Virus record (IMG/VR): IMGVR_UViG_3300017527_000462
Span: 1 to 33,693 of that record
Strand: one strand, 5' to 3'
From: a virus
Length of the DNA stretch: 33,693 nucleotides
The notes below the pieces were generated by a model. It did no database searches and had not been told where the DNA came from. It worked only from the letters and a program-made list of their open reading frames with translations. A program made the translations under genes and the position numbers. Position 1 is the first letter of the stretch; each line of letters starts with the position of its first letter. Shown piece by piece: positions 1 to 33,693 of the stretch.

Positions 1-99
1 CTTAGGTGGAATTATGAATATAACCTTTATTAAACAGTGCGATCCGACAAAAGACAGCGGTTGGAGTGCGTATAACATCGGCGATGAAGCCACGCTAAA
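1..99. repeat. Terminal direct repeat, left copy (contig overlap)
   Basis: The first 99 bases recur without mismatch at 33595-33693. The copy runs into the first gene of the window, and the reading order continues naturally across the junction. This is the pattern an assembler leaves at the ends of a circular or circularly permuted molecule, so the repeat should be counted once. Confidence 0.95.
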
Positions 100-319
100 A
101 GGCGGCGCTAATCTCATCGCCGCTGGCATTGCCCGCGAAGGATGGGGCGAAGTTGAGCAAGCGCCGCTTGTGCCTGATTTGTCACCAAATAGAAAAGTGC
201 TAGCGTCTCGCGCCGTTCGTAAAAAGGCCGCCGATGAAAACTTACTTATTTATTCCGTAGTTGGCACGGGCAAAAACGGACGTGTCACGATGGCAGACGT
301 TGAGGCGTTAATCGAATGA
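14..319 (+). CDS. Head-tail region protein with E3/peripheral-subunit-binding domain
   Basis: A 101-residue protein with a clear site AGGTGG before its ATG. Residues 1-45 look like the small phage proteins of head-tail regions that carry a Y-x-x-G-D/E segment followed by a leucine/alanine helix. Residues about 62-100 match the peripheral subunit-binding fold of 2-oxo-acid dehydrogenase E2 proteins: S-R-A-V-R-K-K-A, then G-T-G-K-N-G-R-V-T, then a D-V-E-A helix. In E2 this domain docks E3 or E1. Here, between a virion protein and the gp6-like connector, it more likely docks another virion or host protein. The stop overlaps the next start (ATGA). The domain match is strong by eye; the role is inference. 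Confidence 0.75.
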   Translation: MNITFIKQCDPTKDSGWSAYNIGDEATLKGGANLIAAGIAREGWGEVEQAPLVPDLSPNRKVLASRAVRKKAADENLLIYSVVGTGKNGRVTMADVEALIE

Positions 320-888
320 CTGATTACACGACCGTCGATAAAGTAAAAGAGTTTCAGGGTATAGAAGGCTCCGCCGATGATGCCCTGATTGAGTATCTAA
401 TAACGGCCGTTTCTCGCGCTTTTGATATGGCGACGGGATACACTTTCGGCGCAGCGGCGGACAGCGACCGCGTTTTTTACGTCTGGCAGAATGATACCGA
501 CGGCGCGTGCCTGATCTTTGACCAGCCATATGCCAGCATCACGAGCATAGAAAACGGCGACGGTGTAACGTTAGCAACAACCGATTACCTATTGAAGCCG
601 AAGGACGTGCCGTATACATCGGCAACCATCACGCCGCTATCGTCCGTCTATTGGACAGACGGCGACGCATACGACGGGATAACGGTGACGGGATTGGTCG
701 GCTACCCGCTGACAGATGATATTAAACAGGCGGTTATACAGTGGGTTTCGTTTATGTATCGACAAAAAGACAATCCATTGGTGGACATCACCGCCATAGA
801 ATCGGGCGCGGTTATCGCAACCCCAAACCGCCCACGATATGTCACAGATGTGATAAATCTGTACAAGGACATTAGACCCAGTGGCTAG
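316..888 (+). CDS. Head-tail connector, HK97 gp6-like
   Basis: A 190-residue protein of the phage gp6-like head-tail connector type. These proteins form a ring below the portal and prepare the head for tail attachment. The family pattern is visible: an N-terminal helical part with V-K-E-F and D-D-A-L-I-E-Y-L-I-T-A-V, a middle part with the I-T-S-I-E-N-G-D-G turn and Y-L-L, and a C-terminal helix with D-D-I-K-Q-A-V-I-Q-W-V. Its place after the capsid genes and before the tail tube fits. The start overlaps the previous stop by ATGA. Confidence 0.85.
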   Translation: MTDYTTVDKVKEFQGIEGSADDALIEYLITAVSRAFDMATGYTFGAAADSDRVFYVWQNDTDGACLIFDQPYASITSIENGDGVTLATTDYLLKPKDVPYTSATITPLSSVYWTDGDAYDGITVTGLVGYPLTDDIKQAVIQWVSFMYRQKDNPLVDITAIESGAVIATPNRPRYVTDVINLYKDIRPSG

Positions 889-1297
889 CGCACAGATTTT
901 GACCTTACGCGGCATGGTAGACGCTATCATCGCCCTGGATATTCCATCGGTTCGGCGTGTGTTTCCTGCCCCGCCTGAAAACGTAGCAACCGCCGATCTT
1001 CCGGCGTTGTGGCCAGCGTTGCCATCCATTGCAACCAATGATCGGGAAGTGTTCTGCAGAGCAACAACGGAAGACATCACCATGAGCCTATTTGTAGCCG
1101 TTGAGCCATACGGACAGGATACACAAGAAGCGCGGTTTGATTTGGCGATAGAATTAGGCGACGAATTGAGAACGGCGTTTAACGATTGGACCTATTCATT
1201 ATGGCTTGATTATGACATCGCCGTGACGACGGCTCAAGTAGTCGCCCAAACGGGCTATTGGGGCATTATCGCAGAATTGACAGCGAGGAACGCATGA
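881..1297 (+). CDS. Probable tail terminator / head-tail joining protein
   Basis: A 138-residue protein between the connector and the tail tube gene, the usual place of head-closure or tail-terminator proteins. It has no motif I can name with certainty. The C-terminal G-Y-W-G-I-I-A-E-L-T ending and the mixed alpha/beta pattern suit the tail terminator fold. A GTG start at 881 overlaps the connector stop by 8 bases and has AAGGA upstream; an ATG at 914 is the alternative. The role rests mainly on gene order. Confidence 0.6.
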   Translation: MASAQILTLRGMVDAIIALDIPSVRRVFPAPPENVATADLPALWPALPSIATNDREVFCRATTEDITMSLFVAVEPYGQDTQEARFDLAIELGDELRTAFNDWTYSLWLDYDIAVTTAQVVAQTGYWGIIAELTARNA

Positions 1298-1461
1298 GAA
1301 AATATAGAGCGTTAGTCAACATCGGAACGCACCCGTTAACCAAAGCGGGCGACGTTATAACCGATGAGGGCGTATTGAAACGGATTCAAATGTTTATCAG
1401 AATGGGACAGGCAAAAGCCATCCCGCAAAAAAAGAGAGAGGTAAAATCAAATGGCAAGTAA
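1294..1461 (+). CDS. Small basic protein of the tail module
   Basis: A 55-residue, lysine/arginine-rich protein starting M-R-K-Y-R-A-L-V-N-I-G. I chose the ATG at 1294 because it overlaps the previous stop as ATGA; the frame is open upstream, but that would overlap the terminator gene by 39 bases. It contains a G-D-V-I-T-D-E-G-V-L segment like small connector-region proteins in other siphoviruses. The function is unknown. It overlaps the tail tube gene by 11 bases. Confidence 0.6.
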   Translation: MRKYRALVNIGTHPLTKAGDVITDEGVLKRIQMFIRMGQAKAIPQKKREVKSNGK

Positions 1462-1855
1462 AGGCGATCCAGAATTAACTATTTCAGGGCTGACATTCAG
1501 CCAAGACCCGACCGATGACGGCTGTCTGCAATCGGTAACATACGCAGACACCGCCGACGAATTGGAATATCTTTGTAACAGTCGGCATATTAAACTGCCC
1601 GGCGCGGCAACGGCAGCGGCTACGGTTTCCGTCGCTATTGCGGCTACAGATGTTGCCACGCTGACGGCGTTACAATCGTCGGCGGTTTTGGCGGACTTTG
1701 CGTATTATCCATTTGGAAATACGGCGACGTACATCAAAATCACAAGCGACAGCGCGTCGGTGTTCGGTTTCAGCATGAGTGAAGCTGTAAATAGTATTGT
1801 TATGGTTGATTTTAATATCGCCGTGAATAATCCTGTGGAAGCGGCGGCCAGCTAA
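1451..1855 (+). CDS. Major tail (tube) protein candidate
   Basis: A 134-residue, beta-rich protein rich in alanine, threonine and serine. It sits directly before the two tail chaperone genes and the tape measure gene, where the tail tube gene normally lies. It is short for a major tail protein but within the range of small tube folds without an added Ig domain. A purine-rich site (GAGAGAGGT) precedes the ATG. It has no Cys cluster or enzymatic motif. The call depends on order and composition. Confidence 0.65.
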   Translation: MASKGDPELTISGLTFSQDPTDDGCLQSVTYADTADELEYLCNSRHIKLPGAATAAATVSVAIAATDVATLTALQSSAVLADFAYYPFGNTATYIKITSDSASVFGFSMSEAVNSIVMVDFNIAVNNPVEAAAS

Positions 1856-2202
1856 TGACAGAATTAACGCCTGTTAAATTGTACGCAGAGTTTGGTAAAG
1901 AAGTGACGGCGGCGATTGAGACAGCCGCCGCCACTGGCTACCAATTAAAGCAATCAGAAGAAATCACCGTCGGCGCGTTGGCAAAGTTTGAACGCCGTTA
2001 CTTTGTCGATGGCAAACCGCCGACGGGAAAATACAACGTGATGCGGGGCTACATCAACGCCGCCGCCGCCGCTGGATTCTTTGAGGATGGCAACGCGCCA
2101 AAACCAAAGGACACCGATGCCATGACGGGTGCGAATGCCGCCGCGCTGTTTAAGGCGATTGATTTGGTGATGATTCGATGCGGACAAATTGACCCAAATT
2201 AA
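1855..2202 (+). CDS. Tail assembly chaperone 1 (gpG-like)
   Basis: A 115-residue, mostly helical protein between the tail tube and tape measure genes, the position of the lambda gpG-type chaperone that loads the tape measure. It starts in a TAATG overlap. The last sense codons are GAC CCA AAT before TAA; with the preceding C they form C-CCA-AAT, an X-XXY-YYZ slippery heptamer at 2193-2199. A -1 slip there would join this protein to the next frame (see the next gene). Confidence 0.75.
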   Translation: MTELTPVKLYAEFGKEVTAAIETAAATGYQLKQSEEITVGALAKFERRYFVDGKPPTGKYNVMRGYINAAAAAGFFEDGNAPKPKDTDAMTGANAAALFKAIDLVMIRCGQIDPN

Positions 2203-2471
2203 TGAGCGGGTGCGGTGCGTGTATTTTAGATAATGCACCGCCGCCCCGCCCGTTAATTGACGTATGGAATACAAAGCGCTGGGGCAATAAGTTCGCTACA
2301 GGCTGGAATGATTGGTCTGCTATCATGCTTGCCGAAATGAATGCCGCTATGAACTATGATAACGCTTTCCAATCGTACAAATCAGCAAGCAAAAAGGCGG
2401 AGTGGTCAAAGAGTAACACCGCCGCATGGGAAATCGTTAGTAGATACATAGCGGAGAAGATGGAAAAATAA
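2202..2471 (+). CDS. Tail assembly chaperone 2 (gpT-like frameshift partner)
   Basis: An 89-residue reading frame in the -1 frame relative to the upstream chaperone. The frame is open upstream only to 2193, exactly where the C-CCA-AAT heptamer lies, so a -1 shift would enter it just before the upstream TAA. It also has its own ATG in a TAATG overlap and could be made separately. The content (W-N-D-W, M-L-A-E-M-N-A-A-M, helical C-terminus ending A-E-K-M-E-K) fits the alpha-helical second chaperones of siphoviruses. Confidence 0.7.
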   Translation: MSGCGACILDNAPPPRPLIDVWNTKRWGNKFATGWNDWSAIMLAEMNAAMNYDNAFQSYKSASKKAEWSKSNTAAWEIVSRYIAEKMEK

Positions 2472-4402
2472 TGGCCAGAACACTTTACGAAATCGCAGTA
2501 GAGACAACCTATAAGGGAAAAGGGGCAAAAGATGCCGCAAAGGATATGGGCAGCGTGTCCTTAAAGGCCGAAATTGCCGCCCAAAAAACCGCCGATCTGG
2601 AAAAGGAGTGGAGAGACCTTGCGCGGCAAGTGGCGAGTGGATCGAAATCGTTTTCTGATGCTGAAAAAGAGGCTGACAAATTAACCCGCCAGATGGCGGA
2701 GCTGGACAGGAAAACGGGGAAGGCTGGCGATGGTGTGGAAAAAACATCCCGCAACTGGGAACAGATGGGGATGCAAGCCGCCGCCGCTGGCGGCGTTTTG
2801 GTCGGCGTAGGCGTTGCTGCAAAAAAAGCCTATGAATTCATCGGCGAGGGTGCGGAACTTTCCGCCGCTGCCGGAAAGTTTGATAATCTGTCAGTAAGCA
2901 TCAACACAACAGGTGAGGCGCTTCTCGGCAAACTGAAAACGGCAACAAAGGGCATGATGAGCGATGCGGATTTGATCGCCAGTGCCAGTGATATCATGTC
3001 GCTAGGCTTAGCCAAAACCGAAGATGGCGTAGTCCGTATGGCAACCGCCGTCGGTGCGTTGGATTTGGATATGCAGGTTCTGGCGCTTACATTGGCGAAT
3101 GATTCCACCGCCCGTCTTGACAATCTCGGATTGTCATTGGAAGCCGTGACAGCGCGTAAGAAGGAATTGATAGCCAGCGGGTTCATTGGCGATGCCTTTG
3201 ATGAAGCGGTGTTGATTGAGCTAGAGCAGAAAATGCTACTGCTAGGTGATGCCAGCGAAACGACCGCCGGGCAGATGAAGATCATGGAAGCCGCCGCCGC
3301 TACCCTATGGCAAAATTTCAAAAAGGGTGTGGCAGACAGTGACGCAGTTACAACATCAATTAAGAACTTGACGACCGTTATTAAGGGATTCAACGCCGTA
3401 CAAGATGCCAAGATGGCGGCGCGGGAAGACTTGACGGAAGCCGTAAGGAAGGGGATTGTCACAGAGGAAGAGGCCTATATTATTTTGCGCCAATCCATAC
3501 GGGGTCAAGATGAGTATGTAGAAAAGCTGGCGGACGTTAGGGCAGAAGTGGACGCGCTAAACGATTCGACGGCGGATATATCCACATCACAAGAAGAGTA
3601 TGCCATCATAGCGGCGGAGTTGGAAGCGCGACATTTGGCGCACGCCGAATCACTGGCGACCGTAGGCGTTGAACAATTGAGAGGCATTGAAACATCCGGT
3701 AATTATGCCGATGCGTTATACGAGAACGAAGCGGCGGCTACAGAATTGAGCGCGGCATTGATGGCGGCGGCTTTTGAAGAAACCGCGTTGATGGAGGCGC
3801 AATTGGAAGCCGTCGGGGTTACCGAATCATCAATTTCTATTTTAGACGGATATGCGGAGGCATTAGGGCGGAGTGATGAAGCGACACAAACCGCCGCAGG
3901 TAGACAGGACGAACACAGACAAGCATTGGAGCGAATGAGCGGCAATGCAGACATAGCCGCCGATAGGGTGGACAATTTAGCGATGAAGTTGCTCGGTATT
4001 CCGCCGTCCGTATCGACCACCGTAAGCGTTGACACATCGGCGGCGGATGCGGCTATAGGTAGCCTAGAGCGGAAGTTATTTGGATTAAGGGGGGCGGCGG
4101 GCGCGGGAGCTGACCAAAGCGGAAGCGGAAGCCCTGACGATCCCCAATTTGGGGGCGGGGCTACAGGTTCCGGATTTGCCAGCGGCGGGCAATTCGTTGT
4201 CCCATCTGGCTACCCCAATGATAGCTACCCGATCCGCGTCCAATCTGGCGAGCGTGTCACGGTTGAAACCCCGCAACAAATGAAATCAGGCGGCATGGGT
4301 GGTAATGTAACTATAAACATTAGCGGCGGTGATGTTGCCCAAATCCGCCGCGTATTGAGAGAGGAAGGAATATCGGCAGACAGCCGCAGGAGAATGAACT
4401 AA
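2471..4402 (+). CDS. Tape measure protein
   Basis: A 643-residue protein with the hallmarks of tail tape measure proteins. The N-terminus is charged and coiled-coil-like. An Ala/Gly-rich hydrophobic stretch follows (about residues 100-125, A-A-A-A-G-G-V-L-V-G-V-G-V-A). Long helices follow, and the C-terminus is glycine-rich with S-G-Y-P-N-D-S-Y-P-I-R-V-Q-S-G-E-R-V-T-V, a tail commonly seen in this family. It follows the two chaperone genes. At about 1.5 angstrom per residue it predicts a short tail near 95 nm. I saw no peptidase or lysozyme motif in it. Confidence 0.9.
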   Translation: MARTLYEIAVETTYKGKGAKDAAKDMGSVSLKAEIAAQKTADLEKEWRDLARQVASGSKSFSDAEKEADKLTRQMAELDRKTGKAGDGVEKTSRNWEQMGMQAAAAGGVLVGVGVAAKKAYEFIGEGAELSAAAGKFDNLSVSINTTGEALLGKLKTATKGMMSDADLIASASDIMSLGLAKTEDGVVRMATAVGALDLDMQVLALTLANDSTARLDNLGLSLEAVTARKKELIASGFIGDAFDEAVLIELEQKMLLLGDASETTAGQMKIMEAAAATLWQNFKKGVADSDAVTTSIKNLTTVIKGFNAVQDAKMAAREDLTEAVRKGIVTEEEAYIILRQSIRGQDEYVEKLADVRAEVDALNDSTADISTSQEEYAIIAAELEARHLAHAESLATVGVEQLRGIETSGNYADALYENEAAATELSAALMAAAFEETALMEAQLEAVGVTESSISILDGYAEALGRSDEATQTAAGRQDEHRQALERMSGNADIAADRVDNLAMKLLGIPPSVSTTVSVDTSAADAAIGSLERKLFGLRGAAGAGADQSGSGSPDDPQFGGGATGSGFASGGQFVVPSGYPNDSYPIRVQSGERVTVETPQQMKSGGMGGNVTINISGGDVAQIRRVLREEGISADSRRRMN

Positions 4403-6294
4403 TGGCGTTCACAATGGAATTAACGGACGGCACAACGACCATCGACATATTACAGACCAACGATACAACGGTTGGTTATCATCTACAGACAGAATCATAC
4501 ACGCCACAAATTAACAGGCGCAACCCGTCCGATTTTGGCGCGGTGTATTTGCCTGTTTTGGAGAATTTCACCATCGCCATCGTTGGCAGTACTCCGAATG
4601 ATGTTCATGTGAAGCTGGCCGCGTTGGTAAACTTAATGGATAACGTGCGGCTGTGGTTTGACAGTGACGCCGCCGCCGCTGATGCTGTAACTTTCGTGTT
4701 TAAGCCGGGCAGCTCAACAGAAGCGGCGGAGTATCAGGCGTTGATTGTTTCTGATGCTGAAATCGGCTATTCGCAATATATAGAGCATGTCGGCAACTGG
4801 TACAGAATGCCAGATATTCGGGTTTCATTTATGCGTAATGAGTGGCTGAGGGCGGAGGAGATAGCAATATCGGCGCCGGCCACAAATATAATAAGAAACC
4901 CCTCACTTGAAATCGACACGGCGGGATGGCTGGCGTATACCAATAATACAATTTCACGAAGTACAGATCAGGCGCATTCAGGCACTTACTCGCTTAAGCA
5001 AGCATTCGATGGTGGAATTGGATCATATTATACAATATACGATTATATGATTACGGCGGCGACGTATACAGCGTCAGCATGGGTATATATCCCCGACGAT
5101 TGGGATGGGGGTGGAATTTATGCAGAGCTCGTCAACTTCACGTCCTCCGTTTTTATTTCCGCAACAGCCCCCGATATGACAAAAACGAACCAATGGCAAC
5201 GCATTAGCGAAACCAGAACAATAAACGCGGCAGACCTAGACGGACAATTTCTAATTGCCGCCTATTCGCAACCAACGGCCGGGCGTTGTATTTACATCGA
5301 CAGTGCTAGCGCAGAGCTTTGGTCGACGGCAACTACCTACATCGACGGCGACCAAGTTGGGTGCGTATGGAATGGCGCGGCACATGCCAGCACATCAACG
5401 CGGGTTACTACACAGCCCAGCGTTGTGCAGGTTGGATTTAATAGCGCGGCGGCGTTGCCATCGCCCGTTGATATTGAGATACAACTGGCGGCAGCTTCGG
5501 CGGCGGGTGTATACGATACCGCGCTATTCACATCACGAAGTCCTATTTTGTTCACAGAGGCCGAAACCATGACATTGGGGTCAAATTTTTCTGTTTTGGC
5601 CGAAACGGAAGCGAGCGGCGGATCGCTTCTCTCATACACACCAAACGCAGGGGTGGCGACATCTGGGACATCCACAGCCTTCTTTTCATACCCTATCACA
5701 TATAGAAATTACGCAGTATGGGCAGTTGTGCGAAACAAAAGCGCCACAATAGATTATGAGATAACCACAGGCGTGGTACAAGCGACCCACAGAGCGAGAA
5801 ATAACGTAATTGTGGGAGCGGGCGACGTAACCCCCCGCATAGTACATATGGGGAATTATTCGCTAGGGTACACACCAACAACGCTTACAAATAGCAATCT
5901 GTCATTCACTGTGGGCGCGAGTGCTGGGAGCGGGACGCTGGATATAGATTGCTTTATTATAACATCCACCGATAGTGATTCCGACGGGTACACATCTCAC
6001 ATTCACGATTCCCTCGCAACTCTATCCAACCCAAAGGGCTTCAGGGTAGAAAACAGGGCGCTGACATTTATGTCGGGGTCTGTGATGCGGTTATGGGGCG
6101 GCGGTGGCAGTTCTGATGAGAGTGGAGTACCGTATACAGGAGATGCCCGACTGTCCACACTTTCTGATGATGTCTATGCCGTTGTTTTTGCAACTTACGA
6201 CAACTCAAAGGGGTGGAGGTACTGGTCGCTAGGTTCATCGACAACCCAAACCGTAACAGCCACCCGCCGACTAGCATCACTAACTCCATTATAG
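4402..6294 (+). CDS. Dit-like distal tail protein with carbohydrate-binding-like domain
   Basis: A 630-residue tail-tip protein directly after the tape measure gene. Residues about 1-155 have the beta-rich pattern of distal tail proteins. Residues about 162-305 look like a CBM4/9-type jelly roll: N-I-I-R-N-P-S-L-E, G-W, H-S-G-T-Y-S-L-K, Y-T-A-S-A-W-V-Y, then a late D-S-A-S-A-E-L-W strand. Residues 311-334 (T-T-Y-I-D-G-D-Q-V-G-C-V-W-N-G-A-A-H-A-S) repeat a segment that often follows this domain in phage tails. It probably binds host surface sugars. AGGAGAA precedes the TAATG start. Confidence 0.75.
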   Translation: MAFTMELTDGTTTIDILQTNDTTVGYHLQTESYTPQINRRNPSDFGAVYLPVLENFTIAIVGSTPNDVHVKLAALVNLMDNVRLWFDSDAAAADAVTFVFKPGSSTEAAEYQALIVSDAEIGYSQYIEHVGNWYRMPDIRVSFMRNEWLRAEEIAISAPATNIIRNPSLEIDTAGWLAYTNNTISRSTDQAHSGTYSLKQAFDGGIGSYYTIYDYMITAATYTASAWVYIPDDWDGGGIYAELVNFTSSVFISATAPDMTKTNQWQRISETRTINAADLDGQFLIAAYSQPTAGRCIYIDSASAELWSTATTYIDGDQVGCVWNGAAHASTSTRVTTQPSVVQVGFNSAAALPSPVDIEIQLAAASAAGVYDTALFTSRSPILFTEAETMTLGSNFSVLAETEASGGSLLSYTPNAGVATSGTSTAFFSYPITYRNYAVWAVVRNKSATIDYEITTGVVQATHRARNNVIVGAGDVTPRIVHMGNYSLGYTPTTLTNSNLSFTVGASAGSGTLDIDCFIITSTDSDSDGYTSHIHDSLATLSNPKGFRVENRALTFMSGSVMRLWGGGGSSDESGVPYTGDARLSTLSDDVYAVVFATYDNSKGWRYWSLGSSTTQTVTATRRLASLTPL

Positions 6295-6296
6295 CT

Positions 6297-7805
6297 ATGA
6301 AAATCACTATACAGGCGTTCACAGACAGCACGAAGACGGAAATGATCGGAGATTGGTCAACGACGGCGGAGCGGGTCAAGATGGGAACGGGCGGGCGTGG
6401 TTTTGACCGTGCATCAATGTTTATTCCAATGTCCACCAATGCCGCGTTTAATTTATACGCATTTGACGCGCTCCCCCATCTTGTCATCAACTACGAAGCG
6501 ACCAAATGGGAGGGACGTATTGAAGACAGAGCAATCACCAACGGCGGGATCAAAATCTCCGCATATGGCTATTGGCGGGCGTTACATGATACGCGCTATA
6601 CTGCACTATGGTCTGATACCAGTACGCGCCGTTGGGAGACTGTCATCAGCAATTCGGCCTTTACGCCTGAGCGGTATCAAATAGATTTTAACAACCGACT
6701 ATATATAGCACCGCGTGGTGGGGAGCAAATCAGCAGCAGTCAGCGCGGCGTTGTTGGTTATCGAATCCCTGACAAATCGACGCGGGATATAGAAGAAGTA
6801 GAATTTACTTATAATTTCCTAGCTCCAAATTCTACTTGGCAGATGATATTCAATCGGGGTAACAGCTCGTTTACTGGCGGCGTTAATGAATTGACCGTAA
6901 ATGGGACAGGGTCGCTAATTACGGCAACAGTAACGCAAACATTGGGAGCCCCCGCCGCTTCTGTATTATTCGCGATTAAATATAATAGTGGCACGGCTAC
7001 GACCATAACTAATACAGGCGATGTATATTTGAAAATAACGGGGATAAGGGTAAAAACCAAAACGGGGACAATATACGCAAATGACATCATAGAGGACATG
7101 ATAAGTGTCATAGATAGCGGGCAATTAAGCGCGTCGACCGCCATGATACAATCCCCCGCCGTCGATTTGGAAGATGTTATTTTCGAGGATAAACGCCCCG
7201 CCGATATTCTGGCAGATTTGGAATACAGGGGCGATAGCAACAGCCCGCCCCGCGTCTGGACATCCGCCGTATTTGATGGCCAGATGTTGCAATTCCAGCC
7301 AATCGGCGATGAGAACGGGCGGCATTGGTATGTTGATGTCCCTGCTATTGATTTACAAAAAACAATCGACGCGCTATCAACGACCATTTACACGAAATAT
7401 GTTGATGAGAACGGGCGGACGTTGCGAACCGACACGGCATCAAACGCGCAGTCAATTGTCAAGAATGGAATAGACAGGACGTATGCAGCGCGGGCAAATA
7501 CCACATCGGAAACACAGGCGGAATTGATACGCGATGCGGAATTGGATGAGCGCGGGGAGACACGACCACGCGCCGCCGTTATCGTGACAAAACTATACAA
7601 TGCCAGCGGCGGCGGCGTGCCATTGATTGAAGCGAGAAGCGGCGACCGCTTGACCATCCGAAACCTGCCAAACATCGGCGCCGAGCTAGACAATATACAG
7701 ACGTTTACAATAGACAGGACACGATTAGCGGGCGGTGAATTGGAAATTGTGCCATCGCGTGAATTGCCAAACATAGCCGATCTATTGGCACAAAGTCTGG
7801 TATAA
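6297..7805 (+). CDS. Tail hub / baseplate-like protein
   Basis: A 502-residue protein after the Dit-like gene. I placed the start at the ATG 2 bases after the upstream TAG rather than at an earlier in-frame ATG inside that gene; it has no clear Shine-Dalgarno, so translation is probably coupled. Residues near the start (G-D-W-S-T-T-A-E-R-V) and the final third (A-R-S-G-D-R-L-T-I-R-N-L-P and F-T-I-D-R-T-R-L) resemble phage tail hub proteins that bind the Dit ring. The middle looks like an inserted beta-sandwich domain. The exact role is inferred from order. Confidence 0.65.
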   Translation: MKITIQAFTDSTKTEMIGDWSTTAERVKMGTGGRGFDRASMFIPMSTNAAFNLYAFDALPHLVINYEATKWEGRIEDRAITNGGIKISAYGYWRALHDTRYTALWSDTSTRRWETVISNSAFTPERYQIDFNNRLYIAPRGGEQISSSQRGVVGYRIPDKSTRDIEEVEFTYNFLAPNSTWQMIFNRGNSSFTGGVNELTVNGTGSLITATVTQTLGAPAASVLFAIKYNSGTATTITNTGDVYLKITGIRVKTKTGTIYANDIIEDMISVIDSGQLSASTAMIQSPAVDLEDVIFEDKRPADILADLEYRGDSNSPPRVWTSAVFDGQMLQFQPIGDENGRHWYVDVPAIDLQKTIDALSTTIYTKYVDENGRTLRTDTASNAQSIVKNGIDRTYAARANTTSETQAELIRDAELDERGETRPRAAVIVTKLYNASGGGVPLIEARSGDRLTIRNLPNIGAELDNIQTFTIDRTRLAGGELEIVPSRELPNIADLLAQSLV

Positions 7806-7806
7806 T
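7798..7806 (+). promoter_or_regulatory. Extended -10 promoter candidate before the fibre gene
   Basis: TGGTATAAT at 7798-7806 is a perfect extended -10 (TGnTATAAT) straddling the stop of the hub gene, about 20 bases before the fibre start. No good -35 box lies at the right distance. It could give the fibre gene extra transcription, but it may be chance. Confidence 0.35.
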
Positions 7807-7826
7807 GGAAACCATGAACGGAGAAA

Positions 7827-9269
7827 ATGACAATGGCTAGAATATACTATAATGCAGTTTTTTCGGGGCATGGTGGGCGGATGCGTCCTGACCCCATTCA
7901 AGTAATGCAGAACGCCATAGAAACCGATCTTGTTTTTGATTGTTTTTTTGAGGATGGCGAAGATTATACATTCGTCGGTGATGAGGTCATCACTTGCTAT
8001 TTTCGGGACGTTGACGACGCCGCCGATTATCAGAGCGGGGGGACGTTCACGGCGGGCGTTGGTACTAATCAGTTCACATGGGCGCGGGATGCGTCCGACG
8101 TTGGCACGCCATCATTGTACAAATTGACGTTCAAAGTTGTCCCCGCTTCAGGCGATCCCGATTTGTCCATCGTTGCTGAGTATCGGGTAGATGAAGTACC
8201 AGACGGAACCGATACACCATTACCGCCGCCAAATGTAGGCGTAACGCCAGCGGAAAAAGCATGGTTAGAAGTGCAGACGGCGAACGGTGAGAATGTAGCC
8301 AGCAAAACAGACAAAATCATACCCGCCGTTGTTGGCGATTTTGCCGGATTGGATGCGGCGGGCAACTTGACAGATTCAGGAAGCGCGGCGGCTGATTTTG
8401 AGCCAGCGCTCCCCGCCGTTGGTGGTGATGGTTGGGTTTTGTCGTCCACTATTGCGGGTGTTCGCTCGTGGATAGCACAGGCATCGGGCGCGGCGTGGGG
8501 TGCGATTACTGGCACACTCGCCGACCAAGCCGACCTACAAAACGCGCTTGACGCTAAAGTTGATTTGGCTGGCGACGACATGACGGGCGGGTTATCCATC
8601 GCCGTGCCAACGGCAACAGAAAACGCGCTGGTATTGCAGACGACGGATGACGACGATACGAACAACGCACTAGAGGTGCAAGATAGCGCGGGGGCGGCGT
8701 TAATGAGTGTTGGTGCCGAAGGCAATGGAGAATTTAGGAGTAAAATGGATATAGTCGCGGGGAACGGATCTATACTGCGACTATCAGAAGGCGGCACAAC
8801 CGCATCCATTGAATCACTAAATAATCAATTAAACATCATATCAAACACCAATATCCGATTCACGGCCACAGCATCACCGGGCGGCGATATTTATTTTGAC
8901 GCCAGCGATTTTCTAAAATTCAGGAACGCATCTGTTGATGTGATGTGGATAGAGAACGAGCTTGTGGGGGTTGGTGTTTCTGCGACACCAAACGCACAAC
9001 TAGAAATCGTCGCCAAAAACGCCGCAACCATCGGCCAGATTATCCAATTAGCCGCAGGCGCAACCGCAAACGCGCTAGAGGTGCAAACATCCGCCGCCGC
9101 CGTAGTCGCCAGCGTTGACGCAAGCGGCGGCGCATTATTCGATACACTGAAAATAACAAATATAAAAAGCGGGGCAACACAAGGCGCGGCAGGTGCGGCG
9201 GCTGATGAGGTCTGGAAGACCGCCAGCCACGCCACGCTTCCCGATAATGTTCTATTGATAGGAGTATAA
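7827..9269 (+). CDS. Tail fibre / receptor-binding protein
   Basis: A 480-residue protein. Residues about 1-125 form an N-terminal beta domain that may anchor to the tail tip. A proline-rich hinge follows (T-P-L-P-P-P-N-V-G-V), then the fibre phrase L-Q-N-A-L-D-A-K-V-D-L-A-G-D-D-M-T-G-G (about 244-260). Two similar modules follow, N-A-L-E-V-Q-D-S-A-G-A-A-L-M-S-V and N-A-L-E-V-Q-T-S-A-A-A-V-V-A-S-V, typical of trimeric beta-helical shafts. The ATG at 7833 has better spacing from GGAG than the one at 7827. Likely host recognition. Confidence 0.75.
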   Translation: MTMARIYYNAVFSGHGGRMRPDPIQVMQNAIETDLVFDCFFEDGEDYTFVGDEVITCYFRDVDDAADYQSGGTFTAGVGTNQFTWARDASDVGTPSLYKLTFKVVPASGDPDLSIVAEYRVDEVPDGTDTPLPPPNVGVTPAEKAWLEVQTANGENVASKTDKIIPAVVGDFAGLDAAGNLTDSGSAAADFEPALPAVGGDGWVLSSTIAGVRSWIAQASGAAWGAITGTLADQADLQNALDAKVDLAGDDMTGGLSIAVPTATENALVLQTTDDDDTNNALEVQDSAGAALMSVGAEGNGEFRSKMDIVAGNGSILRLSEGGTTASIESLNNQLNIISNTNIRFTATASPGGDIYFDASDFLKFRNASVDVMWIENELVGVGVSATPNAQLEIVAKNAATIGQIIQLAAGATANALEVQTSAAAVVASVDASGGALFDTLKITNIKSGATQGAAGAAADEVWKTASHATLPDNVLLIGV

Positions 9270-9270
9270 A

Positions 9271-9528
9271 ATGGCAAAATTAACATTGCAAGTCGGTGCA
9301 TTTGTGGCAGAAAAATCGTCAACGGACGCAAACGCGGCGCGAATTCTGCGCGGCATGTTGGCGGCGCGTGGGTATGACGTTGACAATATGACGAACCAAG
9401 AGCAAGCGGAGGCCGTCATGGATGAAACAGTGCAGTTTTATAATGAGGCGGCAACGGCGCACGAGGCCAACAACGCCGCAAATGAAGCGCGGGAAAGTGT
9501 CCAATCAGACCCGCCAACTTTTGAATAA
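9271..9528 (+). CDS. Small hypothetical protein after the fibre
   Basis: An 85-residue, acidic and helical protein (repeated A/E/N residues in the C-terminal half). AGGAG lies ahead of the ATG, overlapping the fibre's last codons. There is no membrane segment or known motif. Its place between fibre and holin-like gene leaves fibre chaperone, minor virion protein or lysis accessory all open. Confidence 0.6.
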   Translation: MAKLTLQVGAFVAEKSSTDANAARILRGMLAARGYDVDNMTNQEQAEAVMDETVQFYNEAATAHEANNAANEARESVQSDPPTFE

Positions 9529-9540
9529 AGGAGCGTAACA

Positions 9541-9738
9541 ATGAACGTAAAATCAGGATATAAAACAAGCGAGTTTTGGATCACAGTAGTTACAAGCCTT
9601 TTCGGCGCGTTGGTTTTGGCTGGCGTTTTGACGCAGGAAGAGGCGACGGAATGGATGGCGATTTTCGCGCCCGTTCTGTTGCTAATCGTGCCGCAGGTGT
9701 TCTATGTAGTATCACGCGCAAAAGTTAAAAGCGGATAG
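9541..9738 (+). CDS. Small two-helix membrane protein, holin candidate
   Basis: A 65-residue protein with two predicted membrane segments (about residues 11-30 and 39-58) separated by a short acidic loop (T-Q-E-E-A-T-E-W), and a lysine-rich C-terminus. The shape, size and place at the end of the tail module fit a class II-like holin. It starts after AAGGAG. No homologue is recognised, and no endolysin lies next to it, so the lysis role is inferred. Confidence 0.6.
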   Translation: MNVKSGYKTSEFWITVVTSLFGALVLAGVLTQEEATEWMAIFAPVLLLIVPQVFYVVSRAKVKSG

Positions 9739-9741
9739 GCA

Positions 9742-10137
9742 ATGGAACAACCAACAACAACCATCGGCGTTATATTGGCTATGGCTACGCTCGTTATCAC
9801 AAACGGCGTGCAATTCATGGCGAATCGCTCAAGCGCTGCGAACGATGCCGAAGCCCACGAGGATGATAACGAACTAGCCGCCGCCCGTGATACGTGGAAG
9901 CGCGTGCTGGACTTGCAAGAGCGACAAGGCGTCGAGATAGCCGACCTCCGCAAACAAGCAAGGGAGCGGGAAGCGACAAACGAAAAGCGCATCAAAGACA
10001 TGAGCCAAGCGCACGCCACCGAAACCGCCGCACTATTGGAGCGTATCGGCACGCTAGAAAAAACGGTTGAAAGGATGGGTGAATTGTTGGTTGAAAAGGA
10101 TAAAGAGATTGAACGGCTCAACAGGAGAATAATATGA
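9742..10137 (+). CDS. Membrane-anchored coiled-coil protein, lysis/spanin-like candidate
   Basis: A 131-residue protein: a short N-terminus, one membrane helix (about 7-25, I-G-V-I-L-A-M-A-T-L-V-I), then a long charged coiled coil to the end (residues 40-128). One helix followed by a coiled coil is the shape of inner-membrane spanins and of some holin-associated proteins. It starts 3 bases after the holin-like stop and overlaps the next gene by ATGA. No lipoprotein partner lies here. A structural coiled coil is the alternative. Confidence 0.5.
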   Translation: MEQPTTTIGVILAMATLVITNGVQFMANRSSAANDAEAHEDDNELAAARDTWKRVLDLQERQGVEIADLRKQAREREATNEKRIKDMSQAHATETAALLERIGTLEKTVERMGELLVEKDKEIERLNRRII

Positions 10138-10442
10138 TAGGCATCGTGGGCGGTTTTGTAGCTGGTTTGTTTCATCGGTTCTTTTTGTCACCATTCATCG
10201 GTCAGCAGACAAGAGCGGCGCAAAGTATAGGCACGCCAGCGGCGGGCGTTATTGTCGCCTTCGTGCCGTTTCGATTGTCGTTTTGGTGGATGTTACAACG
10301 CATCATTCCAGACAAGCGCCAGCGGGAAGAAGTGGCACTTGCTGCTGATTATGCCTATTGGTCTGTTTTCCTGTTTTATGGGCTTGCCGTTGTTGTTACC
10401 ATCCTCGCCAAGGTTGGCGGGGTTAGAGAGGATAAGCTATAA
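10134..10442 (+). CDS. Membrane protein, three predicted helices
   Basis: A 102-residue protein with hydrophobic stretches at about residues 2-20, 34-53 and 72-93. The middle has many aromatic residues (R-L-S-F-W-W-M) and a basic loop (P-D-K-R-Q-R-E-E). AGGAG precedes its ATG, which overlaps the upstream stop. As the last gene before the major terminator it may be part of the lysis set. I do not recognise the family. Confidence 0.55.
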   Translation: MIGIVGGFVAGLFHRFFLSPFIGQQTRAAQSIGTPAAGVIVAFVPFRLSFWWMLQRIIPDKRQREEVALAADYAYWSVFLFYGLAVVVTILAKVGGVREDKL

Positions 10443-10443
10443 T
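10414..10443 (+). promoter_or_regulatory. Promoter candidate at the end of the late operon
   Basis: TTGGCG (10414-10419), an 18-base spacer and a perfect TATAAT (10438-10443) overlap the last codons of the membrane gene. A transcript from about 10450 would have only about 75 bases before the strong terminator, which fits a small RNA rather than an mRNA. Confidence 0.4.
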
Positions 10444-10449
10444 GCTCCT

Positions 10450-10526
10450 GTGACACCCTCCGTCACACCCTCCCCCACTTCATCGGGAAAGCCCATGAAT
10501 CTATATTTGATTCATGGGCTTTTTTG
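10450..10526 (+). ncRNA. Candidate small RNA with CACCCTCC motifs
   Basis: Between the candidate promoter and the terminator lies about 75 bases without an ORF. A hairpin TGTGAC / GTCACA (10449-10467) exposes ACCCTCC in its loop. CACCCTCC occurs twice (10454-10461 and 10466-10473), complementary to strong Shine-Dalgarno sequences. The terminator stem forms the 3' end. This is inferred only from sequence. Confidence 0.3.
10488..10525 (+). terminator. Intrinsic terminator of the late operon
   Basis: A perfect stem AGCCCATGAATC / GATTCATGGGCT (extendable by two A-T pairs) with a 7-base loop is followed by a T run (10520-10525). It ends the structural/lysis transcription unit and faces the leftward module. 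Confidence 0.9.
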
Positions 10527-10560
10527 TTGCCCCGTGGCCGTTACGGTCGCAGAAACCAAA

Positions 10561-10629
10561 AAACGGCCGTTTTCTTGTCAACATTGCGGGATACTAAACC
10601 AAAATGTAAGATGAAGAAAACGGCCGTTT
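10561..10629. repeat. 16-bp inverted repeat built on AACGGCCGTT, between convergent operons
   Basis: AAACGGCCGTTTTCTT at 10561-10576 is the exact reverse complement of 10614-10629. Each arm holds one copy of the genome's repeated palindrome. The 37-base interior also carries ACATT / AATGT. The element lies between the end of the rightward late operon and the end of the leftward module. It may act as a two-way barrier or terminator. No ORF spans it convincingly. Confidence 0.6.
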
Positions 10630-10657
10630 ATTGTGCCATCCCTCCGCCGCGTTGATG

Positions 10658-10759
10658 TCAGTCTGTAACAGTGGCGGGATTGTCGGCGGGTTGCCATCGG
10701 TGCGCGTGGTAGATTTGCTCAAAATCCACGCGTCCCGATGTTCTTATTCCATCAGGCAT
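10658..10759 (-). CDS. Micro-ORF overlapping the methyltransferase end
   Basis: A 33-codon frame starting M-P-D-G-I-R-T-S and ending A-T-V-T-D. Its ATG lies 8 bases inside the methyltransferase gene, with GGGGG just upstream. Codon use (mostly G/C third positions) resembles real genes here, and the stop lies well before the palindrome repeat. An internal inverted repeat (CGCGTGG / CCACGCG, about 10700-10730) lies within it. No family is recognised. Confidence 0.4.
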   Translation of the reverse strand: MPDGIRTSGRVDFEQIYHAHRWQPADNPATVTD

Positions 10760-11669
10760 CACCCCCAAAGAGCGACTTTTGACCCTCATTTTGTGCGCTC
10801 AACAACGAAGGCGAAAAACCGATCTCGCGTATCTCTTGGCGCATCTTTTTGTTACGCATAATCCATGCGTTCGCTTGCGGGTAGAATTTGCGATCATTCT
10901 CAAACCCATACCCCAAACGACCAAGATTATTAGCAGCGACAAGAGCCGATCCGCTTCCCGCCGTCGGGTCAACGACCACATCGCCGGGGTCGGTGAATAT
11001 CTCAATCAATCGCTCCAAAACGCGGATCGGTTTTTGCGTGGGGTGGATTTTCTCATAGAACGGGTCGCCCGCTTTGTCTTTCTCCCAATCCATGATATTA
11101 AAAACCATGCGCCCATCGTTGTTGAATTTGGGTAACTTTTTGCGATAGAACAATATAGCATATTCAGCATTGCCAACTACGCGCATATTTGCCTTCAACA
11201 CTTGCGGGCTAAAATTCTTTCGAAAGACTAAGTTGATATAGTTTGGGAAGCCGTGCCGCTTGCCCAATTCAATCAGCCCAAATTGTTGTTCAAAAGAGCA
11301 AAAGATAATCATACATGGGGCCTTGCCCTTTTCCTTTGGCTCTTTGACTAACATACGACTGGCGAAGTGCATAAACTCGGCAGAGTTGAATAATTCATCC
11401 TTGCGGAAGAAATTAGACCCCGCCTTGTCGCTTTCGCCGTTTTTGCGGTCGCCGCCTTCGTACCATGACGGATTGGAGCCATAGGCATTAACGCCGATGT
11501 TATAGGGTATGTCGGCTATAATTAGCTGGGCGGGGGGGATATGGTAGCTCTTTGAGTTTTGGAAGTTGTCATGGTATAGATTGCTCTCAATCTCGCCCTT
11601 ATTGACTTTTCTAGCCAGTGCTGCCGCCTTTAATTCTGCTATTTGCTCTTCTGTTAATCGCTTGCCCAT
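10752..11669 (-). CDS. N6-adenine DNA methyltransferase, beta class
   Basis: A 305-residue protein with methyltransferase motifs in beta-class order. The catalytic motif is I-A-D-I-P-Y-N (residues 51-57, a DPPY variant with Ile for the first Pro). Then come H-P-T-Q-K-P (209-214) and the SAM-binding motif D-P-T-A-G-S-G (234-240). It would methylate adenine (less likely N4-cytosine) in DNA. No restriction endonuclease lies beside it, so it is probably an orphan enzyme that protects phage DNA or marks regulatory sites. GAGGTGA precedes the ATG. Confidence 0.88.
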   Translation of the reverse strand: MGKRLTEEQIAELKAAALARKVNKGEIESNLYHDNFQNSKSYHIPPAQLIIADIPYNIGVNAYGSNPSWYEGGDRKNGESDKAGSNFFRKDELFNSAEFMHFASRMLVKEPKEKGKAPCMIIFCSFEQQFGLIELGKRHGFPNYINLVFRKNFSPQVLKANMRVVGNAEYAILFYRKKLPKFNNDGRMVFNIMDWEKDKAGDPFYEKIHPTQKPIRVLERLIEIFTDPGDVVVDPTAGSGSALVAANNLGRLGYGFENDRKFYPQANAWIMRNKKMRQEIREIGFSPSLLSAQNEGQKSLFGGDA

Positions 11670-11761
11670 CTTATCACCTCATAAACAAAATGCGCCCCTT
11701 TGGTTAGTGATGGAAACCAAAGGGGCGCATATGCCTTAAACTTTAATTGTATCGTCTCCAT
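11654..11761 (-). CDS. Possible 35-residue leader ORF before the methyltransferase
   Basis: An open frame M-E-T-I-Q-L-K-F-K ending I-R-W-A-S-D overlaps the methyltransferase start by 16 bases. A promoter candidate lies just upstream, but there is no clear Shine-Dalgarno. The frame runs right through the long hairpin at 11690-11730, so ribosomes translating it would open the hairpin. It may be a leader peptide or a chance frame. Confidence 0.35.
   Translation of the reverse strand: METIQLKFKAYAPLWFPSLTKGAHFVYEVIRWASD
11690..11730 (-). terminator. Long perfect hairpin / attenuator before the methyltransferase
   Basis: A 16-bp perfect stem (ATGCGCCCCTTTGGTT and its complement) with a 9-base loop. 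On the minus strand it is followed by TTTTGTTT, as in an intrinsic terminator, and then by the methyltransferase site and start. It separates the membrane/helix-turn-helix gene from the methyltransferase and probably limits read-through. Confidence 0.7.
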
Positions 11762-11776
11762 CACAAGACAATTGCT

Positions 11777-11805
11777 ATAGTATTGTATTTTACAATTTAC
11801 GTCAA
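11777..11805 (-). promoter_or_regulatory. Promoter candidate for the methyltransferase
   Basis: On the minus strand TTGACG (11805-11800), a 17-base spacer and TACTAT (11782-11777) lie in the gap after the membrane/helix-turn-helix gene. The -35 is near consensus and the -10 moderate. It would let the methyltransferase be expressed apart from the rest of the leftward operon. Confidence 0.5.
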
Positions 11806-11813
11806 GAAGTTGG

Positions 11814-12650
11814 TTATACCACTCTTGGATCGTTGCCATTGACAACATAAACGCCGTGTGCTTTTTGCTCAATATGTCCCTCGCCCAAACTATAGCGAAT
11901 AACATTGGAAACGGTGCGACCGCTTACACCTGTTAATGTTCGCCGTGCGCTTGCTGGCGTTAAATCCCGCCCATCCTCATGTGCGCTATAGAGCAAACAT
12001 GCACGCTCCCACATTGCGCTATGGGTTGCGCTTTGCGCTATGGGTTGCGCTTTCGTTGCGCTTTGCGCTATGGGTTGCGCTATTGGTTGCGCTATCTTCG
12101 CCATCTTGACCGCTAATCTATCCGCCGCCTGTTGCCGTTTCAATTCCCGCTCAAATTCGATTTTGTCATCTTCCAGCGTGTCAACCCGCGCCGCCGCTTT
12201 GCGCTCTATGCTTGATTCCTTGCGCTCTATGCTATCCATCCCAATCAGTGCATAATTTACAGCGACCAATAGGAAAACGGCCGTTGTGATGATTTTGTGG
12301 GCGGTGTTCACATCGGTGAACCATAACGCCCCGCCGCCTACAATCAAATAGATGGCGACGAATGACAACGGCAGTATTAACGGCCGTTTCTCTTCATACG
12401 ATTTGATTGCTCGGTGCGATGCCATAAAACCCACCGCCTCAACACCGCCAGCCGTGAAAACTGCCATCGTTACAGACAGCATAGCGGCGGCGGTTTCGTC
12501 CATCCAAAACGCATATACACCAATCCCAAATAGCCCGCCGCTTACCAATGGCAACAGGCGCGAAAATAGATTTGTGATTGTGTATTGAATGGTCAAGCCG
12601 ATGGCGGTTGACCATCGGCGGGCGAATTTTACAAGTTGTTCGTCTCTCAT
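11814..12650 (-). CDS. Four-helix membrane protein with coiled coil and C-terminal winged-helix-like domain
   Basis: A 278-residue protein. Predicted membrane helices lie at about residues 31-50, 54-76, 90-110 and 118-137. A charged coiled-coil segment follows (140-186, E-R-K-E-S-S-I-E-R-K). A tandem repeat of A-Q-P-I / A-Q-S-A-T (186-210) comes next, and a C-terminal domain (213-270) looks like a winged helix: T-P-A-S-A-R-R-T-L-T, G-V-S-G-R-T-V-S-N-V-I, wing H-G-V-Y-V-V. The shape recalls DUF2637/SpdB-type proteins of actinobacterial mobile elements, by analogy only. It may hold DNA at the membrane or sense an envelope signal. It overlaps the next upstream gene by ATGA. Confidence 0.65.
   Translation of the reverse strand: MRDEQLVKFARRWSTAIGLTIQYTITNLFSRLLPLVSGGLFGIGVYAFWMDETAAAMLSVTMAVFTAGGVEAVGFMASHRAIKSYEEKRPLILPLSFVAIYLIVGGGALWFTDVNTAHKIITTAVFLLVAVNYALIGMDSIERKESSIERKAAARVDTLEDDKIEFERELKRQQAADRLAVKMAKIAQPIAQPIAQSATKAQPIAQSATHSAMWERACLLYSAHEDGRDLTPASARRTLTGVSGRTVSNVIRYSLGEGHIEQKAHGVYVVNGNDPRVV
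12026..12081. repeat. In-gene tandem repeat, 30-bp period
   Basis: A 26-base sequence beginning TTGCGCTTTGCGCTATGGG occurs at 12026-12051 and again at 12056-12081, with partial copies on both sides (about 12015-12094). It encodes the A-Q-P-I-A-Q-S-A-T linker between the coiled coil and the winged-helix-like domain. Such repeats can expand or contract by slippage and so change linker length. Confidence 0.8.
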
Positions 12651-12850
12651 GATTTCAACATCTCCTTATAAAACAGGCGCAAAATTTCCTTAAACTGTGC
12701 AGGCAAATTCGCCAGCGTTATTTGCTCATCCAATTCGCGCCAATAGCGGCGGCGTGTGCTTTCCCATCCAAGCGCGGTACGGTTTCCTGTTTTCAAATAC
12801 AGAAAGTATTCGTTGTGCGCCCGTGTGAATTTGTTGCTTTCTTTTTGCAT
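12647..12850 (-). CDS. Small basic hypothetical protein
   Basis: A 67-residue helical protein rich in Arg, Glu and Leu, with R-R-R-Y-W-R-E-L in the middle. GAGGGG lies before its ATG, and its stop overlaps the start of the membrane/helix-turn-helix gene by ATGA, so the two are translated together. A possible frame ends 2 bases before this start. The function is unknown; a partner of the membrane protein is plausible. Confidence 0.6.
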   Translation of the reverse strand: MQKESNKFTRAHNEYFLYLKTGNRTALGWESTRRRYWRELDEQITLANLPAQFKEILRLFYKEMLKS

Positions 12851-12852
12851 TG

Positions 12853-12936
12853 TTACCCCTCTTCATCAGCCCACCCCGATGCCATAAATGGCGGTCGGTC
12901 GGCGCCGTCGTCCGTCGTGCACTCGTGGTAGACTGT
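12853..12936 (-). other. Open -1 frame after the lipoprotein gene (extension or micro-ORF without a clear start)
   Basis: On the minus strand, the frame one base back from the lipoprotein gene reads G-V-T-V-Y-H-E-C-T-T-D-D-G-A-D-R-P-P and ends M-A-S-G-W-A-D-E-E-G. Codon use is gene-like, and the stop lies 2 bases before the next gene's ATG. It has no ordinary start codon. It could be reached by a -1 slip on the G run just before the lipoprotein stop, or an assembly indel may have split one gene. Confidence 0.35.
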
Positions 12937-13892
12937 TACTCCCCCGCCTCGCTTTGCTGGGGGAGTCCATCCATATCTAATAATTCACGCACGCCGTAAT
13001 GAGTCCATTTGTTGCCGTTTCCTGATGTCCTGACCCATCCCCGCTCTTTCATCACTGCCAGAATGGAGTTGTACAAATCACCGTTTGATAATCCTATCAA
13101 TTCATCCATCCCCCGCCCACTCGTTGACGTTGAACGGCGGAAACCAAAATCGCCCGCTATGATGTTGTTTTCCATCGCGTCAAGGTTTGCACCTGTAAAA
13201 GTATAAGTGATGGCACGCCCGTTTTTACGTGTCAATGCGATTGATTCACGCTCCGCATTGATGGCGACTGTTTCGCCGTTGGTGGGGGTGAATGGGATAA
13301 TACGCGGGGCGGGCAGTTGTAGCGGTTCCGGTTCTTCATCCATCAACCAATCGCCATTGATGACAATCGGCTCGCCGTTGGCGGTTAGTATCGTGCGGTT
13401 TTTGAATAATAGAATCTTGAATAGAACAACAGAACCAACAAAGAAAAACGCAAAGAAAGCGACCCACAACGCCGTCTTAACTATATCGCGCCGTGTGGCG
13501 TTGTACTCCGCCTCATCCGCCGCCAATTGCAACGCTCCCCGCGTTGCTATCGTTTTCAATGTCTCCCGCGTGGCGATGGCATCCAATTTGATTTGGTTTT
13601 CGGCGTTGGCGATGCTGGCGGCGCGTTCTGCGTTTCGTGCCTGTTCCGTCTGCATTGGTACAGCCGTCATAGTGGCCACGATGCCCGCTTGCCGCGTGGC
13701 GCTGTCTGCCATACTTCCCGCTGTCGCCCGTGCTGCCGCCGTCATAATCGGCGCGGCTTGTGCCGTTGTTGCTATCGTGGTCTGCGTTGCCGCCGCCTGC
13801 AATCCATCCATGACAGCGCCGCCCGTCGCCGATGGCGGGGCTGGCGTTGCACATGAGGCAAGCAAAAGAAGGATGAGGACGGCGGGTTTCAT
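12936..13892 (-). CDS. Lipoprotein-signal, single-pass membrane protein with cytosolic winged-helix-like domain
   Basis: A 318-residue protein. The N-terminus is a lipoprotein signal with lipobox L-A-S-C (Cys14). Residues 20-135 are Ala/Thr-rich and then coiled-coil-like. A strong membrane helix lies at about 138-163 (V-A-F-F-A-F-F-F-V-G-S-V-V-L-F). Residues 170-318 are probably cytosolic and end in a winged-helix-like part (about 258-310: D-E-L-I-G-L-S-N-G-D-L-Y-N-S-I-L-A-V-M-K-E-R-G-W). The layout is an envelope sensor or tether linked to DNA or protein binding. It starts 2 bases after the upstream stop. A run of five G before its stop may allow a -1 shift into an extension. Confidence 0.65.
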   Translation of the reverse strand: MKPAVLILLLLASCATPAPPSATGGAVMDGLQAAATQTTIATTAQAAPIMTAAARATAGSMADSATRQAGIVATMTAVPMQTEQARNAERAASIANAENQIKLDAIATRETLKTIATRGALQLAADEAEYNATRRDIVKTALWVAFFAFFFVGSVVLFKILLFKNRTILTANGEPIVINGDWLMDEEPEPLQLPAPRIIPFTPTNGETVAINAERESIALTRKNGRAITYTFTGANLDAMENNIIAGDFGFRRSTSTSGRGMDELIGLSNGDLYNSILAVMKERGWVRTSGNGNKWTHYGVRELLDMDGLPQQSEAGE

Positions 13893-13894
13893 GT

Positions 13895-14212
13895 TTAGTA
13901 ATTCGCCGGGTTAAAATCGGCGGCAGTATCATCACCAACTACGCCAGATGCGGCGGCGAAATAGTCAGGTGCAACCGCTGTAACGCCCGAATTGTTACCA
14001 ATGGCAATTACTCGTTTCTTGGCTGGCTGTGAGCATTCATGCGCGTATGCGTGCCGGATGCGGCGGGCGGCGCGGTTTGTATGCGTTATGGGTCGGTCTG
14101 GCGTGAATGGGTATTGTGTGGGCTGATACGCTCCCCGATGCCCATAATCGCGCACCCAAACTACCAAATCACCATTGTTCGCTTTCGTTGTCATTCGTTG
14201 TGGATAATTCAT
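13895..14212 (-). CDS. Hypothetical protein of the leftward operon
   Basis: A 105-residue protein with many Asn, Tyr, Pro and Ala residues and the phrase L-V-V-W-V-R-D-Y-G-H-R-G-A-Y near residue 16. The ATG at 14212 follows a GATGGAGAAGGAACA leader like those at other small genes in this genome; an internal ATG (residue 7) is the alternative. No family is recognised. Confidence 0.55.
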   Translation of the reverse strand: MNYPQRMTTKANNGDLVVWVRDYGHRGAYQPTQYPFTPDRPITHTNRAARRIRHAYAHECSQPAKKRVIAIGNNSGVTAVAPDYFAAASGVVGDDTAADFNPANY

Positions 14213-14279
14213 TGTTCCTTCTCCATCATGTGCGACTTGCGCCGCGTGTTTTGTTATAAAATCACTCCGATGTATTTAC

Positions 14280-14546
14280 TCATTCGCTCCCTGCCGCATG
14301 ATCCGCTTGGCTATCTGGATTCCAAACGATGCTGACGGGGGCGATATAAAAACGGCCGCTTAGTGCCAACGTCTCAGCAACGCCACGACAAATCTCCTGC
14401 ATCACCGTTGATACAGGTGGAAAACGGGCGGCATCGGCAGGCTCGCAGATGATACGTAACGTCAAGTCGATGGTTTTAAGGGCATCTGTCTGGTTGCTAT
14501 GGGTAACCTTTTCCTGTTCAACATCTGTTTTCGTTAATTTATTCAT
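14280..14546 (-). CDS. Hypothetical protein, first gene of the leftward operon
   Basis: An 88-residue protein starting M-N-K-L-T-K-T-D-V-E-Q-E-K, preceded by AAAGAGGGAACA. The middle (L-T-L-R-I-I-C-E-P-A-D-A-A-R-F) suggests a compact alpha/beta fold. It is the first gene read from the promoter at 14588-14616. A repressor would be expected near here, but I see no helix-turn-helix in it. Confidence 0.55.
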   Translation of the reverse strand: MNKLTKTDVEQEKVTHSNQTDALKTIDLTLRIICEPADAARFPPVSTVMQEICRGVAETLALSGRFYIAPVSIVWNPDSQADHAAGSE

Positions 14547-14587
14547 TGTTCCCTCTTTAATAATCCCGCATTGCTTAATTCCCCTAC

Positions 14588-14616
14588 ATTATAATGCATT
14601 ATAATATAATATGCAA
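14588..14616 (-). promoter_or_regulatory. Leftward promoter with 18-bp palindromic operator on its -10
   Basis: On the minus strand TTGCAT (14616-14611), a 17-base spacer and a perfect TATAAT (14593-14588) drive the leftward operon. ATTATAATGCATTATAAT (14588-14605) is a perfect 18-bp palindrome covering the -10 and half the spacer. Confidence 0.7.
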
Positions 14617-14641
14617 TAGGCAATAATTGAATTATTGTAGG

Positions 14642-14670
14642 TTGTAATTGACATTATAATGCGTTATACT
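14642..14670 (+). promoter_or_regulatory. Rightward promoter with second copy of the operator
   Basis: TTGTAA (14642-14647), a 17-base spacer and TATACT (14665-14670) lie ahead of the gene at 14717. ATTATAATGCGTTATACT (14653-14670) matches the leftward operator at 16 of 18 positions and likewise overlaps the -10. The two sites are 65 bp apart. Confidence 0.65.
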
Positions 14671-14716
14671 GTAGTGAGAATATAAAATGATTTTTTATTG
14701 TACGGAGGTGCAACAG

Positions 14717-14944
14717 ATGGACGAACAATTATCGAGAAGCGAGTTCGACGGCATTGTGACGCTGTTGGGAATGACAGAAGGGCGGGCGCGGCAGCATGGC
14801 TTGAAAATGGCAATGACACCAACGGAAGCTGCTGGCGTTATCCATAAAATAAAGGCGGATCGCGTTGTGTTGCGTGACGATGCCATCGGCGCGGTTGACC
14901 AATGCGACGCGGCGTTGTTGTTTATCGTCGGCGGTGCGTCATGA
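14717..14944 (+). CDS. Small hypothetical protein, first gene of a short rightward operon
   Basis: A 75-residue protein starting M-D-E-Q-L-S-R-S-E-F. I chose the ATG at 14717 because GGAGGTG lies at ideal distance; an earlier ATG at 14687 lacks a site. The sequence T-P-T-E-A-A-G-V-I-H-K-I-K suggests a helical protein. Its promoter overlaps an operator, so it may be a regulatory or early protein. No family is recognised. Confidence 0.6.
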   Translation: MDEQLSRSEFDGIVTLLGMTEGRARQHGLKMAMTPTEAAGVIHKIKADRVVLRDDAIGAVDQCDAALLFIVGGAS

Positions 14945-15378
14945 GTGAATCAAGCGCGGTATGGTATCAATTTGGTGACACCGCCGCCTGTCGGACGTGT
15001 GGCGGAGATGTTGCGTATGATGGTCAATACTGGTTACATTTGGGAACGATGGGTACGGGCTTCCACGCCGCCGACATCATACACGAATCAGTCAGGCGGG
15101 AAACGGCCGTTAATGGCGAGGCGCAACCCTATCCCCCGTCATGGGATGATATAGAACCGCTCCCAAATTATGACGAATGGCTAGGCATGATGGCATCAGC
15201 GGGATGGTTTGGTAGCATGGGAAACGGATGGGTAACAGTTCGCCCGATTCCCCGCACCATGTCGCACAATGAGGCGATGGAATTATTTAGGCTTGGTTTG
15301 TGTCCATCATTTGAGGATAACGAACCGTTGCCGTTTAGTGAACCAGTGGGGGAATCATGGGCCTATACGACCATTTAA
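14941..15378 (+). CDS. Hypothetical protein with Cys/His cluster
   Basis: A 145-residue protein overlapping the previous stop by ATGA. Residues 17-33 hold C-R-T-C-G-G-D-V-A-Y-D-G-Q-Y-W-L-H, a zinc-ribbon-like knuckle, with more His residues near 42 and 48. The rest is rich in Trp, Pro and Glu. No enzyme motif was seen. Confidence 0.6.
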   Translation: MSESSAVWYQFGDTAACRTCGGDVAYDGQYWLHLGTMGTGFHAADIIHESVRRETAVNGEAQPYPPSWDDIEPLPNYDEWLGMMASAGWFGSMGNGWVTVRPIPRTMSHNEAMELFRLGLCPSFEDNEPLPFSEPVGESWAYTTI

Positions 15379-15524
15379 CAAATCATAAGTTGTGCGCTGT
15401 ATTCTCAAGAAACGAGCTGGCGTTATTGTTACAAAAGCGGCTAAAGGCGTTGTTGGATGAACGAGACGAATTGAAGGAGGAGCTGCGGCGGTTGAAACGC
15501 CCGCCGCTTGTCGGCAACGCCTGA
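15357..15524 (+). CDS. Small coiled-coil protein
   Basis: A 55-residue protein: M-G-L-Y-D-H-L-T-N-H at the start, then a leucine-rich coiled coil (N-E-L-A-L-L-L-Q-K-R-L-K-A-L-L-D-E-R-D-E-L) and a short Pro-rich tail. GGGGGA precedes the ATG. It overlaps the previous gene by 22 bases and is the last gene before the terminator. It may bind another helical protein. Confidence 0.55.
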   Translation: MGLYDHLTNHKLCAVFSRNELALLLQKRLKALLDERDELKEELRRLKRPPLVGNA

Positions 15525-15590
15525 CCATTTGCGCGGGGTCAGGAAAATGGTAACAAAAAAGCCACTCAAATTTGAGTGGCTTTTCTTTTT
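15520..15590. terminator. Hairpin plus bidirectional terminator between convergent operons
   Basis: A first hairpin CCTGACC / GGTCAGG (15520-15543) overlaps the last stop codon. Then a perfect palindrome, AAAAGCCACTCAAA and its complement (15557-15584), is flanked by A's on the left and T's on the right. It can end transcripts from the 14717-15524 operon and from the Bet operon. Confidence 0.9.
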
Positions 15591-15611
15591 GCTTACAATA
15601 CAGGGGTTCTA

Positions 15612-16610
15612 TTACTTCATCGCTTGCGCTATTTCACCATTCAACACGGCGGCGGCTTCTTCCACTGCCACTGGCGACGGTTCCCAATCCGGCGCCGATG
15701 ACCCAATCCAATCAATGATCGCACTTGCCTGTCCTTGCGTAGCATCGGCGGAGCTTTCCAAACCATACACGACTTTGAGCAAGATTTTAGCATCGGCGTT
15801 TTTGGCTACTTTCTTCAAACTTGACCGCATGTATTTCAATGAGCCATCGGACGCGGGGTTTGTTTTTCCTCTTGCCTGTTGAATCAGGTAATTGATAACG
15901 GCATCACCATCCCGCGCCTCTTCCGGCTCCGCTTCATCTGCAAAGTCATCAGGTACGAACGGCGGGGCGTCCGCTTCATAGATTGGTTGTTCGTCGATAA
16001 TCTCGCCCGTTTCAATCTTCACATTGCGCGGCGGGGTTGGGAGCGTGGTAATTTGCGCTTGCTCCATTTCTTCACTTGTATAAATACCAGACAAATCAGC
16101 GGGGAATGCTTTACGCAGGGCGGCAGCTTCGGCAATCTTCGCCAACATGACATGGGGCATCTTGCGCCATTGCGTGCCACGTTTCCCGCCCGGATAGAAT
16201 TCCTCCCAATATGCGGTAGCAGTAAAGTCACACGCAACGCCACCAACGATCCGCTTTACTGTCATTGTGGCTTTTGCTGGCGCATGGGTTATCCGATCCC
16301 ACTTTTCACAGTCAGTGATTGCGATCCGCCCGTCGAATCTTGGTTCGTCATTCCCCGCGTACAATTTAGTGCGTGTAGCAATGAGCCTGTAGCCATCAAT
16401 GCCCGTAACAATCGCCATCTTCCCCTTGAATTTCTGAAAATAGATTTGTTTAGCCAGTGGGTCTAATCCAGTCCGTCGGCATTGGTGCAAAAATAATTCC
16501 AATTCATCAGGCGTTGCGGTTGGTGCAATTGTTCGCTTGATTAGATCGAGCTTGCTATCGTCAAAAGTTATCAAATCGCTATTTTCTTGTACTGCTATTG
16601 CATTACTCAT
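15612..16610 (-). CDS. bet: Bet/RecT-type single-strand annealing protein
   Basis: A 332-residue recombinase of the phage Redbeta/RecT group. Its core (about residues 20-185) has the family landmarks: D-E-L-E-L-F-L-H-Q-C-R-R-T-G-L-D-P-L-A-K-Q-I-Y, then G-I-D-G-Y-R-L-I-A, then A-K-I-A-E-A-A-A-L-R-K-A-F-P. It anneals complementary single strands during phage recombination and replication. The C-terminal third is acidic and helical, probably a partner-binding tail. The rightward nuclease at 17855 may supply the exonuclease half. It is read leftward after a hairpin leader. Confidence 0.92.
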   Translation of the reverse strand: MSNAIAVQENSDLITFDDSKLDLIKRTIAPTATPDELELFLHQCRRTGLDPLAKQIYFQKFKGKMAIVTGIDGYRLIATRTKLYAGNDEPRFDGRIAITDCEKWDRITHAPAKATMTVKRIVGGVACDFTATAYWEEFYPGGKRGTQWRKMPHVMLAKIAEAAALRKAFPADLSGIYTSEEMEQAQITTLPTPPRNVKIETGEIIDEQPIYEADAPPFVPDDFADEAEPEEARDGDAVINYLIQQARGKTNPASDGSLKYMRSSLKKVAKNADAKILLKVVYGLESSADATQGQASAIIDWIGSSAPDWEPSPVAVEEAAAVLNGEIAQAMK

Positions 16611-16651
16611 TGTTTGTTCTCCATCATGGGGCGACGTTTGCCGCCCCGCGT
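16611..16651 (-). promoter_or_regulatory. Repeated hairpin leader, copy before bet
   Basis: On the minus strand a 20-base hairpin GGGGCGGCAAACGTCGCCCC (16647-16628) follows the upstream TAA and is followed by ATGATGGAGAACAAACA and the bet start. Over 30 bases match the leader at 16895-16936. The stem leaves GGAG free just downstream. Confidence 0.8.
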
Positions 16652-16894
16652 TTATTTGTTGCGTTCGTCGTATTCATCAATCCATGCGGCAACTTCCGCA
16701 AAATCATACCGACCGTCAACTTCTAAACGGTGCGATTTGTTGTCTACGGATTCCATGATCCCAAACTCGCCAAAATCGGCGGCAACTTCGGCGCTGGCGT
16801 AAAAATCAACAAGTTGCTGCTCCTTCCACAGTTTACTAACAACCACTTGCCGCTTCATTTGCGGACGTGCTGCGAGACTCTTTCGTTCGTTCAT
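16652..16894 (-). CDS. Small hypothetical protein upstream of bet
   Basis: An 80-residue charged protein starting M-N-E-R-K-S-L-A-A-R-P, with an acidic C-terminal half (F-A-E-V-A-A-W-I-D-E-Y-D-E-R). It has the repeated leader GATGGAGAAAGGGAACA before its ATG. Lying in the bet operon, it may help recombination or control it. The family is not recognised. Confidence 0.6.
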   Translation of the reverse strand: MNERKSLAARPQMKRQVVVSKLWKEQQLVDFYASAEVAADFGEFGIMESVDNKSHRLEVDGRYDFAEVAAWIDEYDERNK

Positions 16895-16936
16895 TGTTCC
16901 CTTTCTCCATCATGGGGCGACGTTTGCCGCCCCGTT
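16895..16936 (-). promoter_or_regulatory. Repeated hairpin leader, copy before the small gene
   Basis: The same hairpin GGGGCGGCAAACGTCGCCCC (16933-16914, minus strand), then ATGATGGAGAAAGGGAACA and the ATG at 16894. An 18-codon frame starting MNKTTG (ATG near 16950) runs through the hairpin and ends at the gene start; it may be chance. Confidence 0.8.
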
Positions 16937-16959
16937 GTTTTATTCATCTAAGTACAAAT

Positions 16960-16977
16960 TGCCCGAAAGCGTCGGGC
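16960..16977 (-). terminator. Weak hairpin after the first gene of the bet operon
   Basis: GCCCGA / TCGGGC with a short loop lies just after the gene at 16984-17262 (minus strand) and is followed by AATTTG. It may slow or partly stop transcription before the next leader. Confidence 0.45.
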
Positions 16978-16983
16978 GGCGCG

Positions 16984-17262
16984 TTATGCTAAATCGTAAG
17001 CGCGTTTTGCTGCACCCTCTCCCAACTCCCGATCATATAGATATGGGTCAAATGAATCTTGACGAAAATCAGCCTTGATTGTGCGCCCATTCAGAAAGTC
17101 AACATAGTTATGATCTTCCTTAAGCATTCTGGCCGCATGTTCCTCTGTCATTTCTCCAGGAACATGATTGAAAATACCAAACCCATGCGGCTTTGAATTA
17201 TTATATAATGATGCAAGAACCGCCGCTTTGCTTTTGTTTCCAAATTCTATTTTTCCGCTCAT
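16984..17262 (-). CDS. Conserved small phage protein, first gene of the bet operon
   Basis: A 92-residue protein with N-N-S-K-P-H-G-F-G-I-F, then E-M-T-E-E-H-A-A-R-M-L, then V-D-F-L-N-G-R-T-I-K-A-D, then L-Y-D-R-E-L-G-E-G-A-A. I recognise this pattern (small N/S-K-P-x-G start, F-x-Y/F-L-x-G-R, Y-D-R-x-x-G-x-G-A-A end) as a widespread small protein of phages and mobile elements with no known function. It lies first behind the leftward member of the shared promoter pair. Confidence 0.7.
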   Translation of the reverse strand: MSGKIEFGNKSKAAVLASLYNNSKPHGFGIFNHVPGEMTEEHAARMLKEDHNYVDFLNGRTIKADFRQDSFDPYLYDRELGEGAAKRAYDLA

Positions 17263-17314
17263 TTCCCACTCTCCATCTAATCTGCGGCTTGCTCTTTGCT
17301 CGCCATCTGTAAGG

Positions 17315-17378
17315 ATAATAGCACAGTATCAAACACCTGTCAACACGTGTTGACATATGTCATATTATACGCTATTCT
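17315..17378. promoter_or_regulatory. Divergent promoter pair sharing one palindromic operator
   Basis: TGTCAACACGTGTTGACA (17338-17355) is a perfect 18-bp palindrome whose two ends are both TTGACA. Rightward: TTGACA (17350-17355), 17 bases, TATTCT (17373-17378). Leftward: TTGACA (17343-17338), 17 bases, TATTAT (17320-17315). Both -35 boxes are consensus and both spacers are 17. One bound dimer would cover both, so this is the likely control switch between the bet operon and the main early operon. Confidence 0.88.
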
Positions 17379-17413
17379 ATAGGGGTATTGTTATTGAATA
17401 GGAGAAAAACAAC

Positions 17414-17608
17414 ATGACAAAAAGTAAAATTGTAGAATTGGCAGGGCGGGCGGGATTGTCGCCGATTACATTGGAGCGCAACGGCATCACGCCAGAAGCG
17501 ACGGAAGAAGAGATCAAGGCTGCCCGTGTCAAGCTGGCAGACAAGTATCAATTGGACGCGGCAAAATTAAGGAAGGCGGCGCTTGCATTGTGCGAGGGGT
17601 TACAATGA
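17414..17608 (+). CDS. Small hypothetical protein, first gene of the main early operon
   Basis: A 64-residue helical protein starting M-T-K-S-K-I-V-E-L-A-G-R-A-G-L-S, preceded by AGGAG at good spacing. The opening I-V-E-L-A-G-R-A-G-L-S-P-I-T-L has a faint helix-turn-helix feel, and the rest is charged helix. As the first gene behind the operator-controlled promoter it could regulate it, but that is a guess. Confidence 0.6.
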   Translation: MTKSKIVELAGRAGLSPITLERNGITPEATEEEIKAARVKLADKYQLDAAKLRKAALALCEGLQ

Positions 17609-17862
17609 ACAGTGAACGGTTAAAGATGGCAGACGTTATTCGTCAATGGATAGCGAGCGTGTGGGATAGCGGCGAGGGATTCCCCGCCGATGATGGCGAG
17701 TTTTATGAGGCGTTTATTTTTTGGGGCATTTACGACCAATCATCACCATTGATGGATACGCCAGTCTATGATGATGCTGGCCGCGAAATGTATGGCAAGC
17801 CAGCGACGGCATATAGCGCGGCCAGCTATACGGTAGCATGGCGGGGGGTGCAAGATGACTGA
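17605..17862 (+). CDS. Small acidic hypothetical protein
   Basis: An 85-residue protein overlapping the previous gene by 4 bases, with GAGGGG before the ATG at 17605 (chosen over a GTG 15 bases earlier). It is rich in Asp, Trp and Tyr (W-D-S-G-E-G-F, F-W-G-I-Y-D-Q). Its last 8 bases overlap the nuclease gene. The function is unknown. Confidence 0.6.
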   Translation: MNSERLKMADVIRQWIASVWDSGEGFPADDGEFYEAFIFWGIYDQSSPLMDTPVYDDAGREMYGKPATAYSAASYTVAWRGVQDD

Positions 17863-18442
17863 TGAATGGGGAGAGATGATCGAGCCATACGGTAACGATT
17901 TGCCCATAACTGAATCCGCGCCTGTTGTTGATTTTGCCGCGCAGATGCGGGCATTGGCAGCTCCTCCCCAAAAGCGCAAAACGAAAGGCAACAGCAGCAA
18001 AAAGGGGAAAGAGGGGCAGGGCATAGCAGAACGGGCGTTGTGGGAGATGGGGCATTTGCGCGTTGATGGCATCCCCACACCACGCCGCTATGTATTCCAT
18101 ATGACAATTAACAAGTTGCCATTGTTCAGAATGGCACGGATGGAGCGGGCGAATGGTGACATTTACAGCATGGATAAAAACGGCCGTTGGTGTCTGTCTG
18201 AAGTCAAGGCGTATGATAAGGACCGCTTACAATGGTCGGCATTGACACGTCAAATTAAGGCGGGAAAATATCACCAATCGGAAAACCTAGACGCACATTT
18301 AGCACTTCATCCAGATGTGTCGGCGTTTTTGATTTGGGTTCGTGGTAAGGAAACGGCCGTTTTATCATGGCCCATTAAGGGCTTCAAGAAAGGCACATCT
18401 ATTTTGTGGGATGATGCAATAAGGGACAGGGTGAATAAATGA
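17855..18442 (+). CDS. PD-(D/E)XK-type nuclease candidate
   Basis: A 195-residue protein. A basic, disordered N-terminal part (residues 38-55, K-R-K-T-K-G-N-S-S-K-K-G-K) precedes a compact core. The core shows D102 in N-G-D-I-Y, then 13 residues later S-E-V-K-A (E116, K118), the spacing of the D...E-x-K metal site. An upstream acidic helix (G-I-A-E-R-A-L-W-E) and a later W-S-A-L-T-R-Q-I helix fit the fold. It may be a Holliday-junction resolvase or the exonuclease partner of Bet. The ATG is in the last codons of the preceding gene. Confidence 0.6.
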   Translation: MTDEWGEMIEPYGNDLPITESAPVVDFAAQMRALAAPPQKRKTKGNSSKKGKEGQGIAERALWEMGHLRVDGIPTPRRYVFHMTINKLPLFRMARMERANGDIYSMDKNGRWCLSEVKAYDKDRLQWSALTRQIKAGKYHQSENLDAHLALHPDVSAFLIWVRGKETAVLSWPIKGFKKGTSILWDDAIRDRVNK

Positions 18443-18681
18443 ACAACAATGTGTATGTAACACCAACGGCATCGAACGGAATAGAATTTGATATCGGCAA
18501 AACTTACCGCGTGCATGGCTGGGGAATCAAAAGCAACATTGAGCGCGGGGAGGGAGATAACCTATTCTGGGTGATGAGCGAGGGCGGGAATCTTCGATTG
18601 TGTCGCTTTGGGTACTGCGCCTGGCTTGACGCCGATGGATGGAAAATGACTTCGTTGCCAGCGGCGGCGGATGATGTATAA
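18439..18681 (+). CDS. Small hypothetical protein after the nuclease
   Basis: An 80-residue protein with aromatic and glycine residues (Y-R-V-H-G-W-G-I, L-F-W-V-M-S-E-G-G-N, C-A-W-L-D-A-D-G-W). It looks like a small beta-barrel. It overlaps the nuclease stop by ATGA. No family is recognised. Transcription then enters a long structured region before the primase-helicase. Confidence 0.55.
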   Translation: MNNNVYVTPTASNGIEFDIGKTYRVHGWGIKSNIERGEGDNLFWVMSEGGNLRLCRFGYCAWLDADGWKMTSLPAAADDV

Positions 18682-18702
18682 TGGGTTTGTATCATACGCG
18701 GT

Positions 18703-18847
18703 TGGGCAGACCGTTAGCAGATACGAAGAACATTACAACTAAATAGCTTTTTACAAGCGACCCTTTGACCTGCGGTTTACAACACCGCAAGTTTGCTAGA
18801 ATTCTGCCCAGAGTTTTCGTAAACCGTAGGTCAAAGGGTCGCTTTTT
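18703..18847 (+). promoter_or_regulatory. Structured leader with 26-bp inverted repeat and terminator-like end
   Basis: The 185-base gap before the primase-helicase is non-coding. The arms at 18755-18780 and 18819-18844 pair at 25 of 26 positions, the exception being a G-U pair. A T run follows (18843-18847). Inside, TGCGGT (18771-18776) can instead pair with ACCGCA (18784-18789), and TGGGCAGA (18703-18710) with TCTGCCCA (18803-18810) in the loop. These alternatives suggest an attenuator or structured RNA. An origin element is also possible. Confidence 0.7.
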
Positions 18848-18866
18848 ATTATCTATAGGATGAATT

Positions 18867-20705
18867 ATGGACATTGGCACAGCATTACAAAGAGTGGGCG
18901 AACATAAGCAACAGGGCGGAAAATGGCGGGCAAGATGCCCAGCGCATGGGGGCGATGATTTCAACCTAGAAATACGGGACGACGGCGGGCGGGCTTATTT
19001 TACATGCTACTCTCATCAGTGCGACCATACGAAAATCTTGGAAGCATTGGGCGATGAATCCCGCGAACCTGTGCCAGTGTCATCATACAAAAACGGGATG
19101 CCGCCTCCGCCTGATATGTCAGAAATGAGCGGGGAGCTAGTGTCAAAACCAAAACCAAAAACGAAACCAAATTACAAAGAAGTCGCAAGATATGATTATA
19201 CCGACGAGGACGGCGGCTATTTATTCCACAAGGTAAGGCTGGAAGATGCCGACGGCAACGCCGCCAAATCATTCAGAGCCAAGCGGGGCGATGATTGGAG
19301 TATCGGCGATGTGCGGCGCGTTTTGTACAATCTGCCCGCCGTCATAGCATCGCCCCGCGTTTTCATTGTAGAAGGCGAAAAAGACGCGGATCGGCTCAAT
19401 TCGATGGGGTTGGTTGCAACGTGCAACTTTGACGGGGCGAGCATGGCAGCAAGTAAACCAAAGTGGTTGGAATCTTATAATGAATTCATGACGGGGAAGG
19501 TTGTATACATTATCCCAGATAATGACGATCAGGGACGCGCCCATGCCGACCATGTGAAAAACAGTATAGCTACGGTTGCAGAAACGGCCGTTATTATCAC
19601 ACTTGACACGGGCAACATTAAAGGCGGGGACGTTTCCGACTGGCTAGGCTTGGGCAACACCAAACAAGAGCTAATCGAATTATGCGAGCAAGCGCCAACA
19701 TTTGCCCATCAATGGAACATTAAAACGTTGGCAGACGTTGACGAAAACAGAACGCCAACGGAATATATAATTGATCCCATCCTTCCCGTTGCTAGTCTTA
19801 ATATCTGGTACGGGGCCAGCGGTAGTAAAAAGAGCCTGATCATTAAGGATATGTGTTTTACAATTTTAACGGATGGGGAATTTGTAGCGGGCAGCAATCC
19901 GACCATGCCGACAAAAAAAGTAGGCGTGCTGTGGCTGGATATGGATAATGGCGATGATGTAATGGATGAACGAATCGCGGCATTTAGAAAAACGCGAAAC
20001 GTGCCAAATGATGCGCCGTTCTATTATGTTTCAATGCCGACCCCCTGGCCGTTCATTGCGGAGGTGAATAGCCAGATGGACATAGAATCCATTGTACGTC
20101 AATATAACATAGGGCTTGTCATCATTGACAACTTGGGAACTATATCAGGCGACATTGAAGAAAATAGCGCACAGATGGTAAAGATCATGGCTCCGCTTCG
20201 CAAACTTGCAACAGAAACCCGCGCCGCTATTATCCTCATCCACCACCCAAGAAAGGGCGGCGCAAATGGCGGGCGGGCTGGCGATGCGTTGCGCGGTCAT
20301 AGTGTCATTGAAGCATCGCTAGATTACGCTGTAAGCGTCACCGATGACATAGATAGCGGGATAATAACCCTATCATGCACAAAGGCGCGTAGGTTTCGAT
20401 TTGATGATATTCGCGCAACTTTTAATTATACGCACAGGGAAGGAACAGCAGATATGGACACGGCATGGTTCTCGGCTCCCACCGTCAAACGCGGTCAAAA
20501 TAATGTTAAAGATGCAATTATGGAAGTGCTGGAAGCTAACGGGCAGATGACACAGGGACGCCTACAAGACACCGTCTACGAATACATGGGAAGCAAGGTT
20601 AGCAAGCCAAAGATTAAAAATTGGATGGAAGAAATGGTAGCCATCGACTTCACATTATCCGTTGATAAGGGCGAAAACAACGCCAAAATATACAGCATAA
20701 AATAG
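18867..20705 (+). CDS. Primase-helicase (zinc-binding, TOPRIM, RecA-like ATPase)
   Basis: A 612-residue replication protein. Residues 20-55 form a zinc site (C24, H27, C47, C52). TOPRIM follows at about 163-260 (E-G-E-K at 169-172, D-N-D at 218-220). A RepA/AAA_25-like ATPase spans about 290-510: a variant Walker A G-A-S-G-S-K-K-S at 316-323, Walker B L-V-I-I-D at 417-421, and H-H-P at 459-461. A winged-helix-like C-terminus spans about 555-612. It probably primes and unwinds phage DNA. The Walker A has Lys where Gly usually precedes the catalytic Lys. Iteron-like repeats lie just downstream. Confidence 0.9.
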   Translation: MDIGTALQRVGEHKQQGGKWRARCPAHGGDDFNLEIRDDGGRAYFTCYSHQCDHTKILEALGDESREPVPVSSYKNGMPPPPDMSEMSGELVSKPKPKTKPNYKEVARYDYTDEDGGYLFHKVRLEDADGNAAKSFRAKRGDDWSIGDVRRVLYNLPAVIASPRVFIVEGEKDADRLNSMGLVATCNFDGASMAASKPKWLESYNEFMTGKVVYIIPDNDDQGRAHADHVKNSIATVAETAVIITLDTGNIKGGDVSDWLGLGNTKQELIELCEQAPTFAHQWNIKTLADVDENRTPTEYIIDPILPVASLNIWYGASGSKKSLIIKDMCFTILTDGEFVAGSNPTMPTKKVGVLWLDMDNGDDVMDERIAAFRKTRNVPNDAPFYYVSMPTPWPFIAEVNSQMDIESIVRQYNIGLVIIDNLGTISGDIEENSAQMVKIMAPLRKLATETRAAIILIHHPRKGGANGGRAGDALRGHSVIEASLDYAVSVTDDIDSGIITLSCTKARRFRFDDIRATFNYTHREGTADMDTAWFSAPTVKRGQNNVKDAIMEVLEANGQMTQGRLQDTVYEYMGSKVSKPKIKNWMEEMVAIDFTLSVDKGENNAKIYSIK

Positions 20706-20724
20706 GTTGATTATGCGAAATTTC

Positions 20725-20818
20725 GGTTTTCACGAAACGTCTTTTTTTTCGGTTTTCACCGTGAAAACCGAAAACCGTAAAAACCCCTGTGAAAACCAAA
20801 TAAAAACCCGTGAAAACC
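20725..20818. other. Iteron-like cluster, putative replication origin
   Basis: GTGAAAACC occurs five times in 94 bases: rightward at 20761, 20789 and 20810; inverted (GGTTTTCAC) at 20725 and 20751. Two face each other as a 10+1+10 palindrome, CGGTTTTCAC-C-GTGAAAACCG. A T8 run and A-rich DNA lie within it. Rightward copies are spaced 28 and 21 bases apart. This pattern, next to a primase-helicase, is what iteron origins look like. Confidence 0.65.
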
Positions 20819-20836
20819 GGAAAATAGGGCGGTTTA

Positions 20837-20878
20837 TTGGTTTGTATTCCCCTTAATAGGGGAATACTAACAAACCAA
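20837..20878. repeat. Large cruciform hairpin after the iteron cluster
   Basis: GTATTCCCC / GGGGAATAC (9 bp) is extended by TTGGTTTGT / ACAAACCAA with a 2-base bulge, making a stem of about 16 bp. No T run follows, so a simple terminator is unlikely. It may belong to the origin. Confidence 0.7.
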
Positions 20879-20906
20879 TGACCATGATAACCAAATATGA
20901 TATACT
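20878..20906 (+). promoter_or_regulatory. Promoter candidate before the GIY-YIG gene
   Basis: ATGACC (20878-20883), a 17-base spacer and TATACT (20901-20906). The -35 is weak (4 of 6). It lies directly after the cruciform. It would restart transcription beyond the origin region. Confidence 0.4.
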
Positions 20907-20951
20907 TCTGTTGTGGCTTAATTGGGAGTAATTACCCAATGACAGCAAATT

Positions 20952-20999
20952 ACCTGATTTTGTTGCCACACTCTTTTTTATCAGGTCTGCAAAATCAGG
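20952..20999 (+). promoter_or_regulatory. Leader hairpin touching the ribosome site of the GIY-YIG gene
   Basis: CCTGATTTTG (20953-20962) pairs perfectly with CAAAATCAGG (20990-20999), whose last bases belong to the AGGAGAG site. ACCTGAT (20952-20958) can instead pair with ATCAGGT (20980-20986), which would free the site. The two forms exclude each other. Confidence 0.5.
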
Positions 21000-21007
21000 A
21001 GAGACAA

Positions 21008-21523
21008 ATGAAAGATATTATAGAATATATTCACGGCAACCCGCACGCCAACAAAGGCACGATTGTTAGCGCCTTTGTTGACAAGTATAGCAGTCGCTCC
21101 ATTCGCCTTTTCTTATCTGATTGTCAATGGCTGACAGTTGAGAGGGGGGCTAACAATGCCAGCTTGTATAGCATAACGCCTGATGCGTATGAATTGGCGA
21201 TTAGCGAATTGGGAGCGGTGGCATCGGAAAAGATAGCAGACAATAGCGAATCAAGGTTCATCTATGGTATTCAGATTGTAGGCGAACAACCTATAAAGGT
21301 TGGCATTGCCAGAAACCTAAGAAAACGAATTGACATGCTGCAAGTCGGGCATTATAAAAAGTATGTTATTGTGTTCGCTGCGTTGACAACTGATTTTTAT
21401 CGCATAGAAAAAGAACTGCATCTATTGTTTGCGGATAAAAGGATCGGCGGGGAGTGGTTCAATATCACGGCGTCCGATTTGGCGTATGAGTTTAATGACA
21501 TCACATGGGAGCGGAAAATATGA
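21008..21523 (+). CDS. GIY-YIG (T5orf172/MUG113-like) nuclease with N-terminal winged helix
   Basis: A 171-residue protein. I chose the ATG at 21008 because AGGAGAG lies before it; an earlier start lacks a site. Residues 1-65 look like a winged helix. Residues about 85-165 fit the T5orf172 branch of GIY-YIG: F-I-Y-G-I-Q-I, K-V-G-I-A-R-N-L-R-K-R-I, E-K-E-L-H-L-L-F and G-E-W-F. Such genes are often selfish, homing-type nucleases. A second member lies at 25559. It overlaps the next gene by ATGA. Confidence 0.75.
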   Translation: MKDIIEYIHGNPHANKGTIVSAFVDKYSSRSIRLFLSDCQWLTVERGANNASLYSITPDAYELAISELGAVASEKIADNSESRFIYGIQIVGEQPIKVGIARNLRKRIDMLQVGHYKKYVIVFAALTTDFYRIEKELHLLFADKRIGGEWFNITASDLAYEFNDITWERKI

Positions 21524-21726
21524 AAACAACACGCGCAACCCAATCCGACCTACACGCCAAACGCCGGGCGATGATAGGCAACACCTACCCGACGAACTTC
21601 GGCGGCGAGGCGACAGTCATCAGCAAAGACGGCGATTTGTACAAAACAAAAAGCGGGTGTTTGTGGACATTGGCAGATGGCGTATTGATTAGTTATTACG
21701 GCGGGCAACCGTTGGAAAATAGGTAA
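21520..21726 (+). CDS. Small hypothetical protein
   Basis: A 68-residue protein starting M-K-T-T-R-A-T-Q-S-D-L-H-A-K-R-R. It is basic at the N-terminus, then has a beta-rich part (T-V-I-S-K-D-G-D-L-Y-K-T-K-S-G-C). It overlaps the GIY-YIG stop by ATGA. A small hairpin (CTACGC / GCGTAG) lies just after it. The function is unknown. Confidence 0.55.
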   Translation: MKTTRATQSDLHAKRRAMIGNTYPTNFGGEATVISKDGDLYKTKSGCLWTLADGVLISYYGGQPLENR

Positions 21727-21791
21727 ACTCTACGCAAACCGCGTAGAATTCAGTATGTGCAATAAATGCACGAACTAAATGAGGTGAGCAA

Positions 21792-22085
21792 ATGAAGAAT
21801 TGTCAATGGTGCAAACTGCCCACAAACTTGTTTTATGATGAGGGCATGGGAATGTGGCTATGCCATGACTGCTGTCAAAAGGTAGACGGCAAGGAAACGC
21901 CAAAACCATCCGCCGACATGGTGAAACGCTTCACTGCCAAATATGGCGAATGCGGCGACAGATACGACGGCGACGAATGGTTGATGAGGCTGACCGCATT
22001 CATCGACGGTTTCATCGCTGGCGTTGAATATAGCACAGACTGCTTTCTGGCAGAGCCTAAGCAATGGCCAATGGTGAGCAAATGA
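21792..22085 (+). CDS. Zinc-ribbon small protein
   Basis: A 97-residue protein. Residues 4-28 hold C-Q-W-C-K-L and C-H-D-C-C, a zinc-ribbon CxxC...CxxC pair. The rest is helical and acidic. GAGGTGAGCAA precedes the ATG. It may bind DNA, RNA or a host protein. It overlaps the following micro-ORF by ATGA. Confidence 0.65.
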   Translation: MKNCQWCKLPTNLFYDEGMGMWLCHDCCQKVDGKETPKPSADMVKRFTAKYGECGDRYDGDEWLMRLTAFIDGFIAGVEYSTDCFLAEPKQWPMVSK

Positions 22086-22168
22086 TAATAATACTATTCT
22101 GCATAACGGCCGTTTTCTTCCCGCCCATAGCTATCGGCATGGCGCAACGATTCGGGGGTGAGCGATGA
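22082..22168 (+). CDS. 28-residue membrane micro-protein
   Basis: The frame M-I-I-I-L-F-C-I-T-A-V-F-F-P-P-I-A-I-G-M is one hydrophobic helix ending in a short basic tail. It starts in an ATGA overlap with the zinc-ribbon gene and ends in an ATGA overlap with the next micro-gene. A copy of AACGGCCGTT lies inside. The coupling at both ends supports translation. Confidence 0.55.
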   Translation: MIIILFCITAVFFPPIAIGMAQRFGGER

Positions 22169-22230
22169 AGTTTTTAATTTTCGTCGCCGTCATCTGCCTG
22201 ATCTGGTGGGCGATGCACACAATGGAATGA
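22165..22230 (+). CDS. 21-residue membrane micro-protein
   Basis: The frame M-K-F-L-I-F-V-A-V-I-C-L-I-W-W-A-M-H-T-M-E has one short hydrophobic helix. GGGGGTGAG lies before its ATG, which overlaps the previous stop. It is the last gene before a strong promoter. The function is unknown. Confidence 0.5.
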   Translation: MKFLIFVAVICLIWWAMHTME

Positions 22231-22255
22231 GTTTTGAGATTGGTCGGTTTTATGC

Positions 22256-22284
22256 TTGACGTGATAACGTTATCATGCTATACT
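22256..22284 (+). promoter_or_regulatory. Promoter with a palindromic operator in its spacer
   Basis: TTGACG (22256-22261), a 17-base spacer and TATACT (22279-22284). The spacer holds a perfect 14-bp palindrome, TGATAACGTTATCA (22262-22275). A bound repressor would block RNA polymerase directly. This drives the run of small genes to about 25450. Confidence 0.85.
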
Positions 22285-22336
22285 TTTATCAGTTGAGGCA
22301 AACGAGCCGAGACAAGATGAGATGGAGAAAGGGAAA

Positions 22337-22531
22337 ATGTTTACAATTGACAGCGAGAAATTAGACGAGGTAATCCGTATTTATAACGCAGAAACCGACC
22401 CCGCCGCTTCCGATGATGTAATCGAATCGACAGTATTGGCAGATTGGCATGAGGGCGACGAGCATCAGGATTGGCTGAATGATGCCAGCGCCAAAGAAAT
22501 TGCAGATTGGTTAGCGGCAATGACGGCATAA
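22337..22531 (+). CDS. Small acidic protein, first gene behind the promoter
   Basis: A 64-residue protein very rich in Asp and Glu (D-W-H-E-G-D-E-H-Q-D-W). I chose the ATG at 22337 with GGAGAAAGGG upstream; an earlier in-frame ATG lies inside that site. Acidic small early proteins often mimic DNA or bind host enzymes, but nothing here proves it. Confidence 0.6.
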   Translation: MFTIDSEKLDEVIRIYNAETDPAASDDVIESTVLADWHEGDEHQDWLNDASAKEIADWLAAMTA

Positions 22532-22577
22532 ACAAAAAAGGGGCGGGGAAACTCGCCCCACGATGGAGAAAGGGACG
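22529..22577 (+). promoter_or_regulatory. Repeated hairpin leader, copy 1 of the rightward set
   Basis: The TAA of the upstream gene is followed by ACAAAAAA, the 20-base hairpin GGGGCGGGGAAACTCGCCCC, then ACGATGGAGAAAGGGACG and the next ATG. On the opposite strand the hairpin plus T6 would be an intrinsic terminator. Confidence 0.85.
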
Positions 22578-22865
22578 ATGACAACATTAAACGAAATCAA
22601 AAAAGAAGCGGTATATTTTGACTATAGCAAAAACTTAACTAACCCAGCCGAAGCCCACGCCGCCGCCGCCGCAAAACGTGACGCGCAATCCGCTAATAAT
22701 GCTTATACCGTTTTTGGAAAATGGAACGGCGGGGAGTGGTTTTTCTCAATTGGTTGTTATCATGACGCGCTTTCTCTTGCCCGCGATATTCACTTTAACA
22801 ATGGCGAGGTGTTAATGATAGACAGCAATGAATCTGAAATCAACGTAGCAAACTCACGCTACTAA
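22578..22865 (+). CDS. Small hypothetical protein
   Basis: A 95-residue protein: helical start (M-T-T-L-N-E-I-K-K-E-A), an Ala-rich stretch (A-E-A-H-A-A-A-A-A-K-R), then a beta-like half (Y-T-V-F-G-K-W-N-G-G-E-W-F-F-S-I). It lies between two copies of the hairpin leader. No family is recognised. Confidence 0.6.
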   Translation: MTTLNEIKKEAVYFDYSKNLTNPAEAHAAAAAKRDAQSANNAYTVFGKWNGGEWFFSIGCYHDALSLARDIHFNNGEVLMIDSNESEINVANSRY

Positions 22866-22913
22866 ACAAAAAAGGGGCGGGGAAACTCGCCCCCACGATG
22901 GAGAAAGGGAACG
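22863..22913 (+). promoter_or_regulatory. Repeated hairpin leader, copy 2 of the rightward set
   Basis: It matches copy 1 from the TAA through the hairpin and the GATGGAGAAAGGGAACG site, with one extra C after the stem and one extra A before the start. The near-identity over about 48 bases between unrelated genes suggests a cassette copied by duplication. Confidence 0.85.
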
Positions 22914-23114
22914 ATGAACGAAACACAATTGAAAAAACAACTGGCAGGCATGGGAATAACAAAAGCGGTTTGTTGCGTTGGTACAAGCGAAGGATTAACG
23001 GCCGTTTTTCTAAGATGGGATGGGCGCGAGGAGATTTTTACGGGTATGGATGAACTTAACCCGCTTGACCCCAGCGCCGCCCGCGTGGAATCATTCAAAG
23101 ATAGCAACCTATAA
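22914..23114 (+). CDS. Small hypothetical protein with alpha/beta pattern
   Basis: A 66-residue protein starting M-N-E-T-Q-L-K-K-Q-L-A-G-M-G, then beta strands K-A-V-C-C-V-G and L-T-A-V-F-L-R-W. AACGGCCGTT lies within it. No family is recognised. It is flanked by hairpin leaders on both sides. Confidence 0.6.
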   Translation: MNETQLKKQLAGMGITKAVCCVGTSEGLTAVFLRWDGREEIFTGMDELNPLDPSAARVESFKDSNL

Positions 23115-23159
23115 ACAAAAAAGGGGCGGGGAAACTCGCCCCACGATGGAGGACATATC
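23112..23159 (+). promoter_or_regulatory. Repeated hairpin leader, copy 3 of the rightward set
   Basis: TAAACAAAAAA and the GGGGCGGGGAAACTCGCCCC hairpin are identical to copies 1 and 2, then CACGATGGAGGACATATC with GGAGG as the site. The hairpin is conserved, while the site has diverged. Confidence 0.85.
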
Positions 23160-23381
23160 ATGGGTATGACAATCAAAAAAACAGCACGGCACGAGCTGCA
23201 AAGAGACACGGACATGGGCGAGGGTGAGTATTATTTATACAACGTCGAGGGCGAGCCGTATGTTGTAGCAGTCTGTGAGACGCTGGAAGACGGGCTTGCC
23301 GAATTTGAAAGCGAAGACAATCAGGGCGGGATGGGCTTTGCCAAGCATTGCCAGCAACAGATGGAGGGGTGGAGCGGATGA
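23160..23381 (+). CDS. Small acidic hypothetical protein
   Basis: A 73-residue protein with G-E-G-E-Y-Y-L-Y-N-V-E-G-E-P-Y-V-V-A-V, then an acidic helix. It overlaps the next gene by ATGA. No family is recognised. Confidence 0.6.
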   Translation: MGMTIKKTARHELQRDTDMGEGEYYLYNVEGEPYVVAVCETLEDGLAEFESEDNQGGMGFAKHCQQQMEGWSG

Positions 23382-23581
23382 CAGAACAAAAGCGAAAAGA
23401 ACAATTAGCGGCAAACATGCGGGCGATGCGGGAACGCAAGCGGCAAGCGTGGGACAAGCTGGGCATGGGAGCGGCGGAATTCGCCGCCATCATCAACGGC
23501 ATGGATAAAGACGAGCTGGGAATGATTCGGGTAATGTTGGAAGATGCGAAGGACGCACAGGAGGCGCGGGAAAATGTTTGA
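23378..23581 (+). CDS. Small charged helical protein
   Basis: A 67-residue protein, almost all helix (Q-K-R-K-E-Q-L-A-A-N-M-R-A-M-R-E-R-K-R-Q-A), rich in Arg, Lys and Glu. I chose the ATG at 23378 because it overlaps the upstream stop by ATGA. It may bind nucleic acid or another protein. It overlaps the following micro-gene by 8 bases. Confidence 0.55.
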   Translation: MTEQKRKEQLAANMRAMRERKRQAWDKLGMGAAEFAAIINGMDKDELGMIRVMLEDAKDAQEARENV

Positions 23582-23654
23582 AATAGGTATAGGTAGTTTA
23601 ATTGTAGTTTTAGCGGTTGGTGTGTTTTTGGTTATAGCCGCAAATGTGGACTAG
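23574..23654 (+). CDS. 26-residue membrane micro-protein
   Basis: The frame M-F-E-I-G-I-G-S-L-I-V-V-L-A-V-G-V-F-L-V-I-A-A is one clear membrane helix. GCGGGAAA precedes the ATG. It overlaps the previous gene, and the next gene starts 9 bases after it. It is too short for homology by eye. Confidence 0.5.
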   Translation: MFEIGIGSLIVVLAVGVFLVIAANVD

Positions 23655-23663
23655 GGGGAAATT

Positions 23664-23888
23664 ATGAAAGAATTCTTTTATAGTGGGACGGTTTATAAAG
23701 ATTCATCATGTCAAGCTGTCATCGGCAAGGTGAGCGGGGTCGAGAATGATTTTAGAGTTGATCCGCTCATACCGGCTACGGAAGTTTTCGACATTGCCAA
23801 GTCGAAAGTGGAGCGGGGACTAAAAGCGGGGCAGGTGTTCCATATTGAGCGATTCGAGCAAGTGCAAGTGAACAATGCCGAAAAGTAG
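23664..23888 (+). CDS. Small hypothetical protein
   Basis: A 74-residue protein starting M-K-E-F-F-Y-S-G-T-V-Y-K-D-S-S-C, of beta and then helix character, with AGGGGGAAA before its ATG. It overlaps the next gene by 14 bases. The function is unknown. Confidence 0.6.
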   Translation: MKEFFYSGTVYKDSSCQAVIGKVSGVENDFRVDPLIPATEVFDIAKSKVERGLKAGQVFHIERFEQVQVNNAEK

Positions 23889-24099
23889 CCCTAGAGCGCT
23901 CACAACGCCCGCAGGGGCGACGCACGGGATAACATGCCCCAATTGTGGGGAAGCGGTACGATACACCACGCACGCGGCGGATTGGGTAGGGTGCGATTTG
24001 GCGGCGGTTGTGTGTAGTAAAGGCGCGATAACTCATTATAGGCTGTGGGGTATGGATTTTTTATTGCAGCGGACGGGGCAGATGAGGATGGATATTTGA
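23875..24099 (+). CDS. Zinc-knuckle small protein
   Basis: A 74-residue protein. Residues 21-24 are C-P-N-C, and further Cys residues at 40 and 47 may complete a zinc site. The end is hydrophobic and aromatic (H-Y-R-L-W-G-M-D-F-L). It overlaps the previous gene by 14 bases. It may be a small regulator. Confidence 0.5.
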   Translation: MPKSSPRALTTPAGATHGITCPNCGEAVRYTTHAADWVGCDLAAVVCSKGAITHYRLWGMDFLLQRTGQMRMDI

Positions 24100-24135
24100 A
24101 CCGTCCCGGGATGAGGGACGGATGGAGATGGGAAT
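24100..24135 (+). promoter_or_regulatory. Hairpin leader variant before the cytosine methyltransferase
   Basis: CCGTCCC / GGGACGG with loop GGGATGA lies directly before ATGGAGATGGGAAT and the start ATG. The stem differs in sequence from the GGGGCG leaders but keeps the same plan: GC-rich hairpin, then ATGGAGA-purine site, then start. Confidence 0.6.
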
Positions 24136-24765
24136 ATGAGGGTACTTGTAGCTTGTGAATATAGCGGCACTGTACGCGATGCGTTTGCTGCAAGGGGTCA
24201 TGATGCTTGGTCATGCGATATTTTACCAACGGACACACCCGGAAAACATATACAGGGTGATGTGCTGGATATTTTGGATGATGGCTGGGATTTAATGATC
24301 GCCCATCCACCGTGTACTTACCTTTCTAATTCTGGCGTTTCATGGTTGCACAAAGACGCGAGCCGATGGCCAAAATTGGACAGCGGCGCGGCGTTTTTCA
24401 AAAAGCTATTGAATGCAGATATTCTCAAGATAGCGGTTGAAAATCCAATAATGCACAAATACGCAAAGGAGCGTATAGGAGGGGTGCGGCAATCGCAAGT
24501 TATACAGCCTTGGATGTTTGGGCACACCGAGCAAAAAGCCACTTGTTTGTGGCTGAAGGGGTTGCCATTGTTGGAGGAAACTAACAACGTAAGGGCAACC
24601 ATGATGCAGTTGCCCGATAATGAACGGCAGCGCCTCCATTACTTGTCACCATCGCCCGACCGTTGGAAATTAAGATCAACGACATATAGCGGGATAGCGC
24701 AGGCGATGGCGGCACAATGGGGCGGGGAAACGATGAACAATTATCAAATGAGGATGGAAATATGA
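24136..24765 (+). CDS. Cytosine-C5 DNA methyltransferase-like protein
   Basis: A 209-residue protein of the short phage Dcm-like family. Residues 1-30 form the SAM-binding start (R-V-L-V-A-C-E-Y-S-G-T-V-R-D-A-F), followed by W-S-C-D and G-D-V-L-D. The catalytic motif is A-H-P-P-C-T-Y-L (Cys60), followed by V-E-N-P (101-104). It is shorter than full C5 enzymes and lacks an obvious large target-recognition domain. It may methylate phage DNA to escape restriction. No endonuclease partner is nearby. It overlaps the next gene by ATGA. Confidence 0.75.
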   Translation: MRVLVACEYSGTVRDAFAARGHDAWSCDILPTDTPGKHIQGDVLDILDDGWDLMIAHPPCTYLSNSGVSWLHKDASRWPKLDSGAAFFKKLLNADILKIAVENPIMHKYAKERIGGVRQSQVIQPWMFGHTEQKATCLWLKGLPLLEETNNVRATMMQLPDNERQRLHYLSPSPDRWKLRSTTYSGIAQAMAAQWGGETMNNYQMRMEI

Positions 24766-25343
24766 TACACAAAAAAGAAGAAGCATTAAAGATACTAAAC
24801 ATGAACGCATGGACATTTGAAAACCTAGTCAAGAATCACGGATTAGAAGGGAAGCGGATGCCCGGCAAGGGTCGCTTCCTGTATTATTCGTTGGACAAAA
24901 TACAACAGGCAGAACAACGGAAAGATGCCGACATCATCGCCCGGCGTGGGGGGGGGTTGACGGTGCGGGAAGTCATGGCAATGTTCGATCTTACCAATTC
25001 CGCCGTCGGGCGGTTGGTAAAATATGACAGCCTGAAACGCACGAAACCAAACCGCGTATTCTTGTATGAGGCGGATGAAGTCAGGGCAGCGCTAGCCCGC
25101 TTCTCCAAGCGTGGAGAAGTAAAGGCGGCGGGGCGACTGTCACCACGCCCAAAGCGAACGCACGGCGGACGGCATAGCAAGAACGACTTCTCAAGCGGCA
25201 AGGGGCAAAATCCGATTGAGTTGAAACCGGAGCCGACGAAAGTCAAGAAAAGCATAGGGCGGCGGTATTATCCAGCGGTGGGGCGGTCTGCCATCCGTGA
25301 CTTTGCAGAATTGAGCGGGTCAAATTGCGAGGCGTTATTATGA
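24762..25343 (+). CDS. DNA-binding protein with two helix-turn-helix-like units
   Basis: A 193-residue protein. Residues 1-50 (A-L-K-I-L-N-M-N-A-W-T-F-E-N-L-V-K-N-H-G-L-E-G-K-R) and 66-110 (L-T-V-R-E-V-M-A-M-F-D-L-T-N-S-A-V-G-R-L-V-K) each look like a MerR/excisionase-type winged helix. A long basic, disordered tail follows. I chose the ATG at 24762 (ATGA overlap). It could be a late regulator, an origin binder or a packaging-site binder. Confidence 0.6.
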   Translation: MIHKKEEALKILNMNAWTFENLVKNHGLEGKRMPGKGRFLYYSLDKIQQAEQRKDADIIARRGGGLTVREVMAMFDLTNSAVGRLVKYDSLKRTKPNRVFLYEADEVRAALARFSKRGEVKAAGRLSPRPKRTHGGRHSKNDFSSGKGQNPIELKPEPTKVKKSIGRRYYPAVGRSAIRDFAELSGSNCEALL

Positions 25344-25450
25344 TGCTGACAATACTCCTCATCATCGGCTACACGGGCGGCGCCATCGGCGCGGGCATCA
25401 TGGTCTGGACTGTTTACCGCGTGGTAAAAACGGCCGTTTCCAAAAAATAG
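25340..25450 (+). CDS. 36-residue membrane micro-protein
   Basis: The frame M-M-L-T-I-L-L-I-I-G-Y-T-G-G-A-I-G-A-G-I is one glycine-rich membrane helix, then a basic tail ending V-S-K-K. It overlaps the previous stop by ATGA, and AACGGCCGTT lies in its last codons. It could be an early membrane effector. Confidence 0.55.
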   Translation: MMLTILLIIGYTGGAIGAGIMVWTVYRVVKTAVSKK

Positions 25451-25505
25451 ACAGGATGTGATACAATGAAGGCAACATAGTCGATGTGGGCTGTGTCTCC
25501 TGTTT

Positions 25506-25540
25506 CCCCGCCGTGTTGAAATGGCACGGCGGGGGATTTA
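25506..25540 (+). terminator. GC-rich hairpin at the early/packaging boundary
   Basis: CCCCGCCGTG / CACGGCGGGG is a perfect 10-bp stem with a 9-base loop, followed by GGATTTATTG. The T stretch is short, so it may be a weak terminator or an attenuator. It lies between the early genes and the packaging genes. Confidence 0.6.
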
Positions 25541-25558
25541 TTGAAAAGATAAGGAATT

Positions 25559-26005
25559 ATGGCGAAGAACTCAACATCCTTCAAAAAGGGGCAAAGCGGA
25601 AATCCAAAAGGAAGACCGCGAAAAAACAAATTGATGGGAGTAAAAAACGAGGATGGCGAGTGCGTGTATCTAATTAAGGCTATTGGATTAGGACTAACCA
25701 AAATAGGCGTTTCCTCTCAGCCAAGGAAACGTATAAATCAGGTTATATCGACGAATGCTGATAGTTGCGAGCTGATCGCGGTGTTTTTTGTCAATGATAT
25801 GAAGCATGAAGAGATTAGGCTACATTCACGATATGCAATGAAAAATGCCCATCATGAATGGTTCAAGCTTAGTGCGTGCGACATTGAGGATATAAAAACG
25901 TATTTTGTAGACACTACAGCGATTGGTGAATGTCGTGGTGACATCCGGGATTTGATTGCTGCCAATCAATTAGGGCTTTTTGGGATTGAACTTGTTAGCA
26001 AGTAG
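25559..26005 (+). CDS. GIY-YIG nuclease with terminase-small-subunit-like N-terminal tail
   Basis: A 148-residue protein. Residues 8-22 are F-K-K-G-Q-S-G-N-P-K-G-R-P-R-K, the DUF5681 segment also present at the start of the next protein. Residues about 35-120 fit T5orf172/GIY-YIG: V-Y-L-I-K, T-K-I-G-V-S-S-Q-P-R-K-R-I, H-E-E-I-R-L-H and H-E-W-F. The shared tail suggests a homing-type gene that copied its neighbour's end, or a nuclease that joins the packaging complex, as HNH proteins do in other phages. AAGGAATT precedes the ATG. Confidence 0.7.
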   Translation: MAKNSTSFKKGQSGNPKGRPRKNKLMGVKNEDGECVYLIKAIGLGLTKIGVSSQPRKRINQVISTNADSCELIAVFFVNDMKHEEIRLHSRYAMKNAHHEWFKLSACDIEDIKTYFVDTTAIGECRGDIRDLIAANQLGLFGIELVSK

Positions 26006-26034
26006 AGATCAAGTGAGGAGCAATTAGGGATGAT

Positions 26035-26346
26035 ATGGCTAATGTAACTGGAAAGGGGGGATTCAAAAAAGGGCAAAGCGGCAACCCGAAAGGGCGACCG
26101 CCCCGAAAAACAGAGCAAGCATACCTTAACGCAATGATCGGTAAGGTATCTATTGCCGCGTGGCAACGAATTGTTATTCGTGCCGTTGAGGATGCAGAAC
26201 GGGGGGACGCAAAGGCGCGGCAATGGCTGACGGATTATGTAGTCGGCAAACCGACACAGTATACCGATGTCACAACGAACGGGGAAAGCGTAAACCAACG
26301 TATAACATTCATTGACTACGGACTGGCAAATGATAGCGCAGACTAA
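26035..26346 (+). CDS. Terminase small subunit candidate (DUF5681 type)
   Basis: A 103-residue protein: F-K-K-G-Q-S-G-N-P-K-G-R-P-P-R-K (residues 10-25), then a helical region with A-W-Q-R-I-V-I-R-A-V-E-D-A-E-R-G-D-A-K-A-R. DUF5681 proteins directly ahead of large terminases are taken as small subunits. They would recognise phage DNA and start packaging. AGGGATGAT lies before the ATG. It overlaps the large terminase by 17 bases. Confidence 0.75.
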   Translation: MANVTGKGGFKKGQSGNPKGRPPRKTEQAYLNAMIGKVSIAAWQRIVIRAVEDAERGDAKARQWLTDYVVGKPTQYTDVTTNGESVNQRITFIDYGLANDSAD

Positions 26347-27703
26347 ACGGGCAGCGGAGATAGATTCCACCGCGCCTGATGAGTTGGCGCGTCAATTATT
26401 TGGCTTCATTGACATAAAAGCCGAAGTTAAAAAGCTATACTATACCAACGGCGGCGGGTTAGAATTCCGATTCCATAAATACCAACGGCAAGCAATGAGA
26501 GCGCGGGAGCGGTTCATTTTGTTATTAGGTGGCACGCAAAGCGGAAAAACATCATTTGGTCATATCTGGCTACACCGTGAAATCGCATTGCGCGGCGCGG
26601 GTGATTATTTAGCAGTCGCGCCAACTTACCCGCTAATGAAAAAGAAATTACTGCCTGAGTTCCTATCGTTCTTTCGTGATTTGCTGGGGTTGGGGGATTA
26701 TAATGTTGTTGATAAAATTTTCACTTTCTCCCCCGCTGGCGAATTATCATTCTTTGGTAAGATTCAAGAGCAACCCACGAAGATTTTTTTCGGACATGCA
26801 CAAGACCCCGACGCGCTAGAATCAGCCACAGCGAAAGCGGCATGGCTTGACGAATGCGGGCAGGGAAAATTCAAGTTAGGAAGTTTTGAAGCTATCCTTC
26901 GCCGTCTATCGCTTTATATGGGCCGCGTGCTGATGACCACAACGCCGTATAATTTGGGATGGTTAAAGCAAAAGTTTTGGGACGTGATGGAGGCGGGCAA
27001 CGCAAAAGCAGAATCAATCCGCGTTATATCATTTCCGTCTATCGCCAATCCATCATTCCCCCGCGCTGAATACGAACGAGCGCGGCGTGATTTACCACGT
27101 TGGAAGTTTGACATGTTCTACCGTGCCATCTTCACACGCCCGGCGGGTATGATTTACGATTGTTTTGATACTGCTTCCCATGTGCTACGCAGTTTTGACA
27201 TCCCCGATGATTGGCAAGTATTCGCTGGGGTTGACTTTGGCGGAGTAAATACGGCGGCGTTAAAGGTTGCCCATGATGAGGCTACGGGGAATTTGTACGT
27301 TTTTGAGGAGTATCATAACGGCGGGTTAACGGCAAAAGGCCATGCCGACAGAATACAATCAAACCGCGCCGCCGATATAGCCTACGGCGGCGCAAAAAGC
27401 GAGGGGCAATGGCGGCAAGAATTCGCCAGCGGCGGGTTGCCTATTCAAGAGCCGCCCATATCAGAGGTTGAAGTCGGTATAAATAGAGTGTATGGGGCAT
27501 TAAAGAACGGCCGTTTGTTCATTCTGGATTCATGCCCTTTGTTGTTGGATGAAATCGGCAGCTATGCACGGGAAACTGACGACATGGGAACGCCGACGGA
27601 AAAAATAGCGGATAAATCAACCTATCATATGCTTGACGCCTTGCGCTATGTCATGTCATATTTAGGGGCGGAATATGACAGCGGTGTATTATGGACAATC
27701 TAA
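26330..27703 (+). CDS. terL: Terminase large subunit
   Basis: A 457-residue packaging motor. I chose the ATG at 26330 (a TTG 18 bases earlier is possible). Walker A is G-G-T-Q-S-G-K-T (67-74); Walker B is W-L-D-E (172-175), with the catalytic Glu last. A coupling T-T-T-P lies near 203-206. The RNase H-like nuclease starts at F-A-G-V-D-F-G-G (Asp302) and ends with M-L-D-A-L-R-Y (Asp436). It pumps DNA into proheads and cuts it. Confidence 0.95.
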   Translation: MIAQTKRAAEIDSTAPDELARQLFGFIDIKAEVKKLYYTNGGGLEFRFHKYQRQAMRARERFILLLGGTQSGKTSFGHIWLHREIALRGAGDYLAVAPTYPLMKKKLLPEFLSFFRDLLGLGDYNVVDKIFTFSPAGELSFFGKIQEQPTKIFFGHAQDPDALESATAKAAWLDECGQGKFKLGSFEAILRRLSLYMGRVLMTTTPYNLGWLKQKFWDVMEAGNAKAESIRVISFPSIANPSFPRAEYERARRDLPRWKFDMFYRAIFTRPAGMIYDCFDTASHVLRSFDIPDDWQVFAGVDFGGVNTAALKVAHDEATGNLYVFEEYHNGGLTAKGHADRIQSNRAADIAYGGAKSEGQWRQEFASGGLPIQEPPISEVEVGINRVYGALKNGRLFILDSCPLLLDEIGSYARETDDMGTPTEKIADKSTYHMLDALRYVMSYLGAEYDSGVLWTI

Positions 27704-27876
27704 AAACAGACCTGCAGAAACTCATCGCCCTTGCTGATGCTGCTAAAGCCGTCATGGAAACAGAAGCGGCGGCGGATAATGAACCGTTGCGCCGTGCCGT
27801 GAAAGCGACCGCCATCCACGCTGGCAGAGAGATTAGGGACGGGATGAAGGGCATAGACAAATATAGGGGGATATGA
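27691..27876 (+). CDS. Small helical protein after terminase
   Basis: A 61-residue helical protein (L-Q-K-L-I-A-L-A-D-A-A-K-A-V-M-E-T-E-A-A-A-D) overlapping the terminase end by 13 bases. It lies just before the strong terminator. It may help the packaging motor. No family is recognised. Confidence 0.55.
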   Translation: MDNLKTDLQKLIALADAAKAVMETEAAADNEPLRRAVKATAIHAGREIRDGMKGIDKYRGI

Positions 27877-27898
27877 TAACATAGCAACATAACCGCCT

Positions 27899-27904
27899 TA
27901 TAAT
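27899..27904 (+). promoter_or_regulatory. TATAAT element upstream of the portal leader
   Basis: A perfect TATAAT lies between the small protein and the terminator. The matching -35 position is ATAACA (27876-27881), poor. If used, transcription would start only a few bases before the terminator hairpin. Confidence 0.3.
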
Positions 27905-27913
27905 CGACTATAT

Positions 27914-27957
27914 AAGCCGCTTAGCATCTCATTTTAGAGAGCTAATCGGCTTTTTTT
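27914..27957 (+). terminator. Strong intrinsic terminator abutting the portal start
   Basis: AAGCCG / CGGCTT, then TTAGC / GCTAA, then TCTC / GAGA form a stem of about 15 bp with one C-T mismatch and one bulge. It is followed by T7 (27951-27957). The portal ATG lies only 4 bases past the T run, with no promoter or Shine-Dalgarno between. Confidence 0.88.
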
Positions 27958-27961
27958 GTTT

Positions 27962-29941
27962 ATGCAACCAGAAGACTACCAACAACTTAAAGCCGGCGTA
28001 TATCTTGCCAATCCCGCCACAGGCGCAACCAAAGCGCTGACCACTGAAAGCGATTGGTCAAATCTGTTCGGCTTTGCTGCCACTGGCGACGCGACGGCCA
28101 GCACCATCGCCGCCACTGTTTCGTGGGTGTACTCCGCTCTGTCAGAACGGCGCAAAACGCTAGGACAAATTGCGTATGCATGGGAATTGAACGGCGAACC
28201 GATAGAGGACGAGCGGTTGCCCTTCTTGCTCAAAACGATGCAATATGCAGCGCGGGCAGATAGGGCGATTCAATTGACCGGCAATTCGTACCTGTGGAAA
28301 TGGCGAAAGAACACGAGCCGCAAAATACACGCTATGCGATGGCTTGACCCTCGTGCCGTATCTCCTGATGAGATGTCAATACAGGACGGCGTTGGGTATA
28401 CGAACTATAAATACAACCAACAGAGCGGCGCATACTCGCAACATGTCAGCATCCCCGCCGATGATATTATACGAACGTATGTTGAGGGGCTGGCAGAGCT
28501 TGACCCCGATTCATCCGCCGCCAATGCTTACAACCTAGCCGCCCAAATCATCTGGGGGATGGAGCAAACAACGGATTCGTTCTACGATACGAACGGTTTA
28601 CCGATCATGCTTGTCACCGTTTCGGCGGGGGCGAGTAAGAAAAGCCGGGATGATACGCAGGCGGGATTCAAGCGGATATTTTCACGGCGGCGGAGTAAGG
28701 ACGGTAGCAAAGTGGTGGCCGTTTCTAACGATGTCACCATCACCCCGCTGTCATTTGCGCCAAAAGACCTGGCACAGGCTGAATTATCGGATCGTGAAAT
28801 ACGCGCTATTTATGCCGTCAATGAAATACCGCTTGACTTTTTGAACACAAGCGGCGACCGTGCCAAATCAGAACAGGCGACCAGAACGCTAGTGCTAACA
28901 ATGGCGGCGCGTTTCCAGATGATAGCCGACGAATTGAACGAGGATGCGGACATCCAAAAGGCGGGGCTATACCTGCGCGTTTTGGTGTCAAATCATCCAT
29001 CAATGAAGCGTGACATGGGGCTTGTCTTTGATGCCGTCATGAAAGCGGTGTCAAGTGGGATGACATTGCCCGCCGCGTTGTATATCAACGGCGTAAAGCC
29101 TGAGGATTTCCCCGATGGGATGCAGATAGAGCAACAGGCGGAGATTGTGCCAGAGCCAACGCCAGAACCGCCCGCCGATGTTGACCCCACCGACGAATTG
29201 AAAGCGGCTGAGATGTCGCAATTAAAGCGATTTGTGAGGAAGGGGACGCATAAAAAACGGCCGTTTTCTGCCGTTTATTTGTCCAAAGCAGCCGTAAAAG
29301 CAGAGATAACGGCGCAAGATGAGGCAGATATAGCCCAATTGAACGCCGATTTGCAAGAATTGATAGAAAAAGCAGCAAATGGCGAGATTCAAGAAGACGA
29401 CTTCAAAGAACAGTATTTATTGCTCTTTTTGCTGGCATTGCGAAGCGGTGCGGCATCGGGAGCGGCTGGAAGCATGACACAAGCGGGCAATGTTGCATTA
29501 TTGCGAATGGAGAAAGAGGCCGCCGAAAGTGTCGGCAAATTAGCATCGGAAATTTACGCGGGGCGGTATAGCGCGGGCGGTGTCAATCCATTGTCGCCTG
29601 ATGCGGAACCGTTCAACGCGGCAAGCGCCGACCAAACGCCAGAAACGGCCGTTTCTAAGATTGTGAACCGCGTCAAATTGTGGGGCGCGTCCGTATTGAG
29701 CGCTTTTTCCATTGGTCAAGTTTTCAGTGAAGCGAATAGTGAAGAAAAGCTGATGTGGGTTGTGGGACAGACTGACCATTGTTCTGATTGTTTGCGCCTA
29801 AATGGGCAAGTTCACACGGCGGATGAGTGGGCGGCGAGTGGATGGTCGCCCCAATCGGTTGATCTGGAATGTCGCGGCTATTATTGCCAATGCCGATTGG
29901 TTGACGTGCCAAGCGACACGCCAACAAACGGGGGATTCTAA
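27962..29941 (+). CDS. Portal protein fused to a MuF-like minor head domain
   Basis: A 659-residue protein (ATG at 27962; a TTG 6 bases earlier is possible). Residues about 1-380 are an HK97-family portal: T-V-S-W-V-Y-S-A-L, L-T-G-N-S-Y-L-W-K, then E-I-P-L-D-F-L-N. A Pro/Glu-rich hinge (P-E-P-T-P-E-P-P) follows. The last 150 residues match Mu gpF/SPP1 gp7-type proteins: M-W-V-V-G-Q-T-D-H-C-S-D-C, L-N-G-Q-V-H-T-A, Y-Y-C-Q-C-R-L. It forms the DNA entry ring and carries a second head function on the same chain. There is no Shine-Dalgarno before it. Confidence 0.88.
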   Translation: MQPEDYQQLKAGVYLANPATGATKALTTESDWSNLFGFAATGDATASTIAATVSWVYSALSERRKTLGQIAYAWELNGEPIEDERLPFLLKTMQYAARADRAIQLTGNSYLWKWRKNTSRKIHAMRWLDPRAVSPDEMSIQDGVGYTNYKYNQQSGAYSQHVSIPADDIIRTYVEGLAELDPDSSAANAYNLAAQIIWGMEQTTDSFYDTNGLPIMLVTVSAGASKKSRDDTQAGFKRIFSRRRSKDGSKVVAVSNDVTITPLSFAPKDLAQAELSDREIRAIYAVNEIPLDFLNTSGDRAKSEQATRTLVLTMAARFQMIADELNEDADIQKAGLYLRVLVSNHPSMKRDMGLVFDAVMKAVSSGMTLPAALYINGVKPEDFPDGMQIEQQAEIVPEPTPEPPADVDPTDELKAAEMSQLKRFVRKGTHKKRPFSAVYLSKAAVKAEITAQDEADIAQLNADLQELIEKAANGEIQEDDFKEQYLLLFLLALRSGAASGAAGSMTQAGNVALLRMEKEAAESVGKLASEIYAGRYSAGGVNPLSPDAEPFNAASADQTPETAVSKIVNRVKLWGASVLSAFSIGQVFSEANSEEKLMWVVGQTDHCSDCLRLNGQVHTADEWAASGWSPQSVDLECRGYYCQCRLVDVPSDTPTNGGF

Positions 29942-30354
29942 TGCCTATACTGACTAAGGGGTTCTCCGAAATAGAGCGCAAATTGGGTACTTTGCAGAGA
30001 TTCCAAGCATGGGCAGCGCCAGCTATCGAGTTGGGCGTTGATGCTATGTACAAACGAGCGACAAAATACGCGCCTGATTTCCCCACCAATACCTACACAC
30101 GGACGGGGAGACTGGGGCGGAGCATGGCGAAGTTAATCCGCTCCAATAGTAGGGGCGTAACTGGTACAGTTTACGGCACAGGTGCAAGCGCTCCGCATGG
30201 CATAGATTACACGGGGCTTGTCAAGGTTGAAGGGGAGCAAGCCGCCATCCATGCACTGCACAAATGGAAAACGGATAAAGACGACCTAGAAGATAGCCGC
30301 GCCGATATAGATGCGGCATTGGATAACGCAGTGAAAAAGGCATTAAGAAAATGA
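29941..30354 (+). CDS. HK97 gp10-like head-tail protein
   Basis: A 137-residue protein with K-Y-A-P-D-F-P and Y-T-R-T-G-R-L-G-R-S, the signature of gp10-like neck or head-closure proteins, then a beta part (G-T-V-Y-G-T-G-A). It starts in a TAATG overlap with the portal. In most phages this gene lies after the connector genes; here it sits before the protease-capsid gene. Confidence 0.7.
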   Translation: MPILTKGFSEIERKLGTLQRFQAWAAPAIELGVDAMYKRATKYAPDFPTNTYTRTGRLGRSMAKLIRSNSRGVTGTVYGTGASAPHGIDYTGLVKVEGEQAAIHALHKWKTDKDDLEDSRADIDAALDNAVKKALRK

Positions 30355-32231
30355 TTACAGTTAAACCAATCAAATCGGATAGCGCATGGGAATTGGACGT
30401 TTTAGGCATCCCCTACGGCGGACACGATAACGGGCGGGATAGTGATGCCCAGTATTTCGACGAAACCACGCAACTACACGCCGACAAATACGGACTGCCG
30501 ACGGCAACCGTTTACCATTCCCTGAATGACGACGGCAACGGATTAACCGATAGCGTCGAGTATGTCGGAAAGGCAACCGGTTACAAAGACAAACCAGATG
30601 GCAGATGGTATCGGGTAGCGCTTGACAAGCTATCCCCATCCGCCGCCAAACTTTGGGAAGCGGCAAAAGCGGGCGTTTTGTCCGTTTCATCTGGCACAGC
30701 TTCCCACCTGTCACGAATTAACGAGGCGACAGGGCATATTAAAGAGTGGCCTGTCTTTGAAATTGCCATGATACACGGCGGCGAAGGAAAAGAGCCAGCC
30801 AACAAATACGCTATCGCAGTGCCATTGCTCAAAGCATACGGCATTGATTTAGAACAACCGCAAACTATAGGCGACGTGCTAGAGGGCGAGGAATCGCCAG
30901 CACAAGCGACGGGCGCGGACATTATTAGTGAGTTACCAATAAAAAAAGAGGTAAACAAAATGAGCGAAGAAACACAAGCACCCGCCCTGACCCTAGAGGA
31001 CATCGCGGGCGCAATGAAAGCCGCCGTCGATCCAATTAGCGAACGATTGAGCGCATTAGAAGATAAGCCCGCCGACCCCATCGGCTATGCCGCAAAAGCG
31101 GCAACCGTTGAAATTGTGGACGAGGCAGACCGTCAACCCGCATTCAACACCCCCGCAGAATTCTATAGCGAGGTGATGAAAGCCCAACGTGGCGACGTTT
31201 CAAAACGTATGCTTCCGTTAAAATCGAACATGACGGGAGAAGGGACAGTTTACAAACTGCCCGACATCGCCGTTAATGCGATTAAAGCGGCAAGCGGTAA
31301 CAGCGAAGCCGTGCCAGCCGATGGTGGATTTTTGGTTGGTTCATCCGTACAACCCGGCGTTGTTCAGAACATGCACAGCGACGGCGAAGTGCTTAGCCGT
31401 GTTAATCCCGTCCAAATTGGCGAGGGTTTCAACGGAACAACCATTAACGCCATTGATGAAACGAAACGCACCGACGGATACCGCTGGGGCGGTGTGCAAG
31501 GTTATTGGCTGGCAGAAGCCGATGAGAAAACAAAGAGCAAACCGACCTTCCGTCAAATGGAAATGAAGCTTAAAAAAGTGGCGGCGTTGGTATATGCAAC
31601 GGATGAACTGTTGCAAGATACGACCGCCCTCGCCAGCGTCATCAATTCCACCGTCCCCGCTGAGTTGCGATTCCAAGTTGAAGATGCAATTATCAACGGT
31701 TCCGGCGTTGGGAAACCGCTCGGCATTTTGAATTCCGGCGCATTGGTAACAGTCGCCAAAGAATCGGGGCAAACGGCAACAACCATTGTTGCAGAAAACA
31801 TCGTCAATATGTGGGCGCGTCGCAGTGGTAGCAATCACGTCTGGTTTGTAAATCGTGACGTATTCCCGCAATTGATTCAATTATCCCTCGCCGTTGGTAC
31901 AGCGGGCGGGTCGTTGGTATTCATGCCACCCGGTGGCCTGAGTGGTTCGCCGTACGGTTCATTGTTAGGCGCTCCGGTTGTGGAAATTGAACACGCGCAA
32001 ACATTGGGAACGGTTGGCGATATTATCCTTGCTGATATGTCGCAATACGCGATGATTAATAAGGGCGGCATCGACCGCGCCGAAAGTATGCACGTCAGAT
32101 TCGTATATGATGAGAGCGTATTCCGTTTCGTTTATCGCGTTGATGGGCAGCCAGTTTGGAGTTCCCCATTAACACCCGCTCACGGCACGAACACCATTTC
32201 GCCATTCGTAGCACTAGCAACCCGCGCATAG
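30351..32231 (+). CDS. Prohead protease fused to HK97-fold major capsid protein
   Basis: A 626-residue single frame. Residues 1-180 resemble phage prohead proteases: Y-H-S-L (His56), then G-V-L-S-V-S-S-G (Ser at 111-114). Residues 204-626 are an HK97 major capsid protein: a helical delta-like region, P-A-D-G-G-F-L-V (about 321), then R-Q-M-E-M-K-L-K-K-V-A-A-L-V, G-S-G-V-G-K-P-L-G-I-L and V-W-F-V-N-R. An internal ATG at 30960 (Met204) has AAGAGGT at good spacing, so free capsid protein is probably made too. Self-cleavage of the fusion is the other route. Confidence 0.92.
   Translation: MITVKPIKSDSAWELDVLGIPYGGHDNGRDSDAQYFDETTQLHADKYGLPTATVYHSLNDDGNGLTDSVEYVGKATGYKDKPDGRWYRVALDKLSPSAAKLWEAAKAGVLSVSSGTASHLSRINEATGHIKEWPVFEIAMIHGGEGKEPANKYAIAVPLLKAYGIDLEQPQTIGDVLEGEESPAQATGADIISELPIKKEVNKMSEETQAPALTLEDIAGAMKAAVDPISERLSALEDKPADPIGYAAKAATVEIVDEADRQPAFNTPAEFYSEVMKAQRGDVSKRMLPLKSNMTGEGTVYKLPDIAVNAIKAASGNSEAVPADGGFLVGSSVQPGVVQNMHSDGEVLSRVNPVQIGEGFNGTTINAIDETKRTDGYRWGGVQGYWLAEADEKTKSKPTFRQMEMKLKKVAALVYATDELLQDTTALASVINSTVPAELRFQVEDAIINGSGVGKPLGILNSGALVTVAKESGQTATTIVAENIVNMWARRSGSNHVWFVNRDVFPQLIQLSLAVGTAGGSLVFMPPGGLSGSPYGSLLGAPVVEIEHAQTLGTVGDIILADMSQYAMINKGGIDRAESMHVRFVYDESVFRFVYRVDGQPVWSSPLTPAHGTNTISPFVALATRA
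30960..32231 (+). CDS. Internal-start form: major capsid protein alone
   Basis: The same frame read from the ATG at 30960 gives a 423-residue capsid protein of normal HK97 length, starting M-S-E-E-T-Q-A-P-A-L-T-L. The site AAAGAGGTAAACAAA precedes it. The A7 run just upstream (30941-30947) is also a place where slippage or an assembly indel could join or part the two frames. Confidence 0.65.
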   Translation: MSEETQAPALTLEDIAGAMKAAVDPISERLSALEDKPADPIGYAAKAATVEIVDEADRQPAFNTPAEFYSEVMKAQRGDVSKRMLPLKSNMTGEGTVYKLPDIAVNAIKAASGNSEAVPADGGFLVGSSVQPGVVQNMHSDGEVLSRVNPVQIGEGFNGTTINAIDETKRTDGYRWGGVQGYWLAEADEKTKSKPTFRQMEMKLKKVAALVYATDELLQDTTALASVINSTVPAELRFQVEDAIINGSGVGKPLGILNSGALVTVAKESGQTATTIVAENIVNMWARRSGSNHVWFVNRDVFPQLIQLSLAVGTAGGSLVFMPPGGLSGSPYGSLLGAPVVEIEHAQTLGTVGDIILADMSQYAMINKGGIDRAESMHVRFVYDESVFRFVYRVDGQPVWSSPLTPAHGTNTISPFVALATRA

Positions 32232-32248
32232 GGTAGGAGAAAAACATT

Positions 32249-32710
32249 ATGCAATCAGTAAGTAAAAGACACGCGATCCCCGTTCTTTATCCCGTAGCGG
32301 ATGCCCTAGCCGGCACAGTCACAACCGACGTTGTGGAAGTTTTGGGTGAGGGCGTTTTATTCGAGATTACCAAAGGCGTCGGCGCGACAGGTACTAGCAC
32401 CATCACGGTTTTGTCATGTGATGACGTGACCCCCACCACTACCGCCGCCGTCGCTTTCATGTATCGGATTAGCACGACCCCTGACACTTGGGGCGCTTGG
32501 ACGCAAGCCACAACGGCGGGTTTTGCTTTGACCGCTGGAAGCAATCAGATGTATCAGGTGTATGTCAACGCACAGGCATTGGCTACCAATAACTACGGAT
32601 ATGCGCAACTGTCCGCCGTTGAGGTTGTCAATTCACCCGTCGCCGCTGGCATCAACGCCTACATTGAACGTCTGCGATATGCAGACAGCCCCGAATCATT
32701 AATTGATTAA
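32249..32710 (+). CDS. Capsid decoration-like protein
   Basis: A 153-residue beta-rich protein directly after the capsid gene, with GGAGAAA before its ATG. It is rich in Thr, Val and Ala, has few charges and no enzyme motif; M-Y-R-I-S-T-T-P-D-T-W-G-A-W marks a beta core. The position is that of decoration or head-stabilising proteins. A strong hairpin follows. Confidence 0.6.
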   Translation: MQSVSKRHAIPVLYPVADALAGTVTTDVVEVLGEGVLFEITKGVGATGTSTITVLSCDDVTPTTTAAVAFMYRISTTPDTWGAWTQATTAGFALTAGSNQMYQVYVNAQALATNNYGYAQLSAVEVVNSPVAAGINAYIERLRYADSPESLID

Positions 32711-32721
32711 GTTTTGAAGTG

Positions 32722-32745
32722 ATGGGGGGCTTAATTGCCCCCCAT
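32722..32745 (+). terminator. Hairpin after the decoration-like gene
   Basis: ATGGGGGGC / GCCCCCCAT, a perfect 9-bp stem with a 6-base loop. The following sequence is TATTA rather than a T run, so it probably reduces transcription or marks an RNA 3' end rather than stopping it fully. Confidence 0.65.
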
Positions 32746-32762
32746 TATTAGCGAGGTGAATT

Positions 32763-33599
32763 ATGGCTGAAACCGTAGACGGAAAACATATTCAAATAGT
32801 CCAAACTAGCACAAGCACAGTAGATCGCGTTCCGTTTCAGGCTGATGTTTCAATGGGCAATGTTGACGGCTACTCTGTAATGTTTGGATTGGGTGAGCGC
32901 GAAAGTATGGCAGTGGTTGCCACGGGCGAGGACATCTGGCGAGGTAATGAATTGTCACCCGCGCCAACGTCGCACATTAGCATACCAATTCCAGACAGCG
33001 CGGGGGAGCAAATGACGGTTGTATCGGAATCTGTGAATGATACGGCGGCGGGCAGTGGCACACGTACGCTAATGATTCATTACATAGACACCGCCGGAGC
33101 CGAGCAGGATGAAACCGTAACAATGAACGGCACAACGCCAGTTAATACGGTCGCCACAGATATTATATTCGTGCAGTATATCCACACCGTAACGGCGGGA
33201 AATGGTAGCAGTCCCCGCGTTGCCGATGGTCACATCAAAATATACAAAACAGGCACGGCGGGGCTAGTTTATAATATGATAGCGGCGGGCGGCAATATGT
33301 CGTTAGTCCCTCATCGTATGGTTCCGGCTGGCAAAGTTTTGACAAATGTGACCTGGCATTGCGAAGAGGCACAGGACAAACGAACGGCGATCCGCATTCG
33401 TGCAACATCAATTCACAATGATCTACTGCCCTTCGTTTTTCTATTCAAAAATACGGCGTATATTCGCAAGGCGACCAGCGGATTGTTACCCGTTGCTGAA
33501 AGTTTCCCCGCCTTCACTATCATAAAAGTATCGGCGTGGGGCGACCAATCAGGCGCGGAGGTTTCCGTAGGTTGGTCGGGCATTCTCGCTCCCGCTTAG
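32763..33599 (+). CDS. Virion structural protein
   Basis: A 278-residue beta-rich protein with N-D-T-A-A-G-S-G-T-R-T-L-M-I, then Q-D-E-T-V-T-M-N-G-T-T-P-V, then G-H-I-K-I-Y. I recognise this series from structural proteins of several environmental phages (D-A-A-x-G-T-G-A-R-x-V and L-N-G-T-T), often called capsid or tail-fibre-associated. GCGAGGTG precedes the ATG. It ends 8 bases before the connector-region gene, across the contig join. Confidence 0.65.
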   Translation: MAETVDGKHIQIVQTSTSTVDRVPFQADVSMGNVDGYSVMFGLGERESMAVVATGEDIWRGNELSPAPTSHISIPIPDSAGEQMTVVSESVNDTAAGSGTRTLMIHYIDTAGAEQDETVTMNGTTPVNTVATDIIFVQYIHTVTAGNGSSPRVADGHIKIYKTGTAGLVYNMIAAGGNMSLVPHRMVPAGKVLTNVTWHCEEAQDKRTAIRIRATSIHNDLLPFVFLFKNTAYIRKATSGLLPVAESFPAFTIIKVSAWGDQSGAEVSVGWSGILAPA

Positions 33600-33693
33600 G
33601 TGGAATTATGAATATAACCTTTATTAAACAGTGCGATCCGACAAAAGACAGCGGTTGGAGTGCGTATAACATCGGCGATGAAGCCACGCTAAA
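33595..33693. repeat. Terminal direct repeat, right copy
   Basis: This is identical to bases 1-99. It holds the first 86 bases of the gene at 14-319, so the partial copy at 33608-33693 is not a second gene. Confidence 0.95.

Follow-up and report, generated by a model that had tools for sequence, protein, structure and literature searches.

Two neighbouring membrane proteins of an environmental phage as a possible DNA tether, one of them a probable motor-less relative of a HerA/FtsK-like membrane protein

The environmental phage considered here encodes two neighbouring membrane proteins, A and B, whose anatomy, together with the kinship of B, points to the handling of DNA at the membrane. B is probably related to a HerA/FtsK-like membrane protein of another phage, called T below, but without its motor, and our preferred reading, tentative and somewhat short of probable, is that A and B form a membrane tether of phage DNA with DNA-binding-like domains on the cytosolic side. 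The gene pair is real and uncommon, and its DNA-binding character is plausible. A preliminary description of this DNA had seen membrane-bound proteins with inward-facing, DNA-binding-like ends; this is still the best reading, with the membrane layout now borne out by hydropathy and the winged helices left as candidates. For only very few double-stranded DNA phages is it well understood how the replicating or packaged DNA comes to lie at the membrane. If the proposal is true, a motor-less translocase relative and a four-span partner would make a simple, testable tether, and would link the positioning of phage DNA to plasmid transfer proteins of the TraB/SpdB2 type.

The phage and its possible host

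The record IMGVR_UViG_3300017527_000462 is a virus contig of 33,693 bases from an environmental collection, and its whole length is referred to here as the window. A 99-base direct repeat at both ends of the record is what is expected of a circular assembly, and the window codes for terminase, portal, head and tail proteins, a primase-helicase, a RecT annealing protein and two DNA methyltransferases. The closest terminases in genome contigs are found in metagenome-assembled contigs labelled Pirellulaceae, Chloroflexi, Bacillota and Armatimonadetes. Ala/Thr-rich coils of the type seen in B are common among Chloroflexota proteins, and a Chloroflexota host is our guess.

Architecture of the two proteins

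Both proteins are encoded on the minus strand by genuine genes with phage-like codon usage, the log-odds per codon being 0.247 for B and 0.225 for A, compared with 0.13-0.32 for reference genes and -0.22 to 0.03 for spurious ORFs. Protein B (318 aa, 12936-13892) is predicted to cross the membrane once and to end in a cytosolic tail. Its sequence begins with a signal peptide and the lipobox LLASC with Cys14 (residues 1-17, 13842-13892), followed by a long Ala/Thr-rich helix or coiled coil predicted to lie outside the membrane (residues ~67-135, 13488-13694), a single membrane span with a hydropathy peak of 2.53 (residues ~140-163, 13404-13475) and a candidate winged-helix-like C-terminal domain, to which weak alignments point (residues ~234-310, 12963-13193). 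In a single-sequence AlphaFold2 model, a helix extends over residues 67-164, with pLDDT values of 77-89 across residues 91-160. Hydropathy and the model bear out the layout described earlier for B, from the ORF coordinates and the LLASC lipobox to the long helix and the one strong span.

Protein A (278 aa, 11814-12650) has four spans, a coiled coil, an AQPI linker and a C-terminal domain. By hydropathy, the spans occupy residues ~28-50, 54-76, 88-115 and 117-142 (residues 28-142 as a whole, 12225-12569), and the charge distribution, judged by inspection, fits an N-in/C-in topology; the topology of both proteins was derived from hydropathy and charge only. A long helix (residues 114-197) is predicted with fair local confidence by single-sequence AlphaFold2, and is followed by an AQPI/AQSAT repeat linker (residues ~186-213, 12012-12095), encoded by a tandem DNA repeat at about 12014-12097 (families D1, D3 and D4), and by a candidate winged-helix-like C-terminal domain marked by a RepL match below the cut-off (residues ~211-273, 11832-12020). 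The four spans, the long helix and the AQPI-coding tandem repeat of the earlier description are all present.

The span region of A also gives a sub-threshold match to a holin superfamily (Phage_holin_3_6, E 8e-4, cut-off not reached). A lysis role for A is put low, as holin-like genes lie elsewhere (9541-10442), 3' of the tail genes and on the strand opposite to A and B. The same match, the weak profile evidence and the orphan status of both proteins would nevertheless suit the view that they are nothing more than orphan membrane proteins of the phage with an accessory or lysis-related role, the tails merely resembling winged helices. We consider this very improbable, since the holin-like genes stand on the other strand and the collinear similarity of B to a DNA translocase would be left unexplained.

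Kinship of B with a membrane-bound ATPase

A scan of viral contigs for the paired palindrome of the window brought up records that share tail genes with this phage. The comparator record IMGVR_UViG_3300040801_001003 (loci L195 and L196) carries two adjacent genes (L196:3240-5925), which we regard as a TraB/SpdB2-like pair in a phage. The product of one (L196 3240-3974) is a four-span protein of the DUF2637 family (Pfam E 1.6e-19). It contains a coiled-coil repeat and has an HTH at its C-terminus, where the same residues are matched by several HTH families (best E 0.005). The other gene encodes T (524 aa, read from MKRIELIG), in which a lipobox and an Ala/Thr-rich coil precede one span, a HerA-like ATPase and a C-terminal helical domain; the ATPase matches NCBIfam HerA at E 4.8e-7 and plasmid DNA-transfer-type ATPases at E 1e-22. 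The pair of the window and the pair of L196 have the same two layouts, with the gene order swapped.

Residues 168-293 of B align with residues 406-524 of T, the stretch behind the ATPase, at E 0.003 in a single BLASTP comparison, and T takes first rank for the cytosolic part of B among the 6384 ORFs of the fetched loci. The likeness of B to T lies above that of shuffled sequences in both the juxtamembrane (p 0.001) and the C-terminal part (p 0.0015); the two coils score z 7.5, a value biased by composition, and the tail of B alone does not place first in the ORF ranking (rank 6 or 59). B has no Walker A motif in its sequence and no ATPase match in Pfam or NCBIfam. Its juxtamembrane stretch aligns to T on either side of the ATPase, and in both cases the motor is missing from B. 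Because B matches T outside its motor, it looks like a motor-less relative; both this kinship and the absence of the motor are supported by the comparison, in which the similarity is modest and comes from a single comparator, the only one with both halves. Set against the HerA/FtsK/TraB translocases in general, B shares the N-terminal anchor, a wHTH-like C-terminus and the collinear match to the post-ATPase tail of T, whereas it lacks their ATPase core, and its membrane part is made up of lipobox, coil and one span.

An evolutionary scenario that goes further, and which as a whole we hold to be rather doubtful, is that the phage module derives from a membrane DNA pump, composed of a HerA/FtsK-like ATPase and a four-span partner, that lost its motor and kept both anchors and the DNA-reading tails; in phages of an uncultivated lineage, possibly of the Chloroflexota, the former translocase pair would thereby have become a passive tether between DNA and membrane. 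Alternatively, A and B could be subunits that recruit a host-encoded HerA/FtsK/TraB-like motor to the phage DNA, for instance for packaging, segregation or transfer. L196, with its motor within the counterpart of B and adjoining the DUF2637 protein, would agree with such an adaptor role, as would SpdB2, a TraB-interacting integral membrane protein encoded on a Streptomyces plasmid, whose DNA binding shows no sequence preference (PMC4170104). However, the window showed no recognisable motor gene close to A and B, and we judge this adaptor role very unlikely.

Relation of A to the DUF2637 family and searches for relatives

The hint at DUF2637/SpdB proteins in the preliminary description turned out to fit the comparator, where a true DUF2637-HTH protein stands beside the probable relative of B, but not A itself. 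A is like DUF2637/SpdB2 proteins in its four spans, coiled coil and C-terminal DNA-binding-like tail, a likeness of layout only, and unlike them in matching neither PF10935 nor the L196 protein: a search of the window genome with DUF2637 (PF10935) did not match A even at an E limit of 10, nor did the Pfam scan, and the L196 DUF2637 protein stands 178th in the ORF ranking for A. Four four-span proteins of related records show no profile similarity to A (hhalign E 0.21), and these same proteins do match a mycobacteriophage DUF2637 protein (E 3e-5). A has the layout of a DUF2637-HTH protein without being of its family, and no family matched it. A four-span protein with a cytosolic tail is present in 4 of the 7 motif-rich or terminase-related records read to at least 20 kb. 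In phages, DUF2637-like proteins were detected in 535 records, most of them of mycobacteriophages; two of the mycobacteriophage proteins adjoin an integrase and end soon after the spans, without a long tail.

No homologue of A or B was detected by tblastn in 50,697 phage records, and exact-peptide seeds found none for either protein in viral contigs and none for B in genome contigs. Matches in 400 genomes from the phylum to which a Chloroflexi match belongs were low-complexity or unrelated and were rejected as homologues. As these searches found no homologue of A or B, conservation gives no support for function. Among terminase relatives, a two-span family (L007:5742-6395 and L023:835-1467) was considered as sharing the tail of B, with unconvincing p values of 0.03 and 0.43. 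The proteins of this family have a Trp-rich cytosolic domain and are encoded near the terminase, with single-span neighbours in L007; no family matched them, and they are possibly another membrane-anchored protein of the A/B kind.

Superinfection exclusion is a frequent task of phage membrane proteins and lipoproteins that do not belong to the lysis cassette, and B carries a lipobox. The pair might accordingly serve in exclusion or immunity, blocking the entry of DNA from related phages, with tails that act on the incoming DNA or are incidental. Yet A and B match no phage or defence family (nor does S, the small protein encoded between them, match a defence family), no lysogeny module was recognised among the genes scanned, and known exclusion proteins need no DNA-binding-like tails, all of which makes such a role quite unlikely.

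The C-terminal tails

From the first inspection of the DNA, the tails had been described as winged-helix-like. The sequence pattern and weak matches to RepL (A) and FtsK gamma (B) favour a wHTH in each tail, while the single-sequence AlphaFold2 models of the full-length proteins, in which both tails have pLDDT values of 28-49, are too poor to support it. Residues ~235-268 of A match a region of the RepL profile that we take to be a winged helix, the fragment alone scoring E 0.059 and the search of the window genome 0.0044, neither of which reaches the curated cut-off. Aligned to FtsK gamma of E. coli K-12, the tail of B brings helix 2, the recognition helix and the wing into register (p 0.04 versus shuffles); the FtsK gamma profile PF09397 has no match anywhere in the window, and the wHTH-like tail of a plasmid ATPase shows no similarity to that of B. 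A phmmer search of PDB sequences, with the entries of the phi29 protein p16.7 included, gave no p16.7 match for either tail. The two ends had also been called similar, a claim that finds no support here, since the likeness of the A tail to the B tail is no greater than that of shuffled sequence (p = 0.13).

Organization of the gene unit

A and B belong to a closely packed series of genes on one strand, in the order 14280-14546, 13895-14212, B, S and A. The two upstream genes, neither of which matches a family, are in the same transcription-like unit as B, S and A; the start of B lies 2 bases past the end of gene 13895-14212, and A overlaps the stop of S by 4 bases. S is a small basic protein of 67 aa without family match, and its gene (12647-12850, minus strand) confirms the small protein noted earlier between A and B. 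On the same strand, a promoter-like site (TTCTCA-16-TATAAT, 14653-14680) is located 5' of the unit. Promoter-like sites around A and B number 11, against 11.6 expected from shuffled sequence, and are thus not above chance, for which reason transcription units were read from spacing and hairpins.

The adenine methyltransferase had been placed in one operon with the pair. This N6/N4 DNA methyltransferase (10752-11669, minus strand; PF01555 E 1.3e-21, PHROG 67 E 4.6e-43) is indeed on the same strand, but starts 145 bases beyond A, and a promoter-like site and a 16-bp hairpin intervene; it is probably a separate transcription unit downstream of A and B. The hairpin (11690-11730, minus strand) is perfect, is followed by TTTTGTTT and, with its T-rich tail, folds with z -4.1 in the leader 11660-11780, downstream of the promoter-like site and 20 bases 5' of the methyltransferase start codon; it is possibly the terminator of the A/B unit or a leader or attenuation hairpin of the methyltransferase. 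RecT is encoded on the strand of A and B, yet is separated from them by a strong hairpin (15557-15584) and two opposite-strand ORFs.

The A/B unit is preceded by a divergent, AT-rich intergenic region that contains inverted repeats. This region would be in keeping with A and B being membrane-bound one-component transcription regulators that sense the envelope or membrane and control phage promoters, similar to ToxR or CadC turned end for end, and the coil of B outside, the one or four spans and the wHTH-like tail inside would suit the transfer of a signal. No sensor domain was recognised in A or B, however, and the translocase kinship of B suggests DNA handling over signalling, so that we regard a regulatory role as unlikely.

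The proposed tether and known systems

From the features described above we infer winged-helix folds, DNA binding, an interaction between A and B, and the tether function itself. B would sit in the membrane with its lipidated N-terminus and one span, its Ala/Thr-rich helix outside and its winged-helix-like tail inside, and would descend from, or share ancestry with, a HerA/FtsK-like membrane DNA translocase, the ATPase core being absent. A would add four spans and a candidate winged-helix-like C-terminal domain on a flexible AQPI-repeat linker. Co-produced from one early-type unit on the strand of RecT, the two proteins may keep the phage DNA bound to the cytoplasmic membrane while it replicates or segregates, a role like that of phi29 p16.7, and SpdB2 may act likewise beside TraB on Streptomyces plasmids.

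Among known systems, p1 and p16.7 of phi29 are two early phage membrane proteins and proposed anchors of phage DNA replication (PMC4974454). The statement in the preliminary description that no such pair had been described in phages was too strong, since these two are a described membrane pair anchoring replicating DNA. The layout of A and B resembles p16.7 in its membrane anchor and coil; it differs in that p16.7 binds single-stranded DNA and the terminal protein, that A is polytopic and B a lipoprotein, and that the tails have no sequence match. AlpA and AlpC of prophage CGP3 are also phage-encoded and position phage DNA in the cell (PMC4446434). Unlike A and B, they are not a membrane-protein pair: AlpC is an actin-like filament and AlpA a DNA-binding adaptor.

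Repeated and palindromic sequences of the window

The palindrome AACGGCCGTT is present in 15 exact copies in the window, compared with 0.03 expected from base composition, and in 17 copies with one mismatch, compared with 1.8 in shuffles. The exact copies, at positions 402, 10562, 10619, 12276, 12379, 15102, 18179, 18352, 19583, 22105, 22997, 25429, 27506, 29256 and 29644, are spread over intergenic DNA and each of the three reading frames, two of them within gene A, and leave out ~0.9-10.4 kb of the window. Other environmental phage records are similarly rich (21, 19 and 17 copies per 13-15 kb in L170, L178 and L184), the number reaches 33 within 40 kb in related records, and no comparable density was seen in 400 genomes sampled from the phylum of a Chloroflexi match. 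AACGGCCGTT is possibly a highly iterated palindrome of the host lineage or a repeated protein-binding site. Its role as a binding site of A or B is weakened by equal or higher densities in records in which no HTH-bearing membrane protein was found, and therefore a signature of the host lineage, like the cyanobacterial HIP1 repeat, appears at least as likely as a binding site.

Two further elements were observed in the window. At 17338-17355, an 18-bp perfect palindrome, TGTCAACACGTGTTGACA, covers the -35 boxes of two divergent promoter-like sites, the leftward one being strong (TTGACA-17-TATTAT), and looks like an operator. An exact 32-base repeat (16617-16648 and 16903-16934), made up of the hairpin GGGGCGGCAAACGTCGCCCC followed by ATGATGGAGAA, has a shorter form at 14219-14229; its copies stand directly 5' of RecT and of gene 16652-16894, as a repeated translation leader.
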